The position numbers were made by a program, and so were the translations under genes. Below the pieces are notes generated by a model, which was not told where the DNA came from, did no database searches, and worked only from the letters and a program-made list of their open reading frames with translations. Shown here piece after piece: positions 1-58,932 of a DNA stretch of 58,932 bases. The DNA lies in NCBI GenBank assembly GCA_021324615.1, contig JAJPIT010000092.1, positions 1-58,932 of the forward strand, read 5' to 3'. Numbering within the stretch: the first letter of the stretch is position 1; each line of letters opens with the position of its first letter. Source of the DNA: Terriglobia bacterium. GTDB taxonomy: Bacteria > Acidobacteriota > Terriglobia > Bryobacterales > Bryobacteraceae.

Positions 1-32
1 CTTCAGAAGCTCAAAGGAATCAAAAGGATGGA

Positions 33-107
33 TGGTAGCGCTAACGGGAATCGAACCCGTATTTGAGCCTTGAGAGGGCTCCGTCCTAACCGTTAGACGA
101 TAGCGCC
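33..107 (-). tRNA. tRNA-Glu (anticodon CTC)
   Basis: Read on the minus strand this folds as a complete cloverleaf. The acceptor GGCGCTA pairs with TAGCGCT, the anticodon stem GAGCC/GGCTC carries the loop CTCTCAA with anticodon CTC, and a T-arm GGGTTCGAATCCC follows. The 3' CCA is encoded (positions 33-35). It reads GAG codons. It is the first feature of the window and lies just downstream of the leftward permease gene. Confidence 0.95.
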
Positions 108-130
108 GAACAATCTCAGTATACGACAGC

Positions 131-1543
131 TCAGTAGGTTTCGATTCCCACCCGTTCCGGCGGGCGCGAGCGGAGCCGGAAGTGGTACACCAGCGCGCCG
201 GTGATCATCGTCGCCGCGGCGGCCAGCGAGATCATCGGTTTCAATTGAACGCCCCACACCACAATCCAGGCCTCCGGAATCAGAAACAGAACCGGGATCA
301 GCGGCCAGCAAAAGCTCACCATGCGGGTCTTGTGCCAGCCCGGCTGCCGGCGGAAATAAAAAAGCGAGGCGACGCTGATTGCCGCAAACAGGCTCAAGGT
401 GAAGCCGATATAGGTCACAAGCTGCGGGAACGGCGTCATCGTCATCAGCATCGCGCAAACGCACTGCGCAAGGATGGCCACGTGCGGCGTCCGCCATTTC
501 GGGTGGACCTTGGCGGCGGAAGCGAGAAACGCTCCATTCTTCGCCATGGCGTAGGAGACGCGCGGGCCGATGGTCACCTCCGCGTTCACCGTCGCCATCA
601 GCGACATCGCCATCAGGGCCGCGAACAACCCGCCGACGTTGGCTCCAAACAGTCGCGAGGCGGCCAGCGCGCCGACCGCCACCTCCCCCTTCAGGCTTTC
701 CAGCGGAGCCGCGTAGATGAACACCACGTTCAAAACCACGTACAGGACGGCGACCAGCGCCGTGCCGCAGGCCAGCGCCAGGGGCAGCGTCCGGGCCGGC
801 TGCTTCAGCTCCTCGGCGACGTAGGTGGCGGCGTTCCATCCGCTGAAGGACAGATAGATAAAAAACAAACTGATGGCGAACTGTTCATACACCGGGTGGG
901 GCGAAGTGCGCACTGCCTCCAGCGACAGATTGTGCCAGCTCCCGTTGCCCACCGAAAAAGCGAGCGCGATGAAGACCAGCAGGACCGCGATCTTGGCCCC
1001 GGTGAGAAAGTTCTGAACGCGCGCCGAACGCCGCACGCCCAGCAGGTTCACGATGCTGAACAGCAGAATCACCGCGCAGGCGAAGACCTGCTGTTTGCCG
1101 AGCTGCAACGTCCAATCGCCGGAGCCCGCCACGATTGGCGGCTTCTCGTCGGCGCAGGCGGCGCAGAAGTGGCCCAGATAATCGGCGAAGGCCAGGGCCG
1201 TGCCGGCGATGGGCCCGGAGAATCCCGCAAAGAAAGAGGCCCACCCGCTCATGAAGCCCCAGGTGGGACCGAAAGCGCGCGTCAGATAAACATATTCGCC
1301 GCCCGAGGAGGGCAGATTGATGCCGAGTTCGGAATAGCAGAAGGCGCCGAACAGCGCGCAGGCCGCGCCGATCACCCAGATCCACAGCACCAGCGACGGC
1401 TTGCCCAGATCGCCGGCGAGAAATCCGGTGGTGGTGAAGATGCCGACGCCGATCATGTTCGAGACGACCAGGGCGGTGGCGCTGACCACTCCGAGCTGGC
1501 GGAGAAGACCCGGCTTTGCGGTGGGAGTCACGCTCGAACTCAT
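131..1543 (-). CDS. APC-family amino acid permease
   Basis: The 470-residue product is a polytopic inner-membrane transporter of the amino acid-polyamine-organocation superfamily, probably taking up amino acids by cation symport or exchange. The first membrane segment carries the typical Gly-rich helix break (NMIGVGIF, residues about 29-36). The next helices contain the conserved pattern SELGINLPSSGGEYVYL. About twelve hydrophobic segments follow and the length is normal. The start ATG overlaps the stop of the upstream SDR gene by ATGA (1540-1543), so the two are translationally coupled. Substrate cannot be told from sequence. A second, clearly different APC permease of the CAT type lies at 34.3-35.8 kb. 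Confidence 0.9.
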   Translation of the reverse strand: MSSSVTPTAKPGLLRQLGVVSATALVVSNMIGVGIFTTTGFLAGDLGKPSLVLWIWVIGAACALFGAFCYSELGINLPSSGGEYVYLTRAFGPTWGFMSGWASFFAGFSGPIAGTALAFADYLGHFCAACADEKPPIVAGSGDWTLQLGKQQVFACAVILLFSIVNLLGVRRSARVQNFLTGAKIAVLLVFIALAFSVGNGSWHNLSLEAVRTSPHPVYEQFAISLFFIYLSFSGWNAATYVAEELKQPARTLPLALACGTALVAVLYVVLNVVFIYAAPLESLKGEVAVGALAASRLFGANVGGLFAALMAMSLMATVNAEVTIGPRVSYAMAKNGAFLASAAKVHPKWRTPHVAILAQCVCAMLMTMTPFPQLVTYIGFTLSLFAAISVASLFYFRRQPGWHKTRMVSFCWPLIPVLFLIPEAWIVVWGVQLKPMISLAAAATMITGALVYHFRLRSRPPERVGIETY

Positions 1544-2337
1544 TCTACCGCCCGCAGCGCCAAAGACGATCGAGAAAGAGACATGCCTCCATCACAGACG
1601 TAAACCGCGCCGGTAATGTAACCGGCGGCGTCCGAACAAAGGAACAGCGCCAGATCGGCGAGCTCATCCTTGGTTCCGAAGCGGCCGAGGGGCACGGCGC
1701 GGGCGGTGCGCTGGCGCGCCTCTTCGGTGGGGGCGAGCCGCCGCATGCCTTCGGTGTCCTCGGTGGGGCCGGGGCAGATGGAGTTGCAGCGCACGCCGTC
1801 GGCTCCCCACTCAATCGCCAGCGTCTTGATCAGATTATCGACGCCGGCCTTGGCCGCCCCGACGTGCGCTTGCAGCGCCGCGGGCTGGAAGGCGAAGCTG
1901 GCCGAGATGGCCAGCACACAGGCGCCGGGTTTCCTCAGGTGCTCGTAGGCGGCGCGGCAGGTGTTGAAGGTGCCCAGCAGGTCGATATCGATCACGGCTT
2001 TAAAACCGTTGGCGGACATGCCGAGCACGGGAGCGGGAAAATTGCCCGCGGCGGCGCACAGCACAATGTCGATCTGGCCGAACTGATCGCGAGCCGATTG
2101 GAGGGCAGCGGCGACGGCGCCGTAGTCGCGGACGTCGGCCGCCTGGGTTGCCGCCACGCCTCCGCGGCCGCGGATGAGGGATGCGGCCGCCTCCAGCTTT
2201 TCCCGATTGCGGCCGACCAGCATCACGCGGGCGCCGTGTTCGGCGAAACGCTCCGCCATCCGCTGCCCGATGCCGCTGCCGCCGCCGGTAACAAAAGCGG
2301 TCCGCCCGGCGAGGAGATGATCGCGAAAGATCGACAT
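1540..2337 (-). CDS. SDR oxidoreductase, 2,4-dienoyl-CoA reductase-like
   Basis: This 265-residue Rossmann protein has the NADP(H) motif TGGGSGIG at residues 17-24. At the catalytic site the usual YxxxK is VGAAK (V159, K163), so the Tyr is absent. The surrounding pattern (QAHVGAAKAGVD, then LAIEWG and PGPTEDTEGMRRL) is that of peroxisomal-type 2,4-dienoyl-CoA reductases, which also lack the Tyr. The likely reaction is NADPH-dependent reduction of 2,4-dienoyl-CoA to 3-enoyl-CoA in oxidation of unsaturated fatty acids. That is family inference; a general SDR role is the alternative. It is the first gene of a leftward pair with the permease and lies divergent from the NtrC-like regulator. No strong Shine-Dalgarno is visible before the ATG. 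Confidence 0.85.
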   Translation of the reverse strand: MSIFRDHLLAGRTAFVTGGGSGIGQRMAERFAEHGARVMLVGRNREKLEAAASLIRGRGGVAATQAADVRDYGAVAAALQSARDQFGQIDIVLCAAAGNFPAPVLGMSANGFKAVIDIDLLGTFNTCRAAYEHLRKPGACVLAISASFAFQPAALQAHVGAAKAGVDNLIKTLAIEWGADGVRCNSICPGPTEDTEGMRRLAPTEEARQRTARAVPLGRFGTKDELADLALFLCSDAAGYITGAVYVCDGGMSLSRSSLALRAVE

Positions 2338-2481
2338 TATTTACGCAGGATAGACGGTTTTCCCGCAAAAGAGAACTCCGGCCGGCGCGCGGCGCATGGG
2401 CGGCCAGCCGCGGCCTCCCGTGCGAAGCCGGCGCGGCAGTTCGCTACAATTTATTCGAACATCGTTTGATATGGGGAGCCA

Positions 2482-3843
2482 ATGAAGACCGGCGAAGGCC
2501 GCGTGCTGATCGCCGACGATCAGCCGGACGTGCTCGAAGCGCTGCGGCTGCTGCTTAAAGGCGAAGGATTCTCGATCGAATCCGCCACTTCGCCGGCGGC
2601 GATTCTCGCGGCGCTCGAAACGCGCGACTTCGACGTCGTGCTGATGGACCTGAATTACACGCGGGACACCACTTCGGGGCAGGAAGGGCTCGATCTGCTG
2701 GCGCGCATTCAGGCGCTTGATCCGATGCTGCCGGTGGTGGTGATGACGGCCTGGGGCACGGTGGAACTGGCGGTGGAGGCGATGCGCCGTGGCGCCCGCG
2801 ATTTTATCCAGAAGCCGTGGGACAACGCCCGCCTGTTGTCGATCGCCAAAACGCAGGTGGAATTGAGCGCGGCGCTGCGGCGCGGGCAGCGTCTGGAGGC
2901 CGAAAACCGGCTGCTGCGCGCCGAAGGGCGGCCGGCGCTGATCGCCGAATCCCCCGCCATGCAGCCGGTGCTGCAACTGATCTCGCGCGTGGGGCCGTCG
3001 GACGCCAACGTGCTGATTACCGGCGAGCCGGGGACCGGAAAGGAAGTGGTCGCGCGGACGCTGCACGCCGTTTCCATTCGCGCCAATCGCCCCATGGTGA
3101 CGGTCAACGCCGGCGGCCTCGCCGAAGGCGTGTTTGAAAGCGAACTGTTCGGCCACGTCAAAGGGGCCTTCACCGACGCGAAAATGGACCGCGTGGGCCG
3201 GTTCGAGCTGGCCGACGGCGGCACGCTTTTCCTCGATGAGATCGCCAACGTGCCGCTGAATTTGCAGGCCAAGCTGCTGCGCGTGCTGGAAACCGGAGAG
3301 ATGGAGCGCGTGGGCTCCTCGAAGACCAAAAAAGTGGACGCGCGGGTGATCTCGGCGACCAACGCCAACCTGGCCGAGGAGGTTAGCGCCGCGCGCTTCC
3401 GCCAGGATCTGCTGTTCCGCTTGAACACCATCGAGATTCATCTGCCGCCGCTGCGGGAACGGCGCGAGGACATTCCTCTGCTGGCGTCCCACTTTCTGAG
3501 TGCGCACGCGCGGCGCTATCGCAAAAACCTGCAAGGCTTCGATCCGGCGGCGATGCAGGCGCTGCTGGAAAATCCCTGGCAGGGAAACGTCCGCGAACTG
3601 AATCACGTGATCGAGCGGGCGGTGCTGCTGGCGCAGGAGCCGATGATTCGTCCGGCGGATCTGGCGCTGCGCGGCCCCGGCCAGGGAACCCTGCGGCTGG
3701 AGGACATGAGCCTGGAAGAGGTGGAGGCGTTCCTGATCAAAAAGGCGCTGGCGCGCTACAGCGGAAACGTCAGCCACGCCGCCAACGCCCTGGGCCTAAG
3801 CCGCAGCGCGCTGTATCGAAGATTGCAGCGCTACGGCCTGTAG
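2482..3843 (+). CDS. NtrC-family sigma-54 response regulator
   Basis: The 453 residues read as receiver (1-120), AAA+ (about 150-380) and Fis-type helix-turn-helix (about 405-453). The acidic pair is D12/D13, the phospho-acceptor is D56 in VLMDLN, and the conserved Lys lies in FIQKPW. D56 is followed by a short insertion (NYTRDTTSGQEG) that lengthens the loop. The AAA+ part has Walker A GEPGTGKE and the Walker B-like GTLFLDEIAN. The sigma-54 contact loop reads GAFTDA instead of GAFTGA. The C-terminus holds the recognition helix region GLSRSALYRRLQRYG. A GGGGAGCC ribosome site precedes the ATG. The cognate kinase follows 27 bases downstream, so they form one two-component system. Target genes are unknown; no sigma-54 promoter was recognised in the window. 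Confidence 0.93.
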   Translation: MKTGEGRVLIADDQPDVLEALRLLLKGEGFSIESATSPAAILAALETRDFDVVLMDLNYTRDTTSGQEGLDLLARIQALDPMLPVVVMTAWGTVELAVEAMRRGARDFIQKPWDNARLLSIAKTQVELSAALRRGQRLEAENRLLRAEGRPALIAESPAMQPVLQLISRVGPSDANVLITGEPGTGKEVVARTLHAVSIRANRPMVTVNAGGLAEGVFESELFGHVKGAFTDAKMDRVGRFELADGGTLFLDEIANVPLNLQAKLLRVLETGEMERVGSSKTKKVDARVISATNANLAEEVSAARFRQDLLFRLNTIEIHLPPLRERREDIPLLASHFLSAHARRYRKNLQGFDPAAMQALLENPWQGNVRELNHVIERAVLLAQEPMIRPADLALRGPGQGTLRLEDMSLEEVEAFLIKKALARYSGNVSHAANALGLSRSALYRRLQRYGL

Positions 3844-3870
3844 AGTTTTTGAGAGCGCTCTGGTGAGGCA

Positions 3871-5211
3871 ATGAATCTTTCCCGGCTGAAACCCGTCCAC
3901 GAGACGCGCATGCTGCTGCTGGCGCTGGCGGCGGGATTCCCCGGCGCGCTCACCGCGATGCTGCTTTTGTGGCTTGGCGGCTATCCCCCGAAACTCCAGT
4001 GGACGCTTTCGGTGGTAATCCTGGCCGGATGGTGGGGATTCGCGGCGGCGGTCCGGGAGCGCGTGGCCTCGCCGCTGCGCACTCTGGCCAATCTGCTGGA
4101 GGCGATGCGCGAGGGCGATTATTCGATCCGCGGGCGGACGCTCAAATTCGGCGGCCTGGAGCGGGAGGACGCCCTCGGCGACGTGATGACGCAGGTGAAT
4201 GAAATGGGCGCCACGCTGCGCGCGCAGCGGCTGGGCGCCCTGGAGGCCACCACGCTGCTGCGCAAGGTGATGGAGGAGATCGACGTCGCCATCTTCGCCT
4301 TCGACGCCGAGCGCAAGCTGAAGCTGGTCAACCGCGCCGGCGAAAAGCTGCTGGGCCGCCCGGCGGAACGGATCCTGAACGCCGAAGCCGGCTCGCTCGG
4401 CCTGGAGGAGTTTCTGGCCGGTGAGGAAACGCGCACGCTCCAGCGCACCTTCCCCTCCGGCGCGGGGCGCTGGGGGATTCATCGGGCCATCTTCCGCGAG
4501 GGAGGGCTGCCTCATCAGTTGCTGGTGGTGACGGATCTGACCCGCGCGCTGCGCGAGGAGGAGTTGCAGGCCTGGCAGCGGCTGGTGCGCGTGCTCGGCC
4601 ATGAGCTGAATAATTCGCTGGCGCCGATCAAGTCTATCGCCGGAAGCCTGGAAACCCTGATCCGGCGCGATCCGCTTCCCCCGGACTGGCGCGAGGACAC
4701 GCAGCGCGGATTATCGATCATCGCCTCGCGCAGCGAAGGGCTCAGCCGCTTCCTGGGCGCCTACGCGCGCCTGGCGAAGCTGCCGCGCCCGCAGCTTGCT
4801 CCGGTGGACGTGGCGTCTTGGATCCGGCATGCCGCCGGGTTGGAGCAGCGCATTCCGCCGCTGGTGCGGCAAGGGCCCCCGGCGGTGATTCAGGGCGACC
4901 GCGATCAGCTCGATCAGTTGCTGATCAATCTGCTGCGCAACGCCGTGGACGCATCGCTACAGACCGGCGGCGGGGTGACCGTCTCCTGGACCAAATCGGG
5001 CGCGCTGGTGGAAATTCGCGTGGAGGACGAAGGCCCCGGACTGTCCAATACCGCGAATCTGTTCGTGCCGTTCTTCACCACCAAGCCGGGAGGCTCCGGA
5101 ATCGGGCTGGTGTTGAGCCGTCAGATCGCCGAGGCGCACGGCGGCTCGCTTGATTTAAGAAACCGGCCGGAGGGCCGCGGGTGCGAGGCCAGGCTGGTGC
5201 TGCCCGCCTGA
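3871..5211 (+). CDS. NtrY/NtrB-like sensor histidine kinase
   Basis: The 446-residue kinase has two hydrophobic segments near the N-terminus (about 14-36 and 45-60) separated by almost no periplasmic loop. A HAMP-like stretch (about 60-115) and a PAS-like domain (about 125-225) follow. The phospho-acceptor H244 lies in the H-box LGHELNNSLAPIKS, then come the N-box LLINLLRNAVDAS, G1 VEDEGPGLSN and G2 GGSGIGLVLS. The layout suggests that it senses a signal in or near the membrane or in the cytoplasm. It directly follows the NtrC-like regulator in the same direction and is its likely partner. It converges on rfbB with a gap of only 10 bases. Confidence 0.92.
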   Translation: MNLSRLKPVHETRMLLLALAAGFPGALTAMLLLWLGGYPPKLQWTLSVVILAGWWGFAAAVRERVASPLRTLANLLEAMREGDYSIRGRTLKFGGLEREDALGDVMTQVNEMGATLRAQRLGALEATTLLRKVMEEIDVAIFAFDAERKLKLVNRAGEKLLGRPAERILNAEAGSLGLEEFLAGEETRTLQRTFPSGAGRWGIHRAIFREGGLPHQLLVVTDLTRALREEELQAWQRLVRVLGHELNNSLAPIKSIAGSLETLIRRDPLPPDWREDTQRGLSIIASRSEGLSRFLGAYARLAKLPRPQLAPVDVASWIRHAAGLEQRIPPLVRQGPPAVIQGDRDQLDQLLINLLRNAVDASLQTGGGVTVSWTKSGALVEIRVEDEGPGLSNTANLFVPFFTTKPGGSGIGLVLSRQIAEAHGGSLDLRNRPEGRGCEARLVLPA

Positions 5212-5221
5212 AGCGGACCGC

Positions 5222-6235
5222 TCAGCGGCCGGCGTAGTTCTGCTGATAATAGCTCTGATACTCGCCCGACTTCACGCGGGCGATCCAGGCCGGGTTGGAC
5301 TGGTACCAGTCCACGGTGCGCTTCAGCCCCTCCTCGAAGCTCACCTGCGGATGCCAGCCGGTTTCGCGCATCACTTTTTCGCTCGACAGCGCGTAGCGGC
5401 GGTCATGGCCGGGGCGGTCGGCCACCGGCTTCATCAACGACTCCGGCTTGCCGACGGCCTGGAGCAGCCGCCGCACCACTTCGATGTTGGTCAACGCCCG
5501 ATTGCCGCCGATATTGTAGATTTCGCCCGGGCGGCCGCGTTCGATCACCGCGCGGATGGCGCGGCAATGATCGTCGACGTACAGCCAGTCGCGAATGTGC
5601 ATTCCGTCGCCGTAGATCGGCAGCGGCTTGGATTCCAGCGCATTGGAGATCATCAGCGGGATCAGTTTTTCGGGAAACTGGTAGGGCCCGTAATTATTGG
5701 ACGCGCGCGTGACGATCACCGGCATGCGGTAGGTGATGAAGTAGGAAAGCGCCAGCAGGTCGGAGGCGGCCTTCGACGCCGAATACGGGCTGGCCGGGCG
5801 CAGCGGGAAATCCTCGTTGGCCTGATAGGGCAGCTCGATACTGCCGTAGACTTCATCGGTGGAGATATGGACGAAGCGCGGCGTCTGATGCGCGCGGGCC
5901 GCTTCAAGCAGCGTAAACGTGCCGCGGAGATTGGTTTCAAACACCGGCGCCGGCGAGAGGATGCTGCGGTCCACGTGCGATTCGGCCGCGAAGTTGACGA
6001 TCACGTCCGGCTTCTCGTCGCCGATCAGCGCATTCACCAGCGCCCCGTCGCAGATATCGCCGTGAATGAACCGGTAGCAGGGATCGCCGGCCACGCTGGC
6101 CAGATTTTCCAGATTGCCGGCGTAGGTCAGCTTGTCCAGGTTGAGCACGTAAGGCTTGGGCGGCGGATCCGACAGCACAAGACGGATAAACGCGCTGCCG
6201 ATGAACCCCGCCCCGCCGGTAACCAGAAACTTCAT
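5222..6235 (-). CDS. rfbB: dTDP-glucose 4,6-dehydratase
   Basis: The enzyme converts dTDP-glucose to dTDP-4-keto-6-deoxyglucose, the branch point for rhamnose and other deoxysugars of surface glycans. The 337 residues are the usual length. The NAD motif TGGAGFIG is at residues 6-13, the active-site triple T126-D127-E128 in STDEVYG, and the catalytic Y151/K155 in YSASK. The substrate loop RASNNYGPYQFPEKLIPL is intact. The start overlaps the end of rfbC by ATGA (6232-6235). rfbA and rfbD, which would complete dTDP-rhamnose synthesis, are not in the window, so the final sugar is uncertain. Confidence 0.95.
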   Translation of the reverse strand: MKFLVTGGAGFIGSAFIRLVLSDPPPKPYVLNLDKLTYAGNLENLASVAGDPCYRFIHGDICDGALVNALIGDEKPDVIVNFAAESHVDRSILSPAPVFETNLRGTFTLLEAARAHQTPRFVHISTDEVYGSIELPYQANEDFPLRPASPYSASKAASDLLALSYFITYRMPVIVTRASNNYGPYQFPEKLIPLMISNALESKPLPIYGDGMHIRDWLYVDDHCRAIRAVIERGRPGEIYNIGGNRALTNIEVVRRLLQAVGKPESLMKPVADRPGHDRRYALSSEKVMRETGWHPQVSFEEGLKRTVDWYQSNPAWIARVKSGEYQSYYQQNYAGR

Positions 6236-6780
6236 TTGTGCTGCAATTCCCAGTCGTAATGAATGCCGGGATCGTTGTAGGGAATCCGCCCCTCATCCCG
6301 CGGATTGTAGAAACGATTGGTGACGTAAACGAGCATTGCCGGAGTCCCGCCGATCACCTTGTAGCCGTGCCCGACGCCGGGAGGAATCAGAATCTGCCAC
6401 GGCTTCAGCGCCCCGGCATAGAGAGTGTTCTTTCGCCCGAAGGCCGGCGAATCCGGGCGCAAATCCACCAGCGCGACCTGAAACATGCCGGCGGCCGGCG
6501 CCCACAGATCGGTCTGCTGGCGATGATAATGAAACGCCTTGATGGTGCCGGGGTAACTGAGCGCGGCGGAAACCTGCGTGGACTCCGGCGGGAAATCCCG
6601 CGCCGGCCCCTGGCGCATCCGCAGGATTTCCAGAAAATATCCGCGGTCATCCGGCCAGAGATCGTAGGGATGCACCTGAACCCCGGGAATCAGATCGGCG
6701 GAATCCGCGGCCCGGATAATGGATCCGATTCCCTTTTCGCAGCTCGGAATGGAAATTTGCAGCCCCTCGGAAACGATCAT
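6232..6780 (-). CDS. rfbC: dTDP-4-dehydrorhamnose 3,5-epimerase-like cupin
   Basis: The 182-residue protein is an RmlC-type cupin that would epimerise dTDP-4-keto-6-deoxyglucose. Recognisable parts are the N-terminal DDRGYFLEI strand, a central His motif and the GVGHGYKVI strand; the C-terminus ends in YNDPGIHYDW. The central motif reads KAFHYHRQQTDLW, whereas canonical RmlC has RGLHYQ, so this belongs to a divergent epimerase-like branch. It is translationally coupled to rfbB, which supports a nucleotide-sugar role. The product stereochemistry cannot be predicted; a 3- or 5-epimerase or another sugar isomerase are alternatives. Confidence 0.82.
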   Translation of the reverse strand: MIVSEGLQISIPSCEKGIGSIIRAADSADLIPGVQVHPYDLWPDDRGYFLEILRMRQGPARDFPPESTQVSAALSYPGTIKAFHYHRQQTDLWAPAAGMFQVALVDLRPDSPAFGRKNTLYAGALKPWQILIPPGVGHGYKVIGGTPAMLVYVTNRFYNPRDEGRIPYNDPGIHYDWELQHK

Positions 6781-6817
6781 TTCGTGAAGCGAACTCTCAG
6801 ATTACCGCGAATGCAAT

Positions 6818-7522
6818 CTACCGCGCCACGATATTAATCTGCCCGACGCCGCCTTCGGCGTTGACATGAATCGTTACAGGCGCCTGCGGGTGCGCCGGGT
6901 TGATCCAGGTGCCGCCGCGCTTTTCCAGTCCCTTCACCGAGATCTGCCCGATTCCGCCGTGCGCGGTGGCGGCGATGCCGGCCGAGGCGGGAAGAATGAC
7001 GGTTGCTTGTCCCACGCCGCCCTTCAGATCCACGGTGTAATCGCGCCGCGGATTCCCGCTAAGGTCGAGGTTCATTTCGCCGACACCCATGTGCACCTCG
7101 ATGCTGCGGAGGTTGACCGAGCCGAGCGTCATCCGCGCCGACCCGGCCCCCAGATGGGCGACCACATCCAGCGGTACATTGTCATTCAGCCGCAAATTCC
7201 AGTTGTAGATGGTGCCGGAAGCGGCGTGGGAGCCGTTGGGCTGCTCCAGACGAATTTCCCGGCGGACCCCGGTCGTATCGTCGATCAGGACCGGCTTCCA
7301 GCCTGGCACATTGTAGGTAAGGTCGGCGTCGAGCAGGTTGGGCGAGCCGCCTTCGATCTGGAGCTCGCCGGCGCCCATTTTAAGCTCCAGGCGCGCCATT
7401 TCGGAGTTGTCCAGCGCGACCGTCCGGGTTTCGTGCCGGGTGGGGCCGGCCGGGACGGCCGCCTCACAGCCGGTGAGCGCGACCGCGGCGCAAAGCATCA
7501 GCAAACGGGCCATTGCTACCAT
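6818..7522 (-). CDS. Toast-rack-like lipoprotein
   Basis: The 234-residue protein starts with a lipoprotein signal peptide ending in the lipobox LTGC (Cys about residue 19), so it should be lipid-anchored in the envelope. The mature part is a regular beta repeat rich in G-x-G turns (KMGAGELQI, HLGAGSARM, HMGVGEMNLDL, KGGVGQATV, HGGIGQISV, EGGVGQINIV). This pattern fits a single-stranded right-handed beta fold of the DUF2154/toast-rack type related to LiaF C-terminal domains. No enzymatic residues are apparent. It follows the PilZ gene by 84 bases and precedes rfbC by 37, so it may share their transcript. An alternative ATG lies three codons downstream (7513). Confidence 0.75.
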   Translation of the reverse strand: MVAMARLLMLCAAVALTGCEAAVPAGPTRHETRTVALDNSEMARLELKMGAGELQIEGGSPNLLDADLTYNVPGWKPVLIDDTTGVRREIRLEQPNGSHAASGTIYNWNLRLNDNVPLDVVAHLGAGSARMTLGSVNLRSIEVHMGVGEMNLDLSGNPRRDYTVDLKGGVGQATVILPASAGIAATAHGGIGQISVKGLEKRGGTWINPAHPQAPVTIHVNAEGGVGQINIVAR

Positions 7523-7606
7523 TTTTCAATGATACGCAGGCGCTGGATCAGCGGTTCATGATCTCATCAGGGAGCCAAAGCCGCGGCAAGGTCCCGCCGG
7601 TAACTT

Positions 7607-8779
7607 CTACTTCACCACTTCAACGCCATTAGGCTGCAAATTCAGCACTTGCTGGCCCGAAGCGAGGGGGCCGACCGAGTTTGCGTCAATGGAGATTTCA
7701 ATCGCCGATCCATCGGCGACGCGTAAAATCGCGTGTTTTGAAAATTCGAAGTCGCGCACGTCGTCCTGTTTGAGCGCCGGCTGAACGGCCGCGGACCCGT
7801 CGACGGATAAAGAGATCCAGGTCGGCCGCAGGACGTGGATCCGGGCGTGGTGGGCTGTTGCGGGGGCCGGCGGCGGATCGGCGGGCCGCGGCCGGACGGC
7901 AACCGCCGCGGATTGTGCCGGCCGGGCTTCGCTGCGGTGCTGGAATCGATAGAAACCAAGCAGAGCGGCAAGGATCAACCCGGCGGCGACGGCGAACAGG
8001 ACCCGCGAACCAGTTTTCCGCTCTCCTGATGGGGCCGCCAGGATCGATTCGCTGCCGAGGAGGGCCTGGCGGGCCGCTTCCAGAGGATCTACCGGCGCGG
8101 CTTGCGGCGGCGGAGCCCCGGGAGCGTGTTGCTGAACCGTTTTCTCCGGAGCCTCGTCTTCTCCAGGCGATGGAACTCCTCCTCCATCGTGGCCGGGAGC
8201 GTGGTCCTGAACCGATTCCTGAGCCAGTTCTTCGATTTCCTCTACCGGTTCCTCTGCCGGCGGCTCCTGAATCGCCTCGATTGGCGGGATTTCCGGCTCG
8301 GGCGGGATTGGATCCGGAGCCGGAAGCGGCGGGGCGTCCCGAACCGGTTCCGGCATCGGGAAGCTGTCCGGACTTTCTCCGCCGCGCTCGACGATCTGTT
8401 CGAGCTGCCGGACGGCCATCTTCTGCGAATCCCCGGCGCCGGCCCCGGCGATGTGGCGGCGCAGGTGGCCGAGCATTTCCGTGACCACCGCCGGAGCGTC
8501 GGCAAGCTGCGCGTCCTTGGCGATCTCATGCAGGCGGCGCGCCCCGACCACATAGCGGTCGCCGCGGTCCTGGCAGTAGCGGATTTCGCAAAGAACCAGA
8601 CGGCTGTCCACTTCGACGGCGACGACCATCTCCGAATCGACCGGCTCGGGAGAGAGAAAACGCAGCCCGGTGCCGGAAATATCGATGAGTTTGGAGTCGA
8701 TGGTTCGCGGCTCGTCTCCGGGGATAATCACGCGAATCGGAGAACTGAGCGGAAATCGCGGCTCGCCTCGGTGTTCCAT
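7607..8779 (-). CDS. PilZ - transmembrane - RodZ-like (DUF4115) protein
   Basis: The 390 residues start at the ATG that opens MEHRGEPRFP; a longer in-frame reading would run into the divergent peptidase gene. Residues 1-90 form a PilZ domain with both c-di-GMP motifs, RxxxR (R4...R8) and DxSxxG (D33-I-S-G-T-G38). A long Pro/Glu-rich linker (about 138-235) leads to one transmembrane helix (259-277). The last segment (about 312-389, with RPTWISLSVDG and FSKHAILRV) resembles the periplasmic DUF4115 domain at the C-terminus of the cell-shape protein RodZ. The topology would place a c-di-GMP sensor in the cytoplasm and a RodZ-like beta domain outside. The DUF4115 assignment is by pattern only. It is divergent from the prolyl oligopeptidase gene. 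Confidence 0.75.
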   Translation of the reverse strand: MEHRGEPRFPLSSPIRVIIPGDEPRTIDSKLIDISGTGLRFLSPEPVDSEMVVAVEVDSRLVLCEIRYCQDRGDRYVVGARRLHEIAKDAQLADAPAVVTEMLGHLRRHIAGAGAGDSQKMAVRQLEQIVERGGESPDSFPMPEPVRDAPPLPAPDPIPPEPEIPPIEAIQEPPAEEPVEEIEELAQESVQDHAPGHDGGGVPSPGEDEAPEKTVQQHAPGAPPPQAAPVDPLEAARQALLGSESILAAPSGERKTGSRVLFAVAAGLILAALLGFYRFQHRSEARPAQSAAVAVRPRPADPPPAPATAHHARIHVLRPTWISLSVDGSAAVQPALKQDDVRDFEFSKHAILRVADGSAIEISIDANSVGPLASGQQVLNLQPNGVEVVK

Positions 8780-8849
8780 ACTGTAAATCGGATCGGCGGA
8801 ATCGGCGGATCGCTGTAGGAAATGGTAGTAGCCTGAAGGGGAGAGCGCG

Positions 8850-10958
8850 ATGAGATCCTCATTCCTTTTCTTAACCTTAACGATGATCAGCGCGGCCCAG
8901 GAACTGCCTCCCGTCCCGGCGACCCCGAAAAAGCCGGTCACCGAAGAGTATCAAGGCGTCAAAGTGACGGACGACTACCGCTGGCTGGAGCCGGCGGGCG
9001 ATCCGCAAGTGAAGGAATGGGCGGAGCAGCAAAATGCGCGCACCCGCGCCTATCTGGACGGGCTGCCGATGCGCGCGGCCATCGTCGGGCGCCTGAATGA
9101 ACTGTACAAAGCCCAGACGGTGCGGTTTGGCGATCTGAAGGCGCGGGGCGGGGTATTGTTTGCCATCGAGCGCCGGCCGCCGAAGCCGCAGCCGTTCCTC
9201 GTGACGCTCAACTCGGTGGACGATCCGGCCTCGGCGCGGGTGATTGTGGATCCCGACGCGATCGATCCGGGCGGCGCCACCAGCATCGATTTTTATGTTC
9301 CCTCGCTCGATGGGAAGCTGGTCGCGGTGTGCCTGTCCAAGAACGGCAGCGAGGACGGATCGGTATCCGTCTTCGAGGTCGCCACGGGAAGGCGGCTTCC
9401 CGATGCCATCCCGCGCGTGAATTATCCGACCGCCGGCGGGAGCCTGGCCTGGAACGCGGACGCAACCGGATTCTGGTACACGCGCTATCCGCACGCGGGC
9501 GAGCGCGCCGAAGCGGACCTGAATTTTTATCAGCAGGTCTATTTTCATCGCCTGGGAACCGATGCCGGCGAGGATCAGTACGCGCTCGGCAGGGAGTTTC
9601 CGCGCATTGCCGAGACCGAGTTGATCTCCTCCGGCGATGGGAAATACCTGCTGGCGCGCGTGGCCGACGGCGATGGCGGGCAGTTCCTGCATTACATTTT
9701 GAATCCGGACGGGCGATGGCACCAGTTGACCCGCTTATCGGATCAGATTTCGGACGCCGCCTTCGGGCCTGACGGATCCCTGTATATGCTGTCGCGAAAC
9801 AATGCGCCGATGGGCAAGATTTTGCGGCTCCCCGGGCCGAGTCATTCGCTGGCAAACGCGGCGGTCGTGGTGACGCCCGGACGGAGCTCGATCGACGGAT
9901 TTTTGCCGGCCGACGGGCATTTGTATATCGCCTACATGGCCGGCGGGCCCTCCAGGCTGCTCGATAAGAGCGGGACGAAGTCCGAGCGCGCCATCGATCT
10001 TCTGCCGGTGTCCTCGGTCGGCGGCATGGCGCTGTTCGGCGGTGATCTGCTGTTTGAAAACGAAAGCTATACCGAGCCGGCGGCCTGGTACCGCTACAAT
10101 CCGGCCAGCGGGGTGGTGAAAAAGACCGCGCTGGCCGAGACTTCGCCCGCCGATTTCAGCGACGCGGAAGTGATCCGTTCGTTTGCGGTTTCCAAAGACG
10201 GGACGCGCGTTCCGATGAACATTTTGCGGCGCAAGGGAACCAGGCTTGACGGCTCCAATCCGGTTTTGCTCACCGGCTATGGAGGATTTGGCATCAGCCT
10301 CTCGCCCGGATTTTCGGCGCGGCGGAGATTGTGGCTGGATCACGGCGGGGTTTGGGTGGTGGCGAATCTGCGCGGCGGCGGGGAGTTCGGCGAGGCCTGG
10401 CATGAGGCCGGCCGGCTGGCGAAAAAGCAGAACGTGTTCGACGATTTTATCGCCTGCGCCGAAGCGCTGATCAAGATGAAGTACACCAATCCCGGGAAGC
10501 TGGCGATCGAAGGCGGAAGCAACGGAGGCTTGCTCATGGGCGCGGCGCTGACGCAGCGGCCGGATCTGTTCCGCGCGGTGGTGAGCCACGTCGGCATCTA
10601 TGACATGCTGCGGCTGGAGACGTTTCCCAACGGCGCCTTCAACGTCACCGAGTACGGGACCATCAAGGACCGCGATCAGTTTCAGGCGCTCTATGCCTAT
10701 TCCCCCTATCAGCATGTCAAGGACGGCACCGATTATCCGGCGGTGCTGCTGTTGACCGGGGATCACGACGGCCGCGTGGATCCGATGAACTCGCGCAAGA
10801 TGGCGGCGCGGCTCCAGGCGGCCACGCGCTCCAACCGTCCGATATTTTTGCGGACAAGCTCGACGTCCGGCCACGGCTTCGGGACTCCGCTGAACGAGCA
10901 GGTGGCCCAGGATGCGGACGTGTTTTCGTTCCTGTTCGATCAGTTGGGCATGAAGTAG
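8850..10958 (+). CDS. Prolyl oligopeptidase (S9A)
   Basis: The 702-residue serine peptidase cleaves short peptides after proline. A signal peptide (about 1-18) indicates export. The seven-bladed propeller spans about 90-420 and the alpha/beta hydrolase domain follows. The catalytic triad is visible: S557 in GGSNGGLL, D640 in GDHDGRVDP and H675 in SGHGFGT. The oxyanion-side motif GGFGISLSP and the GGGEFGEAWHEAG region are also present. Length and layout are typical of the family. It is divergent from the PilZ gene and ends 6 bases before the convergent phosphodiesterase gene. Confidence 0.96.
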   Translation: MRSSFLFLTLTMISAAQELPPVPATPKKPVTEEYQGVKVTDDYRWLEPAGDPQVKEWAEQQNARTRAYLDGLPMRAAIVGRLNELYKAQTVRFGDLKARGGVLFAIERRPPKPQPFLVTLNSVDDPASARVIVDPDAIDPGGATSIDFYVPSLDGKLVAVCLSKNGSEDGSVSVFEVATGRRLPDAIPRVNYPTAGGSLAWNADATGFWYTRYPHAGERAEADLNFYQQVYFHRLGTDAGEDQYALGREFPRIAETELISSGDGKYLLARVADGDGGQFLHYILNPDGRWHQLTRLSDQISDAAFGPDGSLYMLSRNNAPMGKILRLPGPSHSLANAAVVVTPGRSSIDGFLPADGHLYIAYMAGGPSRLLDKSGTKSERAIDLLPVSSVGGMALFGGDLLFENESYTEPAAWYRYNPASGVVKKTALAETSPADFSDAEVIRSFAVSKDGTRVPMNILRRKGTRLDGSNPVLLTGYGGFGISLSPGFSARRRLWLDHGGVWVVANLRGGGEFGEAWHEAGRLAKKQNVFDDFIACAEALIKMKYTNPGKLAIEGGSNGGLLMGAALTQRPDLFRAVVSHVGIYDMLRLETFPNGAFNVTEYGTIKDRDQFQALYAYSPYQHVKDGTDYPAVLLLTGDHDGRVDPMNSRKMAARLQAATRSNRPIFLRTSSTSGHGFGTPLNEQVAQDADVFSFLFDQLGMK

Positions 10959-10964
10959 CAGGAT

Positions 10965-11807
10965 CTAGTGCAGGCCCCGGCGCTTGAGATAGGCGAGCAG
11001 CCCGGCCGGGTCGTCGCTGATGATGGCATCCACCTCGGCCCCGATCAGCCTGTCCCAGTCCGCCGGCAGATTGGCGGTCCAGGGGATTACTTCGATTCCC
11101 GCGGCGTGCGCGGCGCGAACTTTTCCCGGCGTCACCAGCGGATAATGCGGGGAAACGGCGCTGGCTTCGGCGTCGCGCGCGATGGAAACGAAATCGCGAT
11201 CGTCGCCCTCCCACAGCGCCACGCGCTTGATCTCCGGCGCCAGCTCCTTCATCGCGTGCAGGGTCCGGAAATCGAAGGATTGCAGCAGAACGCGCTGTTC
11301 CAGCCGGTGCGCGCGCACCCGCTCCAGCACCATGCGCGCAAACTCCCCGGGCGGAGGCGTCAACTCCGGATGATCGGGGAAGCTTTTCGTTTCGATGTTG
11401 AACCAGAACCGGCCGCGCCGGGAAAGGTCGAACACCTCGTCAAGAGACGGCATGCGCGTGCCGGGAACCGGCGTCTGTTCGGGGAACTGCGGGTTGCGGA
11501 TTTTGCCGCAATCCCATTGGCGAAGCTCGGCGAAGGTCAGCTCGTGAATGGCCGCCTTCGGCCGCGGGCCGCTGCAGACCGGCGGCTGAAGGTACGGATC
11601 ATGCGAGACGACGATCCCGTTGTCCTTGGTCACCGCCATATCGAGTTCGAGCGCGTCGACGCCGATCGAGATCGCGTACTCGAACGCGGGAAGCGTATTT
11701 TCCGGGCGCATGGCGCGCGCGCCGCGGTGGCCGTGGACCAGAATCCTTGGCGCCGCGCCCATGGCCGAAGCCGCGCCGGCGCCGAGCACAAAGCCGCGCC
11801 GGGTCAT
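10965..11807 (-). CDS. Glycerophosphodiester phosphodiesterase
   Basis: The 280-residue enzyme hydrolyses glycerophosphodiesters to glycerol-3-phosphate and an alcohol. The start at 11807 gives a Tat-like leader (TRRGFVLGAGAASAM) and overlaps the stop of the small upstream gene as TGATG. The mature part opens with the signature HGHRGARAMRPENTLPAF, then the metal ligands ELDMAVTKDNG and SHDP. The TIM-barrel C-terminus ends with IISDDPAGLLAYL. It is the last gene of a leftward trio with the Cys-rich and helical proteins and probably acts in the periplasm. A longer start at 11885 is possible but would overlap the Cys-rich gene. Confidence 0.92.
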   Translation of the reverse strand: MTRRGFVLGAGAASAMGAAPRILVHGHRGARAMRPENTLPAFEYAISIGVDALELDMAVTKDNGIVVSHDPYLQPPVCSGPRPKAAIHELTFAELRQWDCGKIRNPQFPEQTPVPGTRMPSLDEVFDLSRRGRFWFNIETKSFPDHPELTPPPGEFARMVLERVRAHRLEQRVLLQSFDFRTLHAMKELAPEIKRVALWEGDDRDFVSIARDAEASAVSPHYPLVTPGKVRAAHAAGIEVIPWTANLPADWDRLIGAEVDAIISDDPAGLLAYLKRRGLH

Positions 11808-11965
11808 CAGCCCTCGGCGCGCCGCAGCTCGCACTGGCAGCAATCGCTGCAGCGGCGGCATTTTTCGCAGCGATGATTCGGACACACGTCCTTGGTGCAG
11901 TGGACGCAGATGTCGGCCGAGGGTTCTGCGCAGATGTTGCAGGTGAAGGCGGCGGCTTCGGTCAT
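11807..11965 (-). CDS. 52-residue Cys-rich protein, zinc-finger-like
   Basis: This short gene sits between two overlapping neighbours. Its ATG overlaps the stop of the upstream gene (ATGA, 11962-11965) and its TGA overlaps the start of the phosphodiesterase (TGATG). The protein has 11 cysteines and 2 histidines in 52 residues, at C9, C12, C20, C23, C28, C33, C36, C39, C42, C43 and C45. They are arranged as CxxC pairs (CNIC, CVHC, CEKC, CSDCC), a pattern like B-box or other treble-clef zinc modules. There is no signal peptide or membrane segment. The exact fit into the operon argues that it is real. Function is unknown; metal binding is inferred. Confidence 0.7.
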   Translation of the reverse strand: MTEAAAFTCNICAEPSADICVHCTKDVCPNHRCEKCRRCSDCCQCELRRAEG

Positions 11966-12492
11966 TGCTTTTTGGGCGGAGGCTGCCGGCTCAAAATCCC
12001 GCGGCAGCGCTGCGCTTCCTTGTCCACGATTTGAAATTCCTGTTCCTTTTGCGCGGCCAGATCCGTAATGTACTGCCGCAGATTGTCGCGGTTGGAGGAG
12101 TTTTCGGCCAGCACGCCGAGCAGCAGATCGCCCACCGCCGGATTCTGGTAGTTGCGCACGCCTTCGGCGAGCGAATGCAGGCGCGCTTCAAGCGACTGCA
12201 ACCGGAAATAGGTGTCCAGGGCCAGCGTCAATCGCTCCGGCTGCTGTTCCAGCGCCTTGGCCGAGTTGACCAGATAGCCGAGCTCGTCCTCGGCGCCCTT
12301 CCACTGTTGGACATAGGTCTGCGGGGCGCCTTTGGCCACCCACTCCTGAGGCGTGAGCGAATCGAGAATGGGTTTCAAGCGGGCGGCCTGCGCGGAAAGC
12401 GCGGCGACGGATTTGCTCACGTCCCAATCCGCCGAAACGCCTTGCGCCGGAAGCGCGGCGGGAAGAAGAAGCAGCGGCAGGAGACACTTCAT
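11962..12492 (-). CDS. Exported helical protein of unknown function
   Basis: The 176-residue protein begins with a signal peptide (about 1-17, ending near ALPAQ) and is otherwise mostly alpha-helical and charged. Heptad-like stretches lie around SVAALSAQAARLKPIL and LRQYITDLAAQKEQEFQ, and the tail is proline- and lysine-rich. No catalytic motif is visible and I do not recognise the family. It is the first gene of the trio with the Cys-rich protein and the phosphodiesterase, divergent from the DUF1028 gene. The start chosen is the ATG at the signal peptide; longer readings add a non-hydrophobic leader. Confidence 0.7.
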   Translation of the reverse strand: MKCLLPLLLLPAALPAQGVSADWDVSKSVAALSAQAARLKPILDSLTPQEWVAKGAPQTYVQQWKGAEDELGYLVNSAKALEQQPERLTLALDTYFRLQSLEARLHSLAEGVRNYQNPAVGDLLLGVLAENSSNRDNLRQYITDLAAQKEQEFQIVDKEAQRCRGILSRQPPPKKQ

Positions 12493-12572
12493 AAGCTCTA
12501 CGCCTAGTGTCGCATGAGGTGTTTTGTTGTACAATCGCAGATCGGCGCCCGCGGGCGTTCTTCAGTTCTTCT

Positions 12573-13418
12573 ATGCGATCCCTCCTGATTCTGCTCTGCG
12601 CCTTTGAAGCTTCCGCGTTCGCGACCTGGTCGGTGGTGGCGGTGGACCGCAGCACCGGACGCGTGGTGATCTCCTCGTCGACCTGCACCGGCAACAGCGA
12701 CGACTTTCTCAAGGACGTGCAAGCGGTGGTGGTGCCGGGCAAGGGCGTGGCGGCCTGCCAGGCCGGCGCCGACTTCGATACGCACCAGAACCAGACGCTG
12801 GTGTTCGACCAGTTGCAGCGCGGAACCGATCCGGCGCGCATCATCGAGCTGCTGAGCGAGGACCCCGGTTTTCAGAGCCGCCAATACGGCATCGTCGATT
12901 TGCAGGGGCGCGCCGCCGGGCACTCCGGGCTGGCCAACGGCTTTGTCAGCCAGGATCTGCACGGCCAGGTTCCCGGCACCGAGATTTTCTATTCGATCCA
13001 GGGAAATATTTTGCGGTCCGGACAAGTGGTGCCCAGCGCGGTCAAAGCCTTTGTGGCGGCGCGCGGCGGCGTCACGGACCGGGTGATGGCGGCCATGGAA
13101 GCGGCCGACGCGGCCGGCGGCGACAGCCGCTGCACCTGCCAGGTTCCTCCGCTGCCTCCGGAATCGAAAGGCATTCCCTGCACGCTGCGAACCTCGCTGG
13201 TGGCCTATATTCTGGCCGCGGATCCGCACGACACCAACGGCCCGGCGGATCAGCCCAATCTGCACAATAACGGCAAATATTCGATGTACATCACCGTTTC
13301 GCAGCCGAACATGGGTCCGCAATACCAGATCAAGCCGGGCGAGGATCTGGACCCGGTGAAGACGCTGCGCAAACGATACGACGCCTGGCTGAAGGCGCAC
13401 CCGGAGTTTCGGAGATAA
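12573..13418 (+). CDS. DUF1028 family protein (Ntn-hydrolase-like)
   Basis: The 281-residue product has a short signal peptide (MRSLLILLCAFEASAFA) and then the DUF1028 opening ATWSVVAVDRSTG. Cleavage could expose a residue near the start of the mature chain, as in Ntn-hydrolase folds. Further family features are the GKGVAACQA strand, the LANGFVSQDLHG loop and the HPEFRR-type helical end. The reaction of this family is not established. The start at 12573 is preferred because it begins the signal peptide; a TACAAT hexamer at 12530-12535 could be its -10 box. The PEBP gene follows after 4 bases, so the two are probably cotranscribed. Confidence 0.85.
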   Translation: MRSLLILLCAFEASAFATWSVVAVDRSTGRVVISSSTCTGNSDDFLKDVQAVVVPGKGVAACQAGADFDTHQNQTLVFDQLQRGTDPARIIELLSEDPGFQSRQYGIVDLQGRAAGHSGLANGFVSQDLHGQVPGTEIFYSIQGNILRSGQVVPSAVKAFVAARGGVTDRVMAAMEAADAAGGDSRCTCQVPPLPPESKGIPCTLRTSLVAYILAADPHDTNGPADQPNLHNNGKYSMYITVSQPNMGPQYQIKPGEDLDPVKTLRKRYDAWLKAHPEFRR

Positions 13419-13422
13419 GTTT

Positions 13423-14040
13423 ATGCGATCGATGGTTGTGTTGCTGATGATCACGGCAGTCGCGCCGCTGGAAATGGCCATGGCTCAGGCCCGCGGCGGC
13501 GGCCGCGGCCGCGGACCAGGCCTGGTGCAAAACATGACGCTGATCACCACCGCGTGGCCCGACGGAGGCATGATTCCCGCCCGCTATACCCAGGAGGGCG
13601 CCGAAATTTCGCCGATGATCCAGTGGAGCTCCCCGCCGGCGGGAACCGTAAGCTTCGTCTTAACGTTCGTCGACGCCGATACGGTGGTGAACAACTCCAC
13701 CGACGGGCTGCTGCACTGGATGGTGTGGAATATTCCGGCGACCGCCACCAGCATCCCCCAGGGGCGGCCGGATGGATTCGAACTGCCGGACGGCATGCGG
13801 CAGATCAGCGTGAGCGGTTCGCGCTATCGCGGTCCGGGAGCGCCGGCGGCGGGTCCGCTGCATCACTATATTTTGGAGCTGTACGCGCTGGATACGGCCA
13901 TCGACATTAAAGTGAACCCGCAAGGCCCGCAGGAGCCCAACCCGAACGTGCAGGCGATCCGGACGCAGATCATGCAGGCGATGGCGGGCCACATCCGGGC
14001 AAAGGCCGCCTATGTCGGCTTGTTCCATCGCTCCCAGTAG
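13423..14040 (+). CDS. YbhB/YbcL-like PEBP protein
   Basis: The 205-residue protein belongs to the phosphatidylethanolamine-binding protein fold family, bacterial YbhB branch. A signal peptide (about 1-22, ending MAMAQA) is followed by an Arg/Gly-rich stretch (ARGGGRGRGPG) and then the domain. The domain shows the IPARYTQEGAEISPMIQW opening, the VDADT strand, the HWMVWNIP ligand-site segment and the HHYILELYALD strand. Ligand-binding or hydrolase-inhibitor roles are proposed for the family; here the ligand is unknown. It follows the DUF1028 gene by 4 bases and is convergent with manC. Confidence 0.9.
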   Translation: MRSMVVLLMITAVAPLEMAMAQARGGGRGRGPGLVQNMTLITTAWPDGGMIPARYTQEGAEISPMIQWSSPPAGTVSFVLTFVDADTVVNNSTDGLLHWMVWNIPATATSIPQGRPDGFELPDGMRQISVSGSRYRGPGAPAAGPLHHYILELYALDTAIDIKVNPQGPQEPNPNVQAIRTQIMQAMAGHIRAKAAYVGLFHRSQ

Positions 14041-14050
14041 CAGCGACGCG

Positions 14051-15127
14051 TCACAACAAATCCTGGCGTCCCGATTTTTCCAGCCGCTTGACGATCTCGC
14101 CCACCTGCTGGGCGCGAGCGCGGTCGGCGATGAGCAGCGCGTCCGGGGTATCGACCACGATTAAATCCTTCACGCCGATCAGCGCCACGAATTTTTCGGC
14201 GTGGACGTAATTGCCGCTGCTTGCCTCGGCCAATGCGTCGGCTCGAAGGACGTTCCCGGCGGCGTCGCGGCGCTCCAGCTCGTAAACGGCGTTCCAGCTT
14301 CCCACGTCGTTCCAGCCGATGTCGCCCGCGGCGATGCCGGCCACCGACGGAGCTTTTTCGAGCACCGCGTAGTCGATCGAAATGTTTTCGCACTTGGGGA
14401 AAACTTCCTTCAGGCGCGCGGCGAACTGCCGGTGGCTGAAAGCCGGCAGGCTGGCCAGCAGCGCCGCGGTTTTGGGAAGAAACCGGCGCAGCGCCTCCAG
14501 CAGCACGCTGGTGCGCCAGAAAAACATGCCCGCGTTCCAATAGAAATTGCCAGCCGCCAGGAATTGCGCGGCCGTTTCCGGATCTGGTTTTTCGCGGAAT
14601 CCGAGCGTTTCCACCACCGCCGGCGACGGGCGCACGCCCCTGGGGAACTCAATATATCCGTAACCGGTTTCGGCCCATCGCGGCTGGATGCCGAGCACCA
14701 CGATCTTGCCCTGGCGCGCGGCGCCGAACGCCGGCTTGAGCAGGCGGACGTAGTCGCGCGGGCGGGCGATCAAATGGTCGGCCGGAAAAACACCCATCAC
14801 CGACTCCGGATCGATGGAGCGGAGGATGTGCGCGGCCAGCCCGATGGCTGGCGCGGTGTTGCGCTGCGCCGGCTCGGCCAGAATCTGCCGTTTGGGAATT
14901 TCCGGAAGCTGACGGGCGATCTCGTCCCGCAGGCGGTCGCTAGTCAGCACCCAGAGATGATCGGGCGGAAGAACCGGCCGCAGGCGGTCGACGGTCTGTT
15001 GAATCAGGGACCGGTCGCCGAAAAACTTCAGAACCTGTTTTGCGCGGCCGCGGCGGCTGCGCGGCCAGAATCGCGTGCCGCGCCCGCCGGCGAGAATAAG
15101 GCCGTAAAAATGAGGGTTCAGGGACAT
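14051..15127 (-). CDS. manC: Mannose-1-phosphate guanylyltransferase
   Basis: The enzyme makes GDP-mannose from mannose-1-phosphate and GTP for exopolysaccharide or glycoprotein sugars. The 358 residues contain the nucleotidyltransferase domain only. The signature ILAGGRGTRFWPRSR is near residue 11 with KQVLKF after it, followed by FPADHLI and the EKPDPETA segment. The GDIGWNDVGSW loop near the C-terminus completes the family pattern. The C-terminal phosphomannose isomerase domain of bifunctional ManC/AlgA is absent. It is a single leftward gene divergent from the DUF4159-led operon. Confidence 0.93.
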   Translation of the reverse strand: MSLNPHFYGLILAGGRGTRFWPRSRRGRAKQVLKFFGDRSLIQQTVDRLRPVLPPDHLWVLTSDRLRDEIARQLPEIPKRQILAEPAQRNTAPAIGLAAHILRSIDPESVMGVFPADHLIARPRDYVRLLKPAFGAARQGKIVVLGIQPRWAETGYGYIEFPRGVRPSPAVVETLGFREKPDPETAAQFLAAGNFYWNAGMFFWRTSVLLEALRRFLPKTAALLASLPAFSHRQFAARLKEVFPKCENISIDYAVLEKAPSVAGIAAGDIGWNDVGSWNAVYELERRDAAGNVLRADALAEASSGNYVHAEKFVALIGVKDLIVVDTPDALLIADRARAQQVGEIVKRLEKSGRQDLL

Positions 15128-15261
15128 GGTGATTGCGGCGCCGGCCGGGGATCGTCTGGCGCGGTTCTTTCCAGGATACCGGAACCGCCGGAGCGATCCG
15201 GCTTTGCGGCCGTCGGCTGCGGATGCTTATGTTATTCTGAAGCCAACTGCGAAGCTTTGAA

Positions 15262-16071
15262 ATGCGCGTTCGCTCGGTTTTTTTGCTGGTAGTTGCGGGA
15301 TTTGCCACCTGGGGCGTGTTACGCGCGCAACGGCCCTTCCAGCAATATCAAACCGCCGAGGAACACGCCGAATACTCGATTCCTTCCGACGCCTACGAAA
15401 CCCACGAATGGACCCGGGCGCGGCTCGCCTACCCCTCGATTATGGCGCCGCATGGCTATCCGGACGGCTACAAACGCTGGACCATCGATTATCCTCGCTC
15501 GGACCGGCTGCTGCTCAAAGGCATCAAGCGGCTGACGCGCATCGACGCCCGCTCGGTGGAGCAGGTGGTATTCCTGGACGGCTCCGACGACGTCTATAAC
15601 TGGCCGTTGATGTACGCGGTGGAGGTTGGCTACTGGAATCTCACCGATGAAATGGCGGCGCAGCTTCGCGAATACCTGCTGCGCGGCGGATTTTTCATGT
15701 GCGACGATTTTCACGGCACCATCGAATGGGAAAACTTCATGAACAGCATGCGGAAGGTTTTTCCCGACCGTCCGGTGGTGGATATTGACAACAAAGATCC
15801 CATCTTCCACGTCATATATGATCTGGACGACCGTTTTCAGGTGGCCGGGGCGCAGTACCTGATGACCGGAAGGCGTTATGAATATGATGGTTACGAGGCC
15901 AAGTGGCGCGGGATCTACGATGATAAAGGCCGGTTGATGGTGGCGATCTGCCACAATATGGACCTGGGTGATGCCTGGGAGTGGTCGGATGATCCGCGGT
16001 ACCCGGAAAAATGGGCCTCGCTCGCCTACCGGATCGCCTGTAACTATTTCATGTACGATTTATCTCACTGA
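15262..16071 (+). CDS. DUF4159 exported protein
   Basis: The 269-residue protein starts with a signal peptide (about 1-22, ending near VLRAQR) and carries a DUF4159 domain. That domain has a flavodoxin/GATase-like alpha/beta pattern seen here in RSVEQVVFLDGSDDVYNWP, the REYLLRGGFFMCDDFHG segment and KWASLAYRIACNYFMYDLSH at the end. It has many aromatic residues. No catalytic nucleophile is obvious. In this cluster it opens the MoxR operon and its last base is the first base of the next gene. The molecular role of the family is unknown; a structural or ligand-sensing part of the envelope complex is a guess. Confidence 0.85.
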   Translation: MRVRSVFLLVVAGFATWGVLRAQRPFQQYQTAEEHAEYSIPSDAYETHEWTRARLAYPSIMAPHGYPDGYKRWTIDYPRSDRLLLKGIKRLTRIDARSVEQVVFLDGSDDVYNWPLMYAVEVGYWNLTDEMAAQLREYLLRGGFFMCDDFHGTIEWENFMNSMRKVFPDRPVVDIDNKDPIFHVIYDLDDRFQVAGAQYLMTGRRYEYDGYEAKWRGIYDDKGRLMVAICHNMDLGDAWEWSDDPRYPEKWASLAYRIACNYFMYDLSH

Positions 16072-18338
16072 TGTTCGAGCTATTTTTCAAGTATCCGCTG
16101 GCTGTGTTCTCGCGCGGCACCTTCGTCCTGCTGGGCGGATGGCCGAAGTGGGCGCTGATTGCGGCGATCCTTTTGGCCGCGGCCGGCTTCGGGTTGCTGG
16201 TGCGGCGGATGACGGCGGAGCGGGGACGCGTGCACGGCGTGCGGTCGGTCGCGGTATGGCTGCTGCAAACCGCACTCGCCTCCATCCTGCTGTTGATGCT
16301 GTGGCATCCGGCGCTGAGCGTGGCCACGCTGCGGCCGCAGCAGAATATCATCGCCGTGGTGGTGGATGATTCGGCCAGCATGGCGGTCCGGGACGCCGGC
16401 GGCTCCTCGCGCTGCGAGGCGGCAGTGCGGGTTCTGAACTCGGGCCTGCTGGATGCTTTGCAAAAAAAGTTTCAGGTCCGGCTTTACGGCCTGTCCGATC
16501 ATCTGGAACGGATTCAGAAGCTCGACCAGCTTCACTGCGCCGGGCCATCGACGCGCATCGGCGATTCGCTCAAGGAAGTTTTGGCCGATGCATCGAGCCT
16601 GCCGATCGGCGCGGTGGTTTTGCTGTCGGATGGCGCGGACAATTCGGGCGGAATCGATCTGGAGACCATCTCCGAGATCCGCCGCCAGCGTATTCCGGTC
16701 CATACCATCGGGTTCGGGCGCGAAAAGATGGAGCGCGACGTGGAGTTGAGCGACGTTGAGGTGCCGCAGCGCGCGCTGCCCGATTCGCGTCTGGCCGCCC
16801 AGGTGAGCTTTCATCAGCATGGCTACGCCGGCCAGACCGCGAAGATCACGTTGAAGGACGGCGGCAAGATTCTGGCGTCCCGGACGGTGACGCTGAAGGC
16901 CGATGGCGTGGAACAGACCGAATCGATTCTGTTCAACGCGGGAACGGCGGGAGTGAAGACGATCGAAACCTCGATCGATGCGCTGCCGAACGAAGAGAAC
17001 GTGAAGAACAACCAGTTGGTCCGGCTGGTGAACGTTGATCAGCGGACCGCGCTGGTCCTTTATATGGAAGGCGAGCCGCGCTGGGAGTTCAAGTTCCTCA
17101 AGCGCGCCGTCGAGGACGACCGCAATCTGCACCTGCTCACCATCCTGCGGACCACGCAAAACAAGATCTATGTGCAGGACGAGTACAACGACGCCCCGCG
17201 GCTGAAAGACGGCTTTCCGACGCGCGTCGAGGACCTGTTCCAGTTCGATGGGCTGATCATCGGATCGAGCGAAGCGGCCTACTTCACCAGCAACCAGCAG
17301 CAGTTCATTCACGATTTCGTCGACCGGCGGGGCGGCGGCCTGCTGTTTCTGGGCGGCAAGGACGCGCTGGCCGACGGCGGCTACAAGCAATCGGCGCTGA
17401 ACGACCTGCTGCCGGTGATTCTGCCGGACAGGAAGGGCACTTTCGTGCGCGCGCCGGCCAACGTCGAGCTGACCAGCGCGGGCCGCGACAGCCTGATCAC
17501 CCGGATTGAGGAAGATCCGCAGAAAAATGCGGAAAAGTGGCGCAAAATGCCGTACATTTTGAACTTTCAGGATCCGGGGCAGCCCAAGCCGGGCGCGGTG
17601 GTGCTGATGGACGGCCTGCCGCTGCAAGGCGGGCGTTTTCCGCTGCTGATCACGGAAAATTTCGGGCGCGGGCGCACCGCCGTGTTCGCCACCGGAGGAA
17701 GCTGGCGCGGCTGGCAGATGCAGATGCCGGTTTCCGACATGACCCACGAGATGTTCTACACCCAGCTTTTGCGCTGGCTGGTGAGCGATACGCCGCGGCG
17801 CGTGGTGGCCTCCACTCCGCGCCAGGTGCTGGAAGACGAAGCCAGAGTGCCGCTGCGCGCGCAGGTCTTCGGCGCCACCTATCTTCCGGCGAGCGACGCG
17901 ACGGTGGAGGCGCACATTCTGGGTCCGGAGGGAATCGCCGAAACGGTGGAGATGCGGCCCGATCCGGTCGAGCAGGGAGTGTTTACGGCGGAATATACGA
18001 CGCCGAAGGCGGGATCGTATCTGGTGGAGATGACGGCCAAGCGCGCGGGCGAAGATCTGGGCCGCGATACGCTGACGTTCCGGCGCGAGGATGGCGTGGC
18101 GGAAAATTTCAAGGTCGAACAGAACCGCGAGCTGCTGGAGAAGCTGGCGCAGGAAACCGGCGGCCGGTATTACACGCCGGCGGAGGCGCGGAAGCTGGGC
18201 GGCGATATCGGCTATTCGGAGGCGGGCATCACGGTGCGGGAAACGCGCGATCTGTGGGATATGCCGGCGGTGTTCCTGCTGCTGCTGCTGCAGCGCTCCG
18301 GCGAGTGGCTGTTGCGGCGGAAGTGGGGCGTGATATGA
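16071..18338 (+). CDS. VWA / glutamine-amidotransferase-like membrane protein
   Basis: The 755 residues start with two membrane helices (about 25-45 and 60-83). A von Willebrand A domain follows with the MIDAS motif DDSAS at 99-103 and a second metal loop LLSDGADNSGG. The middle is a beta-sandwich region. A class I GATase-like alpha/beta domain (about 330-560) has the segments YMEGEPRWEFKFLKR and LLFLGGKDALADGG but no recognisable catalytic Cys nucleophile. The end carries one hydrophobic helix (MPAVFLLLLLQRSGEWL) and a basic tail. The topology resembles BatA-type proteins with a large extracytoplasmic part. The following caspase-like gene overlaps by ATGA. Confidence 0.88.
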   Translation: MFELFFKYPLAVFSRGTFVLLGGWPKWALIAAILLAAAGFGLLVRRMTAERGRVHGVRSVAVWLLQTALASILLLMLWHPALSVATLRPQQNIIAVVVDDSASMAVRDAGGSSRCEAAVRVLNSGLLDALQKKFQVRLYGLSDHLERIQKLDQLHCAGPSTRIGDSLKEVLADASSLPIGAVVLLSDGADNSGGIDLETISEIRRQRIPVHTIGFGREKMERDVELSDVEVPQRALPDSRLAAQVSFHQHGYAGQTAKITLKDGGKILASRTVTLKADGVEQTESILFNAGTAGVKTIETSIDALPNEENVKNNQLVRLVNVDQRTALVLYMEGEPRWEFKFLKRAVEDDRNLHLLTILRTTQNKIYVQDEYNDAPRLKDGFPTRVEDLFQFDGLIIGSSEAAYFTSNQQQFIHDFVDRRGGGLLFLGGKDALADGGYKQSALNDLLPVILPDRKGTFVRAPANVELTSAGRDSLITRIEEDPQKNAEKWRKMPYILNFQDPGQPKPGAVVLMDGLPLQGGRFPLLITENFGRGRTAVFATGGSWRGWQMQMPVSDMTHEMFYTQLLRWLVSDTPRRVVASTPRQVLEDEARVPLRAQVFGATYLPASDATVEAHILGPEGIAETVEMRPDPVEQGVFTAEYTTPKAGSYLVEMTAKRAGEDLGRDTLTFRREDGVAENFKVEQNRELLEKLAQETGGRYYTPAEARKLGGDIGYSEAGITVRETRDLWDMPAVFLLLLLQRSGEWLLRRKWGVI

Positions 18339-19282
18339 GGATTCGCGGCCGGGCCGTGAAGGGCGGGGTTTTCTTGGTTCTGCTCGCCGCGCCGCTGATG
18401 CGCGCGGAGACGTTTTATGTGACCATTGCCGGGCTGGGCGGCGAGCCGGAATATGAGCAGCGCTTCGAGGGCTGGGCCAAGGATCTGGACAAGCTCCTCA
18501 AGCAAGCCGAGCCGAATGCCAAAATCGCGACCATGTTCGGCGCGGGCGCTACGAAAAGTGCGATTGAGGCGAAATTTCAGGAGATCGCGCAGCAGGCCAA
18601 GCCGGATGATTCGGTCATCGTGATGCTGATCGGCCACGGCAGCTTCGACGAGTCCGACTACAAGTTCAACATCCCGGGCCCGGATCTGACCGGAACCGAG
18701 CTGGCCAACCTGCTGGAGAAGATTCCGGCCAAACACCAACTGGTGGTGAACATGACCAGCTCGAGCGGGGCCTCGATCGTTTCGCTGGAAAAGCCGGGAC
18801 GCGTGGTGATCACGGCGACCAAGTCCGGTACCGAAAAGAACGCGACCTATTTTGCGCGCTACTGGATCGAGGCGCTGCGCGATCCGGCCTCGGACGCCGA
18901 TAAAAACCAGGTGATCAGCGCGCTGGAAGCCTTCCGCTATGCAGAACAGAAGACGGCGAAGTTCTTCGAGACGCAGAATCGCCTGGCCACCGAGCATGCG
19001 CTGATCGAGGACACCGGCAAGGGCGACGGCGTCAAAGCGCCCGGTCCGGATAACGGCGAAGGGCTGGTGGCGGGCCGCTTTGCGGTCCTTCATCTGGGCG
19101 CGGTCTCGGCGCAGATCAACGATCCGGAAAAATTGAAGCTGCTCAAGCACAAAGAAGAGCTGGAGCAGGCCATCGACGAGTTGAAGTATAAGAAGGCGTC
19201 GATGGATTACAACGAATACCGGCGGCAGCTCCAGGCGTACCTGATCGAGCTCGCCAGGACGCAGGAGGCGCTGGATAAGTGA
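18335..19282 (+). CDS. Caspase-like (C13/C14 fold) protein with Cys replaced by Ser
   Basis: The start ATG overlaps the upstream stop, giving 315 residues with a signal peptide (about 1-24). The fold pattern is caspase-hemoglobinase-like, with a parallel strand VIVMLIGHGSFD carrying the catalytic-type H101. The strand QLVVNMTSSSG stands where active members have xDxCxSG; the Cys position is S142. The following GRVVITATKSGTEKN strand and the SDADKNQVISALEAF segment are typical of bacterial C13-like proteins. The C-terminal 50 residues form a charged coiled coil. With His kept and Cys lost it is probably a pseudo-protease or binding protein; a Ser-based activity cannot be excluded. The next gene begins within its last codons. 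Confidence 0.75.
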   Translation: MRIRGRAVKGGVFLVLLAAPLMRAETFYVTIAGLGGEPEYEQRFEGWAKDLDKLLKQAEPNAKIATMFGAGATKSAIEAKFQEIAQQAKPDDSVIVMLIGHGSFDESDYKFNIPGPDLTGTELANLLEKIPAKHQLVVNMTSSSGASIVSLEKPGRVVITATKSGTEKNATYFARYWIEALRDPASDADKNQVISALEAFRYAEQKTAKFFETQNRLATEHALIEDTGKGDGVKAPGPDNGEGLVAGRFAVLHLGAVSAQINDPEKLKLLKHKEELEQAIDELKYKKASMDYNEYRRQLQAYLIELARTQEALDK

Positions 19283-21519
19283 AGCGCAAAGCGGGCGCCT
19301 TGGTTTCTCTTCTTCTGGCGGCTCTGCCGGCCGCGGCGCAGACGGCCGATCCGGCCCGCTGCGCGGCGCTGAAGCATCACGGCGATCCGCAGACGGCGCA
19401 GTGCTATCAGCAACTCACGCGATCCGGCGATCCGGGAATCGCGGCCAAAGGGTATTGGGGGCTGCGCGATTACCAGCGCGCCAACGATCTGTTCCGGGCC
19501 GCCGTGAAGGCGCATGATAAAGATCCCTATTTACGCGTCCGCTGGGGCCGCATGTATCTGGAGCACTGGCAGCCCGGCGACGCCAGCGATCTTTTCCGCG
19601 AAGCGCTGGAACTGAAGAAGGATTATGCGCCGGCGCTGCTCGGCCTGGCTCTGGTCGCCGCGGACGGATTCGAGGGGAAAGCGGCGGAGCTGGCCCAGCA
19701 GGCGCTGAAGAGCGATCCCAAACTGGTGGAGGCGCAGGAGCTGCTGGCGCGCGTGGCGCTGGAGGACAATAATCCGGAAAAGGCGGCAAGCGAAGCAAAC
19801 AAGGCGCTGGCGATCTCTCCGGAAGCGCTCGATGCGATGTCGGTGCTGGCGGCCATCGACTGGCTGGACGATAAGAGGACCACTCCGTGGCTCGACCGGA
19901 TTCTGCGGATCAATCCGCATTACGGCGAGGTGTATGCAACCGCCGGGCATTTTTTCGTGCTCAACCGCCGCTACGACGAAGGCATTCTGGCCTATCGCAA
20001 AGCCCTGCAATTGAAGCCGGATCTGTGGAGCGCGCGCAGCGAGCTGGGGATCAACCTGATGCGGCTGGGCGATGAGACGGAAGCGCGGCAGCAGCTTGAA
20101 GAGTGCTGGCGCAACGGATACCAGAGCACCTCGACGAAAAATTCGCTCACGCTGCTGGATAGCTATAAGAACTTCGTCACCTACCGGACTCCGACGGCCA
20201 TCCTCCGGCTGCACAAAAAAGAAGCCGAACTGCTGCGGCCGTATGTCGAAAGCGAGATGCAGCGGGCGCTGGCCACCTACGAGCGGAAATACAAGTTCAA
20301 GCTGAACGGGCCGGTGGAGCTGGAAGTTTATCCGGATCACGAAGATTTCGCGGTGCGCACCATGGGCATGCCCGGCCTGGGCGCGCTGGGGGTGACGTTC
20401 GTCGCCACCCAGGCGTTCACCGAAGGCGAACGCGGCGCGAAGTTCACGGCGTCGGTGGCCATGGATTCTCCGAGCGCGCGGCCGCCCGGGCAGTTCCATT
20501 GGGACAGCACGATGTGGCACGAGTTGAGCCACGTCTACGTGCTGGCGATGACCAACAGCCGGGTCCCGCGCTGGTTCACCGAAGGACTGGCGGTTTATGA
20601 AGAAACGGCCAACGGCAACCCCGACTGGGGCGACCGGCTGGATCCCGAGGCGATCAACGCCATCAAAAATCACAAGCTGCTGCCGATCGCGGAGCTGGAC
20701 CGCGGCTTTATTCATCCCACCTATCCGGCGCAGGTGGTGGTGTCGTATTTCCAGGGCGGCAAGATCTGCGACTTCATCGCTCAGCGATGGGGCTACGGGA
20801 AGCTGCTGGCGATGATCGAGGATTTCAAAAACCTGACGCCGACGGTGGAGGTGATTCAGAAAGAATTCAACCTGAAGCCGGAGGAGTTTGATAAACAATT
20901 CCTGGCCTGGCTGGAGGATTCGACCAAAGTCACCGTAAACGGATTCGAGGAGTGGAAAAAGCAGCTTCTCGAAGTCTCCAAGGCGGCCAAGCAGAAGGAT
21001 TGGGACAAAGTGATCCAGCTCGGCACGCCGATTCGTGACGTTTATTCCGATTATGTCGAAGCGGGCAGTGTCTACGAATTTTTATCCGACGCCTACCTGG
21101 CGAAAAACGACAAGGCGGGTGCGATGAAGCAGCTCGCGCGTTATGCCGATGTCGGCGGGCGCGACCCGGTGCTGCTCAAGAAGCTTTCGGATCTGGAAAC
21201 CGAAGCCGGAGACAAGCGCGCCGCGGCGCGCACGCTGGAGCGGCTGGACTGGATTTATTTGAAGGACGAGGAAGCGCACCGCAAGCTGGGCCAGCTCGAC
21301 CTGGATTTGAAAAATTACGAAGGCGCGGTTCGCGAATGGGGCGCCGCGCTGGCGGCCGGCACGGTCGATCCGGCGGGTGCGCACTATGAACGCGCGGTGG
21401 CGCTGAACGCGCTGCATCGGAGCGCGGAAGCAAAGGATGAAGTTCTTTCGGCGCTCGAAGCGGCGCCGGATTACAAGCCCGCCCAGAAACTACTGCTTCA
21501 ACTAAGCGACAAGGAATAA
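19279..21519 (+). CDS. TPR protein with MA-clan metallopeptidase domain
   Basis: The 746-residue protein starts with GTG, overlapping the previous stop as GTGA. A signal peptide (about 1-21) is followed by TPR repeats (about 60-280). A gluzincin-type peptidase domain carries H414-E-L-S-H418, then WFTEGLAVYEE with E435 as the likely third zinc ligand. More TPR-like helices fill the C-terminal third (about 550-746). The domain order TPR-peptidase MA-TPR suggests a periplasmic metalloprotease held in a protein assembly. All three zinc ligands are present, so it should be active. Its position next to a caspase-like pseudoenzyme suggests regulated processing, which is inference. Confidence 0.87.
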   Translation: MKRKAGALVSLLLAALPAAAQTADPARCAALKHHGDPQTAQCYQQLTRSGDPGIAAKGYWGLRDYQRANDLFRAAVKAHDKDPYLRVRWGRMYLEHWQPGDASDLFREALELKKDYAPALLGLALVAADGFEGKAAELAQQALKSDPKLVEAQELLARVALEDNNPEKAASEANKALAISPEALDAMSVLAAIDWLDDKRTTPWLDRILRINPHYGEVYATAGHFFVLNRRYDEGILAYRKALQLKPDLWSARSELGINLMRLGDETEARQQLEECWRNGYQSTSTKNSLTLLDSYKNFVTYRTPTAILRLHKKEAELLRPYVESEMQRALATYERKYKFKLNGPVELEVYPDHEDFAVRTMGMPGLGALGVTFVATQAFTEGERGAKFTASVAMDSPSARPPGQFHWDSTMWHELSHVYVLAMTNSRVPRWFTEGLAVYEETANGNPDWGDRLDPEAINAIKNHKLLPIAELDRGFIHPTYPAQVVVSYFQGGKICDFIAQRWGYGKLLAMIEDFKNLTPTVEVIQKEFNLKPEEFDKQFLAWLEDSTKVTVNGFEEWKKQLLEVSKAAKQKDWDKVIQLGTPIRDVYSDYVEAGSVYEFLSDAYLAKNDKAGAMKQLARYADVGGRDPVLLKKLSDLETEAGDKRAAARTLERLDWIYLKDEEAHRKLGQLDLDLKNYEGAVREWGAALAAGTVDPAGAHYERAVALNALHRSAEAKDEVLSALEAAPDYKPAQKLLLQLSDKE

Positions 21520-21533
21520 GACAGAATAATTAA

Positions 21534-22559
21534 ATGTCCACCACCACCGTTTCCTCCATCGAATCGAGCGAGCTGAAGGACCGCATTGTCCGATTTCAAA
21601 AAGTGCGCGACGACATTGTCGCGCAGGTTCGCCGCGTGATCGTGGGACAGGACGAAGTGATCGAGCAGGTGATGATCGCGCTGTTTGTGGGCGGCCACTG
21701 CCTGATCACCGGCCTGCCGGGCACGGCCAAGACGCTGCTGGTGCGGACGCTGGCGCAGGCGCTGGGGCTGGAGTTCCGCCGCATCCAGTTCACGCCGGAC
21801 CTGATGCCGTCCGATATCACCGGCACCGACATCATCGAGGAAGATCCCACCACCGGGCGCCGCACCTGGACGTTTGTTCCGGGTCCGATTTTCGCCAACG
21901 TGCTGCTGGCCGACGAGATCAACCGAACGCCGCCCAAGACGCAATCGGCGCTGCTGGAGGCGATGCAGGAATTGTCCTGCACGGTGCGCGGCAATCATTA
22001 CAAGATCCGGCCGCCGTTTTTCGTTTTGGCGACGCAGAACCCGATCGAGCTCGAAGGCACGTATCCGCTGCCGGAAGCGCAACTGGACCGCTTTATTTTT
22101 AATACGCTGCTTGACTATCTGTCTGCCGATCATGAGATGCAGGTGCTCGGCCTGACCACGACGACGCATCAGGCGCAGGTGGAGGCGGTGACGAACGCCG
22201 AGGAGATTCTGGATTTTCAGCAGGTGGTGCGGATGGTGCCGATCGCGGATTCGGTGGCGCGCTACGCGGTCGATCTGGTGCGCGCCACGCGCGCCACCGA
22301 CCCCGCGGCGCCCGATTTCATCAAGAAATACGTGAACTTCGGCGCCAGCGTCCGCGCCGCGCAGTTCCTGGTGCTGGCCTCCAAGGCCCGGGCGCTGATG
22401 CGGCATCGTTATCACGTCTCGTTTGAGGACGTGACCGCGCTGGTGCGGCCCATCCTGCGGCATCGCATTCTGCTGAACTTCCAGGCCGAGTCGGACCGGC
22501 TGACGCAGGACGATATTCTGAAAAAACTGCTGGAGGCGATGCCCGCTCCCAAGGCGTAG
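21534..22559 (+). CDS. MoxR-family AAA+ ATPase
   Basis: The 341-residue cytoplasmic ATPase has Walker A GLPGTAKT (about 63-70), Walker B LLADEIN and the following RTPPKTQSALLEAMQE helix. Sensor 1 is LATQNPIE, and the arginine-finger segment LPEAQLDRF and the C-terminal lid are present. MoxR proteins act as chaperone-like ATPases on partners with VWA domains, often maturing metal-dependent complexes. Here three putative partners lie in the same operon (VWA/GATase-like, DUF58 and BatA-like). The gap to the previous gene is 14 bases. Confidence 0.95.
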   Translation: MSTTTVSSIESSELKDRIVRFQKVRDDIVAQVRRVIVGQDEVIEQVMIALFVGGHCLITGLPGTAKTLLVRTLAQALGLEFRRIQFTPDLMPSDITGTDIIEEDPTTGRRTWTFVPGPIFANVLLADEINRTPPKTQSALLEAMQELSCTVRGNHYKIRPPFFVLATQNPIELEGTYPLPEAQLDRFIFNTLLDYLSADHEMQVLGLTTTTHQAQVEAVTNAEEILDFQQVVRMVPIADSVARYAVDLVRATRATDPAAPDFIKKYVNFGASVRAAQFLVLASKARALMRHRYHVSFEDVTALVRPILRHRILLNFQAESDRLTQDDILKKLLEAMPAPKA

Positions 22560-22596
22560 ACGCGGCGGCGGGCGTGGCCCGGCCGATGGGGAAACG

Positions 22597-23484
22597 ATGT
22601 TGCAACGATTCCTAGATCCGAGCGTTCTTGCCGGCATCTCCGGGCTGGATCTGATCGCCAAGACGGTGGTCGACGGATTCATCGCCGGCCTGCACCGCTC
22701 CCCCGATTTCGGCTTCAGCCAGGAGTTCGCCGAATACCGCGCCTACACGCCGGGCGACGACCTCCGGCACGTCGACTGGAACGTCTTTGCGCGCACCGAG
22801 CGCGCCTTTCTCAAACGCTATCGCGGCGAGACCAACTCGCAGTTGACCATCCTGCTGGACGCCAGCCGCTCGATGAAGTTCGGCTCGCATGCCACCGACA
22901 AGCTCGAATACGCCAAGTTTTTGGCGGCTTCGCTGGCTTATCTGGCGCATATGCAGCGGGACGCGGCGGGGCTGATCGTTTTCGACGACGAAGTTCGCCG
23001 CTACGTGCGGGCGTCGTCGCGGCAGGGCCAGTTGGCGCGGATTCTGCACGCCATCGAAAACGCGCAGGCCGGCGCGCGGACCGATTTCGCCCGTCCGTTC
23101 CTGACGCTTCAGGAGTTTTTGCGCCGCCGGGGAATCGTGGCGGCCATCTCGGATTTCTGGGAGCAGCCGGCGAAGATCGTCCAGACGGTCGAGCCGCTGC
23201 GCTACCGCGGCAATGATCTGATTCTGTTTCACGTACTCGATCCGGAAGAGATTCATCCCAGGCTGCGGCATCCGGCGCTGCTGGAGGATCTGGAAACGGG
23301 CGAGGCGATGGAGGTGTCGCCTGACTACGTCTCGCACGAATATCGGAGCAAAGTGGACGCGCATCTGGAGGATCTGCGCACCCGCGCCAAGGGTGCGGGC
23401 ATCGATTATTTTCTGATCGACACCAGCCGCCCGCTCGACGCCGCGCTGCGCGAGTATCTGGCGATCCGGAAGGGAAAGATGTGA
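22597..23484 (+). CDS. DUF58 protein
   Basis: The 295-residue soluble protein has the DUF58 signature EYRAYTPGDDLRHVDWNVFART at about 46-67. A VWA-like region follows, with LLDASRSM as the MIDAS-type motif and RDAAGLIVFDDEV as the next strand. DUF58 proteins almost always accompany MoxR and are thought to be its cytoplasmic VWA partner. It follows moxR by 37 bases and precedes the BatA-like gene by 43. No membrane segments are seen, unlike many longer DUF58 proteins. Confidence 0.93.
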   Translation: MLQRFLDPSVLAGISGLDLIAKTVVDGFIAGLHRSPDFGFSQEFAEYRAYTPGDDLRHVDWNVFARTERAFLKRYRGETNSQLTILLDASRSMKFGSHATDKLEYAKFLAASLAYLAHMQRDAAGLIVFDDEVRRYVRASSRQGQLARILHAIENAQAGARTDFARPFLTLQEFLRRRGIVAAISDFWEQPAKIVQTVEPLRYRGNDLILFHVLDPEEIHPRLRHPALLEDLETGEAMEVSPDYVSHEYRSKVDAHLEDLRTRAKGAGIDYFLIDTSRPLDAALREYLAIRKGKM

Positions 23485-23527
23485 CGGCGCCGCGGGCGGA
23501 CTGCGGCGCGGGCCGCTAGAGGGTTTT

Positions 23528-25561
23528 ATGGGCTTCTTCGCACCATGGTTTTTGGCCGGGATCGCGGCCGTGGGTCTGCCGGTGTGGCTGCATCTGCTCA
23601 AAAAACACCGCTCCGATCCGCGCCCGTTTCCGTCGCTGATGCTGTTTGAAAGGCGCGAGGTAAGCTCGGTGAAGCACCGGCGGCTGGAGCATCTTGTGCT
23701 GTTCGCGCTGCGCGCGGCGATGCTGATCCTGCTCGCGCTGCTGTTCGCCAATCCGTTTATCCGGCGGGCCATTCCGATTGCGCGTCAGAAGCACCTTACG
23801 GTGATCGCGGTGGACGATTCGTTCAGCATGAGGGCGGGGAACCGATTGCAGCAGGCCAAGGATCAGGCGCAGAGCATTCTTGCCTCGCTGCGCCCCGGCG
23901 ATCCGGTGCAGGTGGTCGCGCTGGGGGCCCAGATCCAGACGCTGACGCAGCCCACCACGGATCTTGCGGAGGCCCGCGCGGCGATCCATTCGATCCAGCC
24001 GGCCGACAGCCGGGCCAGTTTCGGGGAGCTGGCGCGCTATTCGCGGACGCTGGCCGAATCGGTCCAATCGCCGATTGAACTGGATCTGGTGAGCGATCTG
24101 CAAAAGTCGGCGATGCCGCCCGGATTCGCGGATCTGCGGCTTGATCCGGGGACCAATCTGGTGCTGCATCAGGTGGGCGACGCGGCGCCGAACTGGACGG
24201 TCGAAAGCGTGACGGCGCCGCGGCGCGTCTACGATCCGAAAAAAGTTCGCATTCAGGCCATCATTGCGGGGTTCGGCGCGCCGGCCGCCAAGCGCGCCGT
24301 GTCGCTGCTGCTCAATGGGAAGTCGCTTCAGACCAAGACCGTGGACGTCCCCGAAAACGGCCGCGCGCAGGTCGAATTTCTGGGCCTGGACGCGCCCTAC
24401 GGATTCAGCCGCGGCGAGGTGCGCATCGATTCGGCGGACATCCTGGCGGCCGACGATCATTACGATTTCGCGGTGGAGCGCGCCGATCCGAAAAAAATTC
24501 TGTTCGTCGACGACGGCCGGCATCCGCGCGCGGAGCTGTACTACAAAGCCGCGCTCGACGCCTCGCCCGATTCCGCGTTCACGCTCGAAAGCCTGCGTCC
24601 GGAGCAGGCCGCCAATGCGAAGCTTGCAAACTACGCTCTGATCGTTGTTTCGGATCTGGGCGCGCTGGCAGGCGGTTTTGAAGATTCGCTCAAAGGCTAC
24701 GTCAGCAGCGGCGGGGCGCTGCTGATCGCCTTGGGACCGGCCTCGGCCGCCGCGCCGCGCGTCCCGGTGCTCGATGAAGCGATTCAAAGCTCGGCCTACG
24801 CGCATCCGGAAGGCGAGATGTTTTTGAGCGTCTCGGAACTGGACACCGGCGATCCGGTGATGCGCGCCGTGGAGCGCTTTGACGGCGTCAAATTTTACCA
24901 GGCGATCCGCGTCACCAGCGCGAAGTCGCGGGTTCTGGCGCGGCTCAACGACGGGACGCCGCTGGTGCTCGAGCGCGCGATCGGCGAGGGTAAAGTGATG
25001 GCGTTCACCTCGACATTCGACAACACGGCCAACGATCTGCCGCTGCACGCGGCCTGGGTTCCTTTCGTCCAGCGATCGGCGGAATATCTGGGCGGAGAGG
25101 GTAGCGATCAGCCGGTGAATGTTACGGCGGATTCCTACATCGAGCTGCGGGCGTCCGGCGATAAGACCGGCGCGGCTGAAGTTCTGTTCGACGGGCGGCG
25201 CCTGTTGTCGCTGGAGGAGGCCGCTTCGGCGAGAAATTTCGCGGTTCACAATGAAGGATTCTACGAACTGAAAACAGCCAGCGGCCGGCGCAGTCTGATC
25301 GCGGTTCACGCCGACCGGCGCGAGTCGGACCTCGCCGTCATTCCCAAGGAAACCCTGGATTTATGGAAGGCCACCGGCAGTGACGACAGCGCGTCCGGCG
25401 CGCCAGCATCGGCAGATCAAGGGGATAAGAAACCCTGGGGTCTCTGGCCGATCTTATTATTGATATTGTTAGGTGTGGCGGTTGCCGAATCGATCGTGGC
25501 GGATCGTCATTTAAAGCCGCCGCCCGCGGTAGAGAAGAGCAAGCGAAAGGAAGCGGCATGA
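23528..25561 (+). CDS. BatA-like VWA membrane protein
   Basis: The 677 residues begin with the aerotolerance-type N-terminus: a first helix FAPWFLAGIAAVGLPVWLHL, the basic stretch HRSDPRPFPSLMLF and a second helix RAAMLILLALLFANPF. A VWA domain follows with the MIDAS motif VDDSFSM. A long extracytoplasmic beta region and a GATase-like part (about 320-520, with ILFVDDGRHPRAEL) come next, then one C-terminal helix (WPILLLILLGVAVAESI) with a basic tail. It is a paralogue in layout of the protein at 16.1-18.3 kb. The start of the next gene overlaps its stop by ATGA. Confidence 0.88.
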   Translation: MGFFAPWFLAGIAAVGLPVWLHLLKKHRSDPRPFPSLMLFERREVSSVKHRRLEHLVLFALRAAMLILLALLFANPFIRRAIPIARQKHLTVIAVDDSFSMRAGNRLQQAKDQAQSILASLRPGDPVQVVALGAQIQTLTQPTTDLAEARAAIHSIQPADSRASFGELARYSRTLAESVQSPIELDLVSDLQKSAMPPGFADLRLDPGTNLVLHQVGDAAPNWTVESVTAPRRVYDPKKVRIQAIIAGFGAPAAKRAVSLLLNGKSLQTKTVDVPENGRAQVEFLGLDAPYGFSRGEVRIDSADILAADDHYDFAVERADPKKILFVDDGRHPRAELYYKAALDASPDSAFTLESLRPEQAANAKLANYALIVVSDLGALAGGFEDSLKGYVSSGGALLIALGPASAAAPRVPVLDEAIQSSAYAHPEGEMFLSVSELDTGDPVMRAVERFDGVKFYQAIRVTSAKSRVLARLNDGTPLVLERAIGEGKVMAFTSTFDNTANDLPLHAAWVPFVQRSAEYLGGEGSDQPVNVTADSYIELRASGDKTGAAEVLFDGRRLLSLEEAASARNFAVHNEGFYELKTASGRRSLIAVHADRRESDLAVIPKETLDLWKATGSDDSASGAPASADQGDKKPWGLWPILLLILLGVAVAESIVADRHLKPPPAVEKSKRKEAA

Positions 25562-28500
25562 ACACGCGCGAACAGTTATATCAATATCTGCGCGGCCTGG
25601 AAACGCGTCTTAAATGGCTGGCTGTTTCAAAGGGTGCGGCGATTGCCGCCGGCGTCGCGCTCGGCGCCACGCTGGCGATGGTGCTGATCACAAACGCCCT
25701 GGCGTTTTCCCCGGGCAGCCTCACGGCGGCCCGAGTGATGCTGTTCCTCGCGCTGGCGATGGCCATCGCGTTTGGCATCGTGCTGCCGCTGCTGCGGCTG
25801 AACCAGCGCCGGGCCGCGCGCCGCGCGGAGCGGACCTTTCCCGAGTTTGAAGAACGCCTGCTGACCTTTGTGGAACGCCGCGAGCACGGCGATCCGATGC
25901 TCGATCTGCTGGCGGAAGATACGGCGGAAGTGGCGCGGCGCACGGAGGCGGCCCGCGTTGCGCCGCCGAAATCGATTTTTGCGTTTGCGACCTCGGCCGG
26001 CGCGGCGGCGGCCGCACTAGCGTGGCTGATTGCCGCGGGCCCCGGATTCCTCGGCTACGGCGCATCGCTGCTGTGGGCCGGACTGCCGAAAGGAACGACA
26101 GGCGCGTTTTACGACATAAAGGTCGAGCCCGGCAACAAACTCGTCCGCCGTAAAGCGGACCAGATGGTCACCGCGACGCTGGTCGGATTCCAGGCGCCGC
26201 AGGTGAAGGTCTACGCGCGTTATCAGAGCGCGCTCAAGTGGGAAGAAGCTCCCATGCTCCCGCGCGATGGCGGATCGGCGTACGAATTTTTATTTGCCGC
26301 CGTGCCGGAGCCGGTTGAGTATTACGTCGAAGCGGCGGGCGTGCGGTCGAAGACCTATAAGCTCGACGTGGTGGACCTTCCCGCCATCAAGAAGGTAAAG
26401 GTCACCTATCATTTCCCGAGCTGGCTGCACCTGCCCGACGCCGTCGAGGACCCTGGCGGGGATCTGCGGGCGGTGGCGGGAACCGTCGCCGAGCTGCGCG
26501 TCGAAACGGACCGGCCGCTGAGGGCCGGAACGATCGAGCTCGACAGCGGCCAGCACATTGCGCTCGATCCGGATGCGGGCGGAACGGTGCTCACCGCCAG
26601 GGTGCCGATCAACAAGGACGGCATGTATCACTTCGCCGCCAATGAGCAGGGCCAGAGCGTCCGGCTGAGCGAAGACTATTTCATCGAAGCCCGCGAAGAC
26701 AATGCGCCGAATGTGAAGATTACGCGTCCCGGCGCCGACGCCAGGGTCAGCCCCATTGAGGAAGTGCCGGTGGAGGTCGCCGGCGACGATGATTTCGCGC
26801 TGGAGGCCCTGGATCTGCACTACTCGGTCAACGGCGGCCCGGAAAAGACCGTTTCGATGCTGCCGCAAAGGGGCGTAAAGCAGGCCAGCGGCCGCAGCAT
26901 GATTTATCTGGAAGACTACAAGCTGTCGCCGGGCGACGTGGTGGCGGTTTACGCCACGGCGCGGGATGCGCGGACCACTTCGCGCACCGACATTCTGTTC
27001 ATCGAGACCCAGCCCTATGAGCGCAACTACTCCCAGTCGCAACAGATGGGCGGCGGCGGGGGAGGAGGGGATCAGGATCAGAACCGCATTTCGGAGCGCG
27101 AAAAGGAAATCATCGCGGCGACCTGGAATGAGATCCGCGGCGGCGCCAAGGAAAGGGTGAACGCGGCCGATAACGCGAAGTTCCTCTCCGAAGTGCAGGG
27201 CAAGTTGAAGGAGCAGGCCATGTCGCTGGCGCAGCGCACGCGCCGCCGCGAGCTGGCCGGGCAGAATCAGGAGTTTCAGTCCTTCACCAAGGAGATGGAG
27301 GCGGCCGCGGCGGAGATGGGTCCGGCGGCCGACAAATTGAAGGGGCAGGGCTGGAAGGACGCGCTTGAGCCGGAGCAGCGGGCGCTCCAGCATCTGCTGC
27401 GGGCGGAAGCCACGATGCGGGACATCCAGGTGGCATTTGGCGCCAACGGCGGCGGGGGCGGCGGAGGCGCGGGCCGCGATCTGGCGAACCTGTTCGATCT
27501 TGAACTGGACACGGAAAAGAATCAGTACGAGACCGGCCAGCAGCAGGGCTCCTCACAGGAACAGCGCCAGAAGGAGATCGATGAGGCGCTGCAAAAATTG
27601 CAGCAACTGGCGCAGCGGCAGCAGGAGCTGGCGCAGCAGCAGCAGAACAGACAAAGCTTCGAGCAGCGCTGGCAGCAGGAGATGCTGCGCCGGGAGGCCG
27701 AGGAGCTGAAGAAGCAGTTGGAACAGATCCAGCGGCAAGGCCAGCAGACGGCGCCGGGGCAGCAGGCGTCCTCGGGCCAGCAGGGCCAGAGCGGATCGCA
27801 ATCTTCGGGCGGATCGCAGAGCGGGATGAGCGGCCGGCAGAGCGACCAGCGCTTGCAGCGCGCGCTGGATCAGCTTCGCCAGGCGGAAAACGACATGCGC
27901 TCGGCACAGTCCTCGGCCGCGCAAGGCCAGCAGGGGCAAATGGCGAGCCAGGCGGATGCGCGCCGCGCGGCGGAGCGGTTAAAGGAGGCGCAGGATCAAC
28001 TGGGTGGGATGCGCCAGCAGCAGGCGGCGGCGCAGTTGAGCGATCTGGCGCAGCGCGCGCGGAAGCTTGCCGATGAGCAGCGCGACTTTGAAAATCGCCT
28101 GCGGAAAGCCTACGGCGAGGATTATCTGAACGGCGGCGGCCCGCGCTTCGGACAGCAATCGAACATGTCGCGCCAGCAGGCGGCGCAGCTCGCCGATGAG
28201 AAGGACAGGATGACCAACGAGGCCGGCCAGCTCGAGCAGGACATGCAGAGGGCGGCCCGCGATATGGCGGGCACGCAGCCGCGCGCCTCCTCGGCGGTGC
28301 GCGAGGCGCTTTCGGAGATGCAGCAGAACGAAGCCCGCGGGCGGATGAAGTACGCGGCCGATAACATCCGGCGCGGTCTGGGCGGGTACATGGTTCCGCG
28401 CGAAGCGCCGATCACGCAGACCATGGACAAGGTGGCCGACGATTTGCAGCGGGCGCAGGCCGCCCTGGATCCGAACGGGGCGGGCCAGCAGGGACCGCGG

Positions 28501-29106
28501 GACGGGCAGACGCAGCGGTCGCTGGCCGAGGTCGAGCGGTTGCGCGATCAGTTGGAGCGCATGGCCGGGCAGAGCGGCAACCGGCAGGGCCAGGCCGGCC
28601 AGCAAGGGCAGAATGGGCAGCAGGGCAACGCCGCCAGCGGCGGGCCGCTGGGCGGCGGCAGCAACGGCCGCCTCAACGGCGGCGACCGCGGGTACGGCAA
28701 TCGCTTTGACGGCCCGGGCACCTACTACGGCCGCTTCGCTCCGGAAGGAATGTACCAGTATCCGAACGGCGACGTGTGGGATCCGAATCGCATGATGCAG
28801 GACGCCGCGCGCGCGCTAAACCAGATGCGCCAGGAATACAAGGATAATCCCGACATGGCGCGGCAGATCGGCGAGTTGCAGCAGGAGATTTCGCGCATGC
28901 AGGTGGGCGATATCAGCTCGCAGGAGCTGACCAACCGCCTGAATCGCGTGGTGCTGCCGAATCTGGAGTCGCTCGAGGTGCAGTTGCGCCGCGAAGCCGA
29001 TAAATCCAGCGGCGGCCAAGTGCGCAGCGCCACCACCGATCGCGTGCCGGCCGGCTACATGGACGCGGTCGCGGAGTATTTCCGCAAGCTCAGCAAGGGC
29101 AAGTAG
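25558..29106 (+). CDS. Large DUF4175-like membrane protein with Gln-rich coiled coil
   Basis: The 1182-residue protein has two N-terminal membrane helices (about 23-45 and 58-82) and another at about 140-160. A beta-sandwich extracytoplasmic region (about 185-480) follows. From about residue 495 the sequence turns into Gly-rich linkers and a very long Gln/Ala/Arg-rich helical region (about 540-1000). That region includes runs such as LQQLAQRQQELAQQQQ and a Gln/Ser/Gly-rich stretch near 725-760. The Gln-rich DNA is biased to CAG and CAA codons. The layout resembles DUF4175 proteins found beside BatA-like genes. It is the last gene of the MoxR operon. A scaffold or periplasmic cable role is a guess. 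Confidence 0.8.
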   Translation: MNTREQLYQYLRGLETRLKWLAVSKGAAIAAGVALGATLAMVLITNALAFSPGSLTAARVMLFLALAMAIAFGIVLPLLRLNQRRAARRAERTFPEFEERLLTFVERREHGDPMLDLLAEDTAEVARRTEAARVAPPKSIFAFATSAGAAAAALAWLIAAGPGFLGYGASLLWAGLPKGTTGAFYDIKVEPGNKLVRRKADQMVTATLVGFQAPQVKVYARYQSALKWEEAPMLPRDGGSAYEFLFAAVPEPVEYYVEAAGVRSKTYKLDVVDLPAIKKVKVTYHFPSWLHLPDAVEDPGGDLRAVAGTVAELRVETDRPLRAGTIELDSGQHIALDPDAGGTVLTARVPINKDGMYHFAANEQGQSVRLSEDYFIEAREDNAPNVKITRPGADARVSPIEEVPVEVAGDDDFALEALDLHYSVNGGPEKTVSMLPQRGVKQASGRSMIYLEDYKLSPGDVVAVYATARDARTTSRTDILFIETQPYERNYSQSQQMGGGGGGGDQDQNRISEREKEIIAATWNEIRGGAKERVNAADNAKFLSEVQGKLKEQAMSLAQRTRRRELAGQNQEFQSFTKEMEAAAAEMGPAADKLKGQGWKDALEPEQRALQHLLRAEATMRDIQVAFGANGGGGGGGAGRDLANLFDLELDTEKNQYETGQQQGSSQEQRQKEIDEALQKLQQLAQRQQELAQQQQNRQSFEQRWQQEMLRREAEELKKQLEQIQRQGQQTAPGQQASSGQQGQSGSQSSGGSQSGMSGRQSDQRLQRALDQLRQAENDMRSAQSSAAQGQQGQMASQADARRAAERLKEAQDQLGGMRQQQAAAQLSDLAQRARKLADEQRDFENRLRKAYGEDYLNGGGPRFGQQSNMSRQQAAQLADEKDRMTNEAGQLEQDMQRAARDMAGTQPRASSAVREALSEMQQNEARGRMKYAADNIRRGLGGYMVPREAPITQTMDKVADDLQRAQAALDPNGAGQQGPRDGQTQRSLAEVERLRDQLERMAGQSGNRQGQAGQQGQNGQQGNAASGGPLGGGSNGRLNGGDRGYGNRFDGPGTYYGRFAPEGMYQYPNGDVWDPNRMMQDAARALNQMRQEYKDNPDMARQIGELQQEISRMQVGDISSQELTNRLNRVVLPNLESLEVQLRREADKSSGGQVRSATTDRVPAGYMDAVAEYFRKLSKGK

Positions 29107-29211
29107 AACCGCAGTCGCTGCAACAGCTTCGAAGCATTACACTAGTCCCTGTGGGCGGCGGCGGAACCGCGCCGCGGGCGGGCTGTTCATCTGGCAAGAA
29201 TACGGCAAGCT

Positions 29212-30588
29212 ATGCTTCATCGTCTCCCGCTTACGGAAATGGTATCGCTGGTCCGGTCCGGCAGCGTGAAATCGATCGAACTGATCGAGGCTCAGTTGGA
29301 TCAGATCGAGCGCCGCAACCCGGTGCTGAACGCCTTCACGATGGTTTTCGCCGAGCAAGCACGCGCCGCCGCGCGCCGCGCCGATCAGGGACTCAAAACC
29401 GGCCTGCTGCACGGCGTCCCGGTGACGGTGAAGGACAGCTTCGACGTGGCCGGTTTCCCCACGCGATTAGGCAGCTACTTCGCTCCGGAGGTTCCTGCCG
29501 CCCGGGATTCGGCCGCGGTCGCGCGGCTGCGCCGGGCGGGCGCCATTGTTCTCGGAAAAACCAACGTTCCCGAATATATGGCCAGCTATGAGACGGATAA
29601 TTTTCTCACGGGCCGCACCAACAATCCGTGGGACATCGAGCGCACACCCGGCGGCTCGAGCGGAGGCGAAGCGGCGGCGATCGCCGGCGGCTGCTCGCCC
29701 GGCGGTGTGGGCAGCGACGGTGGAGGATCGATCCGCGTGCCGGCGCACTTCTGCGGCATCGCCGGGTTGAAACCCACGCCGGGCCGCATTTCCACCTTTG
29801 GGCACCGGTCCATGTTGACCCTGCCGGGCATCAGCGTGGCCGGTCCGATGGCGCGTTGGGTGAGTGATGTGCGGCTGCTGTTCGATGTGCTGGCCGGCTA
29901 TGATGACCGCGATCCGCTGTCGGCGCCGGTTCCGCCGCGGCCGCCGGTCGTCGCGGATCTGCGGATCGGCGTGTTGGAGCAGTTCTACGATGTGCCGGTT
30001 CAGCCGGCCGTGCGCAAAGCCGTGCGCGACGCCGCCCAGGCGCTGGCGCAGGCGGGTTTCACCGTGGAGCAGTTCCATCCGGAGGGAATCGAGCGCGCCC
30101 CGAATCTCTGGAACTTCTTCTTTTCCGAACTGCCGGCGCGGGCGGCAAAGGAGCGGATCGCCGGCCGCGAAGCCGAAGCCCACTGGACCTACACCGAAGG
30201 CCTGGCGGCGCAGCTCGATCGGCCGCCGGCGGCGGCCTGGCAGGTCATCGAAAACATCGCGGCCCGCGATGCCATGCGCTGCAAGCTGCTCGAACAGATG
30301 CGCCGCTATCAGGTGCTGTTGATGCCGGTGGCCGGGATCGCGGCATTCCGCCATCGCGAGCGCCGCTTTCCCACCGAAACAAGAACCATCGGACTGTTTC
30401 AGGCGATGATGCTCGCCACCTTGGCCAACATTCTGGGCCTGCCCGCGCTGGCCGTGCCGTTTTCCACGAGCGAGGAGGGTTTGCCGGTGGGAATCCAACT
30501 GCTCGGCCGGCCCTGGGACGACGAGGTGCTGCTGGAGATCGGCGTGAAGCTGGAAGAAGCCCGCGGAGCGTTTCGCTGGCCCGATTAG
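29212..30588 (+). CDS. Amidase-signature hydrolase
   Basis: The 458-residue enzyme hydrolyses an amide bond through the Ser-cisSer-Lys triad. All three residues are visible: K74 in VTVKDSFD, S149 in TPGGSSGG and the nucleophile S173 in DGGGSIRVP. The 24-residue step between the serines and the 75-residue step from Lys are as in characterised members. The core GLKPTPGRIS motif follows. It resembles aryl-acylamidases and amidases of small substrates more than GatA; no gatB or gatC is adjacent. It stands alone after the MoxR operon and is convergent with the mer-like operon. A TACACT hexamer (29138-29143) could be its -10 box. Confidence 0.92.
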   Translation: MLHRLPLTEMVSLVRSGSVKSIELIEAQLDQIERRNPVLNAFTMVFAEQARAAARRADQGLKTGLLHGVPVTVKDSFDVAGFPTRLGSYFAPEVPAARDSAAVARLRRAGAIVLGKTNVPEYMASYETDNFLTGRTNNPWDIERTPGGSSGGEAAAIAGGCSPGGVGSDGGGSIRVPAHFCGIAGLKPTPGRISTFGHRSMLTLPGISVAGPMARWVSDVRLLFDVLAGYDDRDPLSAPVPPRPPVVADLRIGVLEQFYDVPVQPAVRKAVRDAAQALAQAGFTVEQFHPEGIERAPNLWNFFFSELPARAAKERIAGREAEAHWTYTEGLAAQLDRPPAAAWQVIENIAARDAMRCKLLEQMRRYQVLLMPVAGIAAFRHRERRFPTETRTIGLFQAMMLATLANILGLPALAVPFSTSEEGLPVGIQLLGRPWDDEVLLEIGVKLEEARGAFRWPD

Positions 30589-30615
30589 AAACTCCGGCCG
30601 AGCCTGCGCCGCGCA

Positions 30616-31203
30616 TCACCAGCTTTTGGACAAGACCGCATCGAGGTCCGTTACGGTGTTCACCACTGGTCCATTCAGGAGCACCGGTTCCGGCAGAGTT
30701 TCGCCCCAGCGTGCTCCGGGCGCGTAGACGGCGGCCAAATCCCACAAGAAGCCCTTGCGTTCGCAGCAATCGGGGTGCAGGGCGCCGGAGACTTCCACCT
30801 TCTTCACGGCCGCCGCGATGAGATGGTTGGGATCCCAAAATTGCCGGACCCGGCGGTCGTCGAGGCGCCGGAGCGCCATCGTGTCCGGCGGACTCCAGTC
30901 GGTCGGGAGGATCGGCTCCCACACGGCGAGCACCTGCAAAGAGCTTTCCGGATGCTTGCGCAAAACTTCCTGGACTGCGGAGGCCCCCCGCAGGCAAGTG
31001 GGTCAGGTGGGCGACAGCAACAGCAGGATGCGCAAGCCCGATGACGGGCGATTGAATTCTCCCTGGAGCGCGGTAAGCGTCGGCCCGGCGATTTCAACCA
31101 ACGGAGGCTGGCCAGCCGGCGGACGGCCCGGCCTGGTGAGATAGAAAACGCCGCTTCCCACGGCAAGCGCCAGGGCGAGCCCGATTGGCCAGGTGTGCCT
31201 CAT
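30616..31203 (-). CDS. Thioredoxin-like selenoprotein (UGA = Sec at residue 67)
   Basis: The reading frame is open for 66 codons from the ATG at 31203, meets TGA at 31005-31003, and continues in the same frame for 128 codons to 30616. Read through, it gives 195 residues: a membrane anchor (about 5-23), then a thioredoxin fold. The strand RILLLLSPT is followed by U67-P-T-C70 and the helix LRGASAVQEVLRKH. The UGA therefore falls exactly on the first Cys of a CxxC redox motif. A GC-rich hairpin follows at SECIS distance. The second half is normal thioredoxin-like sequence (LQVLAVWEPILPTDW) with no decay. It is the last gene of the mer-like operon, 10 bases after merT. A nonsense mutation is the alternative, but position and hairpin favour selenocysteine. 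It would be anchored facing the periplasm. Confidence 0.75.
30975..31005 (-). promoter_or_regulatory. Sec UGA codon with putative bacterial SECIS hairpin
   Basis: On the minus strand UGA (31005-31003) is followed by 9 bases and then a perfect 6-bp stem CTGCGG/CCGCAG (30993-30975), extendable by a G-U pair. The loop starts with a run of G. The apical loop begins about 15 bases after UGA, near the short end of bacterial SECIS spacing. A conserved G early in the loop is the feature SelB recognises. The hairpin also codes for protein, as bacterial SECIS elements do. Confidence 0.65.
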
Positions 31204-31213
31204 GTGCGGGATC

Positions 31214-31534
31214 TCAACGCAGCGCTGCCATCAGCTCCGCCAAAGTCTGCGGAAAGAGCATCACTCCAAGCACGATCGCCGCCGACAGGGCGAACAAAAC
31301 CAGGCTCAGGCGGCTGCGGCGCCGGCAGTTCCTTCCACTCCGGTACATCTGAATGCCGCTTGTGGCGAGCAGAATCACAGCCAGGCCGATCAGCCAAGGA
31401 CGCAACGCTTCGAGCGCAACGCTCAATCCAAGCGCCCCCACAGCGCCGGCGATCCCAAAGGGCAAGCAACAGGCCAGCGTAGCGAGCGCGCTGATGGCCG
31501 CGGCAACCGGAGATAGTCGTTCGCTTAAACGCAC
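31214..31534 (-). CDS. merT: MerT-like mercuric ion membrane transporter
   Basis: The 106-residue membrane protein starts with GTG just 2 bases after the merP stop. Three hydrophobic segments are seen (about 10-40, 46-62 and 78-97). The first contains the vicinal Cys pair in ATLACCLPFG, which MerT uses to accept Hg(II) from MerP. A further Cys lies in the basic loop RSGRNCRRRSR. Length and topology fit the MerT family. A longer in-frame reading upstream of the GTG only mirrors the neighbouring genes. Transport of mercury or a similar soft metal into the cytoplasm is inferred from family and neighbours. Confidence 0.82.
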   Translation of the reverse strand: MRLSERLSPVAAAISALATLACCLPFGIAGAVGALGLSVALEALRPWLIGLAVILLATSGIQMYRSGRNCRRRSRLSLVLFALSAAIVLGVMLFPQTLAELMAALR

Positions 31535-31536
31535 GG

Positions 31537-31881
31537 TCAAATCACCTTGGTCTCTTTGACCTTGTACCCGCAGCGGGCGACGAATTTGGACAGGCTCTCC
31601 ACGCTCTGCCTGCCCGTATCGAAGGTTACCACAGCCTGGCCGGCCTGGTAATCGACACTCGCTTTCACGACGCCCGCCATGTTGCGGAAGGAGGCCTCCA
31701 GACCCTTCGCACAGGACGCGCAGGTCATGCCTGCGATGCGCATCTGCACGGTCTGTTGGCTCGCCTTGGCCGGGGCTGCGTTCTGCGGAGCCGTGCCGGC
31801 CGCCAGCCGCCAGCCGCCCGCCGGGATCGCGGCGAGCCCCACAGACACCAGAAGGACTCGCGCAAGACTGGTGATCTTCAT
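31537..31881 (-). CDS. merP: MerP-like periplasmic metal-binding protein
   Basis: The 114-residue product has a signal peptide (about 1-28) and one heavy-metal-associated domain. The metal site is G51-M-T-C54-A-S-C57, and the end of the domain has the typical CGYKVKETKVI. A GGAGA ribosome site precedes the chosen ATG; the open frame extends upstream but without a plausible leader. MerP scavenges Hg(II) in the periplasm and hands it to MerT, encoded next. An Ala/Gln-rich linker separates signal peptide and domain. Confidence 0.88.
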   Translation of the reverse strand: MKITSLARVLLVSVGLAAIPAGGWRLAAGTAPQNAAPAKASQQTVQMRIAGMTCASCAKGLEASFRNMAGVVKASVDYQAGQAVVTFDTGRQSVESLSKFVARCGYKVKETKVI

Positions 31882-31886
31882 GATCG

Positions 31887-32219
31887 CTATCTCCTTGTTG
31901 CTTCCCGCATCTTTGCTTCTCGAACCGCTGCTTGAATCCATTCCGGCGGCGGCACCCCAACGCGCCGGCCGCCAGTAAGGTATGTGCGGCACGACATGCC
32001 GAAGGATCGCTCCGAGCGCGCCGCAGGCTCCACGTCCTGCCCATCCACCCGAATGGTTGGGGACCCCAGAAAGCCGATCCGTTGCGCGGTGTCCGCATCG
32101 TTGACTTCGACTTCAACCATTTCGGCCTGCGCATTCTCTTGCGCCAGCACCCGGCGCACGCAATCGACAGCCGGCTCGTGGTTCGGGCAGCCGGGAAAAT
32201 ACAGAATCTCCACCTTCAT
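31887..32219 (-). CDS. Thioredoxin-like protein with CPNH motif
   Basis: The 110-residue cytoplasmic protein begins with a thioredoxin-type strand ILYFPGCPNHEP (C11) and has further cysteines at C20 and about C77. The FLGSPTIRVDGQDVEP segment is the cis-Pro loop and edge strand of the fold. Such proteins are common in mer-type operons and are sometimes labelled as organomercurial-lyase-like, but I see only a single-Cys thioredoxin-like site. The start overlaps the stop of merR by ATGA (32216-32219). It probably binds or transfers the metal or a thiol in the cytoplasm; this is inference. Confidence 0.82.
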   Translation of the reverse strand: MKVEILYFPGCPNHEPAVDCVRRVLAQENAQAEMVEVEVNDADTAQRIGFLGSPTIRVDGQDVEPAARSERSFGMSCRTYLTGGRRVGVPPPEWIQAAVREAKMREATRR

Positions 32220-32656
32220 ACGCTCTTCCTGGGCGGCCGAGTCATGCTAATTTTTTTCAGAACCGGGCAGCAATCGCGCTGCCGGGGGCGTTGGCGCAAC
32301 GCGGCGCCGCACTTCCGGTACGCCTTGGCCAGGTCCTGTTCGAGCTTTTGAAGCTCGGCGATCTTGGCCCGCACGACCTCGAGTTTTGCGGCGATCAGAT
32401 CACGGACGTGGGCGCAGGCCTCGTTGGGGTGACGTTGAATTGAGAACAACTCGCGGATTTCGTTGAGCGAAAACCCAAGCTGCTGCGATTTCTGGATAAA
32501 CTCCAGATCGGCGACTTCCCGCTCGTGATAAAGGCGGTAGCCGCCCTCTGATCGTGCCGGGCGCGGCAGCAGCCCCGACTTCTCGTAGAATCGGATGGCA
32601 TCGACGGTCAGGCCGGTCCTTTTCGCAACCTGGCCAATTTGCAGACATGCTCCCAT
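32216..32656 (-). CDS. merR: MerR-family metal-responsive regulator
   Basis: The 146-residue regulator has the MerR helix-turn-helix at the N-terminus (LQIGQVAKRTGLTVDAIRFY, residues about 5-24) and a long dimerisation helix. Metal-site cysteines fit the Hg(II)-MerR pattern: C81, C116 and C129/C130, compared with C82, C117 and C126 in MerR. It heads the operon and should both repress and activate its own promoter just upstream. The ATG at 32656 lies about where transcription would begin, so the message may be leaderless; a TTG three codons upstream is the alternative start. Confidence 0.9.
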   Translation of the reverse strand: MGACLQIGQVAKRTGLTVDAIRFYEKSGLLPRPARSEGGYRLYHEREVADLEFIQKSQQLGFSLNEIRELFSIQRHPNEACAHVRDLIAAKLEVVRAKIAELQKLEQDLAKAYRKCGAALRQRPRQRDCCPVLKKISMTRPPRKSV

Positions 32657-32664
32657 CACCCTCA

Positions 32665-32696
32665 AGCATACAGTCTGGACCTGACTCCAGGGTCAA
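32665..32696 (-). promoter_or_regulatory. MerR-type promoter/operator of the mer-like operon
   Basis: On the minus strand a perfect-looking -35 TTGACC (32696-32691) is separated by 20 bases from -10 TATGCT (32670-32665). The over-long spacer carries a dyad, CTGGA-N6-TCCAG, which is the MerR-family architecture in which the bound regulator twists the spacer to activate. Transcription would start at about 32658. Confidence 0.75.
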
Positions 32697-32898
32697 GCGA
32701 TTCGTCAAGGCTTGATCTGATATTTGACAGACTGCGCTGGACGGCGCAAGAAAGAGCGAGGGGAAGGCATTTGGCGTGGGGCCCTTGCCGCGCCAGCAGC
32801 AGGCCAAGGCCGCTTCGCGGATGCGCGCGGCCTGGAAGACGAGTCCGCATGCCCGGGAGTGCGGCGCGCGATACCTGCTGTTATGATGGATCACACGT

Positions 32899-33753
32899 AT
32901 GAGAACACCGATTTTCCTGCTTGCCTCTTCCGCCCTTTTTCTCTGCGCTCAACCCCCTGAAAAGCCGGTGGTCGAACTGCAAATGATGACCTGGCCCGAG
33001 ATCAAGCACGCCATCGAGGACGAAGGCATGATCAACGTGATCGTCTATAACGGCGGCGTCGAGCAGCGCGGCCCGCAGAACGTTGTCGGCGGTCATAATC
33101 TGATGGGGGAACAGACCGCGCGCGCCATCGCCCTCAAGCTCGGCCACACGCTGGTCGCGCCGGTGATTCCGTATTCGGTCAATGAGGCTCCCGACAGCCT
33201 GCCCTGGGGCACCATCGGGCTCACCGGGCCGATTTTCAAGGAAGTCAACGAGCGCGTCGCCGAGCAGCTCATCAAGAACGGATTTAAGAACGTCTTCCTC
33301 ATGGGCGATCACGGCGGCGGCCAGAAGGAACTGGGCGAAGTCGCCAAGGAGCTGGACGCGAAGTATTCGGCCAAAGGCGTTCACGTCTATTTCTGCGACC
33401 GCATGTATGAAAAAGCGCAGAACGATTATTGGAAGTGGTTGGCCGATAATCATTACCCGTCTTATGGACACGCGAGTATCATGGATACTTCGGAGATGCT
33501 TTACCTGAGCACGCGCGACAACCATGATTGGGAGTGGGTGCGCAAGGATCTGATCAAGACCGCCGTGGGCGATCCGGTTCCGGTGCGCGGGCAGCGCCGC
33601 GATCCCAACGCGCCGCGCATCAACAATGGCATAACCGGAGATGCGCGGCCCTCCACGCCGGAGTTAGGCAAGCGCATTTTCGACATGAAGGTGGACTACG
33701 CGGTCGATCAGATGAAGGAGTTCCTGGCAGGCCAGAAGAACGGCGCAAACTAG
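32899..33753 (+). CDS. Creatininase-family amidohydrolase
   Basis: The 284-residue protein has a signal peptide (about 1-18) and then the creatininase fold, a metal-dependent amidohydrolase. Family elements are the YNGGVEQRGPQ segment with its Glu, GGHNLMGEQTARAIA, the GTIGLTGPIF loop and the MGDHGGGQKEL strand with metal-binding Asp/His. Secreted members are common in soil bacteria, and the substrate is usually unknown. It lies 242 bases from merR in the opposite direction. A TATGAT box at 32882-32887 leaves almost no leader before the ATG. Confidence 0.88.
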   Translation: MRTPIFLLASSALFLCAQPPEKPVVELQMMTWPEIKHAIEDEGMINVIVYNGGVEQRGPQNVVGGHNLMGEQTARAIALKLGHTLVAPVIPYSVNEAPDSLPWGTIGLTGPIFKEVNERVAEQLIKNGFKNVFLMGDHGGGQKELGEVAKELDAKYSAKGVHVYFCDRMYEKAQNDYWKWLADNHYPSYGHASIMDTSEMLYLSTRDNHDWEWVRKDLIKTAVGDPVPVRGQRRDPNAPRINNGITGDARPSTPELGKRIFDMKVDYAVDQMKEFLAGQKNGAN

Positions 33754-33839
33754 ACGCGTTGGGGCCGGCCGAAACCTGCCGGACGCGGCATTTTTCCGGA
33801 CCAGCCCGGTGTTAGCGCCGGGAGCCGCTCCACGCGGGA

Positions 33840-34133
33840 TTATTGGCGCCGCGGACCCCGGCTGCCGCCGCTTCCTTCCCTTGCCGTCATGGGCCGCGCC
33901 TCATTCACCACTAACGCGCGGCCCATCAGATCCTTGCCGTGGCAGGCGTCCACGGCGCGCAGGGCCGCGGCGTCGTCATTAATTTCCACAAACCCGAATC
34001 CGCGAGCCTGGCCGGTAAAACGATCGCGCATGACCGTGACGGAGTCCACCGTCACGCCATTATCGGCAAAAAAGTTCTGTACATCCGTCTCATTTGCCGC
34101 ATAGGGGAGATTTCCTACGAAAAGCTTCTTCAC
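33840..34133 (-). CDS. RRM-domain RNA-binding protein
   Basis: The 97-residue protein is one RNA-recognition motif plus a short Gly/Arg-rich tail. RNP2 is LFVGNLP (4-10) and RNP1 is RGFGFVEI (44-51), with the aromatic residues for RNA stacking in place. It resembles the cold-responsive single-RRM proteins of cyanobacteria and other bacteria. It starts with GTG, with AGGAG seven bases upstream. A promoter-like pair lies about 100 bases upstream, leaving a long leader. RNA chaperone activity is a family inference. Confidence 0.93.
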   Translation of the reverse strand: MKKLFVGNLPYAANETDVQNFFADNGVTVDSVTVMRDRFTGQARGFGFVEINDDAAALRAVDACHGKDLMGRALVVNEARPMTAREGSGGSRGPRRQ

Positions 34134-34238
34134 TCGAACACTCCTGACTGTAACTGGAGACGGAGACAGAGACCGGGCAGGCCATGGAAGGCGGGAACCG
34201 AACGGACCGAGTCAACCTGAGCACTCCAATACGGAGGA

Positions 34239-34268
34239 AGTATGCCATGAAATTGAGCGCGGAGTCAA
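34239..34268 (-). promoter_or_regulatory. Putative sigma-70 promoter of the RRM gene
   Basis: Minus-strand -35 TTGACT (34268-34263), an 18-base spacer and -10 CATACT (34244-34239). Predicted transcription start near 34232 leaves a leader of about 99 bases before the GTG at 34133. Long leaders are usual for cold-regulated RNA-binding proteins. Confidence 0.5.
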
Positions 34269-34315
34269 AGGGAATTATGCCCGATGGCAGGGGTAAATCC
34301 GGCGGCCGCGCGCCG

Positions 34316-35797
34316 TTAATCTCCCGCTTCGGCCGGAAGCGAGGTCCCCATTTCCGGTTCGCCCAGATTGCTGTGGCGTTTGGCGTAGAGAAAATAAACG
34401 GCCAGGCCGATCACCATCCAGACCAGCGCCGCAAGCTGGGTCGCCGAGTCGAGGCCGACGATCATCAATCCGCAGACCACCATTCCCAGGATGGGCACCA
34501 GCGGCACCAGCGGCGTGCGGAAGGGGCGAGGCTCGTTGGGGCTCTTCCGGCGCAGAATCCAGACTCCCAGCGACACCAGCACGAAGGCGAACAGGGTCCC
34601 GATCGAGGTCAGGTTGCCGGTGATATCGCCGGGTAAGAATCCGCCGATCGCGGCAACGAATAAGTACAGAACGGCATTGCATTTATAGGGCGTCCGGAAG
34701 GTCGGGTGAACCTCGGAAAACAACTTGGGCAGCAGGCCGTCCTTGGCCATGGAGTAGAAAACGCGGCTCTGGCCGAGTAACATGACCAGCATCACCGAGG
34801 AAAATCCCGCGAGAATGGCGACGGTCACCAGCGTTGCCAGCCACCCGTATCCGGTCATGTAGGTTTTAATCGCGTAAGCGACCGAGGCTTCCATGCCCTT
34901 GCTGGGATCGACGAAATCGGAGGAGGGCGCGATGCCAGTCAGCACCCAACTAAACAGGATATAGAGGACGGTGCAGACCGCCAGCGATCCCATGATGCCG
35001 ATGGGCATGTTTTTTCCCGGCTCGATGGTCTCCTGCGCGGCGGTGGAGACGGCGTCGAAGCCGATGAAGGCGAAAAACACCACGCCGGCGCCGCCCAGCA
35101 CGCCTCCCCAGCCGTGTTTGAAAAATCCCTGGTGGGTGGCATCGGCGGGAAGAAAGAACGGGGTATGGTTCTCCGGCCGGATGAACTGCCAGCCCAGCGC
35201 GATGATCAGGATCACGATGGTCACCTTGACGGCGACGATAATGGCGTTGACCGTGGCCGATTCCGACGTGCCTTTAATCAGCAGCAGGGTCAAAATCAGT
35301 AAAATCAGCACGGCGGGTCCGTTAATGATGCCGTGCACGCCTCCCGGCCCGGTTTGCAGTGGAGAATGCCGCCAGGCCCACGGGATCAGATCCGGAAACA
35401 ACTGATTGAAGTACTCGGTCCAGGCGATGGACAACGTGGCCGCGCCGAGAGCGTACTCCAGGATCAGCGCCCATCCGATCACCCAGGCGACCAGCTCGCC
35501 CATGGTGACGTAAGCATAGGTATAGGCGCTGCCGGCCACCGGAATCATGGCGGCGAACTCGGCGTAGCACAGGCCCGCGAAAGCGCACCCGATCGCCGCG
35601 ACGACGAACGACAGCGTGACCGAGGGGCCCGCGTTCTGGCCGGCGGCGGCCGCCGTGCGCACGAAAATGCCGGCGCCGATGATCGCGCCGATGCCCAGCG
35701 CCACCAAACCCGGCCATCTCAAGGTGCGCTTCAGACCGCCTTTTTCGTCGGCCTGCGCCAGCAGCGTGGATAAGGGTTTGGTGCGGAAAAGACTCAT
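34316..35797 (-). CDS. CAT-type cationic amino acid permease
   Basis: The 493-residue transporter belongs to the APC superfamily, cationic amino acid transporter branch. It has about twelve hydrophobic segments, the first with IGAIIGAGIFV, then YAEFAAMIPVAGSAYTYAYV. The conserved FFAFIGFDAVSTAAQE region is in the middle. The C-terminus has the extra helices typical of the YfnA-like group. It is a single leftward gene; the 182-base region to the RRM gene carries that gene's leader and promoter. Substrate is not predictable beyond amino acids. Confidence 0.93.
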   Translation of the reverse strand: MSLFRTKPLSTLLAQADEKGGLKRTLRWPGLVALGIGAIIGAGIFVRTAAAAGQNAGPSVTLSFVVAAIGCAFAGLCYAEFAAMIPVAGSAYTYAYVTMGELVAWVIGWALILEYALGAATLSIAWTEYFNQLFPDLIPWAWRHSPLQTGPGGVHGIINGPAVLILLILTLLLIKGTSESATVNAIIVAVKVTIVILIIALGWQFIRPENHTPFFLPADATHQGFFKHGWGGVLGGAGVVFFAFIGFDAVSTAAQETIEPGKNMPIGIMGSLAVCTVLYILFSWVLTGIAPSSDFVDPSKGMEASVAYAIKTYMTGYGWLATLVTVAILAGFSSVMLVMLLGQSRVFYSMAKDGLLPKLFSEVHPTFRTPYKCNAVLYLFVAAIGGFLPGDITGNLTSIGTLFAFVLVSLGVWILRRKSPNEPRPFRTPLVPLVPILGMVVCGLMIVGLDSATQLAALVWMVIGLAVYFLYAKRHSNLGEPEMGTSLPAEAGD

Positions 35798-35875
35798 AGG
35801 TAAATATGCTAACAGCTTTCCGGCGTTCTGATTTCAGCTTAGCGCGGCTCTGGTTTGGTTCCGCAGGCGCGGCGC

Positions 35876-36631
35876 CTACACCGTTTCGCCCAGAAGCGAT
35901 TTCAGCTTGGCGTGGCCGGCCCGGCTGACCGGAAGCTGCGTGCCGTCGCTGAGCACCGCGACGCGGCTGTCGCGCGTGTACGGCTCGATGCGCGCGATTC
36001 GTTCCAGGTTTGCGATATAGGACCGGTGAATGCGCACGAACTTTTTGGGGTCCAGTTGCCTTTCGATGCTCGAAATGGTCTGCTGCTTCAGATAATTTTT
36101 CTTTTCGCTGCGCAGCGCGATGTAGTCGTCCTGCGCCTCAACGTAATCCAGGCGGTCGATTGGGATGATGTGAACCTTCGTGCCGTCTTTCACCACCACC
36201 CGCTCCAGCTTCTGCTCCGGCGGGCGGGCGGCCGCGGAAAGCTCGGCGGCCGCGATCGGCGGCCGGGGATTTCCCAGCCGCGCCCGGACTTTTTCGAGCG
36301 CTTTCTGCAGCCGATCGGCGCTGAAGGGCTTCAGCAAATAATCGACCGCGCTGGCTTCGAAGGCGCGCATGGCGTACTGATCGTAAGCGGTGACGAAAAT
36401 AACGGCGGCCGGCGTGTCGATCAACTCCAGGACTTCGAAGCCGTCGAGCTTGGGCATCTGCACGTCTAAAAAAACCACGTCGGGTTTCAAATCGCCGATG
36501 GACTTCACCGCCTCAAAACCGTTGGCGCATTCGGCGACGACGTCCACGCCGCCGGATTCTTCCAGATATTCGCGCAGAAGCTGCCGCGCGAGCTCTTCAT
36601 CGTCCACGATCAGGGCGCGAATGGGAGTCAT
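35876..36631 (-). CDS. LytTR-family response regulator
   Basis: The 251 residues are a receiver domain (1-120, acidic D10/D11, phospho-acceptor D56 in VFLDVQMPKLDG, Lys in YLLKPF) and a C-terminal LytTR DNA-binding domain (about 150-250). The latter shows DYVEAQDDYIAL, FVRIHRSYIANL and LPVSRAGHAKLKSLL. The start ATG overlaps the stop of the kinase gene by ATGA (36628-36631). It forms a LytS/LytR-like pair with that kinase and the LiaF-like protein upstream, probably answering cell-envelope signals. A longer in-frame reading into the kinase gene is not credible. Confidence 0.93.
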   Translation of the reverse strand: MTPIRALIVDDEELARQLLREYLEESGGVDVVAECANGFEAVKSIGDLKPDVVFLDVQMPKLDGFEVLELIDTPAAVIFVTAYDQYAMRAFEASAVDYLLKPFSADRLQKALEKVRARLGNPRPPIAAAELSAAARPPEQKLERVVVKDGTKVHIIPIDRLDYVEAQDDYIALRSEKKNYLKQQTISSIERQLDPKKFVRIHRSYIANLERIARIEPYTRDSRVAVLSDGTQLPVSRAGHAKLKSLLGETV

Positions 36632-37647
36632 GCATTCCTCCGGCAGGGCACAATCATTTCCGCCCGAAATTGATTCTTCACCGCCTTCGCCGTCAGCCGC
36701 GCCTCCGGACCGAAACGCGTTTCCAGGCGGCCGCGGACATTGCGCAAGCCCAGTCCATGGCGGCGCGGCGCGGGAGAATCGGGATCGAAGCCGTTCTCCA
36801 CGCTCACTTCGAGCAGGCCATCTTTCACTCGGCTTTCCACTTTGATAATTCCTCCATCGACCAGCGTCGCGATTCCGTGTTTGACCGCGTTCTCGATCAG
36901 CGGCTGCAAGACCAGCGGCGGAATCAGGCAATCGGCGCAGGAATCGTCGACATTCATTTCCACGCGCAGGCGCGATCCGTAGCGCACCTGCTCCACGTCG
37001 AGATAGGTGCGGGCCAGCGCCAGTTCCTCGCGCCAGGAAATGCTCTCTTTTTCACCCAAACCGAGCGTGTTGCGCAGAAAATCGGACAGCCGGATGCACA
37101 TTTCGCGCGCGCGGGCCGGGTCGCTGCCCACCAGCGCGGTGATCGAGTTGAGGCTGTTGAACAGGAAATGCGGGTTGATCTGCGCCTTCAGCGCGCGCAG
37201 CTCGGCTTCGCGGGCCTGGATCTGCGCCCGGCGCGACTGCTCGAGCGCGAACAGAACATAGTGCAGGGCGACCGACAAGGAATACAGCAGCACAGCCACG
37301 ACGGCCAGATCAGGAATGCCGGGCCGCAGCCGCGCTCCGGCGCCGAGCAGATAGGCGATCAGGCGGGCCAGCTCCACCCACAACGAGGTGGCGATCATGG
37401 CCGCGCCGAAATGATTCAGAATCACTCCGATCCAGGTCCGCCGCGGAAGCTGGATCTGGCGGCACATATACCAGGGCGTCAGGCAGCAAAAGGCGTAAAA
37501 GAAGCACAACGGCGCCGCGATCAGCAGCGCCTCGCGCCAGGTGAGCGAGGCGGGGATGCGCAGCAGCGCCGAAAGCATCAGCGCGAAAAAGCCCCACACT
37601 CCCAGGTAGGAGGCGAACCACGACCGTTTGGCCAGAATCGGGTGCAT
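36628..37647 (-). CDS. LytS/YehU-type sensor histidine kinase
   Basis: The 339-residue kinase has four hydrophobic segments in its first 135 residues, with hardly any extracytoplasmic loops. The His-kinase signature QINPHFLFNSLNSI has H160 as phospho-acceptor. The dimerisation region and a HATPase domain with PLVLQPLIENAVKHG (N-box) and RHGLGLRNVRGRL (G-box) follow. It shares one base with the stop of the LiaF-like gene and overlaps the regulator gene by ATGA, so the three genes are one unit. It may sense membrane perturbation through the helices or the LiaF-like partner. Confidence 0.93.
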   Translation of the reverse strand: MHPILAKRSWFASYLGVWGFFALMLSALLRIPASLTWREALLIAAPLCFFYAFCCLTPWYMCRQIQLPRRTWIGVILNHFGAAMIATSLWVELARLIAYLLGAGARLRPGIPDLAVVAVLLYSLSVALHYVLFALEQSRRAQIQAREAELRALKAQINPHFLFNSLNSITALVGSDPARAREMCIRLSDFLRNTLGLGEKESISWREELALARTYLDVEQVRYGSRLRVEMNVDDSCADCLIPPLVLQPLIENAVKHGIATLVDGGIIKVESRVKDGLLEVSVENGFDPDSPAPRRHGLGLRNVRGRLETRFGPEARLTAKAVKNQFRAEMIVPCRRNA

Positions 37648-38519
37648 CAGTTCTTTACCGTAACGCCGCCAAAAACCGCGCTGCCGGTGACCAACAGAGA
37701 CGGCGACTTCACATCGCCGCGCACCGGCGGGACCGTCTCATCGGAGAAGCCGCCGAAGATTCCGGTGCCGCGCACCACCACCGTCCAGGTTTCCGGCACG
37801 GTCACCTCGACTCCTCCAAATACCGCGTTGCACTCCAGGCATGCCTGGTCGCCTTTGATCGCCGCCCTGCTCAGGTCGAGCTCGACGCCGCCGAAGACCG
37901 CGTTCACTTCGCCGCCTTCGAACTGCTGCGTGTCGAAGCTGCTTTCGGCGTGCGAGAACACGGCGTGAATGCCGGCCGAATGAACGGTGCTCTCGTCGTT
38001 CAAGGCGGCCCGGGGACGCCATCCTGTCCCGGCCCAGGGGTGGCCTCCGGATTCGATCGCGCGCAGAAGCATGCCCAGGCCGATGGCGATCAGGATCGCT
38101 GGCCAGAAATAGCCCCACACGTCTCCGTGGATGACGCCAAAGTTGCGGAGCAGCAACAGGATTCCGAGCGCGGCGACGATCCCGCCGCCCACCCGCCCTC
38201 CCACCCCCCAGGAGTGCAGCAGTTTGGACATCCCGGCGACGATCAGGAGAACCGGCCAGTAATCCCAAAGGTTCTCCACGATGACGATTCCCAGGTTTTG
38301 CAGCAGCAGCAGGACGCCGATGCCGGCCAGGATGAGGCCGATGATCGCGCCGCCGAGGCCGGTGTGGAAACGCGCGCGCCGCGCGGCGCGAGCCTCCCAG
38401 CGCCGGCTGCGCCGCTCGATCCGCTCCTGAAGCCGCGCCATTCGCGCATCAAAGCGGCGCCGCCGGGCCTCCATTTTCCGTTCCCAGGGCGATTTCGGCG
38501 CCTCTGGCGTGTCGGCCAT
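37647..38519 (-). CDS. LiaF-like membrane protein (DUF5668 plus toast-rack end)
   Basis: The 290-residue protein starts with a highly charged, Arg-rich cytoplasmic helix (about 1-52). Four or so hydrophobic segments follow in paired DUF5668 style (LILAGIGVLLLLQNLGI, WPVLLIVAGM, LGILLLLRNFGV, WPAILIAIGLGMLLRAI). The C-terminal part repeats the LiaF motif (NAVFGGVELDLS, NAVFGGVEVTVP, GSAVFGGVTV). LiaF proteins modulate a cell-envelope stress kinase, and here the kinase gene follows directly. It is the first gene of the operon. It shares the beta-repeat theme with the lipoprotein at 6.8-7.5 kb. Confidence 0.88.
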   Translation of the reverse strand: MADTPEAPKSPWERKMEARRRRFDARMARLQERIERRSRRWEARAARRARFHTGLGGAIIGLILAGIGVLLLLQNLGIVIVENLWDYWPVLLIVAGMSKLLHSWGVGGRVGGGIVAALGILLLLRNFGVIHGDVWGYFWPAILIAIGLGMLLRAIESGGHPWAGTGWRPRAALNDESTVHSAGIHAVFSHAESSFDTQQFEGGEVNAVFGGVELDLSRAAIKGDQACLECNAVFGGVEVTVPETWTVVVRGTGIFGGFSDETVPPVRGDVKSPSLLVTGSAVFGGVTVKN

Positions 38520-38643
38520 CGCGATATCCTTCCGTTAGCGATGTTAGCAAGCTTGCCCGCCTGGAGCCGCGATCGATTCGGCGAATGGCCGTTTCCGGCC
38601 GGTGAACGCCCCTGCTGTCGCGCAAGCATCGCGAATGCAGGAA

Positions 38644-38672
38644 CTTGTTGCCAATCTTTCAACCTGTGTCAA
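38644..38672 (-). promoter_or_regulatory. Possible promoter of the LiaF-like operon
   Basis: A consensus -35 TTGACA lies at 38672-38667 on the minus strand. A 17-base spacer leads to AACAAG (38649-38644), a poor -10 hexamer. Nothing else is apparent in the 222-base gap between the LiaF-like gene and the PQQ dehydrogenase. Confidence 0.35.
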
Positions 38673-38741
38673 CAGTTTTTGCGCGCTGCCGCTCAAACCG
38701 TTGCTGGCGGCTGAATTCTGGGCTGGATCCGGCCGTGTCTG

Positions 38742-40625
38742 CTAGGGGAGGGCGAAGGCGATGATGGTATCGGCGCTGGAGCGGTCGTTCAAGAACCCGC
38801 CTCCGGTGGCGGTGACCACGACATACTGTTTGCCGTTTTTGCCGAGGTAGGAAATTGGGGCGGAATGAGCGCTGGCCTCGATTTTCACGCTCCACAGTTC
38901 GGCGCCGGTTTTGGAATCGAAGGCCCGGAAGCGGCTGTCGTCGGTGGCGCCGATAAACACCAGTCCGCCGGCCGTCGCCACCGAACCGCCCAGGTTGGGA
39001 CGGCCGGTGCGTTGCTTACCGGCGGGCAGATCCTCGGTGATTCCAAGCGGAACCTGCCAGGCGATGTCTCCGGTGTTGACGTTGATCGCAAACAGCCGTC
39101 CCCAGGGCGGTTGGTTGCACGGCCACCGCTTATCGGGATCCCAGAAGCGGTTGGCGCCGGCGAATCCCGCGCGCGAGTACGAGCCGTCCGGATTTTTCAC
39201 CATGCGGTTCAAGCTGCCGAAATCTTGAGTATTGACGAACAGGTAGCCAAGCCGGGGATCGAACGATGGCGGGTTCCAGTTTCCGCCGCCGATGGAGCTG
39301 GGGAAGATCACGCTGGGCTGGGTGGAATAGTGGGTGAACGGTCCGCCGGCGTGCAGGCCGCCATCCTGGTCGAAAAGATCCTGGCAGAACTTCTGATGTT
39401 CGGCGGTCAGAGCCGCGATGTCCTCGCGCCGGAAGCTATTGCGCGCAAGCGGCGGCGGCTTCACAGGAAAAGGCTGGGTAGGCCAGGCTTCATCGCCGGG
39501 CAAGGCGTCGGCGGTGGGCACGGGCCGTTCTTCGACGCCGAAAACCGGTTTCCCGGTCTCGCGATTCAGGATAAACAAAAAACCCATCTTGGTGAGCTGG
39601 GCGACGGCGGGAATTTTTCTGCCCTTTTGCACCACATCCAGCAGGACGGGCGGCGCGGCGAGATCGTAATCCCAGGTATCGTGATGGACGGCCTGGAAGT
39701 ACCATTTCATCTTTCCGGTCAGCGCGTCGACGGCGACCAGCGAAGTGCCATATAAATTCTTTCCCTTACGATCGCCGCCCCAGTAATCGGCGGTGGGTTC
39801 GCCGTAGGGCATGTACAGGATGCCGCGGCGGGTATCCACGGTCATCAGGCCCCAGACGTTGGTTCCGGAGCGGTTTTTCTGGCTGTTGTCCGCCCAGGTT
39901 TCGCTGCCGGGCTCGCCCGGCAGGGGCGTCGCGTGAAACCGCCAGAGGAGTTTGCCGGAGTGGACGTCCCAGGCGCGGGTATCGCCGGAGGCGCCAAAGC
40001 TCGGGAATTCCTGAACGTGCGCGCCGGTGATGACGGCGTCTTTATACACCACCGGCGGCGAGGACAAGCCGAACGGCGCGTTGGGAAAACCGTTCAACAT
40101 GCCATCCCTCAGATCGATTTCGCCTTCGTTTCCGAATCCGGGCACCGGTTTGCCGGTTTTGGCGTTGATGGCGATCAAACGGCCGTCCTCGGTGCCGACG
40201 AACAGTTCCGGAGGGGACTGGCGGTCGCCTCCCCAATATTCCAGGCCGCGCGTGGCCAGCGGATGTTTGGCGTCGTAGGACCAGATTTCCTTGCCGGTTT
40301 CCGGCTCCAGCGCGACGACGCGATGGTAGGTGGTGGTGAGATACAGGACTCCATCGACGGCCAGCGGCGTGACTTCCCAGGACCGGTTCGCATCGCCCCG
40401 GCCGCGGCCGCGGCGGGCCGGCTCAGAATCGGCGCCAGTCGGCTTCATGTGATAGGTCCAGGCGCGGACCAGGGTCGCGACATTGCTGGTGTTGATCTGG
40501 GCCAGGGGCGAGTAGCGCTGGCCGCCGGGATCATGACCATAGACCGGCCAATCGGATTGGCCCCGGGCGGCGGCGGCCGCAAGCAAAAGAGCGAAGCATC
40601 TGCCTTTCACAGCTTCTCCCGTCAA
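38742..40625 (-). CDS. PQQ-dependent dehydrogenase
   Basis: The 627-residue protein has a signal peptide (about 1-22) and an eight-bladed beta-propeller typical of quinoprotein dehydrogenases. W-motif repeats are visible (VVALEPETGKEIWSYD, LIAINAKTGKPVPGFG, LVAVDALTGKMKWYFQ, LFAINVNTGDIAWQVPLG). The active-side segment HHDTWDYDLAAPPVL matches glucose/quinate-type members. No cytochrome domain is fused, so electrons would pass to a separate acceptor or quinone. Its ATG overlaps the stop of the TonB receptor gene by ATGA (40622-40625). It would oxidise a sugar, polyol or alcohol in the periplasm; the substrate is unknown. Confidence 0.9.
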   Translation of the reverse strand: MTGEAVKGRCFALLLAAAAARGQSDWPVYGHDPGGQRYSPLAQINTSNVATLVRAWTYHMKPTGADSEPARRGRGRGDANRSWEVTPLAVDGVLYLTTTYHRVVALEPETGKEIWSYDAKHPLATRGLEYWGGDRQSPPELFVGTEDGRLIAINAKTGKPVPGFGNEGEIDLRDGMLNGFPNAPFGLSSPPVVYKDAVITGAHVQEFPSFGASGDTRAWDVHSGKLLWRFHATPLPGEPGSETWADNSQKNRSGTNVWGLMTVDTRRGILYMPYGEPTADYWGGDRKGKNLYGTSLVAVDALTGKMKWYFQAVHHDTWDYDLAAPPVLLDVVQKGRKIPAVAQLTKMGFLFILNRETGKPVFGVEERPVPTADALPGDEAWPTQPFPVKPPPLARNSFRREDIAALTAEHQKFCQDLFDQDGGLHAGGPFTHYSTQPSVIFPSSIGGGNWNPPSFDPRLGYLFVNTQDFGSLNRMVKNPDGSYSRAGFAGANRFWDPDKRWPCNQPPWGRLFAINVNTGDIAWQVPLGITEDLPAGKQRTGRPNLGGSVATAGGLVFIGATDDSRFRAFDSKTGAELWSVKIEASAHSAPISYLGKNGKQYVVVTATGGGFLNDRSSADTIIAFALP

Positions 40626-43600
40626 AACATGTACTTTAGCGCGAACTGCATGATCCGGGGATCGCCCGCGGATTGCCCGACCGAGGCCGTAATATCGCTG
40701 AGGATCTGGCCAAACGAGCCGGCGTTCAAACCTGTGACCGGCGGGGAAAAGTTCACCAGGTTGGGCACATTGAAAACTTCCCAGCGGAACTGTAGCGTCT
40801 GGCGCTCCGCAACCGGGAAGTTGCGGACCAAGCCCATATCGATCTGCAACATCGACGGATTCAAGATATTCAGCGGCCCAAGGTTGCCGAGCGTTCCCGT
40901 AGCCGGCGTCGTGAAGGCGGAGCGCAACAGATACCGGGTTGGCGTTGGATTGGGGGCGAATACATCGCTGGCGGCCAGGTTGGGCCGCTGCCCTCCGATG
41001 CCGCTCAGGGCAGTATCCACGCCGATGGTCACCGTGGAATAGTTCCCCGACTGGTAGCGCACAATGGCCGAAAGCTGCCAGTTCGCGGCGATGTGGTCGA
41101 GCAGGCCGCGGCCGATATGCGGCGATGTCGCAATGGCGGAAAGGTTCACGATGTTGCGCCGGTCCGAATCGCAGTTGGCGCGGTCCTGGTTGCGGTTGTT
41201 CGGATTCACATAGGTGGGTCCGGTGAGCTCGGTGGTTTCCGGAGCGCTGATGCAGTGCGCCCGCGTATAGTTGCCCAACACGGTGAAATGACTGCTCAGC
41301 CGGTGCTGCGCCGTGATCAGCATGGCGTTGTAGCTGGCGGTGCCGCCGTCATCCAGTTGGCCGATCGTCGAATAGTATTGCCCGTAAGCCGGATTTTGCA
41401 GATACAAGACACGATGCTGATTTTCGGAGCTCAGCGTGGCCCCGGGAACGTAGATGGCGGGATCCATCTCCCGGCCCGTCCACAGATGCGTGGTTTCGTT
41501 GCCCAGATACGTGGCGGATAACAGCAGATTGGCTCCGACCTGGCGCTGGAGGCTCAGATTCCATTGCTGGAGGTAGGGCGGATTGGTGTTCAACGGCATG
41601 TTGACGTAAACGCCTTCCAGAGGGAACGGCATGTTCTTGTTGACGTTGTTGAGCGCCGGGAACGGATTGCCGCCAGGATAGCCGAGCCACGGGTTGGTCA
41701 GCCCACCCGCAGGGTCCGGAATGTTGATCTGGGCGCCCCAGGGCGGGCTGTTGGAGAAACGGGTAAAGAAAAATAGTTGCGGCGTGTCGTAGAACAGCCC
41801 ATAGGAAGCGCGGATGGTCATGAGCCCGTTGCCCGCGGGATCCCAGACCAGGCCAACACGGGGCGCGAAGTCAGCCATTTTCGCGTTGGTGTTGGACCTG
41901 CCGGGAAAGCCCGGGTCGCCCGGATAGATCAATCCTGGCGGGGAGTTCACGTATTGGGCGCTGGTTTTTCCGGCGGCGAACAGAGCCGGGTCAAAGTGTT
42001 CGACAAAGCCGTTGACGTTGTGCTCGGGGATGAACGGCTCCCAGCGCAGGCCGAGATTTACCGTCAGCCGGCGGTTAAGTTTCCAGGAATCCTGCGCATA
42101 GGCGCCGATGAAATTGGCGCGGTCGTTGTCCAGATCAGGGTTGCCTTGCAGAAATCCGCCGCTGACCGCTCCCACCATAAAGTCGGCGAGCGAAAGCCCG
42201 GTATCCTGGCCGTTGAAGGTGAAAGCGCCGTTGGTCGGCCGGTTGTTCACCGTGTTCATGATCGCGTGAATCCAATTGACGCCCAGCGAGATCTGGTGCG
42301 AGCCGCGGATCAGGCTGACGTCTTCGGCCAACTGAAAGTCGGTGGAGTTGAAGTAGCCGGGATTGGTCGCGCCGGCCCCGATCGAGAATCCATTCCCACT
42401 CACCGAAAGACCCATGTATCCCGGAATGGAGCTGGCGACTTGAATGCCCACGTCGGCCGGAGAAAAATACGGCGGCAGGGTCCGGAGATTGCGCGTGCGG
42501 TTCACGGTTCCGTGAAAAGCGGCCAGCGTCGTCGGGGAGAAAATATAATTGTCACCGAGCGCGAAGGACTGGCTCTGGTCGGCCACCGCGGTCTTGTTGT
42601 CTTCCAGGATATTGGAAGGCACCGACGGGGTTGGATTATTGTAGTTGGCGATGAAATAGCGGCCGTAGATCTGATGCCGGGCGCTGAGGTTATCGTCGAT
42701 CCGGCCCACAATCTGGTGTTCGCGGCTGTCGTTGATGATGCCGTAGACCAGTTTCCCGCAGGGGTCGGTGGAAACCGGAATGTGCTTGAGGATGTTCAGA
42801 GCCTGCGGGTTGAACAGCGCCGGCGAGATGGTGTTGTTGACGAAGCCGTATTTGGACGAAAGCGTGATCTGCCGGCCGCCGTTGCAGGCCGGCGAGGTCA
42901 CCGGGCCGAAATTGCCGTTGAGCATGGCCTGTGTGGGCACGTAGCTGACCGTCGAGGGCGGGTCGGAACGGGTGACGGTGCCCTGATAACCGGCAAAAAA
43001 GAACATCTTGTTTTTCACAACCGGTCCGCCCAGTGTGCCGCCGAACTGATTGCGCTTGAGACTGTCACGGCTGGTGGCGAAAAAGTCGCGGGCGTTGAGA
43101 TCGCCGTTGCGGAGGAATTCAAACAGATCGCCGTGCAGTTCGTTGGTTCCCGATTTGGTCACCACGTTGACGGTCGCCGCGCCATGCTGGCCGTATTGCG
43201 CCGGGGCCGCGCTGGTTTCAACCTTGAACTCCTGAAGCGCGTCCGGGAAGGGAAACGGCAGGTTGAGATTGTTGAACGGGTCGTTGTTGGAAGCGCCGTC
43301 CATGACGTAAGTGATGGCGTTTGCCAGCCCGCCTCCGACCGAGATGGTCTGGGTGGGGTAGTTCTTGTTGGTATTAAGGTCGCCGGCCGGAGCGGGGGTG
43401 GCGGCTCCGGAAAGATAGATGAGATCGGTCGCTTCCCGGCCATTCAACGGAAGATCCACGATGCGCTGCTGATCGATGACCTGGCCGACCCCGTTTTCAT
43501 GAGTTTCCACCATGGCCGCGCTGGCTTCCACCACGACCTGTTCGGTGACCGATCCGGCCTTCAGGGTGAAATTGACGACCGGGTTGGTATCCACCTGCAA

Positions 43601-43882
43601 CACGATTCCCGATTGAACGGCCGCGCTGAATCCGTCTTTGGTGACCTGCAAGCTATAAGGCCCGACCGGGAGGTTTGGAAGGACGTACGAGCCGTCTTCG
43701 CCGCTGGTCGTGGTGCGGACAAATCCGGTGGCCGTCTGTGTTGCTGTGATGGTGGCTCCCGGCACAACCAGATGAGTGGAGTCCTGGATGGTACCGGAAA
43801 TCTGTGAAGTCGAAACCGCCTGCCCGCGAGCCCCCGCGGCGGCGAGCCAAAGAATGAACGTGGAACGGATTATGGATCTCAC
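40622..43882 (-). CDS. TonB-dependent receptor, Oar-like
   Basis: The 1086-residue outer-membrane protein has a signal peptide, an N-terminal carboxypeptidase-regulatory-like domain (about 22-115, GTIQDSTHLVVPGATITATQ), a plug domain (about 120-240) and a long beta-barrel ending in aromatic FALKYMF. This is the family expanded in Acidobacteriota. The start is set at GTG 43882 because a near-perfect Shine-Dalgarno GGGAGGTGATCC ends two bases before it; an ATG further up lacks this. It takes up a large substrate with TonB energy. Translational coupling to a PQQ dehydrogenase suggests the imported compound is oxidised in the periplasm. Confidence 0.92.
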   Translation of the reverse strand: MRSIIRSTFILWLAAAGARGQAVSTSQISGTIQDSTHLVVPGATITATQTATGFVRTTTSGEDGSYVLPNLPVGPYSLQVTKDGFSAAVQSGIVLQVDTNPVVNFTLKAGSVTEQVVVEASAAMVETHENGVGQVIDQQRIVDLPLNGREATDLIYLSGAATPAPAGDLNTNKNYPTQTISVGGGLANAITYVMDGASNNDPFNNLNLPFPFPDALQEFKVETSAAPAQYGQHGAATVNVVTKSGTNELHGDLFEFLRNGDLNARDFFATSRDSLKRNQFGGTLGGPVVKNKMFFFAGYQGTVTRSDPPSTVSYVPTQAMLNGNFGPVTSPACNGGRQITLSSKYGFVNNTISPALFNPQALNILKHIPVSTDPCGKLVYGIINDSREHQIVGRIDDNLSARHQIYGRYFIANYNNPTPSVPSNILEDNKTAVADQSQSFALGDNYIFSPTTLAAFHGTVNRTRNLRTLPPYFSPADVGIQVASSIPGYMGLSVSGNGFSIGAGATNPGYFNSTDFQLAEDVSLIRGSHQISLGVNWIHAIMNTVNNRPTNGAFTFNGQDTGLSLADFMVGAVSGGFLQGNPDLDNDRANFIGAYAQDSWKLNRRLTVNLGLRWEPFIPEHNVNGFVEHFDPALFAAGKTSAQYVNSPPGLIYPGDPGFPGRSNTNAKMADFAPRVGLVWDPAGNGLMTIRASYGLFYDTPQLFFFTRFSNSPPWGAQINIPDPAGGLTNPWLGYPGGNPFPALNNVNKNMPFPLEGVYVNMPLNTNPPYLQQWNLSLQRQVGANLLLSATYLGNETTHLWTGREMDPAIYVPGATLSSENQHRVLYLQNPAYGQYYSTIGQLDDGGTASYNAMLITAQHRLSSHFTVLGNYTRAHCISAPETTELTGPTYVNPNNRNQDRANCDSDRRNIVNLSAIATSPHIGRGLLDHIAANWQLSAIVRYQSGNYSTVTIGVDTALSGIGGQRPNLAASDVFAPNPTPTRYLLRSAFTTPATGTLGNLGPLNILNPSMLQIDMGLVRNFPVAERQTLQFRWEVFNVPNLVNFSPPVTGLNAGSFGQILSDITASVGQSAGDPRIMQFALKYMF

Positions 43883-43884
43883 CT

Positions 43885-43896
43885 GGATCACCTCCC
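43885..43896 (-). promoter_or_regulatory. Strong ribosome binding site deciding the TonB receptor start
   Basis: GGGAGGTGATCC on the minus strand matches the 16S rRNA 3' end over its core and lies at normal spacing from GTG 43882. It selects this GTG over the longer ATG start at 43930. Confidence 0.8.
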
Positions 43897-43941
43897 GTAC
43901 GCCAAACCTCAAAGCGCGCCGAATCCGCACAAAACGCGTTC

Positions 43942-43970
43942 AGCTTGGCGTCAATGCTATCACCCAAGCT
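43942..43970. repeat. Inverted repeat in the TonB receptor leader
   Basis: AGCTTGG (43942-43948) and CCAAGCT (43964-43970) form a perfect 7-bp inverted repeat around a 15-base loop, in the probable 5' leader of the TonB receptor transcript. It may be a leader hairpin or an operator. Confidence 0.4.
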
Positions 43971-43989
43971 TCAGCGGACCAATAGAGTA

Positions 43990-44005
43990 ACGGTGCTGCT
44001 ACGGT
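43990..44005. promoter_or_regulatory. ACGGT-N6-ACGGT element (site 1)
   Basis: Two ACGGT half-sites start 11 bases apart around GCTGCT, followed by AAAG. Site 2, 68 bases away, has the same core with C for G in both half-sites. It sits between the divergent TonB receptor and citryl-CoA-lyase-like genes. Confidence 0.5.
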
Positions 44006-44057
44006 AAAGAGGCGCCGGCGGGGCGGCGCTTCCGGCGGCTGCTGTTTCCGGCGTTTT

Positions 44058-44073
44058 ACCGTGCTGCTACCGT
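44058..44073. promoter_or_regulatory. ACCGT-N6-ACCGT element (site 2)
   Basis: Two ACCGT half-sites start 11 bases apart around the same GCTGCT core as site 1, preceded by TTTT. It lies 57 bases before the ATG of the citryl-CoA-lyase-like gene. Confidence 0.5.
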
Positions 44074-44129
44074 ATCCGGAGCGCGAATCGGTTTGCCCGG
44101 CCCGGCGGCTCCTTCATAATGGGCATGAC

Positions 44130-44897
44130 ATGGAACCTTGGCGGACTGCAATTGCGACGTCGGACGAGACTGGCATGTGGGTTCGCGGCTACGAAATCGC
44201 GGAGCTGATGCAGAAAGCCAGCTTTACCGAAATGGTCTTCCTGCTGCACCGGGGCCGGCTGCCCAACGGCGCCGAAAAGAAGCTCCTGGACGCGATTCTG
44301 ATCGCGGTGGCCGATCATGGAGCGGGCGCGCCGTCTTGCGCCGCCGCGCGTCTGGCCGCTTCGGGAAACCGGCAGTCGCTCTCGGCGGCGGTCGCGGCCG
44401 GACTGCTGGCGATCGGCGATGAGCACGGCGGCGCGGGCTCGGCGTGCATGGAGATGATCGCGTCGGGTTTGCGATTGGCGCGGAAGGAATCCATCACGAT
44501 CTTGGAGGCCGCGCAGCGGACGGTCGCCGAGGCGAAAGCGGCGGGAAGAAGGCTGCCGGGCCTGGGGCATCGCGTTCATAAGATCGACCCGCGAACCGAG
44601 GTGCTGTTTTCCCTGGCCAACGCGGAGGGCGTGGCGGGCGATGGAATCCGCTTCATGCGGGCCGTGGAGTCCGCGGCGGAGCAGGCGATCAAGCCTCTGC
44701 CGCTGAATATCGACGGGGCCCTGGCCGCGGTGCTGCACGACCTGGGGTTCGCGCCGGCCTTTGGAAAGCTGGTGTTCATTGCCGGAAGAGCGGCGGGATT
44801 GACGGCGGAAGTCGCCGAAGAGTACGAGCGGGAAAAGGCCATGCGCATCCGCATTCCCGTGGAATACGACGGGGTTCCGCCCCGGCGCATGGAGTGA
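44130..44897 (+). CDS. Citryl-CoA lyase-like short citrate synthase
   Basis: The 255-residue protein is a shortened citrate-synthase fold, the size of citryl-CoA lyases. Candidate catalytic residues are H63 in ADHGAGAPS, H147 in GLGHRVHKIDPR and D195 in NIDGALAAVLHDLG. The likely reaction is reversible cleavage of a citryl-CoA-type thioester to an acyl-CoA and an oxo-acid. The start ATG at 44130 is preferred over an upstream ATG at 44061 that falls inside the site-2 operator. The acylating aldehyde dehydrogenase follows after 7 bases. The physiological substrate is unknown. Confidence 0.82.
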   Translation: MEPWRTAIATSDETGMWVRGYEIAELMQKASFTEMVFLLHRGRLPNGAEKKLLDAILIAVADHGAGAPSCAAARLAASGNRQSLSAAVAAGLLAIGDEHGGAGSACMEMIASGLRLARKESITILEAAQRTVAEAKAAGRRLPGLGHRVHKIDPRTEVLFSLANAEGVAGDGIRFMRAVESAAEQAIKPLPLNIDGALAAVLHDLGFAPAFGKLVFIAGRAAGLTAEVAEEYEREKAMRIRIPVEYDGVPPRRME

Positions 44898-44904
44898 AAT
44901 CGCT

Positions 44905-46308
44905 ATGGCAAGAGAGATCACTGAGCAGGAGAAAACTTTGGCGCAGGAGCTGCTGCGCCGGGCGCAAGAAGCGATGCGCCAAATCTCGGATTACGATCAG
45001 GAGCGGGTGGACCGGCTGTGCCGCGCCATCGGCTGGGCGACCGCCAATGAAACCGCGGCCGGCCGCCTGGCAGCGATGAGCGTGGAGGAAAGCGGGATGG
45101 GCAGCCCCGAGCCCGGCCGCCGCTTCAAAATTCTTGGCGTCCTGCGGGACGCGCTGCGGCAGAAAAGCATGGGCGTCATCGAGGAGATTCCCGAGAAAGG
45201 AATCGTCAAATACGCCAAGCCGGCCGGCGTGATCGCGGCCTTGATCCCGGTGACCAATCCCTACGTGACGCCGGCCGGCATTGCAATCTACGCGATCAAA
45301 TGCAAAGACGCGGTTGTGTTTTCGCCGCATCCGGCGAGCCGGAAAACGACCAACGAGGCGGTTCGCATCATGCGCGCCGCGGTGAAAAAGCTGGGTTGCC
45401 CGGAGGACGTCTTTCAATGCGTCGAGCGGCCGAGCATTCCTCTAGCCCAGGAGCTGATGAGTCTCTGCGATCTGACCATCGCCACCGGAGGGCAGCAGAT
45501 GGTCCGGGCGGCTTACAGTTCCGGCAAACCGGCCTTCGGAGTCGGCGCCGGCAACGCGACCATGGTGATCGATGAAACCGCGGACGTCCGGGACGCGGCA
45601 CGAACCGTGCGCATCAGCAAGACGAACGACAATGGCTCGGGCTGCTCGGCCGACGGCAACGCGCTGGTGGACGAATCGATTTACGAAGCGTTTCTTGAGG
45701 AGTTGCAGCGCGAAGGCGGCTATTTGGTAAACGATGAGGAAAAGCGGCTGCTGCGCGCCGCCTATTGGGATCCAGAAGGCCGCCGCACGCCGGAAACGAT
45801 TGCCCGGCCGGCGGCTCGCGTGGCCGAGCTGGCCGGATTTCAAATTCCGCCCGACAAAACCTTTCTGGTGGTGCGGGAGGACAAAATCGGCAGGCAGCAC
45901 CTGTTCTCCACCGAAAAGCTGGGGCCGGTGCTGGCGGTTTTCAAGTACAGCAACGGATTCGACCACGCGCTGGAAATGGTGCGCCAGATCTTCGAAGTCG
46001 GAGGCAAGGGCCACTCCTGCGGGATTTACTCGTTCGACGACGAGCACATCCACCGGCTGGCGCTGGCGGCGCCGGTAAGCCGGATCATGGTGCGCCAGCC
46101 GCAATCGAAGTCGAACGCGGGCAATTTTCACAACGGAATGCCGATGACGTCGAGCATGGGGTGCGGGTTTTGGGGCGGGAACATCACCAACGAGAACATT
46201 CATTTGAAGCACTATATGAACGTCACCTGGGTCAGCCGGCCCATTGCGGAGGACCGTCCTTCGGAACAGGAACTGTACGGCGAGTTTTACAACAGCGAGA
46301 TTTTTTAG
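44905..46308 (+). CDS. Acylating aldehyde dehydrogenase (SauS-like)
   Basis: The 467-residue enzyme belongs to the CoA-acylating aldehyde dehydrogenases. The nucleophile is C247 in NDNGSGCSADGN, and the ALIPVTNPYVTPAG segment and the GVGAGNATMVID cofactor loop are typical. The closest pattern I know is acetaldehyde or sulfoacetaldehyde dehydrogenase (SauS-like). It would interconvert an aldehyde with NAD(P) and CoA to acyl-CoA. It follows the citryl-CoA-lyase-like gene and is convergent with the TolB/TPR gene. No sulfoacetate-specific partner is seen, so a sulfonate role is not claimed. Confidence 0.85.
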   Translation: MAREITEQEKTLAQELLRRAQEAMRQISDYDQERVDRLCRAIGWATANETAAGRLAAMSVEESGMGSPEPGRRFKILGVLRDALRQKSMGVIEEIPEKGIVKYAKPAGVIAALIPVTNPYVTPAGIAIYAIKCKDAVVFSPHPASRKTTNEAVRIMRAAVKKLGCPEDVFQCVERPSIPLAQELMSLCDLTIATGGQQMVRAAYSSGKPAFGVGAGNATMVIDETADVRDAARTVRISKTNDNGSGCSADGNALVDESIYEAFLEELQREGGYLVNDEEKRLLRAAYWDPEGRRTPETIARPAARVAELAGFQIPPDKTFLVVREDKIGRQHLFSTEKLGPVLAVFKYSNGFDHALEMVRQIFEVGGKGHSCGIYSFDDEHIHRLALAAPVSRIMVRQPQSKSNAGNFHNGMPMTSSMGCGFWGGNITNENIHLKHYMNVTWVSRPIAEDRPSEQELYGEFYNSEIF

Positions 46309-46338
46309 AGGGGCGGAAAAGGGGGCTCCGGCGCGCGC

Positions 46339-48120
46339 CTAACTCACGCCGAGGTGGCTGGACAAGGCGTGAAAGCGCGGATCGCGCTTGAGCGGATCAA
46401 AGCGCGGATCGACCTGCAAGGAAATCAGCTCAAAACAGCGGTCTTGAAACGCTTTTTCCAGCCATTTGAATCCTTCCTCGCTTTCTCCCAGCGCGAAGTG
46501 GACGGAGGCCAGCTCAAACGGGGAGACATAGCGCCGGGCGGCGAGGCTGTGAAGATCGTCGAGAATCTGGCGCGCCGCCTCCTTGTTTCCGGACATCGCC
46601 AGCGCGCTGCTGAGCCCGCCCTGCATGCGCGGAGTTTGCGGAGCCAGGTGGATGGCGCGCTGGAAGGCGGCGATGGCTTCGTCAAAATCGCGCATCTCCA
46701 GTTGAACCAGGCCGAGCGTCCAGTAGGTTGCGGCGAAGTGGGGATGCTGTTCGATGGTGTGATCGCACTGCTCCAGAGCGGCTTCGAAATCGCGCTTGAA
46801 ATAGTGGATCATCGCCAGATCGCGCGCGATGATGGAGGAAACCGGGTCCAGCGCGGCGGCCAGTTGCATCTCTTCGAGGGCCTCGTCGAGCCGGGCCAGA
46901 GGCGCCAGGCACGACATTCCGTACCAATGATGCGCGGTGGCGTAGCGCGGATTGAGCGAGATGGCGCGCTGAAATTCCCGCTCCGCTCCGGCCCAGTCCC
47001 AATCCTGGGTGGATTTGACGTGGGCCAGCGAACAATGGGCCTCGGCGGAGCTGTCGTCGAGCAGCACCGCCCAGGCGGCGTTGGAGGCGGCCTTGGTCCA
47101 GACCTCGGCCGGCGCGAGCACGCCGTAATGGCCCAGCAGGCTGTAGACGTCGGCCAGGCCGGAGTAGGCGTTGGCGTACTGCGGATCCTCAGCGATGGTC
47201 TGTTCAAACAGGTGCACCGCCCGATGCAGCCCCTGCTCGGTGCGTTGATTCATCAGATGGCGGCCTTGCAGGTAGAGATTGTAAGCCGCGATGTTTTCGG
47301 TGGGCCGGCGGGCGCGGAGCCCATGGCCGGTGTCGAGCAGGCCGGCCTGAATGCGTTCGCGAACCGCCTGGGCGATCGCTTCCTGATCGGCGACGGTGTT
47401 TGCGGCGGCGCTGTTGAAGGACTCTGACCAGAGATAGCAGCCGCTGGAAGAATCGATGAGCTGGGCCAGGACGCGACGGGCGCCGCCGGAGGTGCGGACG
47501 CTTCCGGCCAGCACCAGCGCGGCATTTAAGCGCAGGGCGGCGTCGCGCGCTTCGTGGTCGTAATCGGCCGGGGCGGCCTGATCGGAGGCGACCACCCGGA
47601 GGGCTTCGACTTTCGCCAGGGCGTGTACAATTTCGCGGCTGAGGCCGCGGCAGAAATACTCCTGATCGCCGGCCGCGCTATCGTCGGAAAAGGGCAGCAC
47701 GAGAATGGTGTTGCGGCTCGCCAGAGCGGCGGCCACCGAGCGGCGCGGCGGCGCCGGATGCGCCGGCCTGAAAGTGGGGGCGTAGCCGCCCTTCGGCAGG
47801 TCGATGATCAGCGGGTCTGCCTGGCCTTCCTCGCGGTAATAGCGCGCCAGGCGGGCGCGGAGCCTTCGGGCCTGGACGCGGACGATGGGGTCATTCCGCG
47901 GGTCAAAGCTGGACTCCTTGCCGAACACTTCAACCCCGACCAGGAATTCCTTGAGCTGCTCGCCGCGGCCGGCCAGCGTTTCCCGGACCACAAAATCGAG
48001 AAAGCGCTTCAGGCGCTCGACCGGCTGAAATGCCTTGCTGGCAAGGATGCGCGAGAGCTGCTGTTGAATTTTCTCCTCGGATTCCTTGGTTGCCGCGAGC
48101 GTGGCGGCCCGGCTGTTCAT
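46339..48120 (-). CDS. TolB/FlgO-like and TPR regulator-type protein
   Basis: The 593-residue protein has an N-terminal module of about 110 residues with RFLDFVVRETLAGRGEQLKE and FDPRNDPIVRVQARRLRARL. That block is common in Acidobacteriota and its role is not established. A TolB/FlgO-like domain follows (about 135-260, ILVLPFSDDSAAGDQEYFCRGL), then at least six TPR units (about 275-590). Similar proteins are labelled adenylate-cyclase-like or CadC-like regulators, but I see no cyclase domain. It is divergent from the ThDP enzyme gene with a palindromic element between them, so it may control both neighbouring gene sets. Confidence 0.8.
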   Translation of the reverse strand: MNSRAATLAATKESEEKIQQQLSRILASKAFQPVERLKRFLDFVVRETLAGRGEQLKEFLVGVEVFGKESSFDPRNDPIVRVQARRLRARLARYYREEGQADPLIIDLPKGGYAPTFRPAHPAPPRRSVAAALASRNTILVLPFSDDSAAGDQEYFCRGLSREIVHALAKVEALRVVASDQAAPADYDHEARDAALRLNAALVLAGSVRTSGGARRVLAQLIDSSSGCYLWSESFNSAAANTVADQEAIAQAVRERIQAGLLDTGHGLRARRPTENIAAYNLYLQGRHLMNQRTEQGLHRAVHLFEQTIAEDPQYANAYSGLADVYSLLGHYGVLAPAEVWTKAASNAAWAVLLDDSSAEAHCSLAHVKSTQDWDWAGAEREFQRAISLNPRYATAHHWYGMSCLAPLARLDEALEEMQLAAALDPVSSIIARDLAMIHYFKRDFEAALEQCDHTIEQHPHFAATYWTLGLVQLEMRDFDEAIAAFQRAIHLAPQTPRMQGGLSSALAMSGNKEAARQILDDLHSLAARRYVSPFELASVHFALGESEEGFKWLEKAFQDRCFELISLQVDPRFDPLKRDPRFHALSSHLGVS

Positions 48121-48186
48121 ACCTATTGTTGATCTTAAGGCAGCGCTGACGTTTTTGGCGCCGCCGCGGGGCGCGGTTCCGGATTT

Positions 48187-48202
48187 ACGGTATCGGCACC
48201 GT
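48187..48202. promoter_or_regulatory. ACGGT-N6-ACCGT palindrome (site 3)
   Basis: Half-sites ACGGT and ACCGT start 11 bases apart within TTTACGGT-N6-ACCGTTAA, the same period as sites 1 and 2. A further lone ACGGTAAAG is at 48249-48257, close to the ThDP gene start. It lies between the TolB/TPR and ThDP genes. Confidence 0.5.
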
Positions 48203-48278
48203 TAAGTTCTTGCCCCTGCGGGTGCGAAACCGCTAGTATCGCGGAGGGACGGTAAAGTGTGCCGCCCGGGGAGGGAGC

Positions 48279-50051
48279 ATGTTGACAGACGCGGCCGCAT
48301 TGGTCCGCGACAAGAGCCGTCAACGCCCAAAGCGGATCGCCGCGTACCTGCTGGTGGAGTATCTGGAGCGGCTGGGAGTGGACACCATTTTCGGTCTGTG
48401 CGGGCATACCGTCATCGCGTTTTTGGATGCGCTGGGAAAGAGCCGGATCCGGTTTATCTCGACGCGCCATGAACAGGTCGCCGCGCACGCCGCCGACGGA
48501 TACGCGCGGGCATCGGGGAAGCCGGGCGTTCTGCTGACGCATCTGGGGCCGGGACTGACCAACGCAACCACCGGGGTGGCCAACGCCGCGCTCGATTCGA
48601 TTCCCATGGTGGTGATCGCCGGCGATGTTCCGTCGCACTACTACGGGCGGCATCCGCATCAGGAGGTCAATCTCCACCTGGACGCGGACCAGTTTGAAAT
48701 TTATCGTCCTTTTTGCAAGCGGATTTATCGCGTCGACCGGGTCGAAGACCTGCCGCGGATCGTGGAGCGCGCCTTTCACTTATCCCAATCGGGGCGTCCT
48801 GGTCCGGTGCTGGTGGATGTCCCCATGGACATTTTTTCGGCCGATTTGGATGTGGGTGCATTTGCCGCGCCCCCGCCGGCGATGGCCCGCCCGGCGATGA
48901 GTGCGGAGACCGCGGCGGCCATCGTCAAAATTCTGGCGGAGGCGAAAAATCCGGTCTTGTACGCGGGCGGCGGCGTGCTGGCGGCAGGGGCCAGCGCGGA
49001 GCTTGCGGCGCTGGCCGAGCGGATGGAGATTCCGGTGGCGCACACGCTGATGGGAAAGGGCTGCCTGCGCGAGGATCATCCGCTGCTGCTCGGCATGACC
49101 GGCTTCTGGGGCACGCCGGTAGCCAACGAAAAGTGCCGCGAGGCGGACGTCATCGTGGCCGTCGGGACGCGGCTGGCGGAGGCCAATTCGAGCTCCTGGT
49201 ATCGCGACGTGACCTTCTCGATCCCGCCCACGAGGCTGATCCATATCGATATCGACGAGGCGGAGATCGGGCGGAATTATCCCACCGAGCTGGGCGTGAT
49301 CGCTGACGCCAAGCTGGCGCTGCGGGCCCTGGCGGAAGCGGCGCGCGATCTGCCGCGGCGTGAGGCCGGGTGGCTGCGCCAGGAAATCGCGCGGAGCCGG
49401 GCGGCATTCGCGGCGAACTGGTCGAGTGAGTGGACTTCGGATCAATACCCGCTGCGGCCCGAGCGTATTTTGAGCGAACTGAAGAAAGCGGTGCCGGAAG
49501 ACACCTTCATTGTGACCGACGTTGGCTGGAACAAGAACGGCGTGGGCCAGCAGTATCCGATCGCCGTTCCGGGCACCTTTATTACTCCCAGCGGGCTGGC
49601 GACCATGGGTTTTGGCGCGGCCGCGGTGCTCGGAGTGAAGCGGGCGCGGCCGGATCGGGCGGCCGTGGCGCTAATCGGCGACGGCGGCTTTGGAGCGAGC
49701 AATCCGCTGGTGGTGGCGACGGCCATGGAAGCGGGTCTTGCCGTGATCTGGGTAGTGATGGACAACGCCGGCTTCGGCACCATCGCCGGCCTGACCAAGC
49801 AGCACTACGATTGGGATTTCGGGTGCATGTTCCTGCGCGATGGCGAGCCCTACCGGATCGATTACGCGGCGATGGCCCGCGCCTGCGGCGCCAATGGCGT
49901 CCTGATTGGCTCGGCGGGAGAACTGGGGCCGGCCTTGAAGGACGCGCTGGCCTCGGCGGTTCCCACCGTGATTCAGGTTCCGATGGAAAACGCGCCCACG
50001 CCGACGCCGGGATGCTGGAACATTAACGACATTTATCGAAAAGGTGAGTGA
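48279..50051 (+). CDS. ThDP-dependent enzyme, acetolactate synthase-like
   Basis: The 590-residue enzyme has the three domains of the acetolactate synthase/decarboxylase family. The N-terminal Pyr domain carries the catalytic Glu in RHEQVAAHAADGYAR. The middle domain has FAD/NAD-like strands, and the PP domain has the cofactor motif IGDGGFG...MDNAGFG. The substrate is not the acetolactate one for certain, and no small subunit gene is near. It may act as a decarboxylase or carboligase on 2-oxo acids. A GGGGAGGGAGC ribosome site precedes the ATG. ThuA, MFS and cytochrome genes follow closely, making a four-gene operon. Confidence 0.88.
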   Translation: MLTDAAALVRDKSRQRPKRIAAYLLVEYLERLGVDTIFGLCGHTVIAFLDALGKSRIRFISTRHEQVAAHAADGYARASGKPGVLLTHLGPGLTNATTGVANAALDSIPMVVIAGDVPSHYYGRHPHQEVNLHLDADQFEIYRPFCKRIYRVDRVEDLPRIVERAFHLSQSGRPGPVLVDVPMDIFSADLDVGAFAAPPPAMARPAMSAETAAAIVKILAEAKNPVLYAGGGVLAAGASAELAALAERMEIPVAHTLMGKGCLREDHPLLLGMTGFWGTPVANEKCREADVIVAVGTRLAEANSSSWYRDVTFSIPPTRLIHIDIDEAEIGRNYPTELGVIADAKLALRALAEAARDLPRREAGWLRQEIARSRAAFAANWSSEWTSDQYPLRPERILSELKKAVPEDTFIVTDVGWNKNGVGQQYPIAVPGTFITPSGLATMGFGAAAVLGVKRARPDRAAVALIGDGGFGASNPLVVATAMEAGLAVIWVVMDNAGFGTIAGLTKQHYDWDFGCMFLRDGEPYRIDYAAMARACGANGVLIGSAGELGPALKDALASAVPTVIQVPMENAPTPTPGCWNINDIYRKGE

Positions 50052-50052
50052 T

Positions 50053-50904
50053 ATGCGTGTTGCCATCGGTCTGCTGATTTCGGTTGCCCTGCTGGCGCAG
50101 CCGCCGCAGGCGTACCGGCGGGCCGGCTCCGGCCGCAAGCAGGTTTTGATCTGGTGCGATATGACCGGCGGCGGCGCTTATCACGAATCGGTCTCGCACG
50201 CCATGGCGGTGATTGAACATCTGGGGCGCGAATCCGGGCTTTACGACGCCTATATCCGCACCGATTCGCAGTTCATCACCAAGCAAAATCTTACGGTGAA
50301 GGCCGACGGCCGGGATTGGCGTGTGGGAAAGAACCTGAACTCCTTCGATGCGATTTTCTTCTACGGCATGCGCGAGATTCCGTTGACCGATCAGCAAAAG
50401 GCCGACTTGCTGAGCTTTGTCCGGGATGACGGCAAAGGCTTCGTGGCGGCGCACACCGCCGATACCGCGTTTATGGAATGGCCGGATTTTGGAGAAATGC
50501 TGGGGGCGCGCTTTGATGGTCATCCGTGGGGGATCATCGAGGCGCCCATCCTCGTGGAAGATCCGAATTTTCCGGCGATGAAGGCGTTTCCGCCGGTTTT
50601 TCCCATCCGCGATGAAATTTATCAGGCCAAGGATTTTTCCCGCGACAAGATCCGGGTACTGCTTCGTCTGGACACCAGCAAGGTGGATCTGAACCACGCC
50701 GGCGTGCACCGCCGGGACAGCGATTTTCCCCAGGCGTGGGCCAAGATGTACGGCAAAGGACGGGTCTTCTTTTGCGCCTTCGGGCATGAAACCGCTCTGT
50801 GGGACCAGCCGGCGATTCAAACCATGTGGCTGGAAGCGCTCAAGTGGTCGCTGGGGTTGAGCGACGCCGATGTGACGCCGCGGCCCATGCCGGGTGCGCG
50901 GTGA
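50053..50904 (+). CDS. ThuA-like exported protein
   Basis: The 283-residue product has a signal peptide (MRVAIGLLISVALLAQP) and a ThuA domain, a class I GATase-like fold lacking the usual catalytic triad. Family motifs are RKQVLIWCDMTGG near the start, GKGFVAAHTADTAF in the middle and FFCAFGHETALWD near the end. ThuA proteins are tied to disaccharide and 3-keto-sugar metabolism; the DUF1080 gene 2 kb downstream fits that theme. The ATG at 50053 begins two bases after the ThDP stop. The MFS gene overlaps its stop as GTGA. Confidence 0.85.
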   Translation: MRVAIGLLISVALLAQPPQAYRRAGSGRKQVLIWCDMTGGGAYHESVSHAMAVIEHLGRESGLYDAYIRTDSQFITKQNLTVKADGRDWRVGKNLNSFDAIFFYGMREIPLTDQQKADLLSFVRDDGKGFVAAHTADTAFMEWPDFGEMLGARFDGHPWGIIEAPILVEDPNFPAMKAFPPVFPIRDEIYQAKDFSRDKIRVLLRLDTSKVDLNHAGVHRRDSDFPQAWAKMYGKGRVFFCAFGHETALWDQPAIQTMWLEALKWSLGLSDADVTPRPMPGAR

Positions 50905-52214
50905 ACGCCGCCGGTCCGGCGGCGGAACTGAAACAGCCACGGCCGATCCTGGCCTGGTCGGTGTGGACAATCGCGGCGATTTTCTACCTGACGGGCTTCT
51001 ACCAGCGCGTATCGCCGGCGGTGATGACCGGCGAGTTGATGCGCGACTTCCGCATTGACGCGAAACAGCTCGGCACGCTGTCGGCGTTTTACTTTTATGT
51101 CTACGTGGCGATGCAGATTCCGGTCGGCGTGCTGGTCGATTCCTGGGGCGCGCGGCGCCTGTTGATCTGGGGGTCGCTTTCGGCGGCGGCGGGAACATTC
51201 CTATTCGGCGCGACGCGCGACTTCCTTGTGGCCTGCGCCGGCCGGGCCGTGGTGGGCGGAGCGACGGCGGTCGGCTGGCTGGTGGTTTTGAAGCTGGCCA
51301 CGCACTGGTTTCCGGCGCGGCGGTTCGGGATGCTGACAGGCCTGGGTCTTTTTTTCGGAAACATGGGCGCATTGGGAGCTCAGGTGCCGCTGCGGGTGGC
51401 GGTGGAGCATTTCGGGTGGCGAAGCGTGGTGGTCTTCTCCGGCCTTAGCCTGATTGCGGTTGGCGCGCTGGCCTGGGCGATGGTTCGCGACGATCCATCC
51501 GAGCTAGGCCTGCGCAGCTTTGCCCCGGCCGCCGTCCGGCAGCGGCGCAGCGCCTCCACGCTGGACCTGCTGGCCGGCTTCCGGAAGATTTTCGCGCACC
51601 GCAACACGTGGCTGATTGTGTTTGCGCAGGGCGGCGTGGTCGGTCCCATTCTCTCCTTTACCGGATTATGGGGAACGCCGTTCCTGCGAGCGCGCTTCGG
51701 GATTCCGGCCACCGCGGCGGCGGCGATCTGTTCCCTCATGACCATCTGCTGGGCGGTTTCCAGTCCGCTGTCCGGCTACCTGTCCGACCGGATGGGACGG
51801 CGAAAGCCGATCTACCTCGGCGGATGTGTGGTCGCCGCAGCAGGATGGATGGCGATGTTTTATCTGCCGGCGTTGCCGCTGTGGATTTTCATTGCGGCCG
51901 CCGCGGTCACCAGCCTGGCTTGCGGGCCGGTGGTGATTGGATTTGCGGCGGGCAAAGAGTCCGTTCCGGCGCGATATTTGGGAACTCTGACCGGGGCGGT
52001 GAACATCGGTAATATGTCGGGTCCGGCGATTCTCCAGCCGGCTGTCGGCTGGGTCCTGGACCGGAACTGGAACGGAAGGATGCAGAACGGATTTCGCCTG
52101 TACGATCCAGCGGCCTTCGAGAAGGGGTTTCTGCCGTTGGTGGCCTGGTCTGTTCTATCCTGCATCCTGATTGCACTTCTAAAGGAAACCTCCTCCGGGA
52201 GTGAGCAATCATGA
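50901..52214 (+). CDS. MFS transporter
   Basis: The 437-residue carrier has about twelve membrane helices in two halves. The MFS loop motif between helices 2 and 3 reads GVLVDSWGARRLLIWG, and its second-half counterpart is GYLSDRMGRRKPIYLGG. The N-half sequence AIFYLTGFYQRVSPAVMTGEL is typical of organic-acid or phosphate-ester type carriers. It starts with GTG overlapping the ThuA stop and ends overlapping the cytochrome gene by ATGA. It presumably imports the substrate of this operon. Confidence 0.9.
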   Translation: MNAAGPAAELKQPRPILAWSVWTIAAIFYLTGFYQRVSPAVMTGELMRDFRIDAKQLGTLSAFYFYVYVAMQIPVGVLVDSWGARRLLIWGSLSAAAGTFLFGATRDFLVACAGRAVVGGATAVGWLVVLKLATHWFPARRFGMLTGLGLFFGNMGALGAQVPLRVAVEHFGWRSVVVFSGLSLIAVGALAWAMVRDDPSELGLRSFAPAAVRQRRSASTLDLLAGFRKIFAHRNTWLIVFAQGGVVGPILSFTGLWGTPFLRARFGIPATAAAAICSLMTICWAVSSPLSGYLSDRMGRRKPIYLGGCVVAAAGWMAMFYLPALPLWIFIAAAAVTSLACGPVVIGFAAGKESVPARYLGTLTGAVNIGNMSGPAILQPAVGWVLDRNWNGRMQNGFRLYDPAAFEKGFLPLVAWSVLSCILIALLKETSSGSEQS

Positions 52215-52651
52215 AACGCTGTTTATCGATGATGGTTCTGGCCGCTTGCAGCGCGCTGGCGCAGGATCTGCCCGATGGCCCGGGCAAGCCCGCCGTGGAA
52301 AAGATCTGTTCCGGCTGCCACGGGCTGGCGACCGTGACCGGCCTCAGGCGCACGCCCCAGCAGTGGGAATCGACGGTGGACGAGATGGCCGCCCGCGGAG
52401 CCCAGGGAAGCGACCAGGAATTCGACGCCGTGGTCGCTTATCTGTCCCGGTATTTTGGAAAAGTCAACATCAACACCGCCACATCAAAGCAGCTCCAGGA
52501 GATTGTGGAACTCAGCCCGGCCGAGGCGGACGCGATTTTGAAATACCGGGAAAAGAACGGGGAATTCAAAGATCTGGCGGACCTGGAAAAGGTGCCCGGA
52601 ATCGACGCCGGGAAACTAAGGGAACGGAAGGACCGCATCACGTTCCGGTGA
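52211..52651 (+). CDS. c-type cytochrome fused to ComEA-like helix-hairpin-helix
   Basis: The 146-residue protein has a signal peptide (about 1-18), a single haem-binding motif C33-S-G-C36-H37 with a possible axial Met59, and a short cytochrome c domain to about residue 82. The rest (84-146) is a helix-hairpin-helix pair of ComEA type (VNINTATSKQLQEIVELSP, then LADLEKVPGIDAGKL). It is the last gene of the ThDP-ThuA-MFS operon and overlaps the MFS stop by ATGA. A periplasmic electron carrier that also binds DNA or a protein is odd; the HhH may serve protein contact. The assignment of both domains is by visible motif. Confidence 0.85.
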   Translation: MKRCLSMMVLAACSALAQDLPDGPGKPAVEKICSGCHGLATVTGLRRTPQQWESTVDEMAARGAQGSDQEFDAVVAYLSRYFGKVNINTATSKQLQEIVELSPAEADAILKYREKNGEFKDLADLEKVPGIDAGKLRERKDRITFR

Positions 52652-52672
52652 GTTTTCTTCGGTTGGATGTCG

Positions 52673-52748
52673 TGGTGGCCAGGGACGGAATCGAACCGCC
52701 GACGCCAGCCTTTTCAGGGCTGCGCTCTACCAACTGAGCTACCTGGCC
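52673..52748 (-). tRNA. tRNA-Phe (anticodon GAA)
   Basis: Minus-strand cloverleaf with acceptor GGCCAGG/CCTGGCC, anticodon stem GCAGCC/GGCTGG-type around the loop CTGAAAA (anticodon GAA), and T-loop GGTTCGATTCC. The 3' CCA is encoded (52673-52675). It lies between the cytochrome-HhH gene and the DUF1080 gene. Confidence 0.95.
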
Positions 52749-52762
52749 GGAACTGTTTTCTC

Positions 52763-52768
52763 ATTTTA
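52763..52768 (-). promoter_or_regulatory. Possible -10 box of tRNA-Phe
   Basis: TAAAAT on the minus strand, 14 bases upstream of the tRNA 5' end, at the spacing expected for a tRNA promoter. No clear -35 is seen. Confidence 0.35.
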
Positions 52769-52828
52769 ACATTCATCGCGGAAATCCGCTCTTCTATTTC
52801 TCTGCCCATTCGACTACACTCAATTCTC

Positions 52829-53722
52829 ATGGCTCGACGTCCCCTGCTATTTTGCTGGACCTGGTTCGCTCTGGCCGGCTATGCCGCCAGCCCGTTTGCC
52901 GGACGCTGGGATTTTACCGTCACTGCGGGTGATGAAAGCTATCCGGGATGGATGGAAGTGGTCGAGGATGAGGGCGGCGCGCGCATCCGCGTGCAGCCGC
53001 GGACCGGCAGCGTGGTGCCGGCGGAAAACGTCCGCATGGAGGGGACCCGCCTCGCCTTTTCTTTCGGCCGCGATATTCACTGGGATCTGACCGCGGCCGG
53101 CGGTGAGCTGAGCGGAACGCAGAGAACCGGCAATCGCACCGCGCTGCTGCGGGGCGTGCGCGCTCCGGCGCTGCGGCGTCCCGTGCCCAAGTCCTGGGGC
53201 GCGCCTGAGCCGCTCTTCGATGGCAGCGATCTGAATGGCTGGCAGCCGGACCGGCCGGAAGCCAATCATTGGGTGGCGCGCGACGGCGTGCTGCTCAATG
53301 AAGAACGCGGCTCGAATCTGCGGACCACCCGCGTCTTCGACGACTTCAAGCTGCACATCGAATTGAACTGCCCGGACGGCGGAAACAGCGGCATTTATCT
53401 GCGCGGCCGCTATGAGATTCAGGTGGCGTACGAGAAAGGTCCGGACGCCTATCACAGCATGGGATCGATCTACGGATTCCTGAAGCCGTCGGTCGAAATG
53501 CCGCGCAGGCCCGGGCAGTGGGAGACCCTGGAAGCGACGCTGATCGGCCGGCGCCTGACTCTGGTGCGCGATGGCGTGACCATCCTCAACGATCAGGAGA
53601 TCCCCGGCATCACCGGCGGCGCGCTCGATTCCAACGAGGCGGCGCCGGGGCCGATCTACATTCAGGGCGATCACACCGGCGGGATGAAGTATCGGAACAT
53701 CCGCATCTCGCTTCCGAATTAG
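52829..53722 (+). CDS. DUF1080 (3-keto-disaccharide hydrolase-like) exported protein
   Basis: The 297-residue protein has a signal peptide (about 1-20, ending YAASP). A small beta N-terminal domain (about 21-120) precedes the DUF1080 concanavalin-like sandwich (about 128-296). Its motifs are PLFDGSDLNGWQ, SNLRTTRVFDDFKLHIE, GNSGIYLRGRYEIQV and the end HTGGMKYRNIRISLPN. DUF1080 proteins are reported as 3-keto-glycoside hydrolases or glycan-binding proteins. The start at 52829 gives the signal peptide; longer readings cross the tRNA. A TACACT box at 52815-52820 leaves almost no leader. Confidence 0.88.
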   Translation: MARRPLLFCWTWFALAGYAASPFAGRWDFTVTAGDESYPGWMEVVEDEGGARIRVQPRTGSVVPAENVRMEGTRLAFSFGRDIHWDLTAAGGELSGTQRTGNRTALLRGVRAPALRRPVPKSWGAPEPLFDGSDLNGWQPDRPEANHWVARDGVLLNEERGSNLRTTRVFDDFKLHIELNCPDGGNSGIYLRGRYEIQVAYEKGPDAYHSMGSIYGFLKPSVEMPRRPGQWETLEATLIGRRLTLVRDGVTILNDQEIPGITGGALDSNEAAPGPIYIQGDHTGGMKYRNIRISLPN

Positions 53723-53734
53723 GCGTCACACCGG

Positions 53735-54916
53735 TTAAACCGCCGATGGCAGCGACACTTCCAGGCGGGCCCCTCCCTCCGGACGATTGCTCGCCGTGAT
53801 GGTGCCTCCGTGCTGGGTCACAATGCCGTGGGCGACCGTCAAGCCTAATCCCGTTCCGCGCGCGTCCAGACGGGTGGTCACGAAGGCGTCGAAGATGTCG
53901 GGCAAAATATCGGCCGAAATGCCCCGGCCGTTGTCCTCGATGGTGATCAGCGTCCGGCCCTTCTGTTTGCGGGCGTTCACCTCGATCCGGCCGGACGGCC
54001 CTTCAATCGCGTTCACCGCGTTGCGCAGCAGGTTGACGAAGACCTGAATCAGGCGGTCCGGGTTGCCGATCACCCGGTCTTCGGGCTCGATCGCGTTGAG
54101 GAACTCGATGCGCGAGGCTTTTTCATCGATCGCCACCAGCCCCCAGGCCTCATCCACCAGCGGGCGGATTGCGATCGGCTCCATTCGCGTGGAGCGGACC
54201 TTGGAAAAATCCACCAGGCTCTCGCTGATCCGCTGGAGCCGCTGCGCCACGCGCTTCATTCGTTCCAGCCGCTCCAGCGTGTGCGGGTCGGTGGTGGTTT
54301 CGATCAGTTTTTCGATCGACCCGTTCAGAACCGCCAGCGGCGTGTTCAGTTCATGAGCGACGCTGGCCGACAGCAAGCCCAGGCTGACCAGCCGGTCCTG
54401 CTCCTCCAGACGCCGCAGCGCCGTGGCGAGCTCGTCCTCCTGCCGCCGCAAGGCCGCCACCGTTTCGTTGCGCGAGCGCATGATCTGGCCGATTTCGTCG
54501 CCCATGATCTCCTCGGGCGGGATCATTTCCCGGTCGCGGTCGCCAGCCTGCGTGGCCGTGTCCGCTTCGAGCATCCTCCGCAGCGGCCGATAAACGTACA
54601 GCGGCATAATCGCCGATTCCAACAGCAGTACGGCCAGGATGTAAATGCTTCCAAGGATTAGGAATAAGGTCAGTTTGGCGCGCGTCACCGCGCTCTGGTA
54701 GGACTGCTGGGACAGCTTCACCTCCCCGGCGTTGTGGGGAAGTTGTTGAATAATGGATACTTCTCTCGCCCGCGCATCCGCCACCAGCTTTTCAAACAGC
54801 GGAATCAGGGAAAAATAGGCCGCGCAGGTGAGAACCAGGAAGAACAGATTATGAAGGACCATTAACTTTGGCCGTACTTTTAAGTTCCCAAAGAATTTCG
54901 TAACGCTATACTTCAT
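53735..54916 (-). CDS. Orphan sensor histidine kinase
   Basis: The 393-residue kinase has two membrane helices (about 20-40 and 85-105) bracketing a short extracytoplasmic loop. A HAMP-like linker and coiled coil (to about 175) follow. H188 lies in SVAHELNTPLAV, then come the N-box VFVNLLRNAVNAIE, G1 IEDNGRGIS and G2 GTGLGLTVAHGI. The ATG at 54916 is preferred over a TTG four codons upstream. No response regulator is adjacent. The gene is divergent from the alternative complex III operon, so a respiratory or redox signal is possible. Confidence 0.9.
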   Translation of the reverse strand: MKYSVTKFFGNLKVRPKLMVLHNLFFLVLTCAAYFSLIPLFEKLVADARAREVSIIQQLPHNAGEVKLSQQSYQSAVTRAKLTLFLILGSIYILAVLLLESAIMPLYVYRPLRRMLEADTATQAGDRDREMIPPEEIMGDEIGQIMRSRNETVAALRRQEDELATALRRLEEQDRLVSLGLLSASVAHELNTPLAVLNGSIEKLIETTTDPHTLERLERMKRVAQRLQRISESLVDFSKVRSTRMEPIAIRPLVDEAWGLVAIDEKASRIEFLNAIEPEDRVIGNPDRLIQVFVNLLRNAVNAIEGPSGRIEVNARKQKGRTLITIEDNGRGISADILPDIFDAFVTTRLDARGTGLGLTVAHGIVTQHGGTITASNRPEGGARLEVSLPSAV

Positions 54917-54932
54917 GCGGTTAGACAAGAAA

Positions 54933-54961
54933 TTGTCCTTCGCTTGCGTATTTTATACACT
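54933..54961 (+). promoter_or_regulatory. Promoter of the alternative complex III operon
   Basis: -35 TTGTCC (54933-54938), a 17-base spacer and -10 TACACT (54956-54961). This leaves a leader of about 25 bases before the actA ATG. The region is only 77 bases and divergent to the histidine kinase. Confidence 0.55.
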
Positions 54962-54993
54962 CATGGTAGAAACAAAGATTAAGTCTACTCACG

Positions 54994-55641
54994 ATGGCTG
55001 CGATCTTTCCGAAGTCGTCTGACCTCATCCTGAAAGTTCTCGGGGCGGTGGTCGGCTTGGGCGCCGTGGCGGGGGTTGGCGCCTACACCTATTACACCTA
55101 CCCCACCGTAATCGACACAGGATACCAACCGGTGCAGCCGGTTCCCTATAGCCACAAGCTGCACGCCGGGCAGCTTGGGCTCGACTGCTTTTATTGTCAC
55201 TCGACGGTGTACAAGGCTGCCTACGCGGCGATCCCGCCGACGCAGACCTGCATGAACTGCCACGCCAAGGTGAAAACCGACAGCCCGCGCCTTGAGCTGG
55301 TGCGGCGGAGCTTCCAGACCGGCCAGCCGATTCCGTGGGTGTTGATCCACCGCCTTCCTGATTTCGTCTATTTTAACCACGAAGCGCATGTGACGGCTGG
55401 GGTGAGCTGCGTGAGCTGCCACGGCCGCATCGATCAGATGATCGAGGTGCATCAGGACAAGCCGCTGAACATGGCGTTCTGTCTGGCCTGTCACAAGGAT
55501 CCCGCGCCGAACATCCGGCCGGCGGAGCTGGTGACGAAGCTCGACTGGGTTCCCGACCGCGATCCGCGGGAGATCGGCAATGAGATTATCGCCGAGAAGC
55601 ATCTGAATCCGCCAACGAACTGTTCGGGATGTCATCGATGA
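54994..55641 (+). CDS. actA: Alternative complex III pentahaem cytochrome ActA
   Basis: The 215-residue protein has one N-terminal membrane anchor (about 10-33) and five CxxCH haem sites at 65-69, 86-90, 139-143, 163-167 and 210-214. It is the pentahaem subunit of the quinol:cytochrome c or electron-acceptor oxidoreductase ACIII, on the periplasmic side. It receives quinol electrons from the membrane and iron-sulfur subunits. The actB start overlaps its stop by ATGA (55638-55641). Promoter upstream as described. Confidence 0.95.
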   Translation: MAAIFPKSSDLILKVLGAVVGLGAVAGVGAYTYYTYPTVIDTGYQPVQPVPYSHKLHAGQLGLDCFYCHSTVYKAAYAAIPPTQTCMNCHAKVKTDSPRLELVRRSFQTGQPIPWVLIHRLPDFVYFNHEAHVTAGVSCVSCHGRIDQMIEVHQDKPLNMAFCLACHKDPAPNIRPAELVTKLDWVPDRDPREIGNEIIAEKHLNPPTNCSGCHR

Positions 55642-58607
55642 GTTTGATTCAAATTAAACCGAAAGCCGCCACCGGGCCTCAATACTGGCGCAGTCTGGAC
55701 CAGCTCGCCGATACGCCGCAGTTCCGCCAGTGGGTGGAGCGGGAGTTTCCGTCGAGCGCGGCGGAGATGCTCGACGGCGATTCGCGCCGCCACATGTTGA
55801 AGATCATGGCGGCGTCGTTCGGACTTGCGGGCCTGGCCGCTTGCCGGCGGCCGGTGGAACATATTCTGCCGTACGCCAAAGGGGTCGAGGATCTGATTCC
55901 GGGCGCGCCGTATTACTACGCAACGGTGATGCAGTTGGGCGGCACGGCCACCGGGCTGATTGTGGAAACGCACGACGGGCGGCCGACAAAGATAGAAGGC
56001 AATCCCGATCATCCTTCGAGCCTGGGTGCGGCGCTGGCCTGGCAGCAGGCGTCGGTCTTGTCGCTTTACGATCCGGACCGGTCGGCGCGGTTTCTGGAAA
56101 ATGGATCGCCGTCGGCCAAGAGCTGGCCGGAGTTTCACGCCTATCTTAAGGGGATTCCCTTGGGCGACGGCTCGGGGTTGCGCTTCTTAAGCGAGACGGT
56201 GCTTTCGCCGTCGCTGGAGATGATGCGCGGCGAGGCGCTGAAGAAATATCCCAAGGCCAAGTGGATCGAGTACGAGCCGATTACGCGCGAAAACGAAGCC
56301 GCCGGCCTGCGCATGGCGTTTGGCCAGGAGGTTGCGGCTCACCCGCAGTTTGACAAGGCGAAGGTGATCGTGGCGCTCGATTCGGATTTTCTGGGGCTCG
56401 ATTCGGCCTCGCCACTGCCGACCAAGTTGTTCTCCCGGCGCCGCCATGTCGCCAGCGAGGAGGATCTGGAGAAGCTGAACCGGCTGTATGCCGTCGAGTC
56501 GCAATTTTCGATCACGGGTGCGAACGCGGATCACCGGCTGCGCGTGAAGCCGAGCGACGTGCGGCAGTTCGCCTTCGATCTGGCCGCGGCTCTGGGCGCT
56601 GTTCCGGGGCTGAACGTGGTGGGTGGAGCAGACCGGCGCGGAAAATTTCTGACGGCGCTGGTGAAGGATCTGAAGGCGGCGGGGCCGGAAGCGCTGGTGG
56701 TGGCCGGGCTCCGGCAGCCGGCGGAGGTTCACGCGGCCGTAGCGCTGATCAACGAAGCGCTTGGCAGCGCGGCGGTCAGCTACAGCAAATCTTCGGGCGG
56801 CGCGTCGCTCGATGCGCTGAAGGCGCTGACGGCGGAGATGAATTCGGGCCAGGTTTCGACGCTGGTGATCCTTGAAGGCAATCCGGTGTATACGGCGCCG
56901 GCGGATCTGCAATTTGCCTCCGCCATGGCCAAGGTCGCCAATACGATTCATGTGGGGCTCGAGGAAGATGAGACGGCCGCGGCGGCCAGGTGGCACGTGC
57001 CGGGCGCGCATTATCTGGAGACCTGGGGAGACGCGCGGGCTCAGGACGGCACCGTGGCGGTCCAGCAGCCGATGATCCGGTGCATGTACGGCGGCAAAAC
57101 GCCGGCGGAGATGGTCGCCCTGATCATCGATTACAAGGACAAAGACGCGCACGCCATCGTGAAGAATTATTGGCTGGCGCAGTTCCCCGGCAAGGATCGC
57201 GAGAAGGAGCAGGCCTGGCGCAGGGCGCTCCACGATGGCGTGGTGGCGGCCGCCAAGCCGTATGAGGCGGTGAAGGTCTCCGCGGACGCCAAGAAACTGG
57301 CGGGGTTGTTCAGCGCCAGGCCGGCTTCGGGCGGCCTGGAGGTTGCTTTCGTGCCAGGCGCATCGACTTACGACGGCCGTTTCGCCAATAACGCCTGGCT
57401 CCAGGAGTGGCCGGAGCCCATGACCAAGGTGGTTTGGGGCAACGCGGCGCTGATCAGTCCGGCTCTGGCCCGCGCGCAAAACCTGAAGGACGGCGATGTG
57501 GTGACGCTGGCGCGCGGCAACTACAAGGTGGACGTGCCGGTGATGATCCAGCCCGGGCATGCCGACGACGCGGTGACGCTTTCGCTCGGCTATGGACGAG
57601 CCAAGTGCGGCCGCGTCGGCAAGGATGTCGGCGTCAACGCGAACCTCATCCGCACTTCGGACGCCTACTGGTCCGGCGGCGGATTTTCGCTGACCCCCAC
57701 GGGCAACAAAGTGGTGGTGGCGACCACGCAAGAGCACGGCATGATCGGCGGATCCAGCGCGGAGCGGATGAACGGCCGCCCCCTGTACCGCGAAGTCACC
57801 ATCGCCGAGTACAAGAGGAACCCCAAGGCGGTTGAGGAGATGAACGAGGTTCCGGAGCTGCAATCGATCTATCCGGAACGCGTCTACGACAAGGGATACC
57901 AGTGGGGGCTGGCCATCGATTTGACGGCCTGCACCGGCTGCAACTCCTGCGTGATCGCCTGCCAGGCTGAGAACAATATTCCGGTGGTCGGAAAATATCA
58001 GGTGACCCGCGGGCGCGAAATGCACTGGCTGCGGATGGACCGCTACTATGTCGGGCCGGAGGACGATCCGCGCGCGGTGGAGCAGCCGATTCCGTGCATG
58101 CAGTGCGAAAACGCCCCGTGCGAGAACGTCTGCCCGGTGGCGGCCACGTCGCATTCTCCCGAAGGGCTGAACGATATGGCCTACAACCGCTGCGTCGGCA
58201 CGCGGTACTGCCTGAACAACTGTCCGTTCAAGGTCCGGCACTTCAACTTCTTGAACTTCCATAAGCACATGCCGCAGATCGAGGCGATGGCTTCCAATCC
58301 GGATGTGACGGTGCGCATGCGCGGGGTGATGGAAAAGTGCACCTATTGCGTGCAGCGCATTCAGGAGAAGAAGATTCAGGCCAAGGTCGAGGGGCGGCGC
58401 GCGATCCAGGACGGCGAGATCAAGACGGCCTGCCAGCAGACCTGCCCGGCCGACGCCATTGTCTTCGGAAATATCAACGATCCGGAAAGCCGCGTTTCGA
58501 AACTGAAGAAGCAGGAGCGCAACTACAAAATGCTGGAGGAGATGGATCTGCGGCCGCGCACTTCTTATTTGGCCCGGTTGAGGAATGTGAACGAGGAGTT
58601 GGCGTAG
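55638..58607 (+). CDS. actB: Alternative complex III iron-sulfur subunit ActB
   Basis: The 989 residues begin with a Tat-like signal ([20 protein letters not shown]) typical of ActB. The first two thirds are a molybdopterin-oxidoreductase-like fold, in ACIII without the cofactor. The C-terminal part holds the iron-sulfur cysteines: [41 protein letters not shown] and CQQTCPADA, enough for three 4Fe-4S and one 3Fe-4S cluster. It overlaps actA by ATGA and precedes actC by 8 bases. It links quinol oxidation to the haem chain. Confidence 0.95.
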
Positions 58608-58615
58608 AGAACCAT

Positions 58616-58932
58616 ATGTCTGAGGTAGCGATCACACAAAATCCACAACTGATGGAAGTGAATCCGCCGCTGGTCCGGGCCAAGGATTACCACGACCTCA
58701 CCGAACAGATCAGCTCGATTGTCGAAGGCGACGTCATTAAAACGCCGCGAAAATATTGGATCACGCTCGGCATCACCAGCTCGATCACCATTCTGCTGGC
58801 GGCCATGCTGACCTACCTGGTCTCAACCGGCATCGGCGTGTGGGGAAACAACCGGCCGATCGGCTGGGCCTGGGACATCACCAATTTCGTGTTCTGGATC
58901 GGTATCGGCCATGCCGGCACGCTGATTTCGGC
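58616..58932 (+). CDS. actC: Alternative complex III membrane subunit ActC (partial)
   Basis: The first 105 codons of an NrfD-like quinol-binding membrane protein run off the window edge. The start [11 protein letters not shown] is followed by a soluble arm (about 1-45) and the first helices ([20 protein letters not shown] and [19 protein letters not shown]). It follows actB by 8 bases; actD, actE and actF are expected beyond the edge. Confidence 0.9.

Follow-up and report, generated by a model that had tools for sequence, protein, structure and literature searches.

A probable selenoprotein gene paired with a MerT-like gene in Acidobacteriota

Described selenoproteins and mer systems nearest to the locus

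Table 1 of PMC13188914 covers 119 selenoprotein families, several of which are UxxC entries of the thioredoxin-like or thiol:disulfide-interchange kind, and the same source lists a mercuric transport protein containing selenocysteine (Sec), a UxxU metal-binding protein and the hypothetical protein DF, reported by deep-Sep (PMC12013277). Among the 119 tabulated families no entry matching the protein described here was seen; comparison by sequence covers only those entries that have a library model. Among the open-access papers listed for selenoproteins with mercury or mer genes, or in Acidobacteriota, no title concerns such a protein. The locus lies in a stretch of 58,932 nucleotides (the window) from the Terriglobia bacterium assembly GCA_021324615.1, contig JAJPIT010000092.1, and has the following features:

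32665 to 32696, minus strand: MerR-type promoter, with TTGACC (32696-32691), 20 bases and TATGCT (32670-32665) around a dyad
32216 to 32656, minus strand: merR-type regulator, ATG start at 32656 (TTG at 32665 in the list of open reading frames), Pfam MerR families over cut-off
31887 to 32219, minus strand: homologue of the DF family of (seleno)proteins, NCBIfam NF049942 with 120.5 bits against a cut-off of 70
31537 to 31881, minus strand: MerP-like protein with an HMA domain and GMTCASC, Pfam HMA 44.6 bits against a cut-off of 24.8
31214 to 31534, minus strand: MerT-like membrane protein with CC in its first hydrophobic segment, probable GTG start
30616 to 31203, minus strand: probable selenoprotein gene (sec), 195 residues and a terminal TGA, predicted N-terminal helix and thioredoxin fold
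31003 to 31005, minus strand: probable Sec codon UGA, residue 67, UGA in 62 of 81 aligned rows
30994 to 30996, minus strand: Cys70, second residue of the UxxC pair, Cys in 61 of the 62 Sec rows and U in the other
30975 to 30993, minus strand: SECIS-type hairpin, 8 pairs, loop GGC, 17 nt after the UGA

The operon reads merR-DF-merP-merT-sec, with all genes on the minus strand and sec last, which agrees with the earlier note on this DNA, where the gene was placed at the end of a mer-like operon behind merP and merT. The start of sec lies 10 bases past the stop of the merT-like gene, and the next long frame (29212-30588) is on the other strand. The window resembles the classical mer operon in its merR, merP and merT-like genes and its MerR-type promoter, but it has no merA in the operon, carries the DF and selenoprotein genes in addition, and misses the curated mer cut-offs: the regulator is matched best in NCBIfam by CadR-PbrR with 120.2 bits (cut-off 151.45) and reaches 106.4 bits against TIGR02051 (cut-off 150.85); the MerP-like protein scores 52.5 bits against TIGR02052 MerP (cut-off 92.55); and the MerT-like protein stays below cut-off both for PF02411 (18.3 bits against 32.9) and for NCBIfam merT_RC607 (E 8e-7). 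In the whole genome, the best match for MerA has 325.4 bits and is likewise below its cut-off of 454.45. A separate MerA-like flavoprotein match, L163 (G000:C9:1410-2792; 290.7 bits, below cut-off), has one TGA inside. A promoter with such an overlong spacer is typical for metal switches of the MerR family, and a similar element was recognised by eye in 18 of the 19 stretches upstream of relatives' merR genes, the exception being L150. The cysteine pattern of the window regulator may point to a divalent soft metal, and the best match, CadR-PbrR, which falls below its cut-off, does not fix which one.

The reported Sec-containing mer-type proteins and DF, as they are listed in PMC13188914 and reported in PMC12013277, also place selenium in metal-type clusters, and a DF protein is encoded in the window operon; however, the Sec of the window would sit in a separate thioredoxin-fold protein, whereas DF, MerP and MerT have no in-frame TGA. 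With the UxxC thioredoxin-like and thiol:disulfide-interchange selenoproteins, as tabulated in PMC13188914, the protein has in common the (predicted) fold, the UxxC pair, the existence of Cys counterparts and a bSECIS hairpin, but it differs from those entries in belonging to a family without a Pfam or NCBIfam model, in its pairing with merT, and in a conserved SPTUxxC motif accompanied by W95-E96 and W123-D124.

The in-frame UGA and the hairpin behind it

The sec frame runs from 31203 to 30616, with an ATG start, 66 codons ahead of the TGA at codon 67, 128 sense codons behind it and a terminal TGA; the plus strand of the same stretch does not encode the selenoprotein. Codon 67 is the sole break in the 195-codon frame and forms the first residue of U-P-T-C (SPT-U-PTC), right after RILLLLSPT. 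The earlier observation, given without a strand, of a frame open on both sides of one TGA, with 128 codons beyond it and the TGA at the first Cys position of a CxxC motif, is thus borne out on the minus strand, Cys70 being the other member of the pair.

A search among 200 genomes from the window's bacterial family found matches in 51 of them, at 53 places, of which 39 have one TGA in the match and 14 have none. A profile search across 396 phylum genomes likewise found 53 places, spread over 47 genomes; here 40 matches contain a single TGA, 2 contain two and 11 are free of TGA. The alignment consists of the window and 40 of the 52 non-window places from each search, that is, 81 rows, all from Acidobacteriota, and comprises 61 rows with U-x-x-C, 1 with U-x-x-U (L160), 10 with C-x-x-C, 8 with neither, and 1 truncated by a contig end. 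The Cys homologues that had been expected from family logic are found in the 10 rows with Cys at exactly the column of residue 67, all of them in the wider phylum set, and all 62 aligned Sec rows continue past the UGA. Behind the UGA, dN/dS is 0.15 to 0.46 against six relatives; the protein there is under purifying selection, in keeping with its earlier description as undecayed.

The eight rows without Sec or Cys (L079, L080, L082, L084, L087, L088, L089 and L090, reading SPTR, SPTD or SPTT) belong to the window's own bacterial family; the hairpin is also lost in them, and in one the gene lies behind a penicillin amidase gene. The two-TGA relative L160:4135-4536 (minus strand) has a counterpart in G312, likewise with two TGAs. 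G102, a place outside the alignment, matches residues 50-83 only and may be a fragment.

The RNA behind the UGA was compared with the published bSECIS limits, which PMC13188914 in its part on these elements gives as a stem of 4-16 bp, a loop of 3-9 nt with an early G, a spacing of 16-37 nt and an energy of -7.5 kcal/mol or lower. The window hairpin, CUGCGGGG-GGC-CUCCGCAG, has an energy of -11.5 kcal/mol (-12.5 for 36 nt) and lies within the limits set out there; when a longer stretch of the window is folded, a different structure results. When pairs are counted over the 32 Sec rows from the bacterial family, 247 of the 256 pair cells are intact; 500 synonymous recodings averaged 151.5 and never exceeded 171, and a second run of 300 recodings averaged 155.7 with a maximum of 176. 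In the same rows the Gly codon at +6 is GGG in 31 of 32, even though these genes use GGC most often for Gly; at codon +9, 24 rows have GCA, 6 have GCG, 2 have GTA and none has GCC. The equivalent stretch in the 8 rows without Sec or Cys forms only 2 to 5 of the 8 pairs; among the family Sec rows, L091 does not form this specific hairpin (2 of 8 pairs). Perfect-stem hairpins that fall inside the published limits occur in 29 of the 32 family rows (mean 5.7, maximum 13 in 100 recodings) and in 23 of the 30 wider Sec rows (mean 2.7, maximum 6), while the specific hairpin is complete in just 9 of those 30. Folding energy behind the UGA gave no signal against synonymous recodings (mean z -0.15) or dinucleotide shuffles (z -0.10). 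The pairing counts indicate that an RNA hairpin behind the UGA is kept beyond what synonymous recoding would leave.

The genome is also equipped for selenocysteine: a profile search found selA (488.6 bits), selB (350.4) and selD (375.4), all above curated cut-offs, and selC is represented by a tRNA-Sec with anticodon tca, so that all four genes for which the earlier note had proposed a search are present. The tRNA-Sec RNA family also matches control genomes; the anticodon is what counts. A selB match of E 1e-40 or better occurs in 37 of 37 family genomes with a TGA-bearing homologue and in 142 of 163 others, a co-occurrence that lends weak support to the Sec reading against a high background. 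The selD match of the genome, L019 (G000:C113:38808-39713), itself runs through one in-frame TGA.

That the TGA is a nonsense mutation or an assembly error, or that UGA is generally read as another residue in this organism, would have to contend with a UGA kept in 62 rows, with the purifying selection behind it, and with merT and sec themselves ending in TGA beside a tRNA-Sec, and the probability of this account is close to nil. The earlier preference for Sec insertion over a nonsense mutation is strengthened by the UGA column of 62 in 81 rows, the selection and the kept hairpin; on sequence evidence, sec almost certainly encodes a selenoprotein.

As for its distribution, none of the 11 other same-genus genomes among the 200 family genomes searched has a sec homologue, and sec may reflect either recent gain or patchy loss in the genus. 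A tree built from 80 rows requires, on its well supported branches, no fewer than 3 changes for the Cys rows and no fewer than 3 for the merT-linked Sec rows, counts that exclude 28 rows in no group; it follows that Sec/Cys exchange and merT linkage were each gained or lost repeatedly. Beyond the phylum, the search comprised one contig scan, which finds close relatives only, together with plasmid and viral collections; no relatives were found in the plasmid collection with two query proteins or in the viral contigs.

Predicted fold and family

AlphaFold2 on 33 rows gave a model with pLDDT 89.9, in which helix 5-23 precedes strand 58-63 and helix 68-83, and this strand and helix put Sec67 at the usual thioredoxin active-site place. 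The protein is therefore predicted to consist of an N-terminal helix anchor and a thioredoxin fold in which Sec67 and Cys70 mark where the active-site helix begins. The thioredoxin domain most likely faces the periplasm, as judged from the anchor and from 1 of 33 members matching the Pfam lipoprotein attachment site. In Foldseek the model matches thioredoxin-like oxidoreductases, the best being 2b5x (E 4.5e-4, TM-score 0.47 by query length), followed by 1lu4, with DsbF, DsbE and ResA among the further matches and GPX and deiodinase structures lower down. The predicted fold and anchor are thus like those of the extracytoplasmic thioredoxins of the TlpA/ResA/DsbE type, but the structural match is weak, there is no sequence match, and Sec stands in place of Cys.

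Sequence libraries gave little for this protein. Pfam has no match for it at E 1; the single NCBIfam match, at E 0.15, falls well short of its cut-off; searches of both libraries with 33 members found no family common to more than 2 of them; and the PDB gave no convincing relative by sequence and no sequence for the profile. As far as these profile searches tell, the family is listed in neither Pfam nor NCBIfam. The locus would then add a selenoprotein family, present in many Acidobacteriota genomes, that has no model in two current curated libraries, and gene finders may cut its members at the UGA, no library model existing.

A kinship with deiodinases was considered and rejected: the motifs resemble those of bacterial deiodinase-like proteins by eye, but the profile comparison is not significant (hhalign probability 1.6%, E 0.032), and PF00837 is not among the matches up to E 1, nor up to E 10 for the relative L017. 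The same resemblance and the GPX and deiodinase structures lower in the Foldseek matches are what would suggest reduction of peroxide, a deiodinase-like reaction or reduction of some other small molecule, with merT a bystander; set against the failed profile comparison and a merT-like gene beside 30 of the 32 family Sec rows, this is improbable. Deiodinase-like PF00837 proteins occur in their own right in 24 of 247 Acidobacteriota genomes (L170-L189), many with one in-frame TGA.

Pairing with merT and possible function

What the protein does is best indicated by its link to merT. In the window and in 29 of the 31 other family Sec loci, the gene immediately upstream on the same strand is merT-like, with 30 bases or fewer between the matched stretches, or an overlap; the two loci without such a gene are L061 and L091. 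merT adjoins none of the 8 rows without Sec and Cys. In the wider phylum it is found within 2 kb on the same strand in 4 of 30 Sec rows and 4 of 10 Cys rows, which implies that the chemistry, and the protein family with it, can do without MerT. A Pfam scan of 20 genes neighbouring relatives, mostly outside the bacterial family, turned up largely unrelated genes and no single partner outside merT settings. Every one of the 30 directly paired MerT rows (29 and L122) retains the CC pair, and in 21 of them the matched stretch contains a single additional Cys; wider MerT rows not directly paired have two or three further Cys in 10 of 10. Around the 29 merT-linked relatives, the DF gene is present in 12 and absent in 17, merR is present in 10 with none found nearby in 19, and merP lies on the same strand in 3, with that of L068 on the other strand. 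These neighbours were identified by iterated profiles seeded with the window's own proteins, which can overlook distant forms, and some contigs end close by. The idea that sec always belongs to a metal-regulated operon was rejected on the 19 of 29 without a merR found.

On the preferred reading, sec would be co-expressed with the MerT-like membrane protein, in the window under a MerR-type switch, and its product would be an anchored thioredoxin domain with Sec67 and Cys70, most likely facing the periplasm. The selenol/thiol pair would exchange electrons with the CC pair in the first membrane segment of MerT and keep these cysteines reduced; the CxxC of MerP, where MerP is present, would likewise be kept reduced. 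Reduced MerT and MerP cysteines could then carry soft metal, and the selenoprotein would do TlpA-like work with selenium. We judge it close to an even question, leaning slightly against, that the protein acts as a selenol/thiol oxidoreductase (reductase) on the MerT/MerP cysteines; the best explanation as a whole, a selenoprotein with an anchored fold that reduces MerT/MerP thiols for soft-metal carriage, is put at evenly balanced. The soft-metal role of sec stays an inference: the operon has no merA, the genome has no MerA over cut-off, the mer-type neighbours stay below the curated mer cut-offs, and many merT-linked relatives have no DF gene or no merR found nearby.

Selenolates bind soft metals tightly, and such very tight binding might also trap the metal. 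The chief rival builds on the former property: the exposed Sec-Cys pair would itself bind soft metal and pass it to the CC of MerT, replacing MerP. This would fit the pairing of merT and sec where same-strand merP accompanies only 3 of the 29 merT-linked relatives and the window, as well as the MerR-type promoter. It fits less well with a fold that matches oxidoreductases and with the absence of merT from most wider-phylum rows, for which no metal role is suggested, and we regard it as rather unlikely. A relay in which electrons would travel outward by way of the cytoplasmic thioredoxin-like DF, MerT and the anchored selenoprotein, much as in DsbD/CcdA systems, with MerT no metal carrier here, appears quite improbable: a DF gene beside 12 of 29 merT-linked relatives, CC in 30 of 30 directly paired MerT rows and the 19 of 29 without a merR found would speak for it, but 17 of 29 lack DF, a MerR-type promoter is present in the window and in several relatives, and MerT is not known to have an electron-carrier relative.

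A more general proposal, also doubtful, is that MerT and the UxxC selenoprotein form a self-standing two-gene module, in which the anchored selenol thioredoxin replaces MerP and works on the vicinal cysteines of MerT, either to pass a soft metal to them or to send electrons through MerT, and in some genomes DF would be the partner on the cytoplasmic side. Through the merT-sec pairing, MerT-type transporters gain a new likely partner, and the role of selenium in metal gene clusters becomes testable, as a metal ligand or as a reductant of metal-binding thiols.

In-frame TGAs were also seen in other genes of such surroundings. At L147:1632-1937 (minus strand), a DF-family protein has an in-frame TGA where most relatives have Cys (FGURIY), and this mer-type cluster likely encodes two selenoproteins in one operon, DF and a TGA-bearing relative of sec. 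At L075:15450-15665 (minus strand), about 6 kb from the selenoprotein gene, a MerP-like HMA stretch has a TGA for the first Cys of its CxxC (GMDUGIC).
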